From NCBI RefSeq assembly GCF_004211145.1, contig NZ_SEBS01000003.1:62001-126000 (forward strand): a stretch of DNA of 64,000 nucleotides, written 5' to 3'. The first letter of the stretch is position 1; each line of letters starts with the position of its first letter. Both the position numbers and the translations under genes were made by a program. The DNA is from Flavobacterium sp. Its GTDB lineage: Bacteria > Bacteroidota > Bacteroidia > Flavobacteriales > Flavobacteriaceae. Shown piece by piece: positions 1 to 64,000 of this stretch. Under the pieces are notes generated by a model. That model ran no database searches. It saw only the letters and a program-made list of their open reading frames with translations, and had not been told where the DNA came from.

Positions 1-290
1 TGTATTCGGCGATCTTGCTGCAACCGAACATGTCGATTTATATGTTTTTCATACCGATCGGAATTCCGGCATATATCTTCGGAATAGTCTATCTTTTGTA
101 TTCGATTTACGGCATGCGCGCCAAGAACGACAACATCGGCCACACGGCTCACTTTGGCGGCGCGATCGGCGGTTATGCGATCACGCTCATGTACCATCCG
201 TCTTTATTCGTCGACGATACGCTGACAGTCATTTTGTTAGCGATTCCGATCGTACTTCTTTTCATTTTGGAGCGCACGGGCAAGCTGTAA
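1..290 (+). CDS. Rhomboid family intramembrane serine protease, C-terminal part (5' truncated by window edge)
   Basis: Frame open to the window edge; HTAHFGGAIGGYAITLMYHP resembles the rhomboid active-site His helix (H-x-x-H-x-x-G-x-x-x-G). Confidence 0.75.
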   Translation, partial: YSAILLQPNMSIYMFFIPIGIPAYIFGIVYLLYSIYGMRAKNDNIGHTAHFGGAIGGYAITLMYHPSLFVDDTLTVILLAIPIVLLFILERTGKL

Positions 291-338
291 TGGCACAATA
301 GTTGAAAAAAGCACAACACAACAATAAAACTTTTTACC

Positions 339-1034
339 ATGAAAAAGATTTTCCTACTACTCGCAGCGGTTACTTCGATGGCCGCATCGGCACAAATCCA
401 GGTCGTCGACCAAAAGCCCCAGATTTCAGTTTCAGGCGAAGGCAAAGTGAAGGCGACACCTGATCAAGCCCGAATCTCAGTAAGCGTCGAAACGCGCGGC
501 ACGAACGCCACCGATGTCAAGAAACAAAACGACGCGACGACCGAAAAAGTCGTGCAATTCCTCAAAAAATTCGATTTACCTAAAGGCGATGTCCAGACAC
601 AGCGCGTGTCGCTTCAGCCGGAATACGAATATGAAAAGAAAAAATATACGCACGTCGCATCGCAAACCATCACGATTTTCCTGCGCGACCTTAACAAGTA
701 CGACGCGTTGATGGGCGGATTGGTCGATACGGGCTTGAACCGAATCAACTCGGTCACGTTCGAATCATCAAAAGAAGAACAATTCAAATCGGAGGCTAGA
801 AAACTCGCGATGAAAGACGCAAAGGCCAAAGCCGACGATTACGTTTCGGCCCTCGGCTCACAAAAAGTCGGGAAAGCGTTGACGATTAATGACAATACGC
901 AAGTCGTGTATCCGCAACGCATGATGATGATGGCCAACAAAGAAATGGCCGACGGAAGCGGAAATAGAGAAACGATCGCGATTGGTGAAATTGAAATTAC
1001 CGCCAACGTGTCGGTGAGTTTCCTTCTCGATTAG
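339..1034 (+). CDS. SIMPL (DUF541) domain periplasmic protein
   Basis: Signal peptide MKKIFLLLAAVTSMAASAQ; ISVSGEGKVKATPDQARISVSVETRG motif. Confidence 0.85.
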   Translation: MKKIFLLLAAVTSMAASAQIQVVDQKPQISVSGEGKVKATPDQARISVSVETRGTNATDVKKQNDATTEKVVQFLKKFDLPKGDVQTQRVSLQPEYEYEKKKYTHVASQTITIFLRDLNKYDALMGGLVDTGLNRINSVTFESSKEEQFKSEARKLAMKDAKAKADDYVSALGSQKVGKALTINDNTQVVYPQRMMMMANKEMADGSGNRETIAIGEIEITANVSVSFLLD

Positions 1035-1054
1035 CATAAATTCAAGTGAATATA

Positions 1055-1083
1055 AATTCCTGGTTTCGACCGGGATTTTTTTT
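1055..1083 (+). terminator. Rho-independent terminator-like hairpin
   Basis: AATTCCTGGT-TTCG-ACCGGGATTTTTTTT after the SIMPL gene. Confidence 0.6.
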
Positions 1084-1164
1084 GTCCGGAATTTCAGATT
1101 CGTGATTTTATTCAAGGTCCGCGCGCATCCGCTAATCCGCTAATTTTCTAACTAACTAATCAAG

Positions 1165-2028
1165 TCAAATTAATTCCTCAACGTGCTTCCGAATATTCTC
1201 CGAAATCTTCCTCGTCGGTAAATCATTGTCGTCATCCCCGAACGGATCCTCGATTTCTTCGGCGATCAATTCCAAGCTCGCGAGTACGTAAAAGATGAAA
1301 ACCACGACGGGCGCGACGTAATATCCCAAACTGAACGCGTATCCGAACGGCAACGTCATTACGTAAAAGAAAATGAATTTCTTGATGAACGCGCTATACG
1401 AATACGGGATCGGCGTATTTTTGATGCGTTCGCACGCGCCGCAAATGTCGGTGAACGAAAGCAGTTCGGCGTTGAGCACGATAAGCTGGTCGCCCGTGAT
1501 TTTTCCGGCTTCGTACAACGCATTTATTCGCGCGAACATCGAAGCCGCGATCTGGTTGGGTTTGTGTTTGTGATGGTCGATTTCAAGGTCGAGCCCGTCG
1601 AAAAGCTGGCGCGCCGTATCGCTGTCATTCAGATGTACATGCAGGACCGCGGCGTAATCGGGAATTCCCTTCCTGAAAAATGCACGGTCTTCTTCCGACT
1701 TCAAGATCGAGCAAAGTTTGAGCGCCAAATTACGGCTGTTGTTGACAAGCGCGCCCCAAAGCCGTCGGCCTTCCCACCAACGGTCGTAAGCCGTATTCGT
1801 CCTGAAAACCAACAACAACGAGATCACGAACCCAAGCATGCTGTGCATCGTGTTGATGTTCCGGATGTAATTTTTCTCGGACAACTGCCAATATTCGACC
1901 TCCAAATAACCCAACACGCCCGAATACAAACCAATCGCGATCATGATCGGGAAAAGTTTGCTGAACGTGTCCGATTTGTGGAAACGGAAAATGAATGTGA
2001 ACCAATCTTTTGTGTTGTAGGAAAGCAC
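1165..2028 (-). CDS. Bestrophin family ion channel (UPF0187); likely GTG start at 2028
   Basis: YNTKDWFTFIFRFHKSDTFSKLFP ... NTAYDRWWEGRRLWGALVNNSRN is bestrophin-like; the N-terminal part of the track ORF (to 2088) is translated repeat. Confidence 0.85.
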   Translation of the reverse strand: MLSYNTKDWFTFIFRFHKSDTFSKLFPIMIAIGLYSGVLGYLEVEYWQLSEKNYIRNINTMHSMLGFVISLLLVFRTNTAYDRWWEGRRLWGALVNNSRNLALKLCSILKSEEDRAFFRKGIPDYAAVLHVHLNDSDTARQLFDGLDLEIDHHKHKPNQIAASMFARINALYEAGKITGDQLIVLNAELLSFTDICGACERIKNTPIPYSYSAFIKKFIFFYVMTLPFGYAFSLGYYVAPVVVFIFYVLASLELIAEEIEDPFGDDDNDLPTRKISENIRKHVEELI

Positions 2029-2039
2029 GGGGTTGATTA

Positions 2040-2094
2040 TTAATAATTGACAATTGATAATTGACAATTGACAGTTGACAATTGACAATGACAG
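2040..2094. repeat. Heptanucleotide short-period repeat (TGACAAT-like)
   Basis: aattgacaattgataattgacaattgacagttgacaattgacaatgacag. Confidence 0.85.
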
Positions 2095-2205
2095 GTGTTG
2101 TGAAAATCGTTCTCAAATATATTGAACTTTTCGCTGACGAAGAACGCAACAGCATCAACAACATTATTAATCATTAATTATTCACTATTCATTATTCATT
2201 ACTAA

Positions 2206-3504
2206 TTAAAAAGACAAATTCCCCGCCAATTCCCTCAAAGTAATCTCCGAAATCTTCGCGTTGTACTTAGCGATGCTGTACCGCAATTGGGCGTTCAGGA
2301 AATTGAGTTGTGCGGTTCGGTATTCGATTGTCGGAATCGTTCCGATGCGATACTTTTCCATCGTGATGTCAAGGTTTTCACGCGCGATTTCCTCGTTTCG
2401 GGATTCCAGATCGATGAGACTGATATTGGTCAGATAGGTCTGATACGCCGTTCCGAGTTGCGACAAAATCGCCTGGTTCTGCTGTTCGACGAGCACTTTT
2501 GAATTCTCGAGCTGGATCTTGGCTACTTTTTCGTTGCGGTTCTGGTTGAATCCGTTGAATATGTTCATCGTCGCCGCGAATCCATACGTCAGTCCATTTG
2601 CAGAACTTTGCGAGGTAAATCCAAGACTGTTCCGCGTTTCGGCAAAATTATAACCCGTACTCACACTGACGACGGGATAGCGTTGTGATTTGACCGCCTT
2701 GAGCTGCAGTTCGGCCACGCGTTTTGATATCAGCTGCGCCTGTACCGATGGATTTTGCTTGAGTGCCAATGTTTCCAAATCGGGAAGGAGCAAAGCGCTG
2801 TCGACCGTAAATTCGTCGGTCACCGTAAAATCGATTTTGGTATCTCGGGCAAGCAATTGGTTGAGCTGGATTTTCGTGTTGGCATAGGTTTCCTTGGCAC
2901 GTAATAACGAAGTTTCGTCGGTGTTCATGTCGACTTTTGCATTCAGGACTTCGAGTTTACTTGATTTCCCGATCGTAAACCGGTTGTTTGCAAGTTCCAC
3001 GCGAGCTTTTGAAATCGCAAGCGTCGTGTCGAGTGACGCGATCTGTTGCTTTTGTTGCACGAGGTCGTAATATGTGGTCGAAACGTCCGAGACGCGTGTC
3101 AATACGACCAACTGCAGTTCGGCCTGACCTAATTTCTGCAGTTCCTTGAGCTGATCATAACGCGCGAACATTCCCAAACCATCAAAAATCGTCCAGCCAA
3201 GACTGACACCGTAATTTAAATTGCTGTTTCTCGCATTGTCGAGTTCTTGGACCGTCCCATCTGACCGTGTTTGCGAACTATTCTGCACACTGTTGTTGTC
3301 GGTCACGGCGGCTTCTACATTTGGCAACATACCTGCGTTACCGATCGTCGTGTTGGTTTGATCGATCCTCAGGTTGTTTTTTTCTATGCGAATGTCATAA
3401 TTGTTTTCAAGCGCAATCTTTACCGCTTCTTCTGCTGTGAGCAGTTCCTGTGAATTGGCGGCGATTGCGGTTAAAAATAGGAGTAGGGTGGCTAATTTTT
3501 TCAT
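2206..3504 (-). CDS. TolC family outer membrane efflux protein
   Basis: LTAEEAVKIALENNYDIRIEKNN and TolC-type coiled-coil repeats; operon with RND genes. Confidence 0.9.
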   Translation of the reverse strand: MKKLATLLLFLTAIAANSQELLTAEEAVKIALENNYDIRIEKNNLRIDQTNTTIGNAGMLPNVEAAVTDNNSVQNSSQTRSDGTVQELDNARNSNLNYGVSLGWTIFDGLGMFARYDQLKELQKLGQAELQLVVLTRVSDVSTTYYDLVQQKQQIASLDTTLAISKARVELANNRFTIGKSSKLEVLNAKVDMNTDETSLLRAKETYANTKIQLNQLLARDTKIDFTVTDEFTVDSALLLPDLETLALKQNPSVQAQLISKRVAELQLKAVKSQRYPVVSVSTGYNFAETRNSLGFTSQSSANGLTYGFAATMNIFNGFNQNRNEKVAKIQLENSKVLVEQQNQAILSQLGTAYQTYLTNISLIDLESRNEEIARENLDITMEKYRIGTIPTIEYRTAQLNFLNAQLRYSIAKYNAKISEITLRELAGNLSF

Positions 3505-6500
3505 AACGATGACCTGCTTTCTTTTTCATATTCGTCGGCGTGGTCGAATTCAGGGCGATGCACGCGTTCTTTCGACCAAAGCGAGTAAATGGCGGGGATC
3601 ACGAATAACGTAAGCACGAGCGAAAATACGGTTCCGCCCACAATCACGATTCCCATTCCCATGCGGCTTGTGGCGGCGGCTCCGAGCGACATTGCAATCG
3701 GTAATGCGCCGAGTGAAATCGCCAGGCTCGTCATAAGGATCGGACGCAAACGCGCTTCCGAAGCTTCAATGATCGCATCCATTTTGTCCTTGCCTTGTTC
3801 GCGTAATTGATTCGCGAATTCCACGATGAGAATTCCGTTCTTCGTCACGAGACCGATGAGCATGACCGTTCCGATCTGGCTGAAAATATTCCATGTCTGA
3901 CCGAATAACCAAAGCGACAACAACGCACCCGCAACAGCCATCGGTACCGTCAGGATAATGATGAACGGATCGAGGAAACTTTCGAATTGCGCGGCCAGGA
4001 TCAAATAAATGAGCAACAATGCCAATCCGAAAGCGAATAACGTATTCGACGAACTTTCCACGAAATCGCGGGATTCGCCACCAAGATCGGTCGTGAACGT
4101 ATCGTCGAGCACTTTTTCCTTGATGCGGTCCATGGCCTCGATTCCGTCGCTGATACTTTGGCCCGGTGCGAGTCCGGCCGAAACCGTCGCCGACATATAA
4201 CGGTTGTTGTGGTACAATTGAGGCGGGCTGCTTTGTTCGTTTACCGAAACCAGGTTGTCGAGCTGGATCAACTGTCCATCGGTATTCTTGACGAACATCG
4301 ACGTCAGGTCAAGCGGCTTCGAGCGGTCGACTTCTTCGAACTGGCCCATTACCTGATATTGTTTTCCATTTCTCATGAAATATCCGAAACGCTGTCCGCT
4401 CAGGGAAAGCTGCAGCGTCTGCGCGACGTCGAGCACCGAAACGCCTAAGCTCTCGGCCTTTTCGCGATCGATCGTCACGTTGATTTCAGGTTTGTTGAAC
4501 TTTAGGTTGACGTCGGAATTCGAGAACGTTTCATCTTGGCTGACCTCGTCCATGAATTCCGGGATTTTCTTTTGCAATTGCTCGAAATTCTGCGCCTGGA
4601 TAATGTATTGGATCGGGAATCCGCCGCGACGGTTTACGGCGATCGTCGGGGATTCCGATACGTTCACGCGCGCCTCAGGATATGCTTTCGTCCATTTGGT
4701 CAGGTCGGCGGCGATTTCTTTTTGGGAACGCTCGCGGTCTTCGGGTTCCTTCAAAGCGATACGGACACGACCCGCGTTCACGGCGCTGGAACCGAATCCG
4801 GGCGAGGTGATGACCAAACTGACTTTCTTTTCAGGAATGGAATCGTTGATCAGGCGTGTCATTTCCTGCATGAAGCGATCCATATATTGATACGTCGCGC
4901 CTTCAGGCCCGGTCACGTTGACCCCGATGAAACTCCGGTCGTCATAAGGCGCCGTTTCCTTGGGCAGGATCGAGTAGAATAACGCGATGAATCCGATACA
5001 GATGATGATGATCGGGAAACTCAACCAGCGTCGGCCCATGAATTTCTTGAGCGATTCGGCATAACCTGAATTGAGTTTGACGAAATACGGTTCGGTAAGA
5101 TTGTAGAATTTCGATTTTTTCTGTTCGCCTCCTTTCATCAGGTAAGCGTTCAGCATCGGCGTCAACGTAAGCGATACGAATGCCGAAATCAAGACCGCGG
5201 CCCCGATCACGACGCCGAATTCCCTAAACAATCGGCCCACGAAACCTTCAAGGAAAATAATCGGCAGGAAAACCGCCGCTAGCGTAATCGAAATCGAAAT
5301 TACGGCAAAGAAAATCTCGTTCGAGCCTTTGATCGCGGCCTCGATGGGCGACATGCCTTCCTCGACTTTCTTGAAGATATTTTCAGTGACCACGATCCCG
5401 TCGTCGACGACCAAACCTGTTGCCAACACGATCGCGAGCAATGTCAATACGTTCACCGAGAATCCGAGCAAATACATGATGAAAAAAGTCCCGATAAGCG
5501 AAACCGGAATATCGATAAGCGGTCGGAACGCGATCGCCCAATCCCTGAAAAACAGATAGATGATCAGGATTACGAGCACGAGCGCAATGCCCAACGTCTC
5601 GACTACTTCGGTCACCGATTTTTTGATGAAAACCGTATTGTCGATCGCAATGTTGAGTTTCAAATCCTTGGGCAGCGTATTCTCAAGTTGGTCGAACTGC
5701 TTGTAGAATTCGTCGGCGATGTCGATGTAATTCGTACCGGGTTGCGGAATGATCGCAAGTCCCACGAGCGGCAAACCCGATTCGCTCATTTTAGTCTCGA
5801 GGTTTTCCGGCCCGAGTTCAGCGCGTCCGATGTCGCTGAAACGCACGATTTTTTCGCCTTGGGCAAGAATGATTATGTCGTTGAATTGGCTGGCTTCGGA
5901 CAAATTCCCCATGGTTTTCACCAAAAGTTCGGTGTTCGCGCCTGTTAATTTTCCCGATGGAAGTTCGATGTTCTGCGCATCGAGCGCCGCCCGAACGTCT
6001 GAAACCGTAACGCCGTACGAGTTCAGTTTTATCGGATCGAGCCACAAGCGCATCGCGTAGCGTTTTTGTCCCCAGATCTGTACCGACGAAACGCCGGGAA
6101 TCGTCTGAAGGCGCTCGGCAATCACATTCTCGGCATAGTCGCTGAGTTCCAGCGCGTTTCGCGAATCGCTTTGCACGGTCATCGTGATGATCGGTTCCGA
6201 ATCGGCGTCGGCTTTTGAAACCACAGGAGGCGCGTCGATGTCCTGCGGAAGCGAACGAACGGCTTGGGAAACCTTGTCGCGCACGTCATTCGCGGCTTCT
6301 TCAAGATTTTTCTCGAGGTTGAATTCGACGGTAATGTTGCTCGAACCCTGATTACTCGAAGACGTGATGTTTCGGATGCCGTCGATCGAGTTGATCGCTT
6401 TTTCAAGAGGTTCGGTGATTTGCGATTCGATGATGTCGGCGTTCGCGCCCGTATAATTGGTCCTGACCGAAATCTGGGCCGGGTCGATCGACGGGAATTC

Positions 6501-6605
6501 GCGGATTCCCAAATACGTAAACCCGACGACCCCGAACAAAATGATCGCGAGGTTCATCACGATCGTCATGACCGGTCGCTTGATGCTCAGCGTGGAAATG
6601 CTCAT
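3501..6605 (-). CDS. Efflux RND transporter permease (HAE1/AcrB-like)
   Basis: 1034 aa; MSISTLSIKRPVMTIVMNLAIILFG; GLVVDDGIVVTENIFKKVEEG. Confidence 0.95.
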   Translation of the reverse strand: MSISTLSIKRPVMTIVMNLAIILFGVVGFTYLGIREFPSIDPAQISVRTNYTGANADIIESQITEPLEKAINSIDGIRNITSSSNQGSSNITVEFNLEKNLEEAANDVRDKVSQAVRSLPQDIDAPPVVSKADADSEPIITMTVQSDSRNALELSDYAENVIAERLQTIPGVSSVQIWGQKRYAMRLWLDPIKLNSYGVTVSDVRAALDAQNIELPSGKLTGANTELLVKTMGNLSEASQFNDIIILAQGEKIVRFSDIGRAELGPENLETKMSESGLPLVGLAIIPQPGTNYIDIADEFYKQFDQLENTLPKDLKLNIAIDNTVFIKKSVTEVVETLGIALVLVILIIYLFFRDWAIAFRPLIDIPVSLIGTFFIMYLLGFSVNVLTLLAIVLATGLVVDDGIVVTENIFKKVEEGMSPIEAAIKGSNEIFFAVISISITLAAVFLPIIFLEGFVGRLFREFGVVIGAAVLISAFVSLTLTPMLNAYLMKGGEQKKSKFYNLTEPYFVKLNSGYAESLKKFMGRRWLSFPIIIICIGFIALFYSILPKETAPYDDRSFIGVNVTGPEGATYQYMDRFMQEMTRLINDSIPEKKVSLVITSPGFGSSAVNAGRVRIALKEPEDRERSQKEIAADLTKWTKAYPEARVNVSESPTIAVNRRGGFPIQYIIQAQNFEQLQKKIPEFMDEVSQDETFSNSDVNLKFNKPEINVTIDREKAESLGVSVLDVAQTLQLSLSGQRFGYFMRNGKQYQVMGQFEEVDRSKPLDLTSMFVKNTDGQLIQLDNLVSVNEQSSPPQLYHNNRYMSATVSAGLAPGQSISDGIEAMDRIKEKVLDDTFTTDLGGESRDFVESSSNTLFAFGLALLLIYLILAAQFESFLDPFIIILTVPMAVAGALLSLWLFGQTWNIFSQIGTVMLIGLVTKNGILIVEFANQLREQGKDKMDAIIEASEARLRPILMTSLAISLGALPIAMSLGAAATSRMGMGIVIVGGTVFSLVLTLFVIPAIYSLWSKERVHRPEFDHADEYEKESRSSL

Positions 6606-7666
6606 GATTTCGTCGCTTTTTGGACTGTTACCTTGATCGGCGCGTCGTTCTTAAGTGTCATGACGCCCGTCGTCAACACCGTGTCGCCCGATTTTAATCC
6701 TGACAATACAAGAATCTCGGCTTCGGTTCTCGTAGCGGTTTCAACCTTTACTTCCTTGGCTTTACCGTTGGCGGCGATAAATACTTTCTTTCCGCCCTGG
6801 ATCGGAACCACGGCTTCGGTCGGGATCACGATCGCGTCCTTGATTTCCTGAAGCGGCAAGTCGACGTTCGCAAATGTTCCGGGAAGCAGTTTTCCGGCTG
6901 AATTGTCGGCGATGGCGCGCATTCGTAATGTTCTTGTATCGACGGCGATTTCAGGTTCGATCGCGTAGATCTGTGCCGTGAATTTGTTCGACGGGCCGGC
7001 GACCGTAAAACTAACGGTAGAGCCGATCTTCATTTGGGACGCATATTTTTCAGGAACTGAAAACGTGATTTTTACTTGCGAGCTGTTGACGAGTTTCGCG
7101 ACGAGCGTTTCGGCCGTGACGTAGGTTCCCGGAGATATCGAACGCAATCCGATCTTGCCTGAGAACGGCGCGCGAACCGATGTCTTGCCCAACTGTGCAT
7201 TGATCAACTGGGTTTCAGCCTTTGCCGATTTGAAGTCGGCGCTCGCAATGTCGTATTCCTCGCGGCTGATCGCTTCTTTCTCGAGTAGGAGTTTTGCGCG
7301 TCTCTCGTTTTCAGACGCTAAATTTTGTGCGGTTTGCGCCTTTGAAAGTTGGGCGCGTAATTCGACGTCGTTTACCTTGAACAGCACTTGTCCTTTGGTG
7401 ACGTTCGTTCCCTCGCTAAAGAAAATTTTCTCGACGATGCCTGAGACTTCGCTTCGGATATCGACCTGCTCGTTGGCTTCTATCGAACCGGAAAGCGACA
7501 ACTTATTTTCGAAATTTTGGGGCTTTGCGACGACCGCCGAAACGGGTTGTGGCATTTTTTTGCCCTTATCGTCTTTCTTGCTGTCTTTGTTGGCCGAGAT
7601 TCGGTGAAAAACGAGCGCGCCTATGCCGACGGCGATCAAAGTGTAAACTATGTATTTTACTTTCAT
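6602..7666 (-). CDS. Efflux RND transporter periplasmic adaptor subunit
   Basis: Biotinyl-lipoyl-like GSIEANEQVDIRSEVSGIVEKIFFSEGTNVTKGQVLF; overlaps the permease by 4 nt. Confidence 0.92.
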   Translation of the reverse strand: MKVKYIVYTLIAVGIGALVFHRISANKDSKKDDKGKKMPQPVSAVVAKPQNFENKLSLSGSIEANEQVDIRSEVSGIVEKIFFSEGTNVTKGQVLFKVNDVELRAQLSKAQTAQNLASENERRAKLLLEKEAISREEYDIASADFKSAKAETQLINAQLGKTSVRAPFSGKIGLRSISPGTYVTAETLVAKLVNSSQVKITFSVPEKYASQMKIGSTVSFTVAGPSNKFTAQIYAIEPEIAVDTRTLRMRAIADNSAGKLLPGTFANVDLPLQEIKDAIVIPTEAVVPIQGGKKVFIAANGKAKEVKVETATRTEAEILVLSGLKSGDTVLTTGVMTLKNDAPIKVTVQKATKS

Positions 7667-7848
7667 AATGCAGGTTAAATCGAGCGAAAACGCTTTGGCA
7701 AATCTAAGAGATAGCGTTTCGGAATCGGGAACTGTTAATTTTTATTTAACAGGTGTTTCGGGATTATTTCGACGAGTGACCGTTTGTCGTCGATAAGGTT
7801 TAACCGCAGAAAATAAATGTTGCCGAAAATCCTAAATCCCACGTCGGG

Positions 7849-8406
7849 TCAAAAACTTTCCAAAAATGTGACTCTTAAAGTAAAGAGCGAGAAAATCAAT
7901 AAGACAGCCGCAGTGAAAAACAACAATCTTCGCGCCCAAAGGATTTTTTTCCTGAGGAACAAAATACCAATAACGATAAGGATTGCGATTATTATCGGAA
8001 CGGTAAAGACGGCCGTTATTACAAGCAAAAAAAACCAATCCTGGGGCGAGTCCGACAAATCGAACCAACGCGTCACGATCGGTTCCAGATTTTGGTCTTC
8101 AATCACTTTTTTCCAATCGGACTCGTTCTTGAACGTTTTATATTCTTCCGATTTCTCGTCGAACACGAAATAATAACCGGTTCCTTTCCCGATGATGTGA
8201 TCGCGATAGAAATACCATTTCTCAAGTCTTTCGAGTTTGTCGAATCCGATTAGGATCGGTGTCTGCGCATCAGGATACGGGTCGCAATGACAAATCGTGT
8301 GGCCGCCCGGCGTCTCGAAGAAAATCTCGGCCAATCCGACGCGAGCGTTTGCTGCAGTTGACAGAAACAGAGTCGCAAATAAGGATAGCGTCGTCAGATT
8401 TTTCAA
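7849..8406 (-). CDS. Hypothetical membrane protein with signal peptide; TTG start overlapping the recG stop (TTGA)
   Basis: ORF with signal peptide and a TM segment; overlap with recG. Confidence 0.6.
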   Translation of the reverse strand: MKNLTTLSLFATLFLSTAANARVGLAEIFFETPGGHTICHCDPYPDAQTPILIGFDKLERLEKWYFYRDHIIGKGTGYYFVFDEKSEEYKTFKNESDWKKVIEDQNLEPIVTRWFDLSDSPQDWFFLLVITAVFTVPIIIAILIVIGILFLRKKILWARRLLFFTAAVLLIFSLFTLRVTFLESF

Positions 8407-10505
8407 CTTATGTAGTTCCAGATATTTTTTTTCTTGGTCATTTCGATGTAGGCGTTGCGCATGGCCGCATATTCGGGTTTTTGCATGCTCGGATCGTCTT
8501 TGAGCAGTTGCATCGCATAGTTGCGCGCGAGTTGCAGGATGTCACGGTCGCGTACGATGTCGGCAATCTGTAAGTTCAGGACACCGCTTTGTTGCGTTCC
8601 CATCAAATCTCCGGGGCCGCGTAATTTGAGGTCGACCTCGGCAATTTCAAAACCGTCGTTCGTGCGCGTCATGGTTTCGATTCGCGTTTTGGTGTCGTTT
8701 GAAAGTTTGTGGCTCGTCATTAAAATACAGTAACTCTGTTCGGCTCCACGACCGACGCGACCACGCAATTGGTGTAATTGCGACAGGCCGAAACGCTCTG
8801 CCGATTCGATGATCATCACCGACGCATTGGGCACGTTCACGCCGACTTCGATTACCGTCGTGGCGACCATGATGTTGGTTTTTCCTTTTGAGAAACGCTG
8901 CATCTCGGCATCTTTTTCAGACGGTTTCATCTTGCCGTGCACGATTGAAACAGAATATTGCGGCAACGGGAAATCGCGCGAGATGCTTTCGTATCCGTCC
9001 ATGAGATCCTTGAAATCCATTTTTTCAGACTCTTGGATCAGCGGATAGACGATGTAGATTTGTCGGCCTTTCGCGATTTCGTCGCGTATGAATTTCCATA
9101 CTTTGAGCCGGTTCGCGTCGTAGCGATGCACGGTTTGTATCGGTTTTCGTCCCGGAGGCAATTCATCGATCACCGAAACGTCGAGATCGCCGTACAGGCT
9201 CATCGCCAACGTACGCGGTATGGGCGTGGCGGTCATGACAAGCACGTGAGGCGGGATTTCGTTTTTCTTCCACAATTTCGATCGTTGCTCGACACCGAAG
9301 CGGTGCTGCTCGTCAATCACGGCCAAGCCTAAATTTTGGAATTTTACCTTGTCTTCGAGCAACGCATGCGTGCCGATCAATATGTGAAGCGAACCGTTTT
9401 CGAGCTCTTCGTGAATGATTTTCCGATCGGCAGTTTTGGTTGAACCCGTGAGGATTTTTATGTTGATTCCCAGTCCGATAGCCAATTCGCTCAAACCTTT
9501 GAAATGTTGGTTCGCTAGGATTTCGGTCGGCGCCATCAAGCACGATTGGAAACCGTTGTCGAGCGCGATCAGCATGCTCATGAGCGCGACGATCGTTTTG
9601 CCCGAACCGACGTCGCCTTGCAGCAAACGATTCATTTGGGCGTTCGTTCCCATGTCGTTACGGATTTCCTTGATCACGCGTTTTTGCGCATCGGTCAAAT
9701 CGAACGGCAAATGGTTTTTATAGAAGATGTTGAAATACGTGCCGACCTGCGTGAACGGATGGCCTTTGATCTTGTGTTTCCTGATCAGGTTTTTCGTGAT
9801 GAGTTGTAATTGGATGAAGAACAATTCCTCGAATTTGAGCCGGAATTGCGCCATCGCTAGCGCTTCGGAGCTCTTCGGGAAATGGATGTTGAACATCGCG
9901 GCTTTCTTGGGAATGAGCTTTGCGTCGCGCATCAGATTTTCGGGCAACGTCTCGGTGAAATTGGCTTGGGTTTCGAGAAAAAGCTGCTGCATCATTTTAT
10001 TGAATGACCGGTTGCTTACGCCACGGTTGTTGAGCGTTTCAGTGGACGGATAAACCGGTTGCAGTGCCGTTCTCAGGCTTTGTTCGTGTTCGGCAAGTAA
10101 TTCCATTTCAGGATGCGCCATGCTGAACTGGCCGTTGAACGATGTTGTTTTCCCGAAAATCACCATGGGTGAATTGATCTTGATGCCCTCGCGGATCCAT
10201 TTGATGCCTTGGAACCAGATGAGTTCCATTTGGCCCGTGTCGTCCACGAAAGTCGCGACGAGACGTTTGCCGCGTTTTTGCTCGACGGTTTTTACGTTTA
10301 TTATTTTGCCGATAATCTGGACCTCGGCCGTACTTTGGTTGAGCTCGTTGATCTTATAATAGCGCGTGCGGTCGATGTAGCGGTTCGGGAACAGATTCGC
10401 GAGATCGGCGTATGTATGGATGCCCAATTCCTTGCGCAACAAGTCAGCGCGTGCGGGTCCGACGCCTTTAAGGAATTCGATCGGTGTTTGGAGTAAACCG
10501 GACAT
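8403..10505 (-). CDS. recG: ATP-dependent DNA helicase RecG
   Basis: LLQGDVGSGKTIVALMSML, VIDEQHRFGVEQR, QLRGRVGRG; 700 aa. Confidence 0.97.
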   Translation of the reverse strand: MSGLLQTPIEFLKGVGPARADLLRKELGIHTYADLANLFPNRYIDRTRYYKINELNQSTAEVQIIGKIINVKTVEQKRGKRLVATFVDDTGQMELIWFQGIKWIREGIKINSPMVIFGKTTSFNGQFSMAHPEMELLAEHEQSLRTALQPVYPSTETLNNRGVSNRSFNKMMQQLFLETQANFTETLPENLMRDAKLIPKKAAMFNIHFPKSSEALAMAQFRLKFEELFFIQLQLITKNLIRKHKIKGHPFTQVGTYFNIFYKNHLPFDLTDAQKRVIKEIRNDMGTNAQMNRLLQGDVGSGKTIVALMSMLIALDNGFQSCLMAPTEILANQHFKGLSELAIGLGINIKILTGSTKTADRKIIHEELENGSLHILIGTHALLEDKVKFQNLGLAVIDEQHRFGVEQRSKLWKKNEIPPHVLVMTATPIPRTLAMSLYGDLDVSVIDELPPGRKPIQTVHRYDANRLKVWKFIRDEIAKGRQIYIVYPLIQESEKMDFKDLMDGYESISRDFPLPQYSVSIVHGKMKPSEKDAEMQRFSKGKTNIMVATTVIEVGVNVPNASVMIIESAERFGLSQLHQLRGRVGRGAEQSYCILMTSHKLSNDTKTRIETMTRTNDGFEIAEVDLKLRGPGDLMGTQQSGVLNLQIADIVRDRDILQLARNYAMQLLKDDPSMQKPEYAAMRNAYIEMTKKKNIWNYIS

Positions 10506-10644
10506 TTTGTTTTGAATTTTGAATTATAAATCGTGAATGGCGCGTATGATCCGGGAAAAGTTTGGTGTAGCGAATATAAGTTTTTTATTGTGGAATTTAA
10601 AGCGTTTTTTTGCTTCGGATGTCGTGAAACCGCGCGTTGGTTGC

Positions 10645-10677
10645 AGACCTAACAGGTTTTCAAAACCTGTTAGGTCT
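10645..10677. repeat. Perfect 33-nt inverted repeat (16-bp arms, 1-nt centre)
   Basis: AGACCTAACAGGTTTT-C-AAAACCTGTTAGGTCT. Confidence 0.95.
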
Positions 10678-10803
10678 TACAAAAAAGCACAATTTTTTTT
10701 AATCCCCAGTACACTTTTTATACCTATTTTCCTAAAATCATCCAAAAGCAAAATCTGCCGACGCAACTCATTTTCGTATATTTGAAAACTTTCCATTCTC
10801 CAA

Positions 10804-12870
10804 ATGAAATATATTTTCCTGCTTCTTTCGGCGTTTTCGTTCGCCCAGCAAACCCAATTCGTCGATTTCAAGACCGTTACGGGCAATTTGTTTCCCGATT
10901 ACCACAAACGTTCGATCCACGGTTCGGCCTCGTATGATTTCGACGTGCTGAAACCCATCGACACCATCAAAATCGACGCGATCGCTATGGATTTCACCGA
11001 TGTCCTGCTCAACGGAAAACCCATAAAATTTCTCAATTCAGGCAAACAGCTCCAACTCGTTTCAAAGTTCAGAAAGAGCAAGAACATGCTCACGTTCAAG
11101 TATTCGGCCAAACCAAAACAAACCCTGTATTTCGTGACCGCGGGCACCGACCACCAAATCTGGACACAAGGACAAGGAAAATATACGAGCCATTGGTTTC
11201 CGAGTTTCGACGACGTGAACGAAAAGGTCTTATTCGGGCTTACGATCACATATGATAAGAATTACAAAGTCGTATCGAACGGCGTTCTCAAAAACGAATT
11301 CATTGCGAACGAGCGTGAAACCACATGGGAATATCGCATGTTCAACCCGATGTCGTCGTACCTGCTCGTGCTTGCCATCGGGAAATTCAACGTGCATACG
11401 ATTACCGCCGAATCCAAAACCGCGAGCGAGTTGTACATCGAACCCGGAGACGAGGCCAAATTCGAACCGACATATCGTTACTCAAAACAAATCTTCGACT
11501 ATTTCGAAAAGGAAATCCAGGTTCCGTATGCGTGGAATGTGTACCGACAAATTCCCGTACGCGACTTCCTCTACGGCGGGATGGAAAATACGACGGCCAC
11601 GATTTTCACGCGCGATTACGTATGCGACGACATCGCGTTCAACGACCGAAACTACGTGAATGTGAACGGTCACGAACTCGCGCACCAATGGTTCGGCGAT
11701 CTCGTTACGGCCAAATCGGGCAAACACCATTGGCTGCAGGAAGGTTTCGCGACGTATTACGCATTGTTGGCCGAGCGCGAGGTTTTCGGTGACGATTATT
11801 TCTATTCGAAATTATACGACAACGCGATGAACCTGCAACAGGCTTCGAGGACCGACACGATCCCGATCCTAAACGAAAAAGCGAGTTCACTGAGTTTCTA
11901 CCAGAAAGGCGCTTGGGCATTGCATGTGTTGCGTGAAAACGTCGGTGCCGCAGCTTTCCAAAAAGCCGTAAAAACGTATCTCGAAAAACACAAATTCAAG
12001 AATGTCGAAACCGATGATTTCCTAAACGAAGTCGCGAAGGTTTCCCCGTACGACGTCAAGGCGTTCAAGAAACGCTGGCTTGAAACGGGCGGATTCGAGG
12101 TCGCCGAGGCAATCGATCTGCTCAAGCGAAACGCGTTCATGAAACAATTTTTCGAAACCGGGGAATTGAGCCAAAAACCGTTCGCTCAAATCAAACCGCA
12201 ATTGGAAACCATCTTAAAGTCTGACGCGTATTTCCCGGTGAAGGAGCAAATCGTGTACATGATCGGGGATTTGCCGTTCGATGAAAAAAAGGATGTTATT
12301 TTGACCGCTATGCAAACGGGCGACGTGAACGTGAGACAAGCCGTGGCTTGGACGCTAAAGAAAATCCCATCGGAATTCCAAAGTGGATACGAAACGTTGC
12401 TCGACGACAAATCCTACATAACCCAGGAAATTTCATTGAACGCGTTGTGCCGTGATTTTCCCGATAAGCGCGCCCAATATCTCGACAAGACTGACGGCCG
12501 AATCGGCATGAACGACAAGAACATCCGATTGCTGTGGCTCGCGCTCGCGTTGTCGACCAAGGAATATCGCATGGATAAGAAAGCGGCGTATTACGATGAA
12601 TTGCTCGCGTATGCGCAATCGGGTGAGGAAGCGTCGGTGCGACAATCGGCGATAGAGAAATTGTTGTACATCGACAAAGGCGACCAAAACGTGTTGCCGC
12701 TGCTGGTCAATGCGACCGTGCATCACAAATGGCAGTTCACGAAATTCGGGCGCGACAAGATCCGCGAAAAACTTAAGCTCACGAATACGCGCAAATTCTA
12801 CGAGGATTTGTTGCCGAGTCTGCCAGAAGCTGAGAAAGCCCAACTCCAACGACTACTCGACGAAAAATGA
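10804..12870 (+). CDS. M1 family metallopeptidase
   Basis: GGMENTTATIFTRDY and HELAHQWFGDLVT zinc site. Confidence 0.95.
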   Translation: MKYIFLLLSAFSFAQQTQFVDFKTVTGNLFPDYHKRSIHGSASYDFDVLKPIDTIKIDAIAMDFTDVLLNGKPIKFLNSGKQLQLVSKFRKSKNMLTFKYSAKPKQTLYFVTAGTDHQIWTQGQGKYTSHWFPSFDDVNEKVLFGLTITYDKNYKVVSNGVLKNEFIANERETTWEYRMFNPMSSYLLVLAIGKFNVHTITAESKTASELYIEPGDEAKFEPTYRYSKQIFDYFEKEIQVPYAWNVYRQIPVRDFLYGGMENTTATIFTRDYVCDDIAFNDRNYVNVNGHELAHQWFGDLVTAKSGKHHWLQEGFATYYALLAEREVFGDDYFYSKLYDNAMNLQQASRTDTIPILNEKASSLSFYQKGAWALHVLRENVGAAAFQKAVKTYLEKHKFKNVETDDFLNEVAKVSPYDVKAFKKRWLETGGFEVAEAIDLLKRNAFMKQFFETGELSQKPFAQIKPQLETILKSDAYFPVKEQIVYMIGDLPFDEKKDVILTAMQTGDVNVRQAVAWTLKKIPSEFQSGYETLLDDKSYITQEISLNALCRDFPDKRAQYLDKTDGRIGMNDKNIRLLWLALALSTKEYRMDKKAAYYDELLAYAQSGEEASVRQSAIEKLLYIDKGDQNVLPLLVNATVHHKWQFTKFGRDKIREKLKLTNTRKFYEDLLPSLPEAEKAQLQRLLDEK

Positions 12871-13772
12871 GAGCACTTGTAATTTCAGGCGGCGGCAGTA
12901 AAGGCGCGTTCGCAGGCGGAGTCGCGCAATATCTGATGCAGCAGAAAGGCTATCGGTACGATTTGTTGCTCGGAACCTCGACGGGAAGTCTGCTGATCCC
13001 GCATTTGGCGCTCGGCAATGTCGAGAAGATCTATGAAATCTATACGAACGTCTCGATGGGTAAAATCTTCAACGTGAATCCGTTCGTGGTCAAGAAACGC
13101 AACGGCGTCGAGTCGGTCGCGATCAACCATTTCAATGTGATTTGGCAGTTTTTACGCGGAAAGCGCACGTTCGGCGAAAGCAGGAAATTGCGAAAATACA
13201 TTCGGAAGAACTTCACCAAGGCCGAATTCGAAGAACTCAAGGCCTCGAACTGCAACATCGTCGTCACGGTCACGAACCTTTCGAAAAACGAATGCGAATA
13301 CAAATGCATAAAGGATTACACATACGATCAATTCTGTGACTGGATCTGGATTTCGTGCAATTACGTGCCGTTCATGAGCTTGGTCAAGAAAGGAAAATCC
13401 GAATATGGGGACGGCGGATTTTCAGCCCTGGTTCCGATCCGGGAAGCGATCGATCGTGGCGCGACCGAAATCGACGTCGTGATTTTGGAAACCGAAGTAT
13501 TGTCGTCACCGAAAGCCGTCGGAAAAAATCCTTTTTCATTGATGGTGAATCTTTTCGGAACCTTGCTCGACCAAGTGGAAAAGCACGATATCGTCATCGG
13601 AAAACTAGCCGCGAAAAACAAAAACGTGAAACTGAATTTATATTACACGCCGACCTCGCTTACCACGAATGCGTTGGTTTTCAATAAGGAAAGCATGAAA
13701 AAATGGTGGCACGAAGGATATGAATATGCGCAGAATAAGAGTGAGTTGATGAGTGAGGTGAAGGAGATGTAG
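12867..13772 (+). CDS. Patatin-like phospholipase family protein
   Basis: SGGGSKGAFAGGVAQYL, GTSTGSLL and DGG motifs; ATGA overlap with the M1 gene. Confidence 0.92.
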   Translation: MRALVISGGGSKGAFAGGVAQYLMQQKGYRYDLLLGTSTGSLLIPHLALGNVEKIYEIYTNVSMGKIFNVNPFVVKKRNGVESVAINHFNVIWQFLRGKRTFGESRKLRKYIRKNFTKAEFEELKASNCNIVVTVTNLSKNECEYKCIKDYTYDQFCDWIWISCNYVPFMSLVKKGKSEYGDGGFSALVPIREAIDRGATEIDVVILETEVLSSPKAVGKNPFSLMVNLFGTLLDQVEKHDIVIGKLAAKNKNVKLNLYYTPTSLTTNALVFNKESMKKWWHEGYEYAQNKSELMSEVKEM

Positions 13773-13777
13773 TTGTT

Positions 13778-13825
13778 GTTGAATCGGTTAATCGGTTAAT
13801 TGTTGATTTGAATCGCTGTCTTCCG
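13778..13825. repeat. Octad repeat plus anchor motif (minus orientation)
   Basis: gaatcggttaatcggttaattgttgatttgaatcgctgtcttccg. Confidence 0.75.
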
Positions 13826-13879
13826 CTCAAATTTTTGGGTACTTTTGAAAGGAGATTCGTCCAATTTTACCTCTCGTCT

Positions 13880-13940
13880 AAAACCCTAAACTCTAAACCC
13901 TAAACCCTAAACTCTAAACCCTAAACTCCAAACCCTGAAA
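13880..13940. repeat. Telomere-like heptad repeat (CCCTAAA/CTCTAAA)
   Basis: ctaaaaccctaaactctaaaccctaaaccctaaactctaaaccctaaactccaaaccctg. Confidence 0.95.
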
Positions 13941-14021
13941 TCAAACTCCAAAACATCCAAGAAATTCAAAACCAAAAAGAAGCCAAAAAAGGAATACAAC
14001 TCCTATTTCCTCGCGTTCGCG

Positions 14022-14528
14022 TTGTTTTTGGTCGTGGTTCTACTGTATCCGTCGGGTAAGCAACCGATTTCCGATGTCAGCGTCGTAACCGGAAAGTTAT
14101 ACAAAGAGCCGCATAGTCTGGGAGCGCGAGGCTCGTACGATTACTCGTTCTGGCTGCAAGGCAAGGAAGCCCAATTCGTTATCGACAACGGCATTCTCAT
14201 CAATGGACTTTCTGAAAAATTCGTCGACTTGAAACCGGGAACCCAACTGGAACTTGGCATTTTGGGCGATGAGCGGCGATTGATGGAAAAGGATAAGATT
14301 CGCGTCTATTCGTTGAAGGCCGGGAACGAAACGATTTACGACGTGGAACTTTACGATCGGAATAATTCGAAATACCGTTTCAGGCTTGGTTTTTTCGGAT
14401 GGACGTTAGTACTGTTTCTTACGGTGAACGGCTTGAATGTGATCAGTAGCCGATGGAACAAAATTTTAGCGATTTCATTTCTCGCATCCGTTATTTTTAT
14501 GCGCGTGTATCATTTTGGAATTTTTTAA
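14022..14528 (+). CDS. Hypothetical membrane protein; true start probably upstream (non-ATG)
   Basis: Frame open upstream as ...KSNSKTSKKFKTKKKPKKEYNSYFLAFALFLVVV with no in-frame ATG; two or more TM segments. Confidence 0.5.
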   Translation: MFLVVVLLYPSGKQPISDVSVVTGKLYKEPHSLGARGSYDYSFWLQGKEAQFVIDNGILINGLSEKFVDLKPGTQLELGILGDERRLMEKDKIRVYSLKAGNETIYDVELYDRNNSKYRFRLGFFGWTLVLFLTVNGLNVISSRWNKILAISFLASVIFMRVYHFGIF

Positions 14529-15060
14529 TCCGACGAAAAACTTGGAAATCAAGAAAATTCCACAACCACAATTTTATAGATTCACGAAAATAAGCGCGTC
14601 CAACTTCTTGGTTCTTTCGTGCTACTTGGTCGTCTCTTATTTCCTGTATGTATTTTTTGTAACATCCGAAAATCCGAAACTCCCAAGCAATATCCTATTT
14701 GTTTATGGTTTTTCAACCCAGTTTTTTCTGTATGCCTTTCAATACAGATCGCTTAGGAATTTCAATTATTACATATGTTGGATAGTCGTCGGGATCGCTC
14801 ACTTTTTTATTTATTTCGAAATCAGTGACGATCCTCGGATTATTTTACCCAACGCCAACGCCGCCGTCGAATTGAGAAATACTTTCTTCTCGCTGATCTT
14901 ATTTCAAATACTGAGATTCATCAGCCTAAGACTTCAGAAAATGGAGCTCGTAATGATTGATCGCAGCGGATTTAATTACGGCGACAACAGAAAAAACACT
15001 ACGGTCGATATTATTCTATTTATCATATTTTTCATCTACTTGGCGCTGGTTTCATTTTGA
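14515..15060 (+). CDS. Hypothetical multi-pass membrane protein
   Basis: 181 aa hydrophobic ORF overlapping the upstream gene; start uncertain. Confidence 0.45.
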   Translation: MEFFNPTKNLEIKKIPQPQFYRFTKISASNFLVLSCYLVVSYFLYVFFVTSENPKLPSNILFVYGFSTQFFLYAFQYRSLRNFNYYICWIVVGIAHFFIYFEISDDPRIILPNANAAVELRNTFFSLILFQILRFISLRLQKMELVMIDRSGFNYGDNRKNTTVDIILFIIFFIYLALVSF

Positions 15061-15159
15061 GCCGATGCGCGCAAAAGATTTTTAGTCAAACTTTTAATGG
15101 CAAAAAATCTCCGACCGACTCAAACAGACGCCTCATAACAGGTTCAGGTCGAAATTTTC

Positions 15160-15345
15160 CAACGGAAGACAACGTTTCAAATCAACAAATCAACAAATCA
15201 ACAAGATACCCAAAACGTCCAACGGAAGACACTGATTCAAATCAACAAATCAACAAATCAACAAATTACCCCAAAACGTCCAACGGAAGACAACGTTTCA
15301 AATCAACAAATCAACAAATCAACAAATCAACAAAATCAAAAATCC
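15160..15345 (+). repeat. Three ~61-bp units: CAACGGAAGACA-N-TTCAAATCAAC followed by AAATCAAC octads
   Basis: Direct reading; GGAAGACA starts at ~15164, ~15224 and ~15285. Confidence 0.95.
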
Positions 15346-15425
15346 CCGCCAAAGGCAAAAAAAGCACGCAAAAGGTAGGGTTTTCCCAAACACGCCTGTT
15401 TCACAACAATAAAACCATATTCATC

Positions 15426-17189
15426 ATGAAAAAAACAAAACTACTTCTAGCGCTATTCTTCGTAGCAAGCCTGTTTATCAGATGTAATCACGACGATTCA
15501 GGTTCAGGAACCGACGACGGACCGTCTGATTCCGATTTCGAACAAAACTTCGGCGCGACCGCTTCCCGTGATTTCATCGGCGAGGTCGTCGACATGAACA
15601 ACCAGCCCGTACAATCGGCCACCGTAAAGATCGGCGCGTTGAGTGTACAGACCGACTCGAACGGAATCTTCGTGATCAACGGCGCTTCGGTCCACCAGAA
15701 ATTCGCCTACATCACGGCCAACAAAACCGGGTACTTTGAAGGTTCACGTGCGATGGTTCCAACATCGGGCAAAAACAACGTGAAAATCATGTTGATCCCG
15801 AATGCGCCAATCGCGACGGTCTCTTCGGGCCAGGCGAGCGAAGTCACGACCGATTCGGGCACGAAAATCATTTTCGACGGATCGTTCCAGGACGAGAACG
15901 GCGCCGCGTATTCAGGAAATGTCGCGGTATCAGTGTATCATTTGAGTCCGTGGAACGCGAACCTCGACAAATTGATGCCCGGAATGATGTATGCCGAGAG
16001 AGAAAACGGCGATGAAGCCACGCTTGAAACGTTCGGCATGATCAACGTCGAACTTCGAGGTGCAGGCGGACAAAAATTACAACCTGCCCAAGATCATCCG
16101 GCGACGATCGAAGTAATGCTCGACGCCGCTCAAATGGCGAATGCGCCTGCGTCAATCCCGTTGTGGCATTTCGACGCCGCAAAAGGCTGGTGGAAAGAAG
16201 ACGGGGTTGCGACGCGCCAAGGCAACAAATATGTGGGCGAAACGTCACATTTCTCATGGTGGAACTGCGATGCGCCATTCCCGACAGTACACTTCGACGT
16301 GACCGTAACCAATCAGGACGGAAGCCCTGTCTCGAATGCTCCCGTGTTCATTACGATGGCCGGGCAAAACTGGCCGACTTTGGGTTACACGAATTCAAAC
16401 GGGCAGGCGAGCGGGTTGATCCCATCGAACGCAGCATTGACGATCAGCGTGAAAGACGTTTGCGGAAACATCGTGTATACGACGACAGCCGGTCCTTACA
16501 CCGCCGACGCAACGCTTGCGATCACATTACCCGTGAGCAGTGTCGAAACCGCAACGATACAAGGAACATTGTTGAGTTGCGACGGAAATAACGTCACGAA
16601 CGGCTACATCTTGTTGCGCTACGCAGGTGTAAGTCAAGTCGCCGAGGTGACCAATGGCGATTTCAGCTTCACCGCTTTGGTTTGCACCGCGGGACAAACG
16701 TTTACGCTTCAGGGTGCCGATTTCGATTCGCTCCAGCAGACGGATTCCATCAGCTATACATTCCAGGCGCCAGTCACGAACGTGGGGAATCTACAGGCTT
16801 GTAGTACGGTCGACGAATTCATCTCGTACCAGATCGACGACGAACCGACCGTATTCCTGATCCAGGAAGTGAACGCGAGCTTGGGAAGCCAGGGACAAAC
16901 CAATGGCCTTTCAATTTCAGGTTTCAACGAAGGAAATACGCCGACAGGTTTCGCATCGCTTTACATCTACAGCGGAAGCGTGAGCACGCCGGGAACATAT
17001 ACGACAGCGCAATTCTCGCTTGAAGGAACCTTGGGTTACATCTTCTCGGGGACGACGAACGATGTGGTGTTCACGTTGACGAACGTAGGCGCGCCGGGAG
17101 AATACATAGACCTGACCTTTAGTGGAACGTACGTACAGGAAGGCGAAACGCATACCCTATCAGGTGTTGCGCACGCGATTAGGAATTGA
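15426..17189 (+). CDS. Carboxypeptidase-like regulatory domain lipoprotein (paralog A)
   Basis: Lipoprotein-like signal MKKTKLLLALFFVASLFIRC; the track start at 15057 is extended through repeats. Confidence 0.8.
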   Translation: MKKTKLLLALFFVASLFIRCNHDDSGSGTDDGPSDSDFEQNFGATASRDFIGEVVDMNNQPVQSATVKIGALSVQTDSNGIFVINGASVHQKFAYITANKTGYFEGSRAMVPTSGKNNVKIMLIPNAPIATVSSGQASEVTTDSGTKIIFDGSFQDENGAAYSGNVAVSVYHLSPWNANLDKLMPGMMYAERENGDEATLETFGMINVELRGAGGQKLQPAQDHPATIEVMLDAAQMANAPASIPLWHFDAAKGWWKEDGVATRQGNKYVGETSHFSWWNCDAPFPTVHFDVTVTNQDGSPVSNAPVFITMAGQNWPTLGYTNSNGQASGLIPSNAALTISVKDVCGNIVYTTTAGPYTADATLAITLPVSSVETATIQGTLLSCDGNNVTNGYILLRYAGVSQVAEVTNGDFSFTALVCTAGQTFTLQGADFDSLQQTDSISYTFQAPVTNVGNLQACSTVDEFISYQIDDEPTVFLIQEVNASLGSQGQTNGLSISGFNEGNTPTGFASLYIYSGSVSTPGTYTTAQFSLEGTLGYIFSGTTNDVVFTLTNVGAPGEYIDLTFSGTYVQEGETHTLSGVAHAIRN

Positions 17190-17210
17190 TGAAAAAGAAT
17201 GTTGGAAAAG

Positions 17211-17240
17211 AGCCTCTCGGAAACGAGGGGCTTTTTTTTT
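17211..17240 (+). terminator. Rho-independent terminator
   Basis: AGCCTCTCGGAAACGAGGGGCTTTTTTTTT. Confidence 0.85.
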
Positions 17241-17296
17241 GGACGCAACCATTTCAGGATTAAACCATCTCAAAAGTAACCAGTAAAAAAAACGCT

Positions 17297-19012
17297 ATGA
17301 AAAAACTACTTTTACTCGTGCCCGTCGTATTGGCGGCGCTCACTTTTTTTGCATGCGATCCTGATCGCGAAGATTCCACTCCGGGTGGCGGAAATAATGT
17401 CTCCGACGAAGAATTCATGGAAAACTTCGGGAGTGCTGTTTCCCGAGATTTCATCGGGCAAGTCGTAGATGCCAATGACGATCCAATCCAGAATGCCACG
17501 GTCAAAATCGGTTCCTCGACCGTCCAGACCGACGAAAACGGCGTGTTCATCATCAACGAAGCGCAAGTCCATCAAAAATTCGCGTACGTAAAAGCCTCGA
17601 AATCGGGTTACATCGACGGGTCGCGCGCTTTGGTTCCGACATCGGGCAAAAACAATGTCAAGATAATGTTGTTGCAATCGGGCGCGTTGGAAACCATTCA
17701 ATCGGGAGAGGAAAGTGTCGTGTCGATCTATTCGGGCACACAAGTTAAATTCGACGGCGCGTTCGAGGACGAAAATGGCGTTCCGTATTCAGGCAGCGTC
17801 GGCGTTTTCATGTTCCACTTGACGCCTTCGAACGAGAAAATTTCAGAACTGCAACCCGGAATGTTATATGCCGAAACCGAAACGGGCGACGAAGCCGTAT
17901 TGCAAACATTCGGCATGATAAACGTTGAACTGCGCGGTTCAGGCGGACAAAAACTTCAGATAGCCGAAGGTCACACGGCCGAAATCACGATGCGTATCGA
18001 CGACGGCCAAATCGCATCAGCCCCGGCCACGATCCCGCTTTGGCACTTCGATGAGAATGCGGGTTGGTGGAAAGAAGACGGTTCGGCGACCAAACAAGGG
18101 AATTATTACGTTGGGAACGTAAGCCACTTTTCTTGGTGGAATTGTGATGTTTTTGAATCGGTAGTTATGCTTACAGTGACTGTAAAGGACGCCAACGGGA
18201 ATGCCGTTCCAAACGCTGTTACGTACTTGGAAATAGCGCAAAATAATCTTTTTAGCGGAACAATTACGACGGGTTCGACCGGCACGGCTGCAGGAATAGT
18301 TCCGTCAAATGTCGCACTGGACCTTTCGGTTGCGTTACCTTTTTGCCCCACGACAGTGCAGTCTGTCAGCATTGCACCAACTTCCACTGATTTAGCCGTT
18401 ACCGTTGTTATGGTAGACTATTCTCCTGAAATATTTTCAATATCTGGCGAATTAGTGTCATGTTCGGGTTCTTCAACAAATGGATACCTTCAGGTAAAAG
18501 TAAACGGTTTCATAAATCTATTCCCGGTCGAGGGAGATTTTCAAATAAGTATCGGAAATTGTGAAGCACCCGAAATTTTCCTTGTTCGTTCCAATAATTC
18601 TTCTTGGACACAATTTTTGGTGAATGGAACTGAAAATAATATTGGTGTACTTCCATTCTGTTCATCGACCACAGAATTTCTTGTTTATAAAATTGATGAC
18701 CAAGTTGCCAATGTTTACGTGGCAGGAATCAGTGCGACTTTTCAAAACGGGCAACTTAACGTAAACAGCGGAGGCACGAATCCTTTGGGAATTACTACCA
18801 GTGTGACAACGCCCGGCGTATACGATTCGGCCCAATTCTCATTACAATACAATGGCGTCACGATTCCCGCTGCCGCCATGCAACAAACCTACGTACTCAA
18901 TAAATTCGGAAGTGTCGGCGACTACATCGACCTTGTGTTTTACGGAACCTACACGGATCTCACGGGAGCACACAATCTCGTAGGAACCGCTCACGTGCTG
19001 CGCGACGAGTAA
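17297..19012 (+). CDS. Carboxypeptidase-like regulatory domain lipoprotein (paralog B)
   Basis: MKKLLLLVPVVLAALTFFAC lipobox; N-terminal ~300 aa closely similar to paralog A. Confidence 0.8.
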   Translation: MKKLLLLVPVVLAALTFFACDPDREDSTPGGGNNVSDEEFMENFGSAVSRDFIGQVVDANDDPIQNATVKIGSSTVQTDENGVFIINEAQVHQKFAYVKASKSGYIDGSRALVPTSGKNNVKIMLLQSGALETIQSGEESVVSIYSGTQVKFDGAFEDENGVPYSGSVGVFMFHLTPSNEKISELQPGMLYAETETGDEAVLQTFGMINVELRGSGGQKLQIAEGHTAEITMRIDDGQIASAPATIPLWHFDENAGWWKEDGSATKQGNYYVGNVSHFSWWNCDVFESVVMLTVTVKDANGNAVPNAVTYLEIAQNNLFSGTITTGSTGTAAGIVPSNVALDLSVALPFCPTTVQSVSIAPTSTDLAVTVVMVDYSPEIFSISGELVSCSGSSTNGYLQVKVNGFINLFPVEGDFQISIGNCEAPEIFLVRSNNSSWTQFLVNGTENNIGVLPFCSSTTEFLVYKIDDQVANVYVAGISATFQNGQLNVNSGGTNPLGITTSVTTPGVYDSAQFSLQYNGVTIPAAAMQQTYVLNKFGSVGDYIDLVFYGTYTDLTGAHNLVGTAHVLRDE

Positions 19013-19032
19013 GATTATATTGCCATGAAAAA

Positions 19033-19062
19033 GAAAAGCCTCCAATCACGGAGGCTTTTTTT
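19033..19062. terminator. Bidirectional terminator between convergent genes
   Basis: AAAAGCCTCCAATCACGGAGGCTTTTTTT. Confidence 0.85.
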
Positions 19063-19582
19063 ATATCAATTCTTTCACTTCATTCCGAATGTAAGCGAGT
19101 GCCGCCGAACTCGGGCTCGGATTGTCGAACGACAATGTCAGTACTTTTTCGCGGAAATTATCGGCGTCCGAAATATCTTCGCTTGCCGCGGCTTTACGCA
19201 ACGTCTGGATCGTGGCGTTCTTGGCGGTTTGTATGATTCCCCAACATTCGTCCGAAACGTAAATCTGTTGCGTCAGATTGTGCTCGAATTCCTGCTCGAT
19301 CTGTGCGATGATGTAATTTGCGTAATCTTCTTTCTTCTCTGAAATCGGAGCGACGCGGATGAGCAATTTCGCAGGATCGATGCGTTCCAAAAACAACGTC
19401 ATGCGTTCGTATGCCTGTAATTTCAACGGCAGCGAATCCTTCCTGTTCTGGCGCAACAGCATGAAACGCCTCTTGTTGTCCTCGTTCTTGGCGAAGGTCT
19501 GGAAAAAATAGTAGGCGACTCCGCCCGTGATGGCCGCGGGAAGGCAGAAAAATAGCAATTCGATTATCTTGTCGGTGTTCAT
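19061..19582 (-). CDS. Hypothetical protein with N-terminal TM
   Basis: MNTDKIIELLFFCLPAAITGGVAYYFFQTF; good Flavobacteria-like CDS. Confidence 0.65.
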   Translation of the reverse strand: MNTDKIIELLFFCLPAAITGGVAYYFFQTFAKNEDNKRRFMLLRQNRKDSLPLKLQAYERMTLFLERIDPAKLLIRVAPISEKKEDYANYIIAQIEQEFEHNLTQQIYVSDECWGIIQTAKNATIQTLRKAAASEDISDADNFREKVLTLSFDNPSPSSAALAYIRNEVKELI

Positions 19583-19714
19583 TGTTTGTGAATTTGGAAA
19601 CAAAAGTCGACATATTTACCGAATCTGCAAATCGGGAATCAAATTTCCCAGGCAACTATTCACGCTTTGCCACGTCTTGTATTTGTATTACTTTTAAGAA
19701 CCAAACCAAACAAC

Positions 19715-20893
19715 ATGAGAATTTTTTTGATAATCGCATTACTCGCGATCGGCGTTCCGATGTTTTCACAATCGGTTTCCATCCAGGGAAAATTGGTCGA
19801 CGCCACGAACAACGAACCCGTAATCGCCGCGTCGATAGGAGTGAGGAACCATTTCGCGGGAACGATAACCAACGATGAAGGCGTTTTCCAGTTGAACGCA
19901 CCCAAGGATTCTGACATCGGGATCACGTGCATCGGATACAAAGACATCGTATTGCCGATTTCGAAATTCACGTCCGAAATTACCGTCATCAAACTCGAAC
20001 GCAGCGAGGAAATGCTCGAGGAAATCATCGTATCGACAATTCCGATGAAAGACTTGATCAAACTCGTGATCGAAACTTCCCAAAAACGATTCAACAAACC
20101 CATCCAGCTCGATACGTATTACCGAGAATTCGTGAAGCAGAACGGCGCGTACACGAAATTCAGCGACGGATTGCTCGAATATCACCTCGACGGAAGTACG
20201 AAAAACACGACCTCTGATTTGATCGTAAGCCAATCCCGCGCGTTCCAGATCGCAAAACCCGCCGATGAGGAATTCGATTTCGATTCGGTCATCGGGACAG
20301 AAAAAGCCGTCGAAAAATATTACGACCTCAAATTCCTCAAGTCGATTGCGAGCGACCAGAAGAAATACGATTTCGTGCTGAAGCGTTTCATGTCGGAAGG
20401 AAAGGAAATGCTCAAGATCGTCTGGACGCCAAAGGAAGACGCCGACGAAATGCTCACGACGGGTTCGGTCACCTACGATCCCGAAACCAAACTGATTTTC
20501 GCGTTCGACGCCCATGTCGACGAGAAACACAAGCCGCTCGCCAAAACAATGAATATTTTGTTGTTCCGCATCGAAATCCAGGACATCGACCTTGACGTGA
20601 AGTACAAAATGTCGGGCACCAATTATTTGCTTTCGTACAACAAACGTTACGCGAAAATGCGCGTCTGGAAGAAGAACAAATGGAATTACGTGCTCGAATC
20701 AAAGACCGATCTGCTCGTGACCAATTTCTCGAAAGACGACAAAACCTACGACAAGAAAGCCGTAAACAAAGAACGCGGCCTGTATCAAAGCGGCAGCAAA
20801 TACACGTTCCCGTTCTGGAAACAAAGCAATGCGATCGTGCTGACGTCGGCCGAGGAAAAGATCGTCGCGGATTTGGAGAAGAGCGGAGATTAG
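19715..20893 (+). CDS. Carboxypeptidase-like regulatory domain-containing protein
   Basis: Signal peptide MRIFLIIALLAIGVPMFSQ, then VSIQGKLVDATNNEPVIAASIGVRN (CarboxypepD_reg-like). Confidence 0.8.
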   Translation: MRIFLIIALLAIGVPMFSQSVSIQGKLVDATNNEPVIAASIGVRNHFAGTITNDEGVFQLNAPKDSDIGITCIGYKDIVLPISKFTSEITVIKLERSEEMLEEIIVSTIPMKDLIKLVIETSQKRFNKPIQLDTYYREFVKQNGAYTKFSDGLLEYHLDGSTKNTTSDLIVSQSRAFQIAKPADEEFDFDSVIGTEKAVEKYYDLKFLKSIASDQKKYDFVLKRFMSEGKEMLKIVWTPKEDADEMLTTGSVTYDPETKLIFAFDAHVDEKHKPLAKTMNILLFRIEIQDIDLDVKYKMSGTNYLLSYNKRYAKMRVWKKNKWNYVLESKTDLLVTNFSKDDKTYDKKAVNKERGLYQSGSKYTFPFWKQSNAIVLTSAEEKIVADLEKSGD

Positions 20894-21075
20894 GTTGATG
20901 TTTGTTGTTTAATCGGTTAATGGTCGGTGCTTCTTGCCGAAGGATTCAATTGTCATTGAACTGACTATAAATCACAAGCCATCTCGAAAAATATTTCCTC
21001 TATCGGACGATTCGATACACAAGCGATCACTGGTCGTTTCGTCATAATTGTCTGACTCGATTTTAACCGATTAAC
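20894..21075. repeat. Inverted octad-type spacer (GGTTAAT ... ATTAACC)
   Basis: tttaatcggttaatggtcgg ... gattttaaccgattaacccgacc. Confidence 0.6.
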
Positions 21076-21181
21076 CCGACCCAATATCCGCGGCACGCAA
21101 AACACGACACAACAACAACTTAAAATCCTGTAACGGTTTCACGTTTTCGATTGGGTAAATTGTACGTCTTATTCACGTACG

Positions 21182-21982
21182 ATGGCTGCATTCGATCACA
21201 CTTCAGGAAAACATTTCGAAATAGACGATGCCGCAATCTACTTTCACCGAATTCCGAATCGAGGCAAACCGACGCTGTTGTTTTTACACGGCGGCGGCGG
21301 GACGATCGAGGATTTCAATCAGATCCTTCACGATTTCACCGATGATTTCGATGTACTCGGCATCGACAGTCGCGGACACGGCGCGTCATCGGTCGGATCC
21401 GGAAAACTCAGTTACGAACGGCTGCAGCGCGATGTGGAAGCCATTTTGAAATCATTGGACATTTCAAGCGTCACGATTGTCGGGTTCTCCGATGGCGGAA
21501 TCGTGGGCTATCGATTAGCGTCCGACGATAAAATAATAATCGACAAACTCATCACCATCGGCGGGACTTGGAGCAAAAAAGACCTGAGGGAAACTAAACA
21601 TCTTTTAGAAAGTTTCACGGTTTCGAAATGGCGCGAGCTCATGCCCGAAGCTTTTTCGACCTACCAAAAGACCAATCCTGAAAAAGACGCCCGGAAATCA
21701 CTCGAGAAAATCATTTCGATGTGGACGGACGATTCCGATTCGGGTTATCCGGATTCGTCGGTCGAAAAAATAAAATGTCCGACGCTGATCATCCGCGGTG
21801 ACGAAGATCATTTGTTCTCCCGTGAAAGCGCGTTCAGGCTCGCCGAGTCGATTGCCGATTCGAAACTCCTGAACATTCCGTTCGCGGCGCACGTGGCGTT
21901 TGTCGACCAAAAAGAAATCATACTTCAAATAATCACACAATTCCTAAAACAACATACAAATGCCAACGACCAAGAAAACTAG
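21182..21982 (+). CDS. Alpha/beta fold hydrolase
   Basis: LLFLHGGGGTIEDF, GFSDGGIVGY nucleophile elbow. Confidence 0.88.
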   Translation: MAAFDHTSGKHFEIDDAAIYFHRIPNRGKPTLLFLHGGGGTIEDFNQILHDFTDDFDVLGIDSRGHGASSVGSGKLSYERLQRDVEAILKSLDISSVTIVGFSDGGIVGYRLASDDKIIIDKLITIGGTWSKKDLRETKHLLESFTVSKWRELMPEAFSTYQKTNPEKDARKSLEKIISMWTDDSDSGYPDSSVEKIKCPTLIIRGDEDHLFSRESAFRLAESIADSKLLNIPFAAHVAFVDQKEIILQIITQFLKQHTNANDQEN

Positions 21983-22520
21983 GATCATCGCGTTCTCGGG
22001 AAGCCTGAGAAAAGAATCGTACACGACGCAATTGTTGCGCGCATTCGCGAAAGTCACCCCGAAAAACGTCGAATTCGAGATCATCGATATTTCCGATCTG
22101 CCGTTCATCAACCAGGATTTGGAAGAAAATTTGCCGACGTCGGTCAAAAACCTGCACAAAGCCATCAAATCAGCCGACGCGGTCCTTTTCGCGACACCCG
22201 AATACAACCGTTCGTATTCGCCCGTCGTCAAAAATGCGATCGATTGGGGTTCCCGACCTCAAGGCAAGAACGCGTGGGATGGAAAACCCGCCGCGGTAAT
22301 CGGGTGTTCGCCTTACAGTTTGGGCGGATTTGGAGCCGTGAATCATTTGCGTCAGGTCATGTTGTATGTGAATCTCGCGACGATGCAGCAACCGGAATTT
22401 TATTTGTCGTTCGCTGATGATAAGATGGATAAGGACGATAATATTACCGATAAGGAAACGCAGAAATTCGTGGGTGATTTTTGGAAGGCGTTTTTGGAGT
22501 GGACGGTGCGGTTTGTTTGA
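21960..22520 (+). CDS. NADPH-dependent FMN reductase family protein
   Basis: IIAFSGSLRKESYTTQLLRA, ATPEYNRSYSPVVKNAIDWGSRP. Confidence 0.92.
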   Translation: MPTTKKTRIIAFSGSLRKESYTTQLLRAFAKVTPKNVEFEIIDISDLPFINQDLEENLPTSVKNLHKAIKSADAVLFATPEYNRSYSPVVKNAIDWGSRPQGKNAWDGKPAAVIGCSPYSLGGFGAVNHLRQVMLYVNLATMQQPEFYLSFADDKMDKDDNITDKETQKFVGDFWKAFLEWTVRFV

Positions 22521-22589
22521 TTGTTTGCTTTTTTAAACCATTTGGATAGTTAAGGAAGTTAGGGTTGGGCGCAGTTTGTTGTGGGCTGT

Positions 22590-23825
22590 TGCTTCGCAAG
22601 TTTTTTTTTGTTGCTTCGCAACTTTTTTTGACACGAAGACACGAAGGCACGAAGGCACGAAGGTTTGGTCGTTTTGATTTTTGCGTGTTGTAGTTTTGTG
22701 CTTTTTGTTTTTTTGTTTGTGCGCGTGTACTTTTCGCCTTGCACTTTGCACTTTGCACTGATGCATTTACCACACGAATTTTCCAATCAAAAAGCAACGT
22801 ATACGCCAACGGAAGACACGTATTCAAATAAACACCCGAGGCGCAGCCGAACTGATGGAGCGCAGCGGAATAAATCAACAAATCAACGAATCAACGAAAA
22901 AACCAACGTCCACGGAAAGGCAAGAATCAGATAAACAATTCAACTTTTTGGTTGCTTCGCAACTTTTTTAACACGAAGTCACGAAGGCACGAAGACTCGA
23001 AGGTTTGGTAGTTTTGATTTCTATGTTTTGCAGGTTTGTGTTTAATCATTCATGCACTTTGCACTTTGCACTGATGCATTTACCACACGAATTTTCCAAT
23101 CGAAAAGCAACGGAAGACACGTATTCAAATAAACAAATAAACAAATCAACGAATCAACGAATTATCGAATCAACAAATCAACGAAAAAACCAACGTCCAC
23201 GGAAGGCAAGAATCAAATAAACAATTCAACTTTTTGGTTGCTTCGCAACTTTTTTAACACGAAGGCACGAAGGCACGAAGACACGAAGGTTTGGTAGTTT
23301 TGATTTCTGCGTGTTGTGGTTTTGTGTTTAATCATTCATGTACTTTGCACCTTGCACCTTGCATCTTGCACTTTGCACTGATGCATTTACCACCACGGAT
23401 TTTTTCATTAGAAAGCAACGTATACGCTAACGGAAGACACGCATTCAAATAAACAAATCAACGAATCAACAAATCAACAAAAAACTAAAGTCTACGGAAG
23501 GCAAGAATCAAATAAACAATTCAACTTTTTGGTTGCTTCGCAACTTTTTTAACACGAAGGCACGAAGGCACGAAGTTTTGGTAGTTTTGATTTCTACGTG
23601 TTGTGGTTTTGTGTTTAATCATTTATGCACCTTGCACCTTGCACCTTGCACCTTGCACTTTGCACTGATGACCTCCACGGATTTTTTCATCAAAAAGCAA
23701 CATATACGCCAACGGAAGACAGGCATTCAAATAAACAAATCAACAAATCAACAAATCAACAAAAAAACTAAAGTCCACGGAAGCCAAGATTCAAATAAAC
23801 AATCAAACGATTCAACAATTAACCA
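22590..23825 (+). repeat. Four tandem ~290-340-bp composite repeat units
   Basis: Each unit: GTTGCTTCGCAAC-Tn, CACGAAGG octads, GGTTTGGTnGTTTTGATTT, TTGCACT/TTGCACC heptads, CAACGGAAGACA anchor, AAATCAAC octads, CCACGGAAGGCAAGAATCAAATAAACAATTCAAC; hairpins at 22613, 22954, 23240 and 23535. Confidence 0.95.
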
Positions 23826-23847
23826 ACAAATAACTATTTTTGCGTCC

Positions 23848-26193
23848 TTGGAATCCATACACAAATACATCGACCAACTCAACGACGCCCAGCGCGCGCC
23901 GACCTTGCAGAAAGACGGTCCCATGATCATAATCGCGGGTGCCGGCTCGGGTAAGACGCGGGTGCTTACGATCAGGATTGCGTACCTGATGGCGCAGGGC
24001 GTGGACTCGTTCAACATCCTCGCGCTCACGTTTACGAACAAGGCGGCGCGTGAAATGAAATCGCGAATCGCGGCTATCGTCGGCAACAACGAGGCGAAGA
24101 ATTTGTGGATGGGAACGTTCCACTCGGTGTTCGCGAGGATTCTGCGCGCCGAGAGCGACAAGTTGGGTTACCCGTCGAACTTTACGATTTACGATACGCA
24201 GGATTCAGTGCGGCTCATCGGGTCGATCATCAAGGAAATGCAATTGGATCGCGATATTTATAAGCCGAAGCAGGTTTTGGGTCGGATCTCGTCGTACAAG
24301 AACAGCCTGATCACCGTAAAAGCGTATTTCAACAATCCCGAATTGATGGAAGCCGACGCCATGTCCAAGAAACCGCGTCTGGGCGATGTCTACCAAAATT
24401 ACGTCGACCGATGTTTCAAGGCGGGCGCGATGGATTTTGACGATTTGCTGCTCAAAACCAATGAACTTTTGGCGCGTTTCCCCGACGTGCTCGCGAAATA
24501 CCAAAACCGTTTCCGCTACATTCTCGTCGATGAGTACCAGGATACGAACCACTCGCAGTATCTGATCGTGCGCGCGTTGAGCGACAAGTTCCAGAACATT
24601 TGTGTCGTCGGTGATGATGCGCAGAGTATCTATGCGTTCCGGGGCGCGAACATCAACAATATCCTGAATTTCCAAAAGGATTACGACGGCGTGCAGACGT
24701 ATCGCCTCGAACAGAACTACCGCTCGACCAAGAACATCGTCGAGGCCGCGAATTCGATTATCGATAAAAACAAAACCAAGCTCGACAAGATCGTCTGGAC
24801 AGCTAACGACGACGGGCCAAAAATAAAAGTACACCGTTCGATCACCGATGGTGAGGAAGGCCGTTTCGTCGCCGGGGAAATCTGGGAGCAGAAAATGCAG
24901 CAGCAGCTCGACAACGGCAAATTCGCAATCCTATACCGAACCAACGCCCAATCGCGTGCGATGGAAGACGCGCTTCGCAAACGCGATATCCCGTACCGAA
25001 TCTACGGCGGCTTGTCATTCTACCAACGCAAGGAAATCAAGGACGTATTGAGCTACCTGCGATTGGTGATCAACCCGAAGGACGAGGAAGCACTCGTTCG
25101 CGTGATCAATTATCCGGCACGTGGCATCGGCGATTCGACGATCGAAAAACTCACCGTTGCCGCGAACCACTACAAGCGCCCGATTTTCGACGTGATGGAA
25201 AACATCGATAAGATCGATCTTAAACTCAATTCGGGCACCAAACGAAAGCTCGACGATTTCGTCACGATGATCAAGAGTTTTCAGATATTGAACGAAACCC
25301 ACGACGCGTTTTTCATAGCCGAACACGTGACCAAAAAAACCGGTCTCGTCATGGAACTTAAGAAAGACGCGACGCCTGAGGGAATCGCGCGCATCGAAAA
25401 CATCGAGGAACTTTTGAACGGTATGAAGGATTTCATCGAGGGCCAAAAGGAAATCGACGGAGCCCGAGGTTCGTTGTCGGAATTCATGGAAGATGTCGCG
25501 CTTGCAACTGATTTAGATAAAGACACGGGCGACGACGATCGCGTGGCGCTGATGACGATTCACCTCGCGAAAGGGCTGGAATTTCCGTACGTATTCATCG
25601 TCGGGATGGAAGAAGATCTGTTCCCGAGCGCGATGAGCATGAACACGAGAAGCGAACTCGAGGAAGAACGCCGACTGTTCTACGTCGCATTGACAAGGGC
25701 CGAAAAACAAGCGTACCTAACGTATGCCCAATCGCGTTATCGCTGGGGAAAACTCACCGATAGCGAGCCTTCGCGTTTCATCGAAGAAATCAAACCCGAA
25801 TATATCGAATATCTTACGCAGCCTGAAACCGGCTATCGTTACAAACCGATGATCGACGCCGATATCTTCGGTGATGTCGACAAATCGAAACTGCGACAGA
25901 CCAAACCCGTAACGGGAACGCCGCCCAAATGGATCACCGACAACCAGCCGAAGCCTGATTTAAGCATCCGGAAACTAAAACCCGTCGGAACGAGCAAACC
26001 GTCATCGAATGGAGCGAATCTGTTTGACGGCAACCTGATAATCGGGAATGTCGTGATGCACGAACGCTTCGGAAAAGGGGAAATCTTGAATCTCGAAGGC
26101 GTCGGAGGCGATAGGAAGGCTGAGATTCGCTTTGAAGTCGGCGGAATTAAGAAATTGTTGTTGCGATTTGCGAAGCTTGATGTGATTGGTTGA
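23848..26193 (+). CDS. uvrD: UvrD/PcrA-type superfamily I DNA helicase (non-ATG start inferred)
   Basis: YIDQLNDAQRAPTLQKDGPMIIIAGAGSGKTRVLT, VDEYQDTNHSQY; the track start at 23533 runs into repeats. Confidence 0.92.
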   Translation: MESIHKYIDQLNDAQRAPTLQKDGPMIIIAGAGSGKTRVLTIRIAYLMAQGVDSFNILALTFTNKAAREMKSRIAAIVGNNEAKNLWMGTFHSVFARILRAESDKLGYPSNFTIYDTQDSVRLIGSIIKEMQLDRDIYKPKQVLGRISSYKNSLITVKAYFNNPELMEADAMSKKPRLGDVYQNYVDRCFKAGAMDFDDLLLKTNELLARFPDVLAKYQNRFRYILVDEYQDTNHSQYLIVRALSDKFQNICVVGDDAQSIYAFRGANINNILNFQKDYDGVQTYRLEQNYRSTKNIVEAANSIIDKNKTKLDKIVWTANDDGPKIKVHRSITDGEEGRFVAGEIWEQKMQQQLDNGKFAILYRTNAQSRAMEDALRKRDIPYRIYGGLSFYQRKEIKDVLSYLRLVINPKDEEALVRVINYPARGIGDSTIEKLTVAANHYKRPIFDVMENIDKIDLKLNSGTKRKLDDFVTMIKSFQILNETHDAFFIAEHVTKKTGLVMELKKDATPEGIARIENIEELLNGMKDFIEGQKEIDGARGSLSEFMEDVALATDLDKDTGDDDRVALMTIHLAKGLEFPYVFIVGMEEDLFPSAMSMNTRSELEEERRLFYVALTRAEKQAYLTYAQSRYRWGKLTDSEPSRFIEEIKPEYIEYLTQPETGYRYKPMIDADIFGDVDKSKLRQTKPVTGTPPKWITDNQPKPDLSIRKLKPVGTSKPSSNGANLFDGNLIIGNVVMHERFGKGEILNLEGVGGDRKAEIRFEVGGIKKLLLRFAKLDVIG

Positions 26194-26229
26194 GATTTTA
26201 GAATTGAGATTTTGAGTGGGAGCGATGTT

Positions 26230-26940
26230 TACATTTAAGAAAGGCCGGTTCAAAAAAAATTGCGGGCAATCAAATTCACCAAAAAAACATTTAATTTTTA
26301 CTATTAAGAGCATTAAGCTCATTAAGGAAACAAATTCTTAATGAACTTAATGTTCTTAATGGTCAAAAAAATAAATCAAAAGTTTCCGCAATACAATTCC
26401 CGACCAAAATCTTAACTAACCTTAACTTCTTAATTGTTAAAAGCGAAACACTCGTTTTCAATTAAGCGACTTCCTAACGAACTGCGATTTCAAGTCCGAA
26501 ATCACCGATACCAAAATCATCGGCCACAACTTATCCTTACAAGCGCCAAAATTTCGGACATAACTTAAATCAAAAAATTCGCGGGCAATCAATTTCACCA
26601 AAAAAACATTTATTTTTTCCAGTAAGAGCATTAAGAGCATTAAGAGCATTAAGGAAGAAACTCTTAATGAACTTAATATCCTTGATGGTTAAAAAAAATA
26701 AAACTTCACTTACAATACAAGTCCGACCAAATCTTAACTAACCTTAACATCTTAATTGTTAAAAGCGAAACACTCGTTTCAAATAAGCATAAAGTGCATC
26801 GACAAAAAGAAACTCTTAATGAACTCAATGTCCTTAATGGTTAAAAAAAAATTACAATTTCACCTACAATCCAAATCCGACCAAAATCTTAACTAACCTT
26901 AACTTCTTAATGGTTAAAAACAAAATTGCACCAACCATTA
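26230..26940. repeat. Two full and one partial imperfect tandem copies, AT-rich, CATTAAG/CTTAATG inverted elements
   Basis: gcgggcaatcaaattcaccaaaaaaacattta at ~26262 and ~26581; ttcttaatgaacttaatg-type segments at ~26335, 26661, 26813. Confidence 0.9.
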
Positions 26941-26964
26941 AATCACATACCGCTAAAATCAAAA

Positions 26965-27876
26965 TCAATTAAACGACTGCCGAAACCCCAAAGGCGAAAA
27001 ACTCGTCTTCATCTTAAACAACTTACTAAACGACTGCGGATGTTCAAACCCCAACTCATACGCGATCTCACTCACGCTCAAATCACTCCCCGACAATTTC
27101 TCCTTAGCCTTTTCAATCAACTTATCATGTATGTGTTGCTGCGTGCTTTGTCCTGTCAAAATCTTAAGCAATCCGCTGAGGTAATTGGGCGAGACGTTTA
27201 GCTTGTCTGAAACGTATTGAACCGTCGGCAACCCTTTTTCATGCAACTTATTATCGTCAAACCAATCGGCGAGTAATTCCTCAAGCCGTTCAAGGATTTT
27301 GTGGTTAGAGATTTTACGCGTTAGAAACTGTCGGTGGTAAAATCTATTCGCATAAGTAAGCAGCAATTCCAATTGCGCGATGATCACATCCTGGCTGAAA
27401 TTGTCGATGTTCGACCGGTATTCCTTCTCAATGTTCTGGATGAGATCGGCAATCGTATTCTCTTCTTTTTCTGACAAATACAACGCTTCATTGACCGCAT
27501 AACCGAAGAATTCGTATTGCTTGATCGTCTTCGCGAGTGGCGTGTTCCAAAGGAAATCGGGATGTATCAAAAGCGACCATCCAGTATGCCTGTAATCGCC
27601 GTCGACCTCGATCGAATACACTTGTCCGGGCGCCATGAAAAACATGATGCCTTCGTCGAAATCGAACTCCTGCTGTCCGTATTTCATCTTCGCCTTGAAG
27701 TCGCGTTTGAGTGCGATCGTGTAGAAATTGTTCACAAGTGTGATCGGCTGGTCCGGAATCCGGCTCTTCATTTCGCCCGAACTGATCACGCTCACCAATG
27801 GATGCGACGGTTTTGGCCAACCGCGTAGTTTGTGGAATTCGGAGATCGTGTTGTTAAGATGAGGTTTGTTGGGCAT
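26965..27876 (-). CDS. AraC family transcriptional regulator
   Basis: C-terminal VSEIAYELGFEHPQSFSKLFKMKTSFSPLGFRQS. Confidence 0.93.
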   Translation of the reverse strand: MPNKPHLNNTISEFHKLRGWPKPSHPLVSVISSGEMKSRIPDQPITLVNNFYTIALKRDFKAKMKYGQQEFDFDEGIMFFMAPGQVYSIEVDGDYRHTGWSLLIHPDFLWNTPLAKTIKQYEFFGYAVNEALYLSEKEENTIADLIQNIEKEYRSNIDNFSQDVIIAQLELLLTYANRFYHRQFLTRKISNHKILERLEELLADWFDDNKLHEKGLPTVQYVSDKLNVSPNYLSGLLKILTGQSTQQHIHDKLIEKAKEKLSGSDLSVSEIAYELGFEHPQSFSKLFKMKTSFSPLGFRQSFN

Positions 27877-28095
27877 GTCTAAAGATAGTTAATTTGATTT
27901 TTTTTGAACCATAGCATTAAGAACATTGAGATTGGAGCGGATAATTGCGGCGCCGAAGCTTTGCGTCGGTTTTTTAGTCACAGATTACTTCGTCAGTTCG
28001 CTTCGCTCGGGTCACAAATTTTTAAATAGATTTTTAAAGATCTGTAAATCTGTGGCTTTCAAATAAATACCTTTCTGTGGTAAGCTGTTTAAGCG

Positions 28096-28992
28096 TTATT
28101 CTGAGTCCAAAAATTTCTTGAAATCGACCGCGTAATCGACGAGTTTTGTCTTTCCGAGCGGATTCGGACGGTTTTTGAAATAATCCTCACCGAGCAATCC
28201 CGTGTTCAACGCCGAATACATCTCGACCAAACCCGCGGCAATTTTTGGGTTCATCCCGGCTTTTGTCAATCCGTCGAGCATCGTTTGGTCGGAAATTATT
28301 ACCCATTTCAGATTCGGTTTTCCGATGGCCGGCCCAAGGATTTTTGCCGTTTCATCGCCCGTCAATTCCTCGCTCGCAACGTAGCGGATCTTGCGTCCCG
28401 AAAATGGCGTCGTGATTTCGTCGGCGATGGCAGACGCGATATCTACAGGTGCGACCCACGGAATTTTCGTTTCGCCATGGTTCGAATAAATCGTGTCCTC
28501 GCTCTTGATGCCGCGCACATAAGCGTTGAGGTTGTAGAAAAACGACGTCGGACGCATGTGCGTGATCGAAACGTCTGACGGAAGTTCGTCGAGAATCAAA
28601 GCCAATTGATGCGCTCCTTTCAAAATCCCGTTTCCTTCGCTCAAATGCGCGCCGATCGTACTTAAATTCACCACGCGTTTCACGCCCGAATCGGCGATCG
28701 CTTTCGCGTAATTACTACCGAGCCTGCGATAATAGGCGAGAAGGTCGAGGCTGTGGTCGAAGTAATTGTTGGGCGGAACCATCGTGTAGACCGCGTCGGC
28801 GCCCGTAAATGTCTCGGTAAGGAAATCCACGTCTTCGAGCGTGCCTATTGCGGCTTTCGCACCCAGAGTTTCGATTTCGGACGTTTTTTCAACATTGCTG
28901 CTGATTACGGTAACGTTGTGGCCTTTCTGCGCCAATTCGGTCGCAAGCGGTTTGCTGATATGTCCCAAAGAACCTGTCAAAATGATTTTCAT
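28096..28992 (-). CDS. NAD(P)H-binding NmrA-like/SDR family protein
   Basis: MKIILTGSLGHISKPLATELAQKGHNVTVISS Rossmann motif; internal ATG chosen. Confidence 0.85.
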   Translation of the reverse strand: MKIILTGSLGHISKPLATELAQKGHNVTVISSNVEKTSEIETLGAKAAIGTLEDVDFLTETFTGADAVYTMVPPNNYFDHSLDLLAYYRRLGSNYAKAIADSGVKRVVNLSTIGAHLSEGNGILKGAHQLALILDELPSDVSITHMRPTSFFYNLNAYVRGIKSEDTIYSNHGETKIPWVAPVDIASAIADEITTPFSGRKIRYVASEELTGDETAKILGPAIGKPNLKWVIISDQTMLDGLTKAGMNPKIAAGLVEMYSALNTGLLGEDYFKNRPNPLGKTKLVDYAVDFKKFLDSE

Positions 28993-29132
28993 GATAGTTG
29001 ATTTATGTTTGGCAAAGTTGGGGCGAAACGGGTGAAACGACGTAGCCGAATCTATTTTCGTCTTAGCTGAAAATAAGGTGCCGATTTGCAAAACTCGCCT
29101 CGAATGGGTAGCTTCGGACGAAATTCCGCTCT

Positions 29133-30038
29133 ATGTCCATCAAGAAATCAATTCTGCTTTTACTGTTTTTCGTGTTCCAATTCGGGTTTTCGCAGGATTA
29201 TCGCGAGCAGTTCGGCGGCTTCGTGAAGGCGAGCGATACGGTGAACCAACTCAAAATATTGCAGCAATGGGAGAAGAAGAATGCGTCCGATCCTGAATTA
29301 TATGTGGCGTGGTTCAACTATTATTTCATAAACGCGAAGAAGGAAATGTTGCATCTTGGTGACAATCCTGAAGGCAAGGAAGCGCTTGAAATAACCGATA
29401 CGACAAGCAAAAAACCCGTAGGATATTTGTACGGGACGGATCATTACGACGACGCCAAAGTCGAAAAAGGAATCGCCAAAATCGATGCCGCCATCAAGAA
29501 ATTCCCGACGCGGCTCGACATGCGTTTCGGGAAAACCTACGTGCTTGGCGAAATGAAAAATTGGTCCGATTTCACGACCGAAATCATCAAAACCGTCGAA
29601 TATTCGGCCAAAATCCAAAACAAATGGACGTGGCGCGACGGCAAACCCGTTGAAGACGCGAAGAATTTCATGCTCGGCAGCATACAGGGTTACATAAACC
29701 AATTGTATGAGGCCAACGATGATTTGCTGCTCGACGACATGAAACGCATTTCTGAAACCGTCGTGAAATATTATCCCGACCACGTCGAAAGTTTGTCGAA
29801 CGTTTCGATCGTATTGATGATCCAAGGCGATTTCGACAAAGCGCTCACGTATCTTTTGAAAGCCGAAAAACTCGCGCCGAATGATACGGTCGTACTCGGA
29901 AACATCGCGCACGCCTACAATTCAAAGGGCGATTCGGCCAAAGCGATCGCGTATTACGAGAAAATCCTCGCGATCGGAGATGAGAACACGAAAGCATTCG
30001 CCAAAGACCGAATCGAGAAAATCAAAGCTAAAAAGTAG
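29133..30038 (+). CDS. Tetratricopeptide repeat protein, secreted
   Basis: Signal peptide; GDFDKALTYLLKAEKLAPNDTVVLGNIAHAYNSKGDSAKAIAYYEKIL. Confidence 0.8.
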   Translation: MSIKKSILLLLFFVFQFGFSQDYREQFGGFVKASDTVNQLKILQQWEKKNASDPELYVAWFNYYFINAKKEMLHLGDNPEGKEALEITDTTSKKPVGYLYGTDHYDDAKVEKGIAKIDAAIKKFPTRLDMRFGKTYVLGEMKNWSDFTTEIIKTVEYSAKIQNKWTWRDGKPVEDAKNFMLGSIQGYINQLYEANDDLLLDDMKRISETVVKYYPDHVESLSNVSIVLMIQGDFDKALTYLLKAEKLAPNDTVVLGNIAHAYNSKGDSAKAIAYYEKILAIGDENTKAFAKDRIEKIKAKK

Positions 30039-30075
30039 TGCCTGAGTGCCTGAGAACCTTAGTGCCTGAGCGGAT
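30038..30075. repeat. Octad repeat GTGCCTGA
   Basis: gtgcctgagtgcctgagaaccttagtgcctgagcgg. Confidence 0.75.
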
Positions 30076-30127
30076 TTCGTAAAGAATTACGTTTTTGATA
30101 ACATTTGAGTTGGGGAAAAGGGGTTAA

Positions 30128-30306
30128 TTTGATGTTGTTGATATGTTGATGTTGATGTGTTGATTCGTTGATTCGTTGATTCGAGCAATCGATGGGCGAA
30201 AAGTCCTTTCAAAGACAAAACATCAAATAAACACATCAACGCATCAACGCATCAACGCATCAACATCAAAAAGTCCCGTCAAAGACACAACAGCATCAAA
30301 TTAAAC
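30128..30306. repeat. Inverted octad arrays (GTTGATTC / GCATCAAC)
   Basis: gttgatgtgttgattcgttgattcgttgattcgag ... acatcaacgcatcaacgcatcaacgcatcaac. Confidence 0.9.
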
Positions 30307-30310
30307 TAAA

Positions 30311-30931
30311 ATGTCACAGTTCATCAAAATATACGAAGACAAACCCAACGAAGCAGCCATCCAACGCGTCGTAAAGACTTTGCGCGACGGCGGTTTGGTT
30401 ATTTACCCGACCGACACGGTTTACGGTCTGGGTTGCGATATCACGAACACGAAAGCGCTCGAAAAGATCGCGCGCATCAAGGGAATCAAGCTGGAAAAGG
30501 CGAATTTCTCGTTCGTGTGCAGCGATTTGAGCAACCTGAGCGACTATGTGAAACAAATCGACAGCGCGACTTTTAAGTTGCTCAAACGCGCGCTTCCGGG
30601 ACCTTACACGTTTATTTTACCCGGAAACAACAGCCTGCCAAAGGAATTCAAGAAGAAAACCACCGTCGGTATCCGCGTGCCCGACAACAACATCGCGCTT
30701 GAAATCGTGCGCCAATTAGGCAACCCGATCGTGTCGACGTCTATCCACGACGAAGACGAAGTACTCGAATATTCCACCGATCCGGAACTTATTTTCGAAA
30801 AGTGGCAAAACCTCGTAGACGTCGTCATTGATGGCGGTTACGGCGGGAACGAAGCCTCGACGATCATCGACCTTTCGGGTTACGAACCCGTCGTCGTGCG
30901 TGAAGGCAAAGGCGATCCCGATATTTTTTAA
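30311..30931 (+). CDS. L-threonylcarbamoyladenylate synthase (Sua5/YciO/YrdC family)
   Basis: GGLVIYPTDTVYGLGCDITNTKALEKIARIKG. Confidence 0.92.
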   Translation: MSQFIKIYEDKPNEAAIQRVVKTLRDGGLVIYPTDTVYGLGCDITNTKALEKIARIKGIKLEKANFSFVCSDLSNLSDYVKQIDSATFKLLKRALPGPYTFILPGNNSLPKEFKKKTTVGIRVPDNNIALEIVRQLGNPIVSTSIHDEDEVLEYSTDPELIFEKWQNLVDVVIDGGYGGNEASTIIDLSGYEPVVVREGKGDPDIF

Positions 30932-30967
30932 CCGTTCACACAATTATAATTCATCAATCAAAAAAAC

Positions 30968-31330
30968 ATGGCAAATCAACCTGAGGAAACAATCAAAAAA
31001 GCCTACACGGCATTCAACGACCGCAACATCGACAACGCTTTATCCACGATGCAGAATGACGTTCAATGGTCGAAAGCCTGGGAAGGCGGCTATATAATCG
31101 GGCATGACGAGGTAAAGCAATATTGGACGCGCCAATGGAGCGAAATCGATCCAAAGGTAGAACCCGTCGGTTTTGACGAGCGCGACAACGGCAGCCTCGA
31201 AGTCAGAGTCCATCAAAACGTGAAGGATCTTCAGGGAAATCTGATGTTCGATGGGCTCGTGAAACACGTTTACACCTTTTACGACGGCCTGATCAAGACC
31301 ATGGACATCGAACTCCTCGAAAGCAACTGA
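30968..31330 (+). CDS. SnoaL-like / NTF2-fold protein
   Basis: IKKAYTAFNDRNIDNALSTMQNDVQW...YWTRQWSEIDP. Confidence 0.75.
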   Translation: MANQPEETIKKAYTAFNDRNIDNALSTMQNDVQWSKAWEGGYIIGHDEVKQYWTRQWSEIDPKVEPVGFDERDNGSLEVRVHQNVKDLQGNLMFDGLVKHVYTFYDGLIKTMDIELLESN

Positions 31331-31415
31331 ATGTCTCGCAGCAATCCGTATTCGAATCGGGCAATTCGCGTCTAAAAACATTTCCAATCATCGTCAAGCG
31401 CCGTAACTTCGCAGC

Positions 31416-32324
31416 ATGAACAATTCCCGTTACTACTTTTCAGCGATCTCGGCCTTCAGTATCTGGGGCGTTTTTAGTCTGGCATTGCGTCCGATAAAGG
31501 AATTCGCCCCTCTCGATATCTTGTTCTACCGCATTTCGTTGTGCTTGATCCTGCTTTTGATTCTCGTGTTCGCGATCCGACGAAAGCAACTCAACGAAAC
31601 GCTTCGCACATTCTCGGCCTTTGACAAAACAAAGAAGCGAAAACTGCTGTCGATCAATGTAGTCGCGGGATTGCTGCTCACCTCAAACTGGTTCCTGTTC
31701 ATTTACGTGATGAATTTCGTGAGCGTAAAAGCAACCGCGCTTTCTTACTTGGTTTGTCCGATCCTGACCGCCGCACTCGCCGTCATCATCCTTAAGGAAA
31801 AAATGAAAAACATCCAATGGATCGCGCTGCTCGTGGGTTGCGCAGGTTGCGGAATGTTGGCGGCCGGTCACTTGCGCGATTTGGTTTTGAGCGTGTTGAT
31901 CGGGGTTTCGTATGCGCTTTATCTGATCATCCAAAAGAAAAACGCGGGTTTCGACAGTTTCTGCATCCTCACATTTCACGTTTGCGTAGCGGTCGCGACA
32001 TTAGGAATATTGTTCCCGTTTCTTGATATCGGTGTTCCTCAAAGTCCGAAGTTTTACGGTTTCATCGCGATCATCGCAGTGTGTTTCACGATTTTGCCGA
32101 TGTTTCTGAGTTTGCTCGCACTCAAAGGAATCAAGTCGTCCACGGTTGGAATGTTAATGAACATCAACCCGATAATCTCGTTCGCGCTGTCGGTGTTCTA
32201 CTTCGATGAAAAGGCCGACGCCTGGCAATACTCGGCGTATTCGATCGTTTTTGTCTCGGTCATACTCTTCAACATTCCCGCGATTTTAGGCAAGCGGAAT
32301 ACCGAACCGGCAACGGCCGAATGA
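31416..32324 (+). CDS. EamA/RarD family transporter
   Basis: 10-TM-like hydrophobicity; WGVFSLALRPIKEFAPLDILFYRI. Confidence 0.85.
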   Translation: MNNSRYYFSAISAFSIWGVFSLALRPIKEFAPLDILFYRISLCLILLLILVFAIRRKQLNETLRTFSAFDKTKKRKLLSINVVAGLLLTSNWFLFIYVMNFVSVKATALSYLVCPILTAALAVIILKEKMKNIQWIALLVGCAGCGMLAAGHLRDLVLSVLIGVSYALYLIIQKKNAGFDSFCILTFHVCVAVATLGILFPFLDIGVPQSPKFYGFIAIIAVCFTILPMFLSLLALKGIKSSTVGMLMNINPIISFALSVFYFDEKADAWQYSAYSIVFVSVILFNIPAILGKRNTEPATAE

Positions 32325-32410
32325 CCGTTCACTCGCCTGAATTTTCCATTCGCAATTTTATATTTTAGGATCGCCGACTGTAGTTTTAGGTTTGTCGAAA
32401 ATAATCGATC

Positions 32411-33835
32411 ATGACAAAACAAATTATCACACAAAATCCCAAAACACTCTCGAGTAACGTCAAAGCCTTTTTTTGGCTCTGGCTCGCGCCTTTGGCGGCA
32501 TTGATAATTATTCCCTTACTGATGGGAAATTTCGAATCCGTCCTATACTGGAAGTTCAACATCTTCTTGGCCGTATTCTTTTCGATTAGCGCAGCAACAA
32601 ATGGCTTCCTCGTGCCTTTGCTGTCACGGAACTTCTCGATTTTCAAAAGTGTTTTTATCGGGATGTTGGTCGTGTTGCTGCTGTCGTTTTTATACGACGC
32701 GCAATTCGCACTGCATTTCCGCGACCTCAAATATCAAAACATTCAAGTTTCGGTGATCCGCTCGATTTTGAACGCATCGGTGTTCGTGCTCGGACATTTT
32801 TCGATCCGGCTTTTTTCACGCCAAAAAAGCGAACGCGATTTCAATTTGCCCAAATCGGCGTCGTTCTATAAGAAAATCGTGCTGTGGATTTCAGTTCCCC
32901 AAGGTTTGTTGATCGGATTTATATTTGTGACCGAATCGCTTCACAAATCATCGTCCCTTGACAACATCGTATACGTTTTGGGCGCGCTCGGATATTCGCT
33001 TCTAACAACGGGAACTGCTGTACTTGCCGTATTTTTGTTGACCAGGTTCTCGTTTCTCAAATCCGAAACGGCTGTTTTGGTCGCTGCGACAACGGTGCTT
33101 TGCGTGTTGGCGGGTTCCGCGTTTTCGATGGCGACGCTGGACCGATTCACATTGACGTCGGCCTTGGTCACGGTTGTGTTTCCAAGTTTCTTCACGGCAA
33201 GCGGCGTGATATTTTTATTGCTTCATTTCAATTCCGACGCCGCGAAAAACAAGACGATAAATGCGCTCGACCGATCGTTCCGAAAACAGTATTCCGAACT
33301 GCGCTATTTGAAACAGCAAACCAACCCGCATTTTTTCTTCAATAACCTGAACATGCTGATCTCGCTGATTGAGTCCGATCCTCAAAAAGCCGCGGTTTTC
33401 GGCAAGCAACTCGCCAATGTCTATCGGAAATTCCTCAAGGCCGATGATGTTGACTTTGTAAGTATTTCCGACGAGATCGAATTCATCTCGGAATATCTCG
33501 AGATCTACAAAGCCAAGTTCGGAGCGTCCGTTTCCATTTCGATCGATGTAAATTCCGACGGATTTCTACTTGCGAATTCACTTCAGGAAATCATCGACAA
33601 TATTTTTAAGCACAACGTCTTATCGGACGAAAATCCAATTGAGATTTCTATTTTTTCAACCGACGATTACCTGATCGTGAGAAATTCGACGCGACCTAAA
33701 ATCGCCGAACATTCCGACAAGAAAGGACTCTCGAATATTCTACGCCGACACGAATTACTCGTCGATCTGCCCTTCATAGTCAACGCTGAAACGACGTTTT
33801 TCGAAGTAAAACTTCCAATCCTCAAATCCGAATGA
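32411..33835 (+). CDS. LytS-type sensor histidine kinase
   Basis: ELRYLKQQTNPHFFFNNLNMLISLIESDP His-kinase motif; multi-TM N-terminus. Confidence 0.88.
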   Translation: MTKQIITQNPKTLSSNVKAFFWLWLAPLAALIIIPLLMGNFESVLYWKFNIFLAVFFSISAATNGFLVPLLSRNFSIFKSVFIGMLVVLLLSFLYDAQFALHFRDLKYQNIQVSVIRSILNASVFVLGHFSIRLFSRQKSERDFNLPKSASFYKKIVLWISVPQGLLIGFIFVTESLHKSSSLDNIVYVLGALGYSLLTTGTAVLAVFLLTRFSFLKSETAVLVAATTVLCVLAGSAFSMATLDRFTLTSALVTVVFPSFFTASGVIFLLLHFNSDAAKNKTINALDRSFRKQYSELRYLKQQTNPHFFFNNLNMLISLIESDPQKAAVFGKQLANVYRKFLKADDVDFVSISDEIEFISEYLEIYKAKFGASVSISIDVNSDGFLLANSLQEIIDNIFKHNVLSDENPIEISIFSTDDYLIVRNSTRPKIAEHSDKKGLSNILRRHELLVDLPFIVNAETTFFEVKLPILKSE

Positions 33836-34539
33836 TCAAGACAGCGCTCATAATCGAAGATGAAATTCCCGCGGGTTTGCGTTTGGAACGCTTGCTTCGA
33901 TCGCGTGGTTTTTCGGTGCTCGCAATCTTGCCGTCGGTTGCAAAGGCGACGCGTTGGCTGACTGAAAATCCGCATCCAGATTGGCTTTTCGTCGATATCG
34001 AACTCCGCGACGGAAACATATTCGCGTCACTCGAAAAGTTACGGCCGAAGTCGCGAATCGTGTTCACGACGGCCTACGAAGACCGGGCGCTCGAAGCATT
34101 CCGACACGGTGCGATCGACTATTTGCTAAAACCGATAGACGAATCCAAGCTCGACGCGGCAATCGAGAAAATCGAAAGAATCGGGAATGTGCTGCAACCG
34201 CAAAACGCTTCATCTGAAGTTCAGAAATCGATGCTGGTTTCGGCGGGAAAAACGATACGCAAAGTAGCGCTTGATGAAATCGCATATTTTTCAAGCGTGA
34301 ACAACATGACGTTCGTTCATTCGCAAAACCGCGATTATCCGATAGGGAAGTCGCTCGAAAAGCTGGAGTCGGAACTCGACGAGCGATTGTTTTTTCGCGT
34401 GAGCCGTAAGCATATCGTGAATCGCGGATTCATCGACCGCATTTCATCGACCGAACTTTTTCTCAAAAACATATCCGATCCGATATCGGTAAGCAGGCAA
34501 CGCGCCAAGAGTTTCAAGGAGTGGTTTTCACAGGTTTAG
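33832..34539 (+). CDS. LytTR family response regulator
   Basis: ALIIEDEIPAGLRLERLL...DWLFVDIEL receiver; C-terminal LytTR-like FFRVSRKHIVNRGFID. Confidence 0.92.
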   Translation: MIKTALIIEDEIPAGLRLERLLRSRGFSVLAILPSVAKATRWLTENPHPDWLFVDIELRDGNIFASLEKLRPKSRIVFTTAYEDRALEAFRHGAIDYLLKPIDESKLDAAIEKIERIGNVLQPQNASSEVQKSMLVSAGKTIRKVALDEIAYFSSVNNMTFVHSQNRDYPIGKSLEKLESELDERLFFRVSRKHIVNRGFIDRISSTELFLKNISDPISVSRQRAKSFKEWFSQV

Positions 34540-36020
34540 CGCCCAAAATGTGAAACCATTTCGTTGATTTCCCTGGTGTTTTCCTCGATCTTCGATTTGT
34601 ATTTTACGTTTTCCTCGTCGATCATCTTGTAAAGCAAGTCGTTGTTTTCAAGCCTTAGTTGTACGTATTCGCGCATCATTTTGATTCGTTCGTAATACGG
34701 TTCGGGCAATTCCATGTCGTCCATCTGTTCGGTGATGGCGAGATTTTCATCCCAATAATAGTCGCTGCGGTCGCGGATTTCCTTCAGGGCTTGATGTTTT
34801 TCGACATAAGCCGTCGATAGGACTTCAAGCGCCAAACGTTCGTGGGTGATGAATTCCCCAAGTTTCTGGTTGAAAAGGATGGTGTCGTCTGAAACCGTTT
34901 TTGACATCCCGAATGAGACGATGCCGAGAAAAACGCCTAATGCCGTGAGCGAAATATATTTCGGCAACGACACATTCGGACGCGAAAAACTCGGAAGAAT
35001 CGCGAAACCGCAGAGTATCCCAAAAAGTAATCCGCCGATATGAGCGGCGTTGTCGGTCTGGCCTTTTAATCCCGAAAGCAGGTTCAGCACGACATAAATG
35101 AGCAATCCGGGCAATACGTTTTTCCGAAATTCCTTGCGTACGAGATTCGTCGTGAGCAACGCCAGGAAGACGCCGAACATGCCGAAGATCGCGCCCGAAG
35201 CTCCGGCACTCGCGGTTCCGACGTACCACCAAACGCTCGCGACTCCTGATGCGGCGGCACATAAAAGATACAGACCGGCGAATCTTGCCTTGCCCAAAAT
35301 AGGTTCGAGCATGCTGCCGATGTAGCCCAAAGCGACCATGTTGAGCAACAAATGAAGCAATCCGTAATGCAGAAAACTCGACGAGATGATGCGCCACCAT
35401 TGGTTTTCTCCTATCGTAAGCTCGCGCAGGTCGCCGCCCCATTTTAAGATCGTTTCCGCGCCGGGATCCAGGAAATCCACACCGAAGCCGATCATGATGA
35501 GATAAACGGCAATGTTCAGGTAAATCAAAGACGGCGTGACTATGTAGCCTTTGTAAAAAGTAAAAAATCCGAGGAAATTATGGTTGAGCGACGGATGTTT
35601 CATTTCAATTTCTCCAGAAACGACCGCAACGTCATCCTCGGCAGGTTTTTCGACCTCGACCTCGACTTGCGGTTCGTGCAGCAAAGCGTCGATGTCCTGT
35701 GCTAAAAATTCGCGCCGGACGACTTCGTACATCTCGATGAACTTCCTAACGTTCTTGCGGTTTCGGTCGAGGTCGAACATTTCATTTCCGAGTGATTCGC
35801 TTGTAATGAACGCGGCGTCAAAATCGGGCGTCGCGCTGATCTCGGCATTGTGCGAAAGCTCGTCGTTATTGGTCCGGGCGACGAGACTTCCGTCGTTTAT
35901 CGCAATTGATCGCAAGCCGAGCCTGTTCGCGGTTTCACGTGCGAGAAACAGGAAATGGGACGCGGGAAGTCGGTTCAACGATATGCCTTCGCTGTACTTT
36001 GGCGGGAATCCGATGGCCAT
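34536..36020 (-). CDS. Rhomboid family intramembrane serine protease with N-terminal extension
   Basis: ASGASGAIFGMFG (GxSx active site), NAAHIGGLLFGILCG; internal ATG at 36020. Confidence 0.9.
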   Translation of the reverse strand: MAIGFPPKYSEGISLNRLPASHFLFLARETANRLGLRSIAINDGSLVARTNNDELSHNAEISATPDFDAAFITSESLGNEMFDLDRNRKNVRKFIEMYEVVRREFLAQDIDALLHEPQVEVEVEKPAEDDVAVVSGEIEMKHPSLNHNFLGFFTFYKGYIVTPSLIYLNIAVYLIMIGFGVDFLDPGAETILKWGGDLRELTIGENQWWRIISSSFLHYGLLHLLLNMVALGYIGSMLEPILGKARFAGLYLLCAAASGVASVWWYVGTASAGASGAIFGMFGVFLALLTTNLVRKEFRKNVLPGLLIYVVLNLLSGLKGQTDNAAHIGGLLFGILCGFAILPSFSRPNVSLPKYISLTALGVFLGIVSFGMSKTVSDDTILFNQKLGEFITHERLALEVLSTAYVEKHQALKEIRDRSDYYWDENLAITEQMDDMELPEPYYERIKMMREYVQLRLENNDLLYKMIDEENVKYKSKIEENTREINEMVSHFGR

Positions 36021-36082
36021 AAAATACGTTTGGTTTAAACTGCAAATTAAGTTTTTTTCGCAAACGCCGGAATGAAGGCATA

Positions 36083-36110
36083 AAAAAAGCGCCTCTTTCA
36101 AAGCGCTTTA
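36083..36110 (-). terminator. Terminator-like hairpin downstream of fahA
   Basis: AAGCGC-TTTGAAAGAG-GCGCTTTTTTT on minus strand. Confidence 0.7.
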
Positions 36111-36112
36111 TA

Positions 36113-37396
36113 TTAGTTTCTCACGAAAGGCGGCAGCAATTTGCTTTTGACTTCCCCGAATCCGATTCGGATGTCGTTGTTCTTGCAATGCCCGCGCATG
36201 ATCACGGTGTCGTTGTCGTTTATGAATTTGCGTTCGCTTCCGTCGCTGAGTTTCAGAGGGTTTTTTCCGCCCCAGGTGAGCTCGAGCATCGATCCGAAAC
36301 TGTCTTCGGTCGGGCCTGAAATCGTTCCCGATCCCATCAAATCGCCCGAATTTACGCGGCAACCGTTCGACGTATGGTGCGCCAACTGTTGGCTCATGCT
36401 CCAATACATGTATTTGAAGTTCGATTTCGACACGAGGTTTTCATCGCCGTTTTCAGGTTGTATGAACGTCTCGAGGCAAATATCGAACGCGTGTTTCCCT
36501 TTTTGCTGCAGATAGGGAAGTGGAGACGGGTTTTGTTTCGGTCCTTTCGCGCGGAACGGTTGCAACGCGTCCATCGTCACGATCCAAGGCGAAATCGACG
36601 TCGCGAAATTCTTCGCAAGGAACGGCCCGAGCGGCACGTATTCCCATTTCTGCATGTCGCGCGCGCTCCAGTCGTTGAGCAAAACCATGCCGAAAATGTG
36701 GTCTTCGGCTTCGTGCACGGGAATGTTTTCGCCCATGATGTTGGCATCGGTCGTAATGAAACCGGTTTCCAATTCAAAGTCGACCAAACGCGAAGGCCCG
36801 AAAACAGGAGTCGTTTCACCGTTTGGCAGGGTTTGTCCCATCGGCCTGTGGACCGGAATTCCTGACGGAACGATCGTCGAGCTGCGTCCGTGGTAGCCTA
36901 CGGGAATGTGAAGCCAGTTGGGCAACAATGCATTCTCAGGATCGCGGAACATTTTCCCCACGTTGGTTGCGTGCTCGCGGCTTGAATAAAAATCGGTATA
37001 GTCGCCGATGAGCACCGGCAATTGCATCTCGACGTCGGCTATATTAAAAATGACGGTGTCGCAATGCGATTTGTTGTCGCGCAATTGCGGGTTTTCGGCA
37101 TCAAAGATATCGGCGATCCGATTGCGTACCTGGCGCCAGGTTTTTTGTCCGTCCGATATGAAATCGTTAAGCGTGTCCTGCATGAACATGTCGTCGGTGA
37201 GCTCGATTCCTTCAAAGTAATTAAGTTGTTGCAGTGCGCCGAGGTCGATCGCGAAGTCGCCGATACGGGTCCCGATCGTGACCACGTGATCTACGGTCAA
37301 AAAGACGCCGAACGGAATGTTTTGTATGGGAAAATCGCTGTCGGAAGGCACTTCGAGCCACGATTTCCGACGCGGGTCATTTGCTGTTATAGGCAT
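36113..37396 (-). CDS. fahA: Fumarylacetoacetase
   Basis: FAH signatures: HATNVGKMFRDPENALLPNWLHIPVGYHGRSSTIVPSG, LLNDWSARDMQKWEYVPLGPF. Confidence 0.95.
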   Translation of the reverse strand: MPITANDPRRKSWLEVPSDSDFPIQNIPFGVFLTVDHVVTIGTRIGDFAIDLGALQQLNYFEGIELTDDMFMQDTLNDFISDGQKTWRQVRNRIADIFDAENPQLRDNKSHCDTVIFNIADVEMQLPVLIGDYTDFYSSREHATNVGKMFRDPENALLPNWLHIPVGYHGRSSTIVPSGIPVHRPMGQTLPNGETTPVFGPSRLVDFELETGFITTDANIMGENIPVHEAEDHIFGMVLLNDWSARDMQKWEYVPLGPFLAKNFATSISPWIVTMDALQPFRAKGPKQNPSPLPYLQQKGKHAFDICLETFIQPENGDENLVSKSNFKYMYWSMSQQLAHHTSNGCRVNSGDLMGSGTISGPTEDSFGSMLELTWGGKNPLKLSDGSERKFINDNDTVIMRGHCKNNDIRIGFGEVKSKLLPPFVRN

Positions 37397-37518
37397 GGTT
37401 TGTTTGTTGTATATGGTGTGGAAAGGTTGTTAAAATTGGGCAATCAAATATAGAATTAACATTCATTTTACCAAACGTATTTCGTATTTTTGGCCTCACT
37501 TTAACTTAAATTTATAAG

Positions 37519-38793
37519 ATGCGCAACGACCAGGAAATTTTCGATTTAATCTTAGAAGAACAAGACAGGCAAGTACACGGGCTAGAGCTTATCGCGTCCG
37601 AGAATTTCGTGAGCGACCAAGTCATGGAAGCTGCGGGTTCATGCCTTACGAATAAATACGCCGAAGGTTATCCGGGCCGTCGTTATTACGGTGGTTGCGA
37701 GGTGGTCGACGTGGTGGAACAGATCGCGATCGATCGTGCGAAGGCGCTTTTCGGTGCCGAGTACGCGAACGTGCAACCGCATTCGGGATCACAGGCGAAC
37801 ACCGCTGTTTACGCGGCATGTTTGAAACCCGGCGACAAGATTTTAGGTTTCGACCTTTCTCACGGCGGACACTTGACGCACGGTTCGTCGGTGAACTTCT
37901 CAGGCAAATTATACGAGCCGTCGTTCTACGGTGTCGAAAAAGAAACAGGTCGTTTCGACTATGATAAAATACAGGAGATCGCAACGAGAGAGCAGCCGAA
38001 AATGATCATCGCAGGCGCTTCGGCTTACTGTCGTGACATGGATTTCAAGCGGTTCCGCGAGATTGCCGACAGCGTCGATGCTTTGCTTTTGGCCGACATT
38101 TCGCATCCTGCGGGATTGATCGCGAAAGGCTTGATGAACGATCCTGTTCCGCATTGCCATATCATCACGACCACGACACACAAAACCCTTCGCGGGCCAC
38201 GAGGTGGAATGATCCTGATGGGCAAGGATTTCGAAAACCCTTGGGGATTGACGGGGCCGAAAGGCGATATCCGCATGATGTCGGCGTTGCTTGATCTTGC
38301 CGTTTTCCCTGGAAACCAAGGCGGACCGTTGATGCACATCATCGCCGCGAAAGCCGTTGCATTCGGCGAAGCGTTGAGCGACGAGTTTTTCCAGTATGCG
38401 ATGCAAGTCCAAAAAAATGCGAAAGCGATGGCCGAAGCGTTCATGGCACGCGGTTACAACCTGATCTCAGGCGGAACCGACAATCACATGATGCTGATCG
38501 ACCTTCGCAACAAAGGAATCACGGGCAAAGAAGCCGAGAACGCATTGGTGAAAGCCGAAATCACAGTCAATAAAAACATGGTGCCGTTCGATGACAAATC
38601 GCCGTTCACGACTTCGGGAATCCGCGTTGGAACTCCGGCGATCACGACTCGCGGCCTTGTCGAATCGGACATGGAAACCGTAGTCGAATTGATCGACCGC
38701 GTATTGATGAACATAAACGACGAAGCCGTCATTGAGGAAGTCGCTGATGAAGTGAATGCGATGATGAGTGAGCGTGCGATATTCGTGTTTTAA
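37519..38793 (+). CDS. glyA: Serine hydroxymethyltransferase
   Basis: [38 protein letters not shown]. Confidence 0.98.
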
Positions 38794-38796
38794 AAG

Positions 38797-38892
38797 TTTA
38801 TTTGTTGATTTGTTTATGCGTTGATTCGAGTCAGTGTCTTCCATTGTCGGCCCTGTCTCAAATCAACGCATAAACGCATAAACGCATCAACC
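38797..38892. repeat. Inverted octad spacer with anchor motif (minus orientation)
   Basis: ttgttgatttgtttatgcgttgattcgagtcagtgtcttcc ... ctcaaatcaacgcataaacgcataaacgcatcaac. Confidence 0.92.
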
Positions 38893-39480
38893 ATGCTACG
38901 TCTCCAACTCCCAACCGATCCACGCTGGGTAAACATCGTCGAAACGAATATAGGGGAAATCCTTACCGATCACGCCTGGTGTGAGCAGAAAGCCGCGACG
39001 AACGCGATCACGATCGTCACGAACAACCCGAACCTTTCAGATTTGGTAACGGATATGCTTGCGATCGCGAAAGAGGAAATTGAGCATTTCGACATGGTGC
39101 ACGAACTCATCAAGAAGCGCGGCCTTACTTTGGGCAAGGAGCGCAAGGATGATTACGTCGGGGAGCTTTTCGGATACATGAAACAGAATTTGTCAGGTGA
39201 GCGCGATTCGGGATTGGTCGAGCGACTGCTGTTTTCGGCCATGATCGAAGCGAGAAGTTGCGAACGATTCAAAGTGTTGTCGGAAAATATAAAGGACGAA
39301 GAACTCGCAAAATTCTACCGCGACCTGATGGAAAGCGAAGCCGGACATTACACGACTTTCATAACGCACGCGCGAAAATATTCACATAATATCGACGTTG
39401 AAAAACGCTGGCGCGAGTGGCTTGACTTCGAAGCGTCGGTGATTGCGAGATATGGGAAAAAGGAAAGTATACACGGATAG
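38893..39480 (+). CDS. miaE: tRNA-(ms[2]io[6]A)-hydroxylase
   Basis: Di-iron motifs EEIEHFDMVHE, ESEAGHYTTF; internal ATG. Confidence 0.92.
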   Translation: MLRLQLPTDPRWVNIVETNIGEILTDHAWCEQKAATNAITIVTNNPNLSDLVTDMLAIAKEEIEHFDMVHELIKKRGLTLGKERKDDYVGELFGYMKQNLSGERDSGLVERLLFSAMIEARSCERFKVLSENIKDEELAKFYRDLMESEAGHYTTFITHARKYSHNIDVEKRWREWLDFEASVIARYGKKESIHG

Positions 39481-39482
39481 TT

Positions 39483-39568
39483 TTTTGTTAATTCGTTAAT
39501 CGTTTAATCGGTTAATCGAAACCACCGCTAACCAATTAACTAATTCAACTATAGTTGTCCGATTAAAC
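39483..39568. repeat. Octad repeat CGTTAATC with inverted partner
   Basis: gttaattcgttaatcgtttaatcggttaatcgaaaccaccgctaaccaattaactaattcaac. Confidence 0.8.
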
Positions 39569-39569
39569 A

Positions 39570-40061
39570 ATGAAAATAAAGTTCGCTTTCCCCAACGAAT
39601 TCAACATCATCAAAGACCTCGCGGAGCGCATCTGGCCTGTGACGTATGGCGAGATAATTTCGTCGGAACAGATTGATTACATGATGGGAATGATGTATTC
39701 GATCGAAACGCTGAATGCGAATCACGAGAAAGGAGTGGAGTTCCTGCTAGTTGAAGAAGACGGGAAATATCTCGGATTTTCAGCGTTCCAACACGATTTT
39801 AAGGAAAAAGGACGTTCTCACGTCCAAAAGATTTACGTGCTTCCTGAAGCCCAGGGAAAAAACATCGGACGCATGCTCATGCATTTCATGGAGCGGCAGT
39901 CACTTGAAAAAGGCGCTCAAAAAATGACGCTTAACGTAAACAGGTTCAACAAGGCCCGGCATTTTTATGCGAAACTCGGTTATGAGGTCGTCGAAACCGT
40001 CAATATTGAAATCGGAAACGGTTATCTGATGGAGGATTTCGTAATGGAGAAAACGCTGTAA
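39570..40061 (+). CDS. GNAT family N-acetyltransferase
   Basis: VQKIYVLPEAQGKNIGRMLMHFME acetyl-CoA binding motif. Confidence 0.9.
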   Translation: MKIKFAFPNEFNIIKDLAERIWPVTYGEIISSEQIDYMMGMMYSIETLNANHEKGVEFLLVEEDGKYLGFSAFQHDFKEKGRSHVQKIYVLPEAQGKNIGRMLMHFMERQSLEKGAQKMTLNVNRFNKARHFYAKLGYEVVETVNIEIGNGYLMEDFVMEKTL

Positions 40062-40346
40062 TCAATTCGAACGCTGGTTTGGAGGAGTTCCCGGTACCGC
40101 ATCGGGGATCGGATCGTCAAGCTTGGGCTTATCCTGGTCGGTCGTCGTCATGCCTGAACCTTTTTCATTCGGATCATTTTTACCGGCGGTATTTGCTTCT
40201 TTTTTAATTTTCTTGGTTTTTTTCTTGGTGATCTCATTAGGAGCTTTCTTCATGATTTGCACTGGTGTCGTTTTTCTTGCCTTGGCTTGAGCCGACGAGA
40301 TGCCGAACGTCAGCATCGCGAAAATCAGGAACATGATCGTTTTCAT
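40062..40346 (-). CDS. Small secreted Lys-rich hypothetical protein
   Basis: Signal peptide MKTIMFLIFAMLTFGISSAQAKA. Confidence 0.6.
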   Translation of the reverse strand: MKTIMFLIFAMLTFGISSAQAKARKTTPVQIMKKAPNEITKKKTKKIKKEANTAGKNDPNEKGSGMTTTDQDKPKLDDPIPDAVPGTPPNQRSN

Positions 40347-40557
40347 AATCGTTTCATTTAGGTGTCGAATAAAAATACTGATAATCGTTTTCCCGACTGT
40401 TGAATTTAAGTAAAATTTATATCGAAACGTTTGATAGTAAGCCAGACTATGCGTATTGTGCAATTCTTACAATTAAAGGTGTAAGAACACATAACGCTAA
40501 TTATCGTCAATTTGTGAGGCACGATGGCTATTCTTCCATCTTAAAAAACAAAATGCC

Positions 40558-40983
40558 ATGGAAACTGATCACACGTCAACGTTAACCGTCAGAATCAACG
40601 GGATGATTGAAACGCCTCCTGCGGCGAATCGCGAAAATTTCAGACAAAGCGTTATTGAAACCATTTTGTTTGTTTTAAAGACACAGGACGTCGATGTCGA
40701 ATACATCGGTTACAAACCTGACCGTCTAGGCGTACATCATCTGGATTCGGTAACCACCGATTATGAGGACTGTATTTATGCGAGTCTCAGCGTGAGTGAA
40801 AATTTATTGTCGAGATTTGATGAGAACCATCGTAAAGAAGATATCATCCAGGCTTTCGTAGAAGCTTTTGAAAACAAAACCCACCGACATCTGGAGGTGG
40901 ATTCGACGCTGGAATTAAAAGGCAAGAAGCATCGGATTATCGAGATGAGCAGCGATTGGAAGTTGTATTTGAAGCAAGGTTAG
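40558..40983 (+). CDS. Hypothetical protein
   Basis: 141 aa ORF, METDHTSTLTVRINGMIETPPAANRENF; not recognised. Confidence 0.6.
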   Translation: METDHTSTLTVRINGMIETPPAANRENFRQSVIETILFVLKTQDVDVEYIGYKPDRLGVHHLDSVTTDYEDCIYASLSVSENLLSRFDENHRKEDIIQAFVEAFENKTHRHLEVDSTLELKGKKHRIIEMSSDWKLYLKQG

Positions 40984-41233
40984 TTTGATTGGAAAGTGAA
41001 TTTATTTTTTTGAAGATATTTCATCCTGACATTTTTGTTGGGATTTTTTTTTGGATTTAAGTTTTCCGATGAGACGTTGGCAATTTGGATTTGAGGCGGA
41101 TGTTTGAGGGGATTACTTCGTAATCCGGGGTGAAGTTTGGGCTGGAAATGTTAGTGTTTTGGAAAATAGAAGGATTTGATTGTTTGTGACTGGATTACTT
41201 CGTGATCCAGAGTGAGCTCCGGGTTGAAAAAGG

Positions 41234-41272
41234 AAAATCCCATTGCTTTTGAAAAAAAAGCAATGGGATTTT
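41234..41272. terminator. Perfect 17-bp hairpin followed by T-run
   Basis: AAAATCCCATTGCTTTT-gaaaa-AAAAGCAATGGGATTTTTT. Confidence 0.85.
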
Positions 41273-41320
41273 TTGCTTCCCAAGAAACTCGAAAGCGAAG
41301 CTTTCGATTTCTCGGTAAAC

Positions 41321-41351
41321 AAAAAATCCCGCTCTCTGAGCGGGATTTTCC
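41321..41351 (-). terminator. tRNA-Arg terminator
   Basis: Minus strand: AAAATCCCGCTC-aga-GAGCGGGATTTTTTG just 3' of the tRNA. Confidence 0.85.
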
Positions 41352-41360
41352 TTTTATTCG

Positions 41361-41434
41361 TGACCTCGACTGGATTCAAACCAGTAACCTCTTGAGCCGT
41401 AATCAAGTGCGCTATTCAGTTGCGCCACGAGGCC
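41361..41434 (-). tRNA. tRNA-Arg (anticodon ACG), CCA not encoded
   Basis: Minus strand GGCCTCGTGGCGCAACTGAATAGCGCACTTGATTACGGCTCAAGAGGTTACTGGTTTGAATCCAGTCGAGGTCA folds as a cloverleaf; anticodon loop TTACGGC. Confidence 0.95.
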
Positions 41435-41493
41435 TTATTGCGGGTGCAAATATAGGCAAGAAACTCTAATTTGCAAATCAATTTCAGTGAAAA

Positions 41494-41643
41494 TTATTTC
41501 TTTTTTTCCAAAGCTCTGGTTGTCACATAATAACGCCAGGCAATTAATGCCATTTGCCATTTGCTTGCCTTTGCCAAATCGAGTTTTTGGCTCGTAAGGC
41601 TCGGCAACAGCAGTTTGTTCAGTTTGGCAAGCAGTCGAAACAT
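41494..41643 (-). CDS. 49-aa small protein, of the type I recall being annotated as SsrA-binding protein in Flavobacteria
   Basis: MFRLLAKLNKLLLPSLTSQKLDLAKASKWQMALIAWRYYVTTRALEKKK*; absent from the supplied ORF track (too short). Confidence 0.75.
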   Translation of the reverse strand: MFRLLAKLNKLLLPSLTSQKLDLAKASKWQMALIAWRYYVTTRALEKKK

Positions 41644-41742
41644 AACGGCGTCGGTTTACCCAAATATAGCGAATCGAGCGCAAATAAGCCAGAACTATCG
41701 GCTCTAATTCGATAAAATTCTTGACATTCGCACCAAAAAAAA

Positions 41743-42312
41743 ATGTCGCTTGAATACATCCAAAGCAAAGATTTTTCCCAGAAATTCACGTTCGACGACA
41801 TCGCGTACACCGATTTCGAGAATTGCATCTTCACCGATTGTGATTTCACGATGGCCGATTTCACGGGAACTGCATTCATCGACTGTACGTTCAAAGGCTG
41901 CAATTTCCAATTCGCAAGGATCAATTACGTGGCGTTGCGCGGTGCGGCGTTCACCGATTGCGACTTCAGCGACGTGAATTTCGCGATGGTCGACCAACTG
42001 CTTTTCGACATCAGCTTCACGGGTTGCATTCTCGATTACGCCAAATTTTATACGCTCAAGTTGCCTAAGACCGTTTTCGGCAACTGCAGCATCGTTGCCG
42101 CCGACTTCATGGCTGCCGACCTTACCGAGGCTGTATTCGACAATTGCAACCTGCACAAATCCGTTTTCATGGACACGATCGCCAACAAGACTGATTTTTC
42201 AACGAGCTACAACTTTACGATCGATCCTGAAAAGAACAAACTCAAGAAAGCGCGCTTCTCAAAAGACGGTCTCGCCGGACTGCTCACCAAATACGAAATC
42301 ATCGTCGCATAA
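41743..42312 (+). CDS. Pentapeptide repeat-containing protein
   Basis: A(D/N)LXX-like repeats: FENCIFTDCDFTMADFTGTAFIDCTFKGCNFQFARI. Confidence 0.93.
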   Translation: MSLEYIQSKDFSQKFTFDDIAYTDFENCIFTDCDFTMADFTGTAFIDCTFKGCNFQFARINYVALRGAAFTDCDFSDVNFAMVDQLLFDISFTGCILDYAKFYTLKLPKTVFGNCSIVAADFMAADLTEAVFDNCNLHKSVFMDTIANKTDFSTSYNFTIDPEKNKLKKARFSKDGLAGLLTKYEIIVA

Positions 42313-42340
42313 AAAAATCCCGCCTGTGAAGACGGGATTC
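42311..42340. terminator. Convergent terminator
   Basis: AAAAAAATCCCGcctgtgaagaCGGGATT. Confidence 0.65.
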
Positions 42341-42360
42341 CCATTTAAAGGTAACATCGT

Positions 42361-44223
42361 TTATTTTCCTGACGCGGCGCGTTCCTTTGCGAGTTCCTCA
42401 CGCATCTTGCGGATTTCTTCCTGAGCTTTCTTGATGTCTTCGCGCGCGGCCTCGATATCCTTGCGGGCTTGCTCCATATCGTCTTTTTTGTAGCCTTTTG
42501 CCACGATTTCCTTATCTCGGCTCCTTTGGCTGGCTTCGATCTCCTTATGAGCGCGTTTGATTTCGGCGGCAGAACGTTTGATTTCGGCTTTTGCGCGTTC
42601 CAGTTCAGGACGGGCGGCCGCGATCGCTTTTTGGGCTTCGGCGAATGCCTGGCTTGAAATTTCGCGAAGATCTTCAGACGTAAAGACCTCGTCCCCGTTC
42701 ACACTGATGATCATGTCTTCGTTTCCGTTTTTGGAGCGCGAAAAACTTCTGATTTTAACCGGATCGATGTCGAACATTATTTTGTCGGCCTCGGCACCCG
42801 TAACTTCTTTGCCGTTGACGATGACCGTGCGTTTGTTTCCGTTGCGTGTCGCGACGACGATTTTTTGGTCGGCGACAAGAGAATCGGTGTCGAAATCAAA
42901 GTCGAAATTGAAGTTCAAGTTTTCAGTCACGTCTTCGCCCTCGTTTTCATCATCGTCTTCCGAATCATTACGTGTGAATGAAATGTGCGTTTGCGGTTTG
43001 TTCTCGTTTTTGTTGAAGATGTGAAATCTGTTTCCCGTAAAACCGATCGCGCCGTCATTTTCCTTGTAGAATCGGATTGGTTCTATGGGTTTGTCGCTCG
43101 CGAACATGGTCGTTCCTTTCTTTCCGTCGGCATCCTTGAACTCGGCCTTGATCGCGATTATTTCGCCGTTGCCGTTGCGTTTTACCTTTGAGAATTTGAG
43201 TTTGATACCGTGGTCTTTCTTGAGTTGTTCGGACTTGGCTTTGAGTTCGGCGTCCGACGTATTTTTGTCGACGACAACCTCGACGCCTTCCTGGGCCGCG
43301 ACGATCATAGGATCGATGTTGCGCTGTTGTGCGACCACTTTCACCTGAAAATAAAGCAGGAACGCGGCCAAAGCGGGCACGATCAACAAATACTTCCAGG
43401 AATTCCACTTGCTCGATTGATTTTTGTTAAGCATAACGATTCGTTTTTTGATTAATGATTGAAAAAAATGATTGGTAACCGCAACGCAACTTTCGTGCGT
43501 CGTTATTTTTAAAAGCGTGAACTGATATGACTTCAAGTCCGGGATTTTCTTCGCGGCCTCGCTATCGGCGATGAACTCGAGATTTTGCAGGATCGCTTTT
43601 TTGTAGAGCCAGGCAAACGGATTCCACCAGAACGCGATGCACATGAAACGCGCGATCAGGACGTCTAACGTGTGCTGTTGCGCGCTGTGGACTTTTTCGT
43701 GTTCGAGGATGTTTATAAGTTCATCGGTGCTGTAAAGCGATGAATTGTACACGATGTAACTGAAGTACGAAAACGGCGCGACATTTTCGGCAACGTCTAC
43801 AAATTTATAATCCAATTGGCGTTGCACGGTCTTTCCCTTTAGTAATTTCCGAAGCGAATAAAAGTCTCGTAAAAAACTAACAATCAATGCCAAAGTAATC
43901 AATGCATAAACCGATGCTGCAACCAAAAACCAATTGACTTCAAACGCTTCTGCGGCAGGCGTGACCGTCGAATAAGCAATCGAATCCAGTTCTGAAAGCG
44001 AGCCGTTGTCCCAATTCACAATCGGTTCGACAGGCGTCGGATCGACCCAGACCACTTTCCTAAAAGTAACCAAAGGCAGCAAGACCGACGTGACTAACCC
44101 GAGCAGCAAATACCAACGGTTACTCTTAAAAAACGTCTCGCGGCGCAACAACAGATAATACGCGACGAAGAACAGCGCCATGAGCGCGCCTGATTTTGCG
44201 AGATACAAGGCCAGCGTTTCCAT
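42361..44223 (-). CDS. BlaR1-like M56 family metallopeptidase with C-terminal charged coiled coil
   Basis: ILEHEKVHSAQQHTLDVLIARFMCIAFWWNPFAWL (HExxH-type); next to BlaI. Confidence 0.9.
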   Translation of the reverse strand: METLALYLAKSGALMALFFVAYYLLLRRETFFKSNRWYLLLGLVTSVLLPLVTFRKVVWVDPTPVEPIVNWDNGSLSELDSIAYSTVTPAAEAFEVNWFLVAASVYALITLALIVSFLRDFYSLRKLLKGKTVQRQLDYKFVDVAENVAPFSYFSYIVYNSSLYSTDELINILEHEKVHSAQQHTLDVLIARFMCIAFWWNPFAWLYKKAILQNLEFIADSEAAKKIPDLKSYQFTLLKITTHESCVAVTNHFFQSLIKKRIVMLNKNQSSKWNSWKYLLIVPALAAFLLYFQVKVVAQQRNIDPMIVAAQEGVEVVVDKNTSDAELKAKSEQLKKDHGIKLKFSKVKRNGNGEIIAIKAEFKDADGKKGTTMFASDKPIEPIRFYKENDGAIGFTGNRFHIFNKNENKPQTHISFTRNDSEDDDENEGEDVTENLNFNFDFDFDTDSLVADQKIVVATRNGNKRTVIVNGKEVTGAEADKIMFDIDPVKIRSFSRSKNGNEDMIISVNGDEVFTSEDLREISSQAFAEAQKAIAAARPELERAKAEIKRSAAEIKRAHKEIEASQRSRDKEIVAKGYKKDDMEQARKDIEAAREDIKKAQEEIRKMREELAKERAASGK

Positions 44224-44585
44224 TATTTGTCGCGTTTTTCGATGGTCGCCAGGATCTCACGCAGCTCGTCGGCTGAAATTTTTTCCTCCTTCGCAAACAT
44301 CGACACCATATTCTTGTACGATGAATTGAAATAATTGTCGATCGCGGTCTTCATGAAACCCTTGCGATAATCTTCTTTTTTCACGATCGGGAAATACTGG
44401 TGCGTATTTCCGTAGGCCGTGTGCGACACATAACCTTTTTCCTCGAGGTTGCGCACGATCGTCGACAGCGTGTTGTAATGCGGCTGTTCATCGGTGATTT
44501 CGGCCATCACATCTTTCACGAATGCCTTTTCGAGCTTCCAGATGATGTGCATGATTTCTTCTTCTTTGTTGGTCAGTTTTTGCAT
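44223..44585 (-). CDS. BlaI/MecI/CopY family transcriptional regulator
   Basis: LTNKEEEIMHIIWKLEKAFVKDVMAEI...YNTLSTIVRNLEEKGYVSH. Confidence 0.93.
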   Translation of the reverse strand: MQKLTNKEEEIMHIIWKLEKAFVKDVMAEITDEQPHYNTLSTIVRNLEEKGYVSHTAYGNTHQYFPIVKKEDYRKGFMKTAIDNYFNSSYKNMVSMFAKEEKISADELREILATIEKRDK

Positions 44586-44603
44586 AATTAAGTTTGAGTC
44601 GAA

Positions 44604-44615
44604 AGTCTAAAGACT
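44604..44615. promoter_or_regulatory. Dyad AGTCT-AA-AGACT upstream of blaI-like gene, candidate operator
   Basis: Direct reading, 19 nt from the start codon. Confidence 0.4.
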
Positions 44616-44633
44616 GACGAATTTGGGTGGATA

Positions 44634-45896
44634 TTATTTTAATTTTTTGAGCATCTCTAGGCTGCGATCGTAACTTATCGGATAAGAATTCGCCGCGTCC
44701 GAACCAGCTTTGGAGTAGTAAACCAAAGCGTTTTTCTTATCGCCTCGGAGCAAATGGAGATACGCGATCATTTCATATTCGAAGTTTTTGATTTTGATGT
44801 CCGACTCAGATTCCGACAGTTCTTCAAATATCGATTCGGCAACATCGAGGCGTTCGTCAGCGTACGCTTTTAAATTGAATCCGTTTTGAAATCCGAACCA
44901 ATATTCCCAGACCTTCCCGCCTGACTGCTTGTTGTTCGCATCGCGCATCAATTGGATGGCGACGTCGAGAATTTGCGTTTTTTGTTTCGCGTCCAGCGGA
45001 TTTCGGGCGATCGACAAATAGTGTTCCTTCGCACGTTCAAATCCGATTTTGTCTATTTCGGCAAGCCACGATTCCTTTTGATACAATTCGTGGTTTTGGA
45101 CGTAACTCGAATAAGCGAAAGTAGGAGCGAAGCGGGTTGCGAGCGATTCAAGTCGATAACCGTTCGCGAGTTCGGTTTCCAGATCGATCTCGAATACATT
45201 TTCAAAATCGTGGAACAGATACACGTAAACCTTCTTGCGTTTCAAGTCGTAGATCGCCGAATATTGGGTTGACAGATTTCCCTCTTGATGCGTGGCGTTC
45301 AACACCGATTTCATCATTGGAACAGAAACTGTTTTGGCATTTGACAGCATATTTTCAGCAGTCGTATAACGGAAACAGTTGAAACCTTTTTCGAGATCGA
45401 GAATGTTGAAATTGGTATTGATCTGATAGTTGTCCTGCTTCAAAACCTTTCCACCCGGATTGATTACGATTGATTTTCCGGTCGCATCGGCCAACAAAAC
45501 TTGGGACGAATTAATGTAGTCGTGGGTTTCAAGGAGCTTCAGCGCCTCATCGACCGTTTTGCATTTGCCGATGATTTCAAAAAACAAATCGCCTGAAAAT
45601 GGGTTTTTAAATTTCATCTCCGACGTGTCAACACCGTATTGTGCCGTGTAATCGTAAAACAGCCCGAATTCGTTTATCGCCGCGGCAACCTGCAAATCGG
45701 GAGCACCGAAACAAACCGACCCAAATCGCTCTTTCGTGGCTGGGTTAAACCAAACGCGGGTAAAAGGAGTATAATCGTCTTCATTCGCAGCGGCGAAAAC
45801 CTCACCGTTTATCGCACATGAAAATATCGTACAACTATAGCCGCTTAAAGAAGTCGCCGAAAGCACAATCAAAAATATGTCGCGGATGATTTTCAT
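44634..45896 (-). CDS. Ntn-hydrolase-like protein (linear amide C-N hydrolase / C45-like), secreted
   Basis: GYSCTIFSCAINGEVFAAANEDDYTPFTRVWFNPA; AAAINEFGLFYDYTA. Confidence 0.65.
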   Translation of the reverse strand: MKIIRDIFLIVLSATSLSGYSCTIFSCAINGEVFAAANEDDYTPFTRVWFNPATKERFGSVCFGAPDLQVAAAINEFGLFYDYTAQYGVDTSEMKFKNPFSGDLFFEIIGKCKTVDEALKLLETHDYINSSQVLLADATGKSIVINPGGKVLKQDNYQINTNFNILDLEKGFNCFRYTTAENMLSNAKTVSVPMMKSVLNATHQEGNLSTQYSAIYDLKRKKVYVYLFHDFENVFEIDLETELANGYRLESLATRFAPTFAYSSYVQNHELYQKESWLAEIDKIGFERAKEHYLSIARNPLDAKQKTQILDVAIQLMRDANNKQSGGKVWEYWFGFQNGFNLKAYADERLDVAESIFEELSESESDIKIKNFEYEMIAYLHLLRGDKKNALVYYSKAGSDAANSYPISYDRSLEMLKKLK

Positions 45897-45901
45897 TGAT
45901 C

Positions 45902-45946
45902 CAAACCTACAACTATATTTTTAGTTTGCAAACTATATTTTTAGTT
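45902..45946 (-). promoter_or_regulatory. Promoter TTTG-N19-TAGGTTTG flanked by two 16-bp dyads
   Basis: -7 box 45902-45909, -33 box 45929-45932, dyads AACTAtattttTAGTT at 45911-45926 and 45931-45946. Confidence 0.7.
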
Positions 45947-46116
45947 ATTTAACGATTTTTTAGGAATATTTGATTGCTAAGATGTTGAAGTACAAAACAA
46001 ACGAAAGTGTAAGCAGCAAGTAGAAAAGCTACGAACTAAAATAGTGCGAAGCACTTTAATGGAAAAAAAACGTCGCGCCTTCGTGCCTTCGTGGCAAAAA
46101 ATCACTTCCAAAAAAA

Positions 46117-47328
46117 CTAAACTTCCTTCCTCGTCAACTTCAACAAATAAGCTGACAACGCACAAGCGACCAACCCGAATCCCGCCATCGCCATCCAATT
46201 CGCACCATAACCAAATCCAGAAACAATCGCCATCCCGATTTTCGAATTGACCATGTGCGCCAAACTGAACATCATCGTAAATAATCCCATGTATAAACCC
46301 ATGCGTTGTTTCGGCGCGCGATTCTGGGCGAAAGCGTTCGAGAACGGGAACGCGAAGATTTCCCCGAACGATAGAAATATAATATTGAGTACGAGCAATC
46401 CTGCCCAATCGTCGGGCAACAAAACCAAAAATCCGAATACCATGCAGATCGCACCCAGCAAAAAAGGTTTGAGTTTGTCGATTTTCTTGCGTTCGCAATA
46501 ACCCACGATCGGCATTTCAAAAAGAAAGACGAGCAATCCATTGAACGTGAGCAGCAATCCGGTTTGTACTTCGGTCAGTCCGTAACGCTCGAAGTGATAG
46601 AGCGGGAGCGTGGTCAGAATCTGGAAAAATACCATCGAAACCAAAAAACTCGCGACCAGAAAAAGCAGGAATATCTTGTCTTTCATCACCGACGGAATCG
46701 GCTTTTCGTCAATTTCGTGCTGCTCCAAAACCACTTTTTTCTTTTCCTTGACGAGCAGCGCGAACAATGCTACCGAAAGAATGCACGTCGATCCGTCAAT
46801 CCAGAACAAGCCCTGGTATCCGATTCCCATGATAATAAAGCCGCCAAGCGCAGGCCCGGCCGCGAAGCCTAAATTCACCGCGAGTCGTACCAGCGTAAAG
46901 GCGCGCACGCGGTTTTCAGGTTTCGCATACGTGCCGATCGATACGAACATCGCGGGCCGGAACATGTCGGCGATGACCATGATCACGAACATGCTCGCGC
47001 ACAATTGTTCGAACGTGCGCGCGTATTGAATCACGAAAAACAGTAAACCGGTCGTGAGCATGCTTGCGACCATAATTTTATAGAATCCGATCTTGTCGCT
47101 GAGTCGTCCGCCGAGCCAGGAACCGATAGCCGAACCCAATCCGAACCAAACCATGACCGTCCCGACCTGTTCATAAGAGAATTTCAGATCCTCATACATG
47201 TATTTTGTCAGGAACGGCAACACCATCGTGCCCGCGCGGTTGATGAACGTAATGATCGTAAGGATCCAAATCTCGCGCGAGAAACCTTTGAAGTTGTTGA
47301 TGTAACGCGAGAAGGCGGTTTGGAGCAT
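46117..47328 (-). CDS. MFS transporter
   Basis: 12-TM-like, GLGSAIGSWLGGRLSDKIGFYKI motif A. Confidence 0.93.
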   Translation of the reverse strand: MLQTAFSRYINNFKGFSREIWILTIITFINRAGTMVLPFLTKYMYEDLKFSYEQVGTVMVWFGLGSAIGSWLGGRLSDKIGFYKIMVASMLTTGLLFFVIQYARTFEQLCASMFVIMVIADMFRPAMFVSIGTYAKPENRVRAFTLVRLAVNLGFAAGPALGGFIIMGIGYQGLFWIDGSTCILSVALFALLVKEKKKVVLEQHEIDEKPIPSVMKDKIFLLFLVASFLVSMVFFQILTTLPLYHFERYGLTEVQTGLLLTFNGLLVFLFEMPIVGYCERKKIDKLKPFLLGAICMVFGFLVLLPDDWAGLLVLNIIFLSFGEIFAFPFSNAFAQNRAPKQRMGLYMGLFTMMFSLAHMVNSKIGMAIVSGFGYGANWMAMAGFGLVACALSAYLLKLTRKEV

Positions 47329-47336
47329 TGGGTTGA

Positions 47337-48478
47337 TTAGATGATTAGAAAATTAGATGATTAGAAAATTAGCGGATTAGCGGATTAGCGAATTAGCGAA
47401 TGTACAAATTGGAGGGACGAATCGTGTTTTAAATGGCGTAAAACTTCCGGTTGGAGGAAAAGGTGTAAATATTTGGAAGATTGAATTCGCTAATTTCTAA
47501 TTTCGAATGTACAAATTGGATGCATGAATTGTGTTTTAAACCGCGTAAAATTATAATCGAAGGGAATACGCGTAAGCGGTTGGAACAACGAATTTGCTAA
47601 TTCGCTAATTTTCCAATCCGCTAATTTTCAAACGTACAAATTGAAAGAACAAATGGCTTTTAAACCGCATAAAATCATAATCGAAGGAATAGGCGTAAAT
47701 GTTTAAAAGATCGAATTCGCTAATCCGCTAATTTTCCAATCCGCTAACTTTCAAACGTGCAAATTGAAAGAACAAATGGCTTTTAAACCGCATAAAGTCA
47801 TAATCGAAGGAATAGGCGTAAATGTTTAAAAGATCAAATTCGCTAATCCGCTAATTTTCCAATCCGCTAATTTTCAAAACGCACAAATTGAAAGAACAAA
47901 TGGCGTCTAAACCGCGTAAAATTATAATCGAAGGAATAGGCGTAAATATTTAAAAGATCGAATTCGCTAATCCGCTAATTTTCTAATCCGCTAATTTTCC
48001 AAACGTTCAAATTGAAAGAACAAACGGCGTTTTAAACCGCGTAAAATTATAATCGAAGGAATAGGCGTAAATATTTAAAAGATCGAATTCGCTAATCCGC
48101 TAATTTTCTAATCCGCTAATTTTCAAAACGTCCAAATTGAAAGAACAAACGGCGTTTTAAACCGCGTAAAATCATAATCGAAGGAATAGGCGTAAATGTT
48201 TAAAAGATCGAATTCGCTAATCCGCTAATTTTTAAAACGTTCAAATTGAAAGAACAAATGGCGTCTAAACCGCGTAAAACTATAATCGAAGGAATAGGCG
48301 TAAATGTTTAAAAGATCGAATCCGCTAATCCGCTAATTTTCCAATTCGCTAATTTTCAAACATACTTGTAAAAACGAATCGCTTTTAAACTGCGTAAAAG
48401 TTCCAATCGAAGGAATAAGCGTAAACGTTTAGAACAACGAATCCGCTAATTCGCTAATTCTCTAATTCGCTAATCCCC
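47337..48478. repeat. Nine ~124-bp tandem repeats preceded by inverted GATTAGCG octads
   Basis: CAAATT landmarks at 47404/47511/47636/47760/47884/48008/48133/48242/~48365; units contain TTTAAACCGCGTAAAATTATAATCGAAGGAATAGGCGTAAAT and CCGCTAAT octads. Confidence 0.97.
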
Positions 48479-48511
48479 CAATTAATACATATTTTTGTAA
48501 AAAAAGCAACT

Positions 48512-49111
48512 ATGAAGTCGCTATCAATTTGTTTACTTTTCGTCTGCCTGAGTGGATTTTCGCAGGACAAATACGATGTCGCGGCGGCCGAAAGCTACCA
48601 GAAGCAACTCGATTCCGAATACGCCGACCCAAAGGAATCGCCTTTGCTGGACTCGGATCGCGAGCATTTCAAAGGATTGGATTTTTACGCGATCGATGCG
48701 AAATACATCGTCAATGCGAAATTTTCCCAGGTCAAGGAAGCAAGGCCGTTCGAGATGAAAACCACGGGCGCGCGACGTCCGATGTACGTGCTTTTCGGAA
48801 TCATCGAATTTTCGATCGACGGCAAACCGTTGAAATTGAACGTATATCGCAACATCGAACTTTCTAAAAAAGACGAATATAAAGATCACCTTTTCCTGCC
48901 GTTTTCTGACCTGACAAGCGGAAAGGAAAGTTACATCGGCGGGCGTTACATCGATTTGCGGGTTCCCGCGGGCGATACGATCGTCATCGATTTCAACCGA
49001 GCGTACAATCCGTATTGCGCGTACAATCCGAAATATTCGTGTCCGATCGTACCGCTTGAAAACGATTTGTCGGTCGAGATAAAAGCCGGCGTAAAAAAAT
49101 TCCACGATTGA
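48512..49111 (+). CDS. DUF1684 domain-containing protein
   Basis: Signal peptide; GRRYIDLRVPAGDTIVIDFNRAYNPYCAYNPKYSCPIVP-type C-terminus (here GGRYIDLRVP...). Confidence 0.88.
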   Translation: MKSLSICLLFVCLSGFSQDKYDVAAAESYQKQLDSEYADPKESPLLDSDREHFKGLDFYAIDAKYIVNAKFSQVKEARPFEMKTTGARRPMYVLFGIIEFSIDGKPLKLNVYRNIELSKKDEYKDHLFLPFSDLTSGKESYIGGRYIDLRVPAGDTIVIDFNRAYNPYCAYNPKYSCPIVPLENDLSVEIKAGVKKFHD

Positions 49112-49764
49112 TGAAATTCCTCAATTTACATACGCATTCGCAAACCGGAAATGCTGGGATTTTTGAACTCGTGAACCAGTATCCCGATGAGTTCGACGAT
49201 TCGGTGGATCATTTTTCGATCGGAATTCATCCGTGGCGCGTCGACGAGAACCGGCTCGAATCCGATCTGAAGTTTCTCGAAGCGAAATTGTCTGACGAGA
49301 AGTGTCTGGCGGTCGGCGAATGTGGTTTGGACAAACGCATCGAAACGCCCGAAGCATTGCAGCTTGAAGTTTTCGAACTTCAATTGTTGCTAGCCGAGAA
49401 ATACAAAAAGCCCGTGATCATCCATTGCGTCGCGGCGTATCAGGAAGTGATCGATGTGAAAAAGCGCATGAAAATCTCAGTTCCGATGGTCATTCACGGT
49501 TTTTCAAAAAACGCCCAGGTGGCGAAATCCTTGGTCGACAACGGGTTCTACTTGTCGTTCGGGAAATGGTTGCTCCGGAATCCCGAACTGGAAACCGTGT
49601 TTCAAAGTGTACCCGACGATCGATTTTTTCTGGAAACCGATACGGCCGAGGAAAGTATTTTACAGGTTTATGAACTCGCCGCGAAATACAAGGATTTGAG
49701 TTTGGACAAACTGAAAATCTTGGTAACCAATAACTTTGAAAGAGTTTTTAATTTAAAAGTTTAA
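49111..49764 (+). CDS. TatD family hydrolase
   Basis: NLHTHS, SIGIHPWRVDE, AVGECGLDKR, PVIIHCVAAYQE, ETDTAEES. Confidence 0.9.
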   Translation: MKFLNLHTHSQTGNAGIFELVNQYPDEFDDSVDHFSIGIHPWRVDENRLESDLKFLEAKLSDEKCLAVGECGLDKRIETPEALQLEVFELQLLLAEKYKKPVIIHCVAAYQEVIDVKKRMKISVPMVIHGFSKNAQVAKSLVDNGFYLSFGKWLLRNPELETVFQSVPDDRFFLETDTAEESILQVYELAAKYKDLSLDKLKILVTNNFERVFNLKV

Positions 49765-49819
49765 GGTTTAACGTTTTGCGTGGTTAAACTTTAAACCCTA
49801 AACAAAAACAGCAAAAAAA

Positions 49820-50545
49820 ATGGCACAATGGACCGAAAGAGCCGAACTGCTCTTTAAACCAGAAGGACTTGAGAACCTGAAAAAATCCAATATATTGATC
49901 GTCGGGCTTGGCGGCGTAGGCTCGTTTGCGGCCGAATTCATTGCACGCGCGGGCGTCGGTAAAATGACGATCGTGGACGGAGATGTGGTCGATATCACGA
50001 ACATCAACAGGCAATTGCCGGCCTTGCATTCGACCGTAGGAAAACTAAAAGTCGATGTCGTGGGTGATCGTCTGATGGACATAAATCCCGAACTCGAGCT
50101 CACGCGCCTGAACGAATTTTTGTCGCCCGAACGCGCGTACGCACTGGTTTCGAAGGAATTCGATTATGTCGTGGATTGCATCGACAGCGTGACGCCCAAA
50201 CTCAATCTGATCGTATCGGCGAAACGCCAGAAAGTCAAGGTCATTTCGAGCATGGGCGCGGGCGGAAAACTCGACGCCGCAAAAGTCAAGGTCGCCGACG
50301 TGAGTAAAACCGAGAACTGCATGTTCGCCAAAGCCATCAAAAGACGCCTGAAACGCGAGTATAAGATCGACAAGGGAATCAAGGTCGTGTTCTCGTCCGA
50401 AATCCAGGACGTCGCGAGCGTAAAAGTCACCGACGGCAAGAATTTCAAGAAGTCGTTTTACGGCACGAGCAGTTATATGCCGGGATTGTTCGGGTTGTAT
50501 TGTGCGGAAACGGTGATTCGTTATTTGTTGAAGAAAAGTGCGTGA
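49820..50545 (+). CDS. tcdA: tRNA threonylcarbamoyladenosine dehydratase (ThiF/E1-like)
   Basis: ILIVGLGGVGSFAAEFIARAGVGKMTIVDGDVVDITNINRQLPAL. Confidence 0.92.
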   Translation: MAQWTERAELLFKPEGLENLKKSNILIVGLGGVGSFAAEFIARAGVGKMTIVDGDVVDITNINRQLPALHSTVGKLKVDVVGDRLMDINPELELTRLNEFLSPERAYALVSKEFDYVVDCIDSVTPKLNLIVSAKRQKVKVISSMGAGGKLDAAKVKVADVSKTENCMFAKAIKRRLKREYKIDKGIKVVFSSEIQDVASVKVTDGKNFKKSFYGTSSYMPGLFGLYCAETVIRYLLKKSA

Positions 50546-50847
50546 GTGCTAAGGTGCTGAAATGCTGAAGTCGTCAGGACAGCGTTTACGCCGCGTTAGG
50601 GATTTTAGTGGAAATCCTTTTGTAACGCAGCCTGCGCAGTGACGAAAGATTGGAACGGAAGCCCGACGGCGGCTTTATTCGTTGTTTGAAGCAGATATTT
50701 CCTGCCGCCGGAACGCCCAAAAAATGTTTAATCGGTAAATTATTTAGTTGGTTAAACGAAAAGCTCGCCCATTATCCTATTAGCCGAATAAACCAAAAAA
50801 CATCCTCGGAAGGCAAAAATTCAAATGAACAAATGAACAAACCTCAA

Positions 50848-51516
50848 ATGAACAAAAAAACAGTAATCTTCGACATGGACGGCGTCATCGTCGACACCGA
50901 ACCCGTGCATCATTATGCCTACCACGAGCATTTCAAGCAATTAAACATCCAGGTTACGCCCGAATTGTACCAATCGTTCACGGGAAATTCTACGAAGAAC
51001 GTATACGAAAAGGTAAAGCAATTGTTCGGGATCGACACTGAAACCTACGATTTGATCCAAGTGAAACGCGGGTTGTTCAACGATGCGTTTGACACCAAGG
51101 AAGATTTGTACCTGTTGGAAGGCGTCGAGGATCTGATCAAGGATTTGCACGCGAACGGAATGCAGTTGATCTTGGCGTCGAGCGCCGCGAAGGTTACGAT
51201 TAACCGAGTTTTTAAACGCTTTGGATTGTATCCGTATTTTTCTCACATCGTGAGCGGCGAGGATTTCCCGAAGTCAAAACCCGATCCTGCGATTTTCGTT
51301 GAGGCGTGGCGATTGTCGGGGCATGAAAAAAGCGAATGCGTCGTGATCGAGGACAGTACGAATGGAATCAAGGCCGCTAAAGGCGCAGGTTTGTTTTGCA
51401 TCGGATACGACAGCGAACATTCGAAAGGGCAGGATTATTCAGAAGCTGATTTGGTTGTGAGTCGGTTTGATGAATTGAATTTTGAAAGGATTCGAAGTTT
51501 AGGGTTTGGCGTTTAG
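50848..51516 (+). CDS. HAD family hydrolase (beta-phosphoglucomutase-like)
   Basis: TVIFDMDGVIVDTEPVHHYAY...CVVIEDSTNGIKAAKGAG. Confidence 0.92.
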   Translation: MNKKTVIFDMDGVIVDTEPVHHYAYHEHFKQLNIQVTPELYQSFTGNSTKNVYEKVKQLFGIDTETYDLIQVKRGLFNDAFDTKEDLYLLEGVEDLIKDLHANGMQLILASSAAKVTINRVFKRFGLYPYFSHIVSGEDFPKSKPDPAIFVEAWRLSGHEKSECVVIEDSTNGIKAAKGAGLFCIGYDSEHSKGQDYSEADLVVSRFDELNFERIRSLGFGV

Positions 51517-51531
51517 CGTTACGATTGGTTC

Positions 51532-51822
51532 CTAACGTTTCGAAATTTTGTTGTTGCTGATCGCGCGTTGCCGTGAACATTTGAAGCGCGACATATCGGG
51601 TTGGGCTTTGTACAAATGTTTTACGCCGACGCCCGACGATACGCGTTTCCGCCATCTTTTGAAACTCGAATGCCTGAGTTCTTTGCGCATCAGTTTTTCG
51701 ACCTCGCCCTGTGAAAGCCCGAACTGGAATTTGATGGCATCGAACGGCGTGCGGTCTTCCCATGCCATTTCAATGATCCTGTCTATTTCGTAAATGTCGA
51801 ATATTCTTGCGTTTTCAGTCAT
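51532..51822 (-). CDS. TIGR03643 family protein
   Basis: IDRIIEMAWEDRTPFDAIKFQFGLSQGEVEKLMRKELRHSSFKRWRKRVSS. Confidence 0.88.
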   Translation of the reverse strand: MTENARIFDIYEIDRIIEMAWEDRTPFDAIKFQFGLSQGEVEKLMRKELRHSSFKRWRKRVSSGVGVKHLYKAQPDMSRFKCSRQRAISNNKISKR

Positions 51823-51836
51823 GGACGTTGATTCTT

Positions 51837-53126
51837 CTATCGGTTCAATCCTTCTTTATATACTTTGAGGCAACGTTCGCGTGCTTCTTTGTGGTCGACC
51901 ATCGGTTCCGGGTAGTCGAACGTTTCGTATTCGGGAATCCATTTTCGCACGTATTTCAGATCCTTATCGAACTTTTTGATCTGTTCCGACGGGTTGAAAA
52001 TCCTGAAATAAGGCGCCGCGTCGACACCGCTTCCGGCCGCCCATTGCCAATTCCCGACGTTGCTCGACTGTTCGTAATCAAATAATTTCTCAGCGAAATA
52101 CGCCTCGCCCCAACGCCAGTCCAAGAGCAGATGTTTGCACAGGAAACTCGAAACCACGAGGCGTACGCGATTGTGCATGTAACCCGTTTCGTTGAGTTGG
52201 CGCATGCCCGCGTCGACCATCGGGAAACCCGTTTCGCCTTTGCACCATTTTTCGAATTCCTTTTCGGCATATCGCCATTTGATGCGGTCGTAATCAGGTT
52301 TGAACGCGTGCGAAACGGTCTTTGGGAAATGCCACAGGATCTGCATGAAGAATTCGCGCCAGATGAGTTCCTTTAAAAAAGTATTATTTTTCTCGGCCGA
52401 CGCTTTCTCCACGACTTTCCTGATGCTGAGCGCGCCATGACGCAAATATGGGCTGATCCGCGACGTGCCTTCGATCGCCGGGAAGTTGCGATGGTCTTCA
52501 TATTCGCGAATGATTTCGGGAGTCAGGTGATAATCGAAAACCTTCATTTCGGATTTCTCGAAACCGATGTCCTTGAGCGATAGAAACGGATGTTTGTGTT
52601 TTGCGACGTTTGCCAAATGCCGCTCGGACGGGAAATGGTTGATCTCGCACGTATTGAATTCCGCAAGCCAACGTTTCGAAAACGGCGTATAAACCACATA
52701 AGGTTCACCATTGTCTTTCACGATTTCTGATTTCTCGAAAATGACCTGGTCCTTGAAAGTCGCGAATCCGATGTTTTCTTTTTTAAGGAGTTCGGAGATT
52801 TCCTCGTCCCGTTTGGTCGCGTACGGTTCGTAATCGTGGTTCGTGAACACATTTTTGACGTCGTGTTCTTTAATGAGTTTCTTGAAGATGCTCTCCGGAT
52901 CGCCGTGGAAAACCGCGAGTTTCCGGTCGTGTTTTTTGAGATCGGCGTTTACGTTTTCAAGCAGGTCGTGTATGAACATGACGCGCGCGTCGTCTTTCTT
53001 GAGTTCGTCGAGGATGTTTTTGTCGAAAATGAAAATCGGCAACACGTCGTCGACCCCGTTGAGCGCGTGGAAAAAACCGCAATTGTCGTCAACGCGCAAG
53101 TCGCGCCTGAACCAGAATATCGTCAT
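51837..53126 (-). CDS. Cryptochrome/deoxyribodipyrimidine photolyase family protein
   Basis: IFWFRRDLRVDDNCGF; MHNRVRLVVSSFLCKHLLLDWRWGEAYF. Confidence 0.95.
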   Translation of the reverse strand: MTIFWFRRDLRVDDNCGFFHALNGVDDVLPIFIFDKNILDELKKDDARVMFIHDLLENVNADLKKHDRKLAVFHGDPESIFKKLIKEHDVKNVFTNHDYEPYATKRDEEISELLKKENIGFATFKDQVIFEKSEIVKDNGEPYVVYTPFSKRWLAEFNTCEINHFPSERHLANVAKHKHPFLSLKDIGFEKSEMKVFDYHLTPEIIREYEDHRNFPAIEGTSRISPYLRHGALSIRKVVEKASAEKNNTFLKELIWREFFMQILWHFPKTVSHAFKPDYDRIKWRYAEKEFEKWCKGETGFPMVDAGMRQLNETGYMHNRVRLVVSSFLCKHLLLDWRWGEAYFAEKLFDYEQSSNVGNWQWAAGSGVDAAPYFRIFNPSEQIKKFDKDLKYVRKWIPEYETFDYPEPMVDHKEARERCLKVYKEGLNR

Positions 53127-53584
53127 AATTCGCCAAAGATTTCAATTAGTTTTTTGCGTCGGAACTCGAAAATTTCGTCGAGTTTGGGCTTGACGAGAAT
53201 AGGGTGGACCAATTGGCCGAGAATTCCCATCGGAACCTTATAATGCAACGAGTCGATCATTTTGGTCCCGCCGTCGACTTCTTCAAGGAAATGTTTGTGA
53301 TGCCAAAACGAGTAAGGCCCGAAGCGTTGCTCGTCGACGAAATATTTTTGGTCTTCGACGTGCGTGATCTCGGTCACCCAATTCATTTTCAATCCGAAAA
53401 GCGGCGTGATCGTATAGTCGATGATCTGGCCGGCGAACATATCGCGATCGCCTCCCGACAATGTCTTGAATCCCATCGAAGGCGGCGTGATCACGGCAAG
53501 ATTGTTTGGAGTGGAAATGAAATCCCAGACTTTTTGTATGGGAACCGGAAAATTCTGGACGGCGTGCAATTGGTATAATTTCAT
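53123..53584 (-). CDS. SRPBCC family protein
   Basis: FPVPIQKVWDFISTPNNLAVITPPSMGFK. Confidence 0.88.
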   Translation of the reverse strand: MKLYQLHAVQNFPVPIQKVWDFISTPNNLAVITPPSMGFKTLSGGDRDMFAGQIIDYTITPLFGLKMNWVTEITHVEDQKYFVDEQRFGPYSFWHHKHFLEEVDGGTKMIDSLHYKVPMGILGQLVHPILVKPKLDEIFEFRRKKLIEIFGEL

Positions 53585-53715
53585 ACTTTAAAGATAAAAA
53601 CTGTTCAACGATTACCCTAATTTGTTAGACATTTAAAGTTTGGAATTATGGAAATATTAACATTTGACGCAGGCGTTATTCGTAATTTTGAAACGCAACA
53701 AAACCACTTAAAAAC

Positions 53716-54558
53716 ATGAAGAAAATTATTATTGCTTTAGCGATTTTTATCGCCAACTACGCGATCGCACAAGTAAAAACGCCTGCCGCAAGCCCGCACG
53801 CGACATTTACGCAGGTTGTCGGTTTGACCGATGTCGAGGTTGATTATTCGCGTCCGTCGATGAAAGGCCGCACCGTATTCGGAGATCTCGTTCCTTTCGG
53901 GAAAACGTGGAGAACCGGCGCTAACCAGAACAGCATGATCACATTCAGCGAAGATGTGACGATCGACGGCAAAACGCTTAAAAAAGGAAAATACGCCATC
54001 TTCACGGTTCCGAAGATTGATAGCTGGGACGTTATTTTTTACACCGACATTTCAAACTGGGGAACGCCCGAAGAGTGGAGCGAGGCGAAAGTTGCGCTCA
54101 AAACATCGGTAAAACCCGTGATGTTGAACCGAAATGTGGAATCGTTCACACTTGCCGTAAACAACCTTGACAACAATTTCGGTATTTTGGAGATCAGTTG
54201 GGAAAAGACGTTGGTTCCAGTGAAATTCGAAGTTCCGACGAATACGACGGCTTTGGCCAGCATCGAAAAAACGCTTTCAGGTCCGGGCTCGAACGATTAT
54301 TTCTCGGCTGGACAATATTTCTACCAATCGGGCGGCGACATGAACAAAGCGCTGACTTACGTGAACAAGGCGCTCGATCTGAACAAGGACAAACCGTTCT
54401 GGATGTTGCGCCAAAAATCGTTGATCCAGGCGAAACTTGGCGACAAGAAAGGCGCTGTCGAAACGGCGAAATTGTCACTGGCCGCTGCTCAGACTGCGAA
54501 GAATCAGGATTATGTGAAAATGAACCAGGATAGCATTTCGGAGTGGAGTAAGGGATAA
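53716..54558 (+). CDS. DUF2911 domain-containing protein
   Basis: SPHATFTQVVGLTDVEVDYSRPSMKGRTVFGDLVPFGKTWRTGANQNSMITFSEDV. Confidence 0.92.
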   Translation: MKKIIIALAIFIANYAIAQVKTPAASPHATFTQVVGLTDVEVDYSRPSMKGRTVFGDLVPFGKTWRTGANQNSMITFSEDVTIDGKTLKKGKYAIFTVPKIDSWDVIFYTDISNWGTPEEWSEAKVALKTSVKPVMLNRNVESFTLAVNNLDNNFGILEISWEKTLVPVKFEVPTNTTALASIEKTLSGPGSNDYFSAGQYFYQSGGDMNKALTYVNKALDLNKDKPFWMLRQKSLIQAKLGDKKGAVETAKLSLAAAQTAKNQDYVKMNQDSISEWSKG

Positions 54559-54561
54559 TTT

Positions 54562-54596
54562 GGTTCAAGGTTCAGGGTTCAGGGTTCAAGGTTTGC
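54562..54596. repeat. Heptad repeat GGTTCAG
   Basis: ggttcaaggttcagggttcagggttcaaggtt. Confidence 0.85.
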
Positions 54597-54632
54597 GATG
54601 TGCAAATTTTAAACCTTAAACTCGAAACAAAT

Positions 54633-54668
54633 AAAAAAGGCGTTCCATATCGGGACGCCTTTTTTTTT
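54633..54668. terminator. Convergent bidirectional terminator
   Basis: AAAAAAGGCGTTCCATATCGGGACGCCTTTTTTTT. Confidence 0.85.
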
Positions 54669-56376
54669 ATATCGTTTGTGACTTCGTTCGGAAAATGGTC
54701 GCCTGAAAAATCACGGCCAATACGATCGCCATCGCGGCTCCGATGAAGTTCAGCCATAAAAATCCGATGACTTCTTCCTTGTAGATATACGCGTAGTAAA
54801 TGTAAAAGATCGAAAGCTGCGTGATCACGGCACTCCAGAAGATCGCCTTCGCTTTTATGAATTTCATATAGAATCCAACGAGGAAGATCGCGAGAACGGT
54901 CGGGTAGAAGATCGATCCGATGATGTTCACCAACTGTATCAGATTCTCGAACAAGTTGCCGATACACGCGAACAGGATCGCGATCACGCCCCAGACCAAC
55001 GTGAAGAACTTCGTCGCGTTCACGTAATGTTTTTCGGATTTTATCGATTTGACGTTGCGTTTGTAGATGTCGATCGCCGTCGTCGATGCCAAGGCGCTCA
55101 AACCCGAAGCCGTCGATGACATGGCCGCCGACAGAATCACCGCGAGCAATAATCCGATCAAACCCTGCGGCAGGTAATTCAATATGAAATGGATGAACAC
55201 GTAATCTTTGTCGTTTTTCTCGGCCTTGCTGTCGGCTTTTGAAATGAGTTCCTTCGCCTGGTCGCGCAAGTCGTTTTCGCGTCCCGACAATGAAACCAGT
55301 TGTTTGCGCAGGATCGGATTGTCGTAACCCTGGTTCAGATGGTCGATGTAAATGAGGTTGAACTCTTTCTTTTCCTCGGTGAGTTTCGCAAGTTTGTCCT
55401 CGAGCTGATGGTATTCTTCCTTGTATTTCGATTTCTCGATCACGATCTTGTTGTTCGGATTAAAATTCAAAGGCACGGGATTGAACTGGAAAAACACGAA
55501 AACCATCACGCCCGTAAGCAGAATGAAAAACTGCATCGGCACTTTCAAAAAGCCGTTCATTATCAATCCCATTTGACTTTCTCGGATCGATTTGCCCGAC
55601 AGATAACGCCCAACCTGCGACTGGTCAGTACCGAAATACGCGAGCATCAAGAAAAAACCGCCCGTGATGCCGCTCCACAACGTGTATCTCGTTTCAGGAT
55701 CATACGACAGATCGACGATGTTCATCTTGCCGTTCGCGCCCGCAATCTGCAGCGCATTCGTAAACGACATATCGTTCGGAAGCAGATTCAAAATGAGGAA
55801 AAATGTGAGAAACATCCCAAGCATGATCACGAACATCTGTTGTTTTTGTGTCACGTTCACGGCTTTCGTACCGCCTGAAAAAGTGTAGATGATGACCATG
55901 ATCCCGATGATGATGTTGAGCAGCGTCAGATTCCATCCGAGTAACGTCGACACGATGATCGCCGGAGCGTAAATCGTCAACCCCGTTCCGAGTCCGCGCT
56001 GGATCAGGAAAACGATGGCGGCCAGCGAACGCGTGCGCAAATCGAATCGCTGCTCGAGATATTCGTAAGCCGTGTAAACCTTGAGTCGCGCGAAAATCGG
56101 GATAAACGTGATGCTGATGATGACCATCGCGATAGGCAACCCGAAGTAGAATTGCACGAAACCCATTCCGTCGGCGTACGCTTGTCCCGGCGTCGACAAA
56201 AACGTGATCGCGCTGGCCTGTGTCGCCATGACCGAAAGCCCGACGGTCCACCAAGGCGTCTCGTTATTGCCCAGGATATAATCTTCGACATTCTTGCTGC
56301 CGCGCGTCTTATAAACGCCGTAAACCACTATGAACAGTAGCGTGACCGATAAAATGATCCAATCAATCTGGTGCAT
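54667..56376 (-). CDS. Sodium:solute symporter
   Basis: MHQIDWIILSVTLLFIVVYGVYKTRGSKNVEDYILGNNETPWWTVGLSVMATQASAITFLSTPGQAY. Confidence 0.95.
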   Translation of the reverse strand: MHQIDWIILSVTLLFIVVYGVYKTRGSKNVEDYILGNNETPWWTVGLSVMATQASAITFLSTPGQAYADGMGFVQFYFGLPIAMVIISITFIPIFARLKVYTAYEYLEQRFDLRTRSLAAIVFLIQRGLGTGLTIYAPAIIVSTLLGWNLTLLNIIIGIMVIIYTFSGGTKAVNVTQKQQMFVIMLGMFLTFFLILNLLPNDMSFTNALQIAGANGKMNIVDLSYDPETRYTLWSGITGGFFLMLAYFGTDQSQVGRYLSGKSIRESQMGLIMNGFLKVPMQFFILLTGVMVFVFFQFNPVPLNFNPNNKIVIEKSKYKEEYHQLEDKLAKLTEEKKEFNLIYIDHLNQGYDNPILRKQLVSLSGRENDLRDQAKELISKADSKAEKNDKDYVFIHFILNYLPQGLIGLLLAVILSAAMSSTASGLSALASTTAIDIYKRNVKSIKSEKHYVNATKFFTLVWGVIAILFACIGNLFENLIQLVNIIGSIFYPTVLAIFLVGFYMKFIKAKAIFWSAVITQLSIFYIYYAYIYKEEVIGFLWLNFIGAAMAIVLAVIFQATIFRTKSQTI

Positions 56377-56484
56377 TTACGAAAAGATTTGCATTAGGAA
56401 ATAAAAGATCACGATGTAGCCCACGTTCGCGAGCAAAACCCACGTGTAACTTTTTTTCCAGCCGGTGACGTGTTTTTCTCTCAT
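56377..56484 (-). CDS. 35-aa small single-TM protein between PIG-L and symporter genes
   Basis: MREKHVTGWKKSYTWVLLANVGYIVIFYFLMQIFS*; ATGA overlap with PIG-L stop; its TAA is directly followed by the symporter ATG; not in the ORF track. Confidence 0.8.
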   Translation of the reverse strand: MREKHVTGWKKSYTWVLLANVGYIVIFYFLMQIFS

Positions 56485-58997
56485 AGTTTTGTTTTTTGTC
56501 CGACCGAAATCATGTTTGCCATGAGCCGGAAGGCGCCCGGAACGCCTTCAGGCAATTCCCTGAAGAAACTCAATCCGGTGTAAATGTAATGTCCATTTCC
56601 AAATTGGGCGACCAAAATCCCGCCGTCCTTGGCCGATTCGCCTTTGTCGTTAGACGAAATGATCGGCGTGAACGCTTTGTCCCATTCGTTCGGATAGTAC
56701 AATCCGCGTTCCTGCGTCCAGTTCGAAAAGTCGGATGATGTGATTTTATTCGGGAAATTGAGCAGGCGATGGTCGGGTTTTAAAAACCGGACTTCGGCGT
56801 TTTCCTCGGTCACGCGTTCCCTAGATAATTTGAGCGGATACGGCGCCATTTCCTTCGACGTCAAATCGTCGAGCGTATTGTATTGCACGATCATCGTCTT
56901 GCCTTGCTTGACGAAATCGAGCAGGAACGCCTGTTTGAATTCGAGTTCCTTTACGACGTTGTACGCGCGGATTCCCGTGATCGCGACGTCAAAATCGGCG
57001 AGACGTTCGGGCGTGATTTCAGCCGGGGTCAGCAGCGTGACGTCGTAACCCATTTGACGCAGACTTTTGGGAACTTCGTCTCCGGCGCCCATGATGTATG
57101 CGATTTTCTCGTTTCCGGTCTTGATGTCGAGCTTGATGAATTTCGCTTCGGACGCTTTTAAGACCTGTTGTTTCGAGATGTGCGGATAGTTGATTTCAGT
57201 CTGTTCCTTGTCCGATTGCTGGCCATTTACGGTCGCGATGCTTTTCACGACGACTTCACTCGCTTTGGATGGCGGCGTTACGGAGAATGTCAACACGGTC
57301 GATTCGCCTTTTCGGGCAAGCGAAAATGTCGATGAAGCCGGTTCGACCTTCCAATCATTCGGCAGGTCCAAAGCCAGCGAACCTTTCACATCATTTTCGC
57401 CCGACGTCACTTTTACGCTCACCGATTTCGGTTTTGAATCACTGAAAATCGCGACCTTATCCTGAATCGAAGTCGTCACGATCGGGATGATATCGAACGG
57501 TTCGTACACTTCGCCCTTCACGTCGTCATTGTATTTGTAAACCACATTTCGGATAAAAGGAATGATGACGTTGTCTATGATGACGCTGTACGTCATTTTG
57601 GTGTTGCGCTCCACGTCGGGATTGCCAATAAGACTTTGGTCCGTGACCCGATACATTCCCACGCTTCCTTTTTGGGCGAGCCAATACGGTTGGGTGAAGT
57701 CGGCGTTTTTCGCGATCGAAGTGACGGCCGTGAGTGAATATTTTTTGTTGAATTCAAAGGTCTTCGGAGGCGGATCCATAATGACGTCGCCGTACGTGTT
57801 GCTGATGCGGATTTCTCCAAATTTCATTGGGATATCGCTTCGGTTGATGGCCTCGATCTTTAACGAAAGCGAACCACCGGGAACGGCTTCGCGCGAATTG
57901 GAAACGGCTTCGAGATAAAGTCCGCTGCAGGCCGCGATGATTTCTTTGATTTCCGACGATTTCAGGTCGCGCCAATATCGGTCGTCTATGCTCAAAATAA
58001 GTTTGTACGCTTTGATAAGTTCGTGAACGCTGGCCGACGGATTTTTAAAATCGAAGTCTTTTTCCACTTTCGACAAAATTTCACCGATGGCTTTTCCGCC
58101 TTCGACACGATTCCATGACGTATCGATGCCGTCAAATAAGTTTTTAAAATCTTTAGGTAAGTCGCCTTTGAGGAATTCGAGATATTCGGATTCTTCGCCT
58201 CGTTCGCCTGTGTTTCCGAAACCTTGCGACTTGTGGCTACTGCGGCTCAAGGCGGCAATTTCCTGGTTCGATTTCCCTAATGACTTATAATAGGTTCCGG
58301 TTTCGAGTGTCGTCAACTTGGATTTGTCGGCCTTGTCGAATTTCTCTTTACTTCCATAGAACCACCATGATGTGTTCATGAACAATCGCTTCGGTTTCCA
58401 TGGTTGTACCAATTGCAATTGAGATGGATAAGATTTATTGTCGGACGCTTTAATGAACGCCTCAAGGCTCAACATTGCCGACGACGTGTGATGTCCGTGA
58501 GTGCTTCCCGGAGTTCGCGCGTCAAAGCGATTGATGATGACGTCGGGTCGGAATTTTCGGATCACATAAACCACATCCGAAAGTACTTGGTCTTTGTCCC
58601 AAATTTGTAAAGTCTCATCCGGGTTTTTCGAATAGCCGAAATCGTTCGCGCGTGTAAAGAATTGTTCGCCTCCGTCGATTTTTCGGGCTTCGATGAGTTC
58701 CTGTGTGCGGATTACGCCGAGGAGTTCTCGTAATTCGGGACCGATGAGATTCTGTCCGCCATCGCCGCGTGTCAGCGACAGATAACCCGTCCGCGTGTGT
58801 TTTTCGTTGGCGAACCAAGATATGAGGCGCGTGTTCTCGTCGTCAGGATGAGCCGCGACATATAAGACCGAACCCAGAAAATTGAGTTTCTGGATGCGCG
58901 CGTAAATCTCCACAGCGTTAGGCTTTACGGGTTGCGCGTGTAAAAAGCTTGTAAAAAACAGGAAAAGGCTGGCGGCCCTGAATAGATGTTTGTGCAT
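56481..58997 (-). CDS. PIG-L family deacetylase
   Basis: SVLYVAAHPDDENTRLISWFANEKHTRTGYLSLTRGDGGQN; HGHHTSSA. Confidence 0.93.
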   Translation of the reverse strand: MHKHLFRAASLFLFFTSFLHAQPVKPNAVEIYARIQKLNFLGSVLYVAAHPDDENTRLISWFANEKHTRTGYLSLTRGDGGQNLIGPELRELLGVIRTQELIEARKIDGGEQFFTRANDFGYSKNPDETLQIWDKDQVLSDVVYVIRKFRPDVIINRFDARTPGSTHGHHTSSAMLSLEAFIKASDNKSYPSQLQLVQPWKPKRLFMNTSWWFYGSKEKFDKADKSKLTTLETGTYYKSLGKSNQEIAALSRSSHKSQGFGNTGERGEESEYLEFLKGDLPKDFKNLFDGIDTSWNRVEGGKAIGEILSKVEKDFDFKNPSASVHELIKAYKLILSIDDRYWRDLKSSEIKEIIAACSGLYLEAVSNSREAVPGGSLSLKIEAINRSDIPMKFGEIRISNTYGDVIMDPPPKTFEFNKKYSLTAVTSIAKNADFTQPYWLAQKGSVGMYRVTDQSLIGNPDVERNTKMTYSVIIDNVIIPFIRNVVYKYNDDVKGEVYEPFDIIPIVTTSIQDKVAIFSDSKPKSVSVKVTSGENDVKGSLALDLPNDWKVEPASSTFSLARKGESTVLTFSVTPPSKASEVVVKSIATVNGQQSDKEQTEINYPHISKQQVLKASEAKFIKLDIKTGNEKIAYIMGAGDEVPKSLRQMGYDVTLLTPAEITPERLADFDVAITGIRAYNVVKELEFKQAFLLDFVKQGKTMIVQYNTLDDLTSKEMAPYPLKLSRERVTEENAEVRFLKPDHRLLNFPNKITSSDFSNWTQERGLYYPNEWDKAFTPIISSNDKGESAKDGGILVAQFGNGHYIYTGLSFFRELPEGVPGAFRLMANMISVGQKTKL

Positions 58998-59054
58998 GTG
59001 CCGGGATAGGTTTTTGCGATGGATTCCAAAAGTACTAAATAACGCCCAACAAAA

Positions 59055-59075
59055 AAAGGCGCTTATGTGCGCCTT
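59055..59075 (-). terminator. Terminator-like hairpin
   Basis: AAAGGCGCttatgtGCGCCTTT. Confidence 0.7.
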
Positions 59076-59079
59076 TGTG

Positions 59080-59538
59080 TTAATGATCGTGGTGACGACC
59101 GTGTGATTTCCTATGACTTTTCTTGTAATAGTTCTTGTGATGTCCCGGATGGTGACGATCGGCTACGTAGGCGACGCGTCTTGGGGCATAATGCGGTCTG
59201 GCGTAACGCGTCTTGTAGACGTTGTGGCGTTGGTAAGGCGCATATCCACGGTAATCCGTCAAACAAACCGTGCGTCCGCGGTTCAGGTTGTAATAACCGT
59301 ATGAGGCGGGAAGATGCCTTGCGCGAACCCAACCGCCGCCACCGTAGTAGATGAACTGTGCAGCCGGCCTGTCGTAATAGACTTGTATATCGGGCAAATA
59401 ATAAAATTGTGCTGAAGGAACCGGAGCCGCGATCCAAGCGGGAGCCGGGGCATTGATGTTTACACTTACTGAAACCTGTGCGTTTGCAAAGGCAGTTGTC
59501 AACAATATTCCGAGGGTTAAAATTTTGAAGGTTTTCAT
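59080..59538 (-). CDS. Secreted hypothetical, YYxPxLxxYxD family, His-rich tail (paralog 1)
   Basis: Signal peptide; FYYLPDIQVYYDRPAAQFIYYGGGGWVRARHLP. Confidence 0.75.
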   Translation of the reverse strand: MKTFKILTLGILLTTAFANAQVSVSVNINAPAPAWIAAPVPSAQFYYLPDIQVYYDRPAAQFIYYGGGGWVRARHLPASYGYYNLNRGRTVCLTDYRGYAPYQRHNVYKTRYARPHYAPRRVAYVADRHHPGHHKNYYKKSHRKSHGRHHDH

Positions 59539-59652
59539 GACGTAACGTTTTAGGTTAATGTTACGCTCGGCCTTTCAACTTTGATGCCAATCGGTGGCTG
59601 CAAAAAATTAAAAATGCTATTATCATTGATTTTCAGTATCTTAAAAATGAAT

Positions 59653-60033
59653 TTAATTCACCGATGCTGTTGCCGTACGCGATTTTTTCAATGAATTGTA
59701 AGGATATTTTTTCTTGTGCGAAGCGAAGAATTGGGTCACATCCTCGTCGTCGTAATCTTCGATCGGCGTATTCACTTTGTTGTACAATCCGTATCCGCGA
59801 TATCCGCTCGGAATTTCAGGAGCCGACGTCCATTCGCCTTTGTCCCTGAAAATGTAAACTGATTTTTGTTTGTCGAAATATGCTTCGAGGTTCGGATAAT
59901 AGTAATATCGGATCCTACAGTTGGTGGAGTTGTCGAACGCCAAATCAGTGACCGGTCGTTCGGTTTGCGAAAATACTGACTGGCAAACCACTAGCAGGAA
60001 TAAGCTGAGCATGTTTTTCAGATTTTTCATCAC
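59653..60033 (-). CDS. Secreted hypothetical, same family (paralog 2)
   Basis: RYYYYPNLEAYFDKQKSVYIFRDKGEWTSAPEIPSGYRGY. Confidence 0.75.
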   Translation of the reverse strand: MMKNLKNMLSLFLLVVCQSVFSQTERPVTDLAFDNSTNCRIRYYYYPNLEAYFDKQKSVYIFRDKGEWTSAPEIPSGYRGYGLYNKVNTPIEDYDDEDVTQFFASHKKKYPYNSLKKSRTATASVN

Positions 60034-60168
60034 GTTTGAATATTAGTTTTTGTATTTCGTCGGTAAATATATTTAGAAATATCGATTAAATACATAAAAT
60101 ATCGACGAAATACACAAAAGGTGTCTATTTTGTAAGTTAAAGATTATGTTATGAAATTATAAAGCATA

Positions 60169-60196
60169 AAAAAACAGGACCGAAATCCTGTTTTTT
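60169..60196 (-). terminator. Terminator-like hairpin
   Basis: AAAACAGGACCGAAATCCTGTTTTTT. Confidence 0.75.
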
Positions 60197-60216
60197 GCTT
60201 TTGGTGGTATGTGGTA

Positions 60217-60651
60217 TTAATTGAAAGCCAATGTGCTGTCGTCCTTTTTGGCTTGTTTGGCATCGGCGGTCTGCGGTTGGCGTTTCGCCGAGTAGTTTGC
60301 CGGGTATTCTTTCATGTGTTCCTGGATCAATTCGTATGGTTCGTCTCCGTTATATTCGATTGGAACGCGTTTTCCGTTCGAAACTGAATAACCGCGTAAT
60401 GCATTCGGCAATTTTGCGCTTTCGATCCAGTCTTTTCCGTCGCGGCTGTATATATAGGTAGAAGTTTCACGATCGAAATATGCTTGCAAATTTGGATAGT
60501 AAAAGTAACGCACGTTCAACAAATCAACGTCTGACGTCTTCATCAAACCTTCAAGTTCCTGAGCGACATCGGCGTTTGTCGAATATTGTGCTTTTGTGAT
60601 ATTGGTGCCTAACAAGATCAAGGCGATAGCGAAGTAAGATATAGTTTTCAT
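60217..60651 (-). CDS. Secreted hypothetical, same family (paralog 3)
   Basis: RYFYYPNLQAYFDRETSTYIYSRDGKDWIESAKLPNALRGY. Confidence 0.75.
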   Translation of the reverse strand: MKTISYFAIALILLGTNITKAQYSTNADVAQELEGLMKTSDVDLLNVRYFYYPNLQAYFDRETSTYIYSRDGKDWIESAKLPNALRGYSVSNGKRVPIEYNGDEPYELIQEHMKEYPANYSAKRQPQTADAKQAKKDDSTLAFN

Positions 60652-60833
60652 AGTAGTTTCTTTTAGATTACATTACAAAGTAACGACACTGCCCAAACTA
60701 TTTTCTTACAGCAATACAACCCATATTTATAGGGTTATTAGGCTTTTTTGCCCGATTTTTCACGGTTACCATGTTTATTTACACGATTGTCAGATATTGG
60801 ACAATCCACACATTCATCAACTTCATAAAAACA

Positions 60834-60862
60834 AAAAAGGAGCGTCAAATTGCGCTCCTTGT
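60834..60862 (-). terminator. Terminator-like hairpin
   Basis: AAGGAGCGtcaaattgCGCTCCTT. Confidence 0.75.
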
Positions 60863-60880
60863 TCATACTTTTTATTAAGT

Positions 60881-61075
60881 CTACGATTCATCCTTTGTAG
60901 CCTTAACGAGTCCGATTCCCGAAATGAAAAAGATAAGTCCGAGAATACCGTAAATTGCCAACGCCTTCACGTCGCGCATTGCCCCGCCCGTATTCATAAA
61001 TACGTATGCCGCGTAAATTAACGCGATGATTCCTAAAACGGTAAGCACTGATCCAAAAATTCGTTTGATGTTCAT
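60881..61075 (-). CDS. Small two-TM membrane protein
   Basis: MNIKRIFGSVLTVLGIIALIYAAYVFMNTGG...YGILGLIFFISGIGLVKATKDES. Confidence 0.75.
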   Translation of the reverse strand: MNIKRIFGSVLTVLGIIALIYAAYVFMNTGGAMRDVKALAIYGILGLIFFISGIGLVKATKDES

Positions 61076-61160
61076 GGTTGTGTTTTTTTATGGATATAAA
61101 GTTGCAGAAATGTACTGACCGAACCATTACAGGATTACACAATTGGATTGCAGCATTTCG

Positions 61161-62996
61161 TTACTCGTATAAGACCGTGCGAGGTTTGGCGAGTTCGAAA
61201 TCCATGAAGCCGAAATCGTCGGTGCTGAAGGTGTTGGTTTTGAACGCTCCGCCGCCGCCTTCAGGCATTGTCGGGAAATATGACATCGAAAGCTGAAATG
61301 TACTGAAAACCAAAAAGTCGTTACTGATCAAAACACCTAAACCGATCTGTGAATACGCTTTGCTTTTTTCAAACCCGTACTGCGCGTTCCCCAACATCCC
61401 GATACTGTAACTGAAATAAGGGTTCAATCGAAATCCTATGAAATCCCAAGGCGCGTACGACTGCGTTTGTGCCGTTACGAGCCATTTTTTGGTTCCGAAT
61501 AACGTCCGACTGTCCAATCCCTGGATTCCCGCGCGGTCCTTAAGTGTCATCATATCGCCCCACGAGGGTTCGCGATGATTCCCTATGACGACGTTGCCCT
61601 TTATGAACTGCCGGAATTTCCACTTTCCGGTTTCATAAAGATTAGTGAAGTAGCTGAACTGGAACGAAACGGCGTTCTGCTGGCTTTGTCCATCATTATA
61701 ATAGGTGCCGTATTCGAGGTTCGCGGCCAGATAGCCCCAGCTGTAATATTTTCCCGATGTGATGCGCGCCCCGAAATACGGCCGCAAAATATCGCGTTTT
61801 CGCTGCATTCCTCCCGTAACCCCGAATGCTTTCCCGACCGGAACGTCTTCGATGATACCAAAGTTGAACAGATACCGATCCTCGACGAACTGTCTCGAGG
61901 AAACCCCGACTCCGATAAGGTAGTTGCGTTCGGTCGAATAAAAATTAATCGTATCGTACGGAACCGCCGGAGATTCCACGTAATTGAGTTTGTAATAACG
62001 AGCCGACGTGATCAGGCGCGTCGTACGTTCATCTTCTGACGGACCCTTGAAAATCCGGATCGCGTGACCGCCCCAAATGTCGGTTGTATTCGTCTTGAAA
62101 TTCTGCCATGCGAATTGATTGTTGGCATTGGGCAACGTATCGGTTCGGAAGCGCTGGTCGAAATAAATTCCACCTGCCCAACGCGTATACGGCGAGAAGA
62201 ACGGTCGCTCGAAATTTACGCTCTTCAAATAATTGTTCCTGAGATCGAGTTGGTAGGCGAGTGTCGTCCTGACATACGTATTCATGATGTTCGGAACCGT
62301 GTATTTCGCATAATAGGCGTCGTCTCCGTCTGAAAAATCTTTTACGTAACGCTGTTCGACCTGATGTCCGACGCCCAGAAAGTTTCGTTCGGTCAGCTCA
62401 TAATCGGTTCTCGCTCCCGAGGCCGAAAAGTCGGGGATAAGGCTCCATGAATCCAACTCGCGTATCTCGATGTCGATGGAATCGGGAGAAGAAGTCGCAA
62501 TTGGTGTAATCTGCACGCGCCTCACGTAACGCTGCGCACGGATCAGACGTTCGGATTCCTTGACGAGCAGCGAATCGAGCGGTTTATTCTTTTTGATCAG
62601 GATAAGATTCAGGATCGTGAGCCGCTTGCTTTTTAAGTGGAATCTATTTCCGACTTCGGCCAATCGTTTCCGCGGTTTTTGCGCGGTATCCGATTCCGAA
62701 TATCCGAACGGATCAAGCGTCACCACATCGATCTTGCGAACGATCTTCCCTTGATAGTCCATAAATCGCCGCGTTTGTGCCTTGCGTCGTGCCTTAAGTT
62801 TCTTTGGAGTAAGCGGTTCGAAGATCAGGCCGTGCATGAACGAGGTCCATTTGCGCTTCTTGGAATATTTTTCGATTCGCTTATAAATCGCGGCCGAATC
62901 TTTTTTTGCCTCGGTTTCGGTGCTTTGCGAAAAAACGAATTGGCAACACAAGGTCGCCAATACTATATAAAAAAGGTGTTTTTTCGAAAAGGACAT
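61161..62996 (-). CDS. BamA/TamA-like outer membrane protein
   Basis: Signal peptide; POTRA-like IRELDSWSLIPDFSASGARTDYELTERNFLGVGHQVEQRY; beta-barrel-like C-terminal half. Confidence 0.75.
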   Translation of the reverse strand: MSFSKKHLFYIVLATLCCQFVFSQSTETEAKKDSAAIYKRIEKYSKKRKWTSFMHGLIFEPLTPKKLKARRKAQTRRFMDYQGKIVRKIDVVTLDPFGYSESDTAQKPRKRLAEVGNRFHLKSKRLTILNLILIKKNKPLDSLLVKESERLIRAQRYVRRVQITPIATSSPDSIDIEIRELDSWSLIPDFSASGARTDYELTERNFLGVGHQVEQRYVKDFSDGDDAYYAKYTVPNIMNTYVRTTLAYQLDLRNNYLKSVNFERPFFSPYTRWAGGIYFDQRFRTDTLPNANNQFAWQNFKTNTTDIWGGHAIRIFKGPSEDERTTRLITSARYYKLNYVESPAVPYDTINFYSTERNYLIGVGVSSRQFVEDRYLFNFGIIEDVPVGKAFGVTGGMQRKRDILRPYFGARITSGKYYSWGYLAANLEYGTYYNDGQSQQNAVSFQFSYFTNLYETGKWKFRQFIKGNVVIGNHREPSWGDMMTLKDRAGIQGLDSRTLFGTKKWLVTAQTQSYAPWDFIGFRLNPYFSYSIGMLGNAQYGFEKSKAYSQIGLGVLISNDFLVFSTFQLSMSYFPTMPEGGGGAFKTNTFSTDDFGFMDFELAKPRTVLYE

Positions 62997-63042
62997 CTAC
63001 AAAAATAGCGGTAAGTGGTTCGTTATAGGCATACCGCAGCGG

Positions 63043-63432
63043 TTATTTTCCAATTTTCAATTTCTTGAGCCATTTAGATAGCAACGGCGCGCCTTTGTCC
63101 TTTAGCACATCGGTGCTCTTGAAAGCAAGGCTTGTGGCTCCCGTTTGTGCGATGGTTCCGACGACTTTGCGTATCATTCCCGGAGAAGAACCCAAAAATA
63201 ATTTGCGCGTCAAGAAACCTGCGCCAAGCGATAAAATTCCTTTCAATGCGCCTGATTTCACATCAGATGACGTAAACAAATCCTTTACGCCGTCTTTTAA
63301 AATTGTCAACGGATTCAAGTTTTTACGAGTATAATCCCATTGATCGCGCAGCGCGATAGCTTCACCGTTTTTTCGTTGTTCGAGTTCTATTATGGCCTGC
63401 TGCAGCGAGGCGTCGTTTCTAATTACCTGCAT
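63043..63432 (-). CDS. Hypothetical protein next to holin-like and YtxH-like genes
   Basis: MQVIRNDASLQQAIIELEQRKNGEAIALRDQWDYTRKNLNPLTILKDGVKDLF. Confidence 0.7.
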   Translation of the reverse strand: MQVIRNDASLQQAIIELEQRKNGEAIALRDQWDYTRKNLNPLTILKDGVKDLFTSSDVKSGALKGILSLGAGFLTRKLFLGSSPGMIRKVVGTIAQTGATSLAFKSTDVLKDKGAPLLSKWLKKLKIGK

Positions 63433-63781
63433 GTTTCTTCTCTTTAAAGATTTCGTGTACGATGTAATTATTGAAGAAGACCTCAAGCACGCGCTTTTTG
63501 GTCGCCACTAAAATAATCGCGAGCAATGCGTAAAATCCGGCCACGATGAAAAATCCGTAATACAATTTTCCTAGTAGCTCACCGATCCAAAGCGATGCAC
63601 CGATCGACAAAATAATGACGAGGAAAGTAATAATGACCCCGATGACGATGCCCGAAGCAACCGACGAAAACACATCGGTAGTCTTATCAATCGCTTTGAG
63701 CTTGTAAAGTTCGATGTTCGTCTTGGCGTACGTTTCGGCCTTGTCGATCAATTCCTGGATCATTACTACTTTCTCTTTCAT
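63419..63781 (-). CDS. Phage-holin-family-like membrane protein
   Basis: ELIDKAETYAKTNIELYKLKAIDKTTDVFSSVASGIVIGVIITFLVIILSIGASLWIGELLGKLYYGFF. Confidence 0.8.
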   Translation of the reverse strand: MKEKVVMIQELIDKAETYAKTNIELYKLKAIDKTTDVFSSVASGIVIGVIITFLVIILSIGASLWIGELLGKLYYGFFIVAGFYALLAIILVATKKRVLEVFFNNYIVHEIFKEKKHAGN

Positions 63782-63796
63782 GTTTGGTGTTTTTGG

Positions 63797-64000
63797 TTAG
63801 CTTAAGGTTGTTTTCACGTCCTCGGCCAATTGCTTTCCGTCGCGATAATACTGTTCTTCCTTTTGCTGAGCGGCGTCGAGTTTTGAGGTAATCGAATCGA
63901 TCGCGCCGTTGTATTTGTTTTTGAGATCGTCAAGGTAACCGTTTCCTTTGTCGGTAATTTTTTGTCTTGTGGCCGAACCTTTATCAGGTGCGAACAAAAT
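63797..64000 (-). CDS. YtxH domain-containing protein (truncated at window edge)
   Basis: LFAPDKGSATRQKITDKGNGYLDDLKNKYNGAIDSITSKLD. Confidence 0.8.
   Translation of the reverse strand: MLFAPDKGSATRQKITDKGNGYLDDLKNKYNGAIDSITSKLDAAQQKEEQYYRDGKQLAEDVKTTLS

Follow-up and report, generated by a model that had tools for sequence, protein, structure and literature searches.

A composite minisatellite in a Flavobacterium intergenic spacer bordered by mirrored octamer arrays

The spacer between two divergent genes of Flavobacterium sp., encoding an MFS transporter and a DUF1684 protein, is filled by a tandem array that is in itself an ordinary intergenic minisatellite: as in other bacterial minisatellites of this kind, its units lie head to tail, exceed about 30 nt, are highly identical and are non-coding. 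The array is also one extreme case of a genome-wide layout in which many spacers carry mirrored repeats of 7-9 bases at both borders, and this layout looks undescribed. We consider it probable that the array is a composite minisatellite that grew, by slippage or unequal exchange, within one such arm-bounded spacer. The data presented below show its anatomy, its recency, the identity gradient among its units and the recurrence of the same composition elsewhere; growth and changes in copy number are deduced, since the data come from one isolate and a single 93-contig assembly.

Anatomy of the array and its spacer

The spacer occupies positions 47329-48511 (1183 bp) of the window, by which we mean the whole stretch of 64,000 nt that was analysed. 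Genes were called with a simple codon-usage script rather than a published predictor. The features are as follows.

46117-47328, minus strand: MFS transporter gene, left divergent neighbour (PF07690)
47334-47401, minus strand: left arm, eight octamers (CTAATTTT / CTAATCCG / CTAATTCG on the minus strand), 5 nt from the MFS start codon
47348-47355, minus strand: octamer TAATTTTC, candidate MFS promoter box at -27, one mismatch to TANNTTTG
47405-47511, plus strand: unit 1, 107 bp, diverged, two octamers fewer
47512-47636, plus strand: unit 2, 125 bp, diverged
47637-47759, plus strand: unit 3, from the unit alignment
47760-47883, plus strand: unit 4, from the unit alignment
47884-48007, plus strand: unit 5, the reference copy (core 47884-47961, octamers about 47962-47999)
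48008-48132, plus strand: unit 6, from the unit alignment
48133-48241, plus strand: unit 7, 109 bp, two octamers fewer
48242-48361, plus strand: unit 8, from the unit alignment
48362-48483, plus strand: unit 9, diverged; its octamers (48440-48483) form the right arm of the spacer
48490-48497, plus strand: DUF1684 promoter -7 box TATTTTTG, positioned as in relatives, with the start codon 22 nt downstream
48512-49111, plus strand: DUF1684 gene, right divergent neighbour (PF07920)

The first-pass annotation had described nine tandem units of about 124 bp between the divergent genes, and both TRF and the unit alignment confirm them. The units run from 47405 to 48483 and measure 107-125 bp each; TRF reported a period of 125 bp in 7.7 copies (score 1315, 87% matches) and a separate 107-bp pair at the left end. 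The CAAATT landmarks that had been listed for the unit starts were mostly right, with three values off by one: they lie at 47405, 47512, 47637, 47760, 47884, 48008, 48133 and 48242, and unit 9 has lost its CAAATT. Near-identity of the central units and divergence of the edge units, also claimed earlier, are borne out by pairwise identities of 91-97% among units 3-8 (97% between units 5 and 6), against 67-83% between units 1, 2 or 9 and the remaining units. Each unit has a core of about 75 nt followed by a run of CTAATTCG-type (CTAAT-type) octamers, which occur in the variants CTAATTCG, CTAATCCG and CTAATTTT. The two units that had been said to lack a block, units 1 and 7, are indeed shorter, by 16-18 nt; what they lack, however, is two octamers and not an arbitrary block. 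No ORF crosses the array, in agreement with the annotation, the longest stop-free stretch in any frame being 55 codons. A CRISPR array could be discarded because the entire 124-bp unit repeats, without unique inserts.

Left of unit 1, the octamers of the array are present in inverted orientation. All eight copies of ATTAG fall within this left arm, and all 27 copies of CTAAT lie to its right. The core together with the right-arm octamers is repeated nine times; the left arm is not repeated. The right arm ends at 48483, shortly before the DUF1684 promoter box.

Age of the array and composite minisatellites elsewhere

The gene order MFS / DUF1684 / TatD is kept across the genus Flavobacterium. 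The homologous spacer measures 84-303 bp (median 97.5) in 38 relatives and has a median of 98 bp (maximum 276) at 68 loci from named records, mostly of Flavobacterium, and none of them carries the array; some of the named records may be the same genomes as the 38 relatives, which bears on the total of 106 comparisons with other Flavobacterium loci (median about 98 bp). The two closest genomes, judged by the MFS protein, are Flavobacterium sp. PMG_227 (76% identical, spacer of 209 bp) and F. selenitireducens D33 (72-73% identical, spacer of 143 bp), and the array is absent from both spacers. The 124-bp unit was not found in the genomes of 60 relatives, and the exact core pattern had no match in 85,462 species, a set that possibly does not include the genome analysed here. 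The spacer of the relatives contains two back-to-back promoters; in the 38 genomes, most DUF1684 boxes fall at -22 to -25 and most MFS boxes at -24 to -31. These data show that the ancestral spacer was about 100 bp long and held two back-to-back promoters. Judged from these comparisons, the array is a recent, local expansion, since no relative carries the unit and the spacers of the relatives are short. Both the identity gradient and the lack of the array in all relatives support the view that it has grown or been homogenised internally.

Similar composite arrays are present elsewhere in the genome. In 464 kb we found 16 intergenic minisatellites with a period of at least 30, of which the MFS/DUF1684 array counts as two because TRF splits it into a 107-bp left part and a 125-bp main part. 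Ten of the 16 contain an array of 7-9-mers within the unit according to one and the same detector, which flagged the 107-bp part and not the 125-bp part, although the octamers of the latter are plain on reading. In 16 relatives, 320 kb yielded one intergenic minisatellite, with no 7-9-mer array inside. The window itself holds a composite minisatellite at 15158-15327 (61 bp x 2.8, CAAATCAA octamers) and another at 23152-23803 (287 bp x 2.3), with arrays of CAAATCAA, CACGAAGG and GCACTTT.

Mirrored repeat arrays at spacer edges

The annotation had recognised no described family in the unit. This holds for the whole unit, the core of which occurs in this genome at the MFS/DUF1684 spacer only, but not for the octamer half, which has matches elsewhere and belongs to a dispersed family that is nearly identical in about 20 spacers and shares the inner end CATTCG. 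When the table of octamer loci was read by hand, 20 of 21 pointed outward, to the gene edge closer by, irrespective of which way that gene runs. The 21 loci include the left arm of the MFS/DUF1684 spacer; two lie 37 and 89 nt from a predicted gene, the right-hand gene of L022 is uncalled because the contig ends there, and the exception is L023.

The octamers are part of a broader pattern. Our sample, an unbiased 400 kb plus the window, comprises 270 intergenic regions (69 kb) and about a tenth of the genome. Intergenic arrays with periods of 7, 8 and 9 number 54, 86 and 19, against 6.7, 7.7 and 1.3 in shuffles, and genes hold only 2, 10 and 9 of them in 392 kb; arrays with periods of 11-13 were absent from the intergenic sample. 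Of 165 arrays, 80 are situated no more than 25 nt from an edge of their spacer, where random placement predicts 52. Arrays at one edge are G-rich on the strand that reads from the gene into the spacer in 69 of 71 cases, at 5' and 3' gene ends alike, whereas array-free edges show this sign of polarity by only 214 to 96. The binomial p value of 1e-18 for this polarity is too strong, because the two arms of a pair in the same spacer do not count as independent, but a large excess remains. One simple rule, G-richness of edge arrays on the strand that leads out of the gene, irrespective of gene direction, applies in two sister species and, in weaker form, in the 16 genus relatives (37 of 45 arrays).

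The sister species in question is F. selenitireducens, whose strain D33 contains 60 matches to the octamer half; PMG_227 contains none. In stretches of D33 around octamer matches, the polarity rule holds for 62 of 64 edge arrays and the orientation of octamer arrays for 35 of 35, and in five stretches picked blindly the polarity was as expected in six of six. The orthologous spacers were ascertained on the D33 side, because its stretches were chosen for octamers. At two of them, L009/L220 and L029/L252, the arms at both edges are conserved (scores of 42-53, against a 95th percentile of 17-18 in a null built from unrelated edges) and the middle is unalignable by eye; the middle of L009 scored 37 without a matched null, so that "unalignable" is a judgement from reading the sequences. 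Arms are not the only edges to be conserved, because a few octamer-free orthologous edges, such as those at L075 4510 and at 56376 in the window, score high too. At two further orthologous spacers, both between co-directional (++) genes (L081 15608, spanning 15605-15714, and L081 18078, spanning 18075-18199, versus L235 of F. selenitireducens), mirrored arms are present in both species and the motif differs on both sides: AATAATT or AAAGATTT in our genome and TTAGCGAA in F. selenitireducens. A fifth orthologous spacer, L026, shares its right arm; its left arm differs. That arms keep their places at a protein identity of about 80% is a hint of selection, so that it may be wrong to deny the arms any function.

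The L026 spacer (about 1084-1541) and the matching L242 spacer also share a block, TAGCCCGGATGGAAGCGG ... GCGGACAGCCGGAATAGCT, that is conserved in both species and is possibly an RNA element. A second dispersed octamer family, CACGAAGGCACGAAGGCACGAAG, occurs at 36 places in our genome; its exact pattern was absent from the 296 other genomes sampled in the phylum. A search of 297 genomes across the phylum with the exact octamer and CACGAAGG patterns returned our genome only; being restricted to exact patterns it is silent on other motifs, and the sample missed carriers, as the matches in F. selenitireducens illustrate.

Possible roles and origin

The first-pass annotation had suggested that the array might be a promoter or operator series, a source of structured RNA or a copy-number switch. 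The RNA proposal is not supported: six single-unit folds, covering four units and for two of these both strands, gave z values of 0.25 to 1.8 relative to shuffles, the fold of the entire spacer is only about 1.3 sd better than those of 12 shuffles, and Rfam returned no match for the array at E values up to 1, so that a structured RNA family was rejected. A promoter array on the plus strand likewise lacks support. On that strand no TANNTTTG box lies inside the units, and the sole box on that strand is the one of DUF1684 at 48490, outside the array; on the minus strand TANNTTTG is exact at two of the eight unit junctions and has one mismatch at others, and we estimate that these two matches are about what chance and shared descent allow. 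Genome-wide, TANNTTTG boxes are most frequent at 20-40 nt upstream of start codons, and the opposite strand shows no such peak. The octamer TAATTTTC, one mismatch away from this box, sits at the ancestral position of the MFS box and is a putative MFS promoter box on this sequence evidence. A derivation of the core from the ancestral DUF1684 promoter was also rejected, only unit 9 giving p 0.005 among 64 comparisons, which is not significant.

That the array regulates MFS and DUF1684, as an operator or promoter series or as a copy-number switch, appears unlikely to us. Its position between two divergent promoters and the minus-strand junctions would agree with such a role, and PMC4679880 describes an analogous case, the AGAT and G-tract repeats of Moraxella, which are real 5'-leader switches. 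Nevertheless, besides lacking a plus-strand box, the array has a counterpart in no relative, its edge and middle units diverge freely, core included, and similar composite arrays adjoin unrelated genes. The array is not a self-contained regulatory device; it presumably has no regulatory role and is most likely an expandable spacer upstream of two core promoters. An assembly artefact, in the array or in its copy number, is very improbable: the assembly is a draft and units 5 and 6 are near-identical, but the array is internal to a contig of 198 kb, each of the nine units can be told apart by sequence and the edge units are strongly diverged.

A stronger rival holds that selection acts on the mirrored arms because they form RNA hairpins where transcripts end, for termination or 3'-end protection plus an unstructured leader. 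The array would then be a by-product, or else a version with multiple partners, the left arm being free to pair with each of the nine right-arm copies. On the one hand, spacers with arrays at both edges fold far below shuffles (median z -3.8; -5.7 for ++ and -6.3 for +- spacers, with all folding done on the plus strand, so that the -- class may be understated), edge arrays are commoner at 3' than at 5' gene ends (49/152 versus 26/196, p 2e-5), both-edge arrays occur in none of 47 divergent spacers of 80-400 bp as compared with 17 of 119 others (p 0.004), and mirrored arms persist despite a changed motif in the two orthologous ++ spacers. On the other hand, the MFS/DUF1684 spacer is divergent and its arms are not in one transcript, its fold is only slightly better than shuffles, the polarity rule is equal at 5' ends, array-free +- and ++ spacers also fold better than shuffles, and promoter constraint at 5' ends would likewise give a 3'-end excess. 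We regard this reading as possible but rather doubtful.

Dispersed, inverted intergenic repeats near gene ends are familiar from REP/BIME, MITE and DUS-type families, which have a fixed sequence per family and no tandem arrays of 7-9-mers; the edge arms, unlike these, are tandem 7-9-mers whose motif changes from spacer to spacer. The arms could in principle be the ends of a MITE-like or other mobile element that was inserted between the genes and later amplified inside, as the dispersed octamer family with its common inner end, found in our genome and F. selenitireducens only among the genomes searched, might suggest. This is improbable: the arms lie within a few nt of start or stop codons and not inside older spacer sequence (most, reaching codon boundaries, have no outer flank for comparing target sites), the motif differs among spacers and, at a given spacer, between species, and arm pairs enclose unrelated inner sequence, a judgement based on reading the sequences and on the absence of further matches to the core. 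The Y1/REP transposase was rejected as driver, with one weak match, fewer than in several relatives. Loss of SbcCD was rejected as the cause and would at most be permissive, because SbcD is below the cut-off in genus relatives too. SbcD was above the cut-off in none of nine Flavobacterium genomes (ours and eight relatives) and in 8 of 14 control genomes.

Under the origin we favour, growth by slippage or unequal exchange, octamer arms would have entered or replaced the spacer edges after the split from F. selenitireducens, and amplification of the core with the right arm would have come later. The first duplication may have used short homologies within the octamers (CGAAT / AATTCG), after which slippage or unequal exchange between 124-bp units would have expanded and homogenised the middle; gain or loss of whole octamers, as in units 1 and 7, would be a second level of change. 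More broadly, it is conceivable, at somewhat less than an even chance, that Flavobacterium spacers are framed by mirrored 7-9-mer arrays in which complementarity and not sequence is maintained, both arms changing motif in concert between species with their place unchanged. If so, selection would act on the arm pair as a structure, or there would be dedicated copying between spacer edges, and the array would be a runaway product of that process. In co-directional and convergent spacers the arms might pair as hairpins where transcripts end. The two arms of a divergent spacer are never in one transcript, so that copying between the edges at the DNA level would be needed there, and such copying would fit the divergent cases (MFS/DUF1684 and L009) as well as the motif swaps.

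Short intergenic repeats are known from other bacteria; in the open-access literature searched, we saw mirrored arms at spacer edges described nowhere for Flavobacterium. Flavobacterium psychrophilum has intergenic VNTR loci, mostly of 7-8 nt and including the octamer TTTCTAAT, whose copies vary among isolates (PMC4501049). Like the arrays of our genome they are short-period, tandem and intergenic, and belong to the same genus; in the part of that report we relied on, they are simple typing markers, and mirrored arms, polarity and composite 124-bp units are not described (PMC4501049). TAACTGA heptamer repeats occur in Beggiatoaceae, Cyanobacteria and some Bacteroidetes, and other heptamers are present in long spacers of Gramella forsetii, A. 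sublithincola and Elizabethkingia but missing from close relatives of G. forsetii and A. sublithincola (MacGregor 2015, PMC4679880). These repeats resemble the edge arrays in being short-period, intergenic and close to start codons, but consist of one fixed motif, mostly in one orientation upstream of start codons (PMC4679880), whereas edge arrays have many motifs, occupy both edges in inverted orientation and are also found at stop codons. The array is not a TAACTGA repeat, since it is built on the octamers CTAATTCG / CTAATCCG / CTAATTTT. Among long simple repeats, those with 7-mer units are the most frequent in many genomes (Mrazek 2007, as cited in PMC4679880). Among prokaryotic satellites, most families with long units are coding (PMC6749651); the 124-bp array is an intergenic satellite as well, but its unit is non-coding and built on octamers. 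If confirmed, the mirrored layout would allow concerted evolution of inverted arms to be tested directly in the intergenic DNA of bacteria, and would probably also supply VNTR markers for a widely studied genus. In four other Flavobacterium genomes (L083, L084, L092 and L094), a shared CTTAGAACCTTAG-type octamer family occurs at spacer edges.
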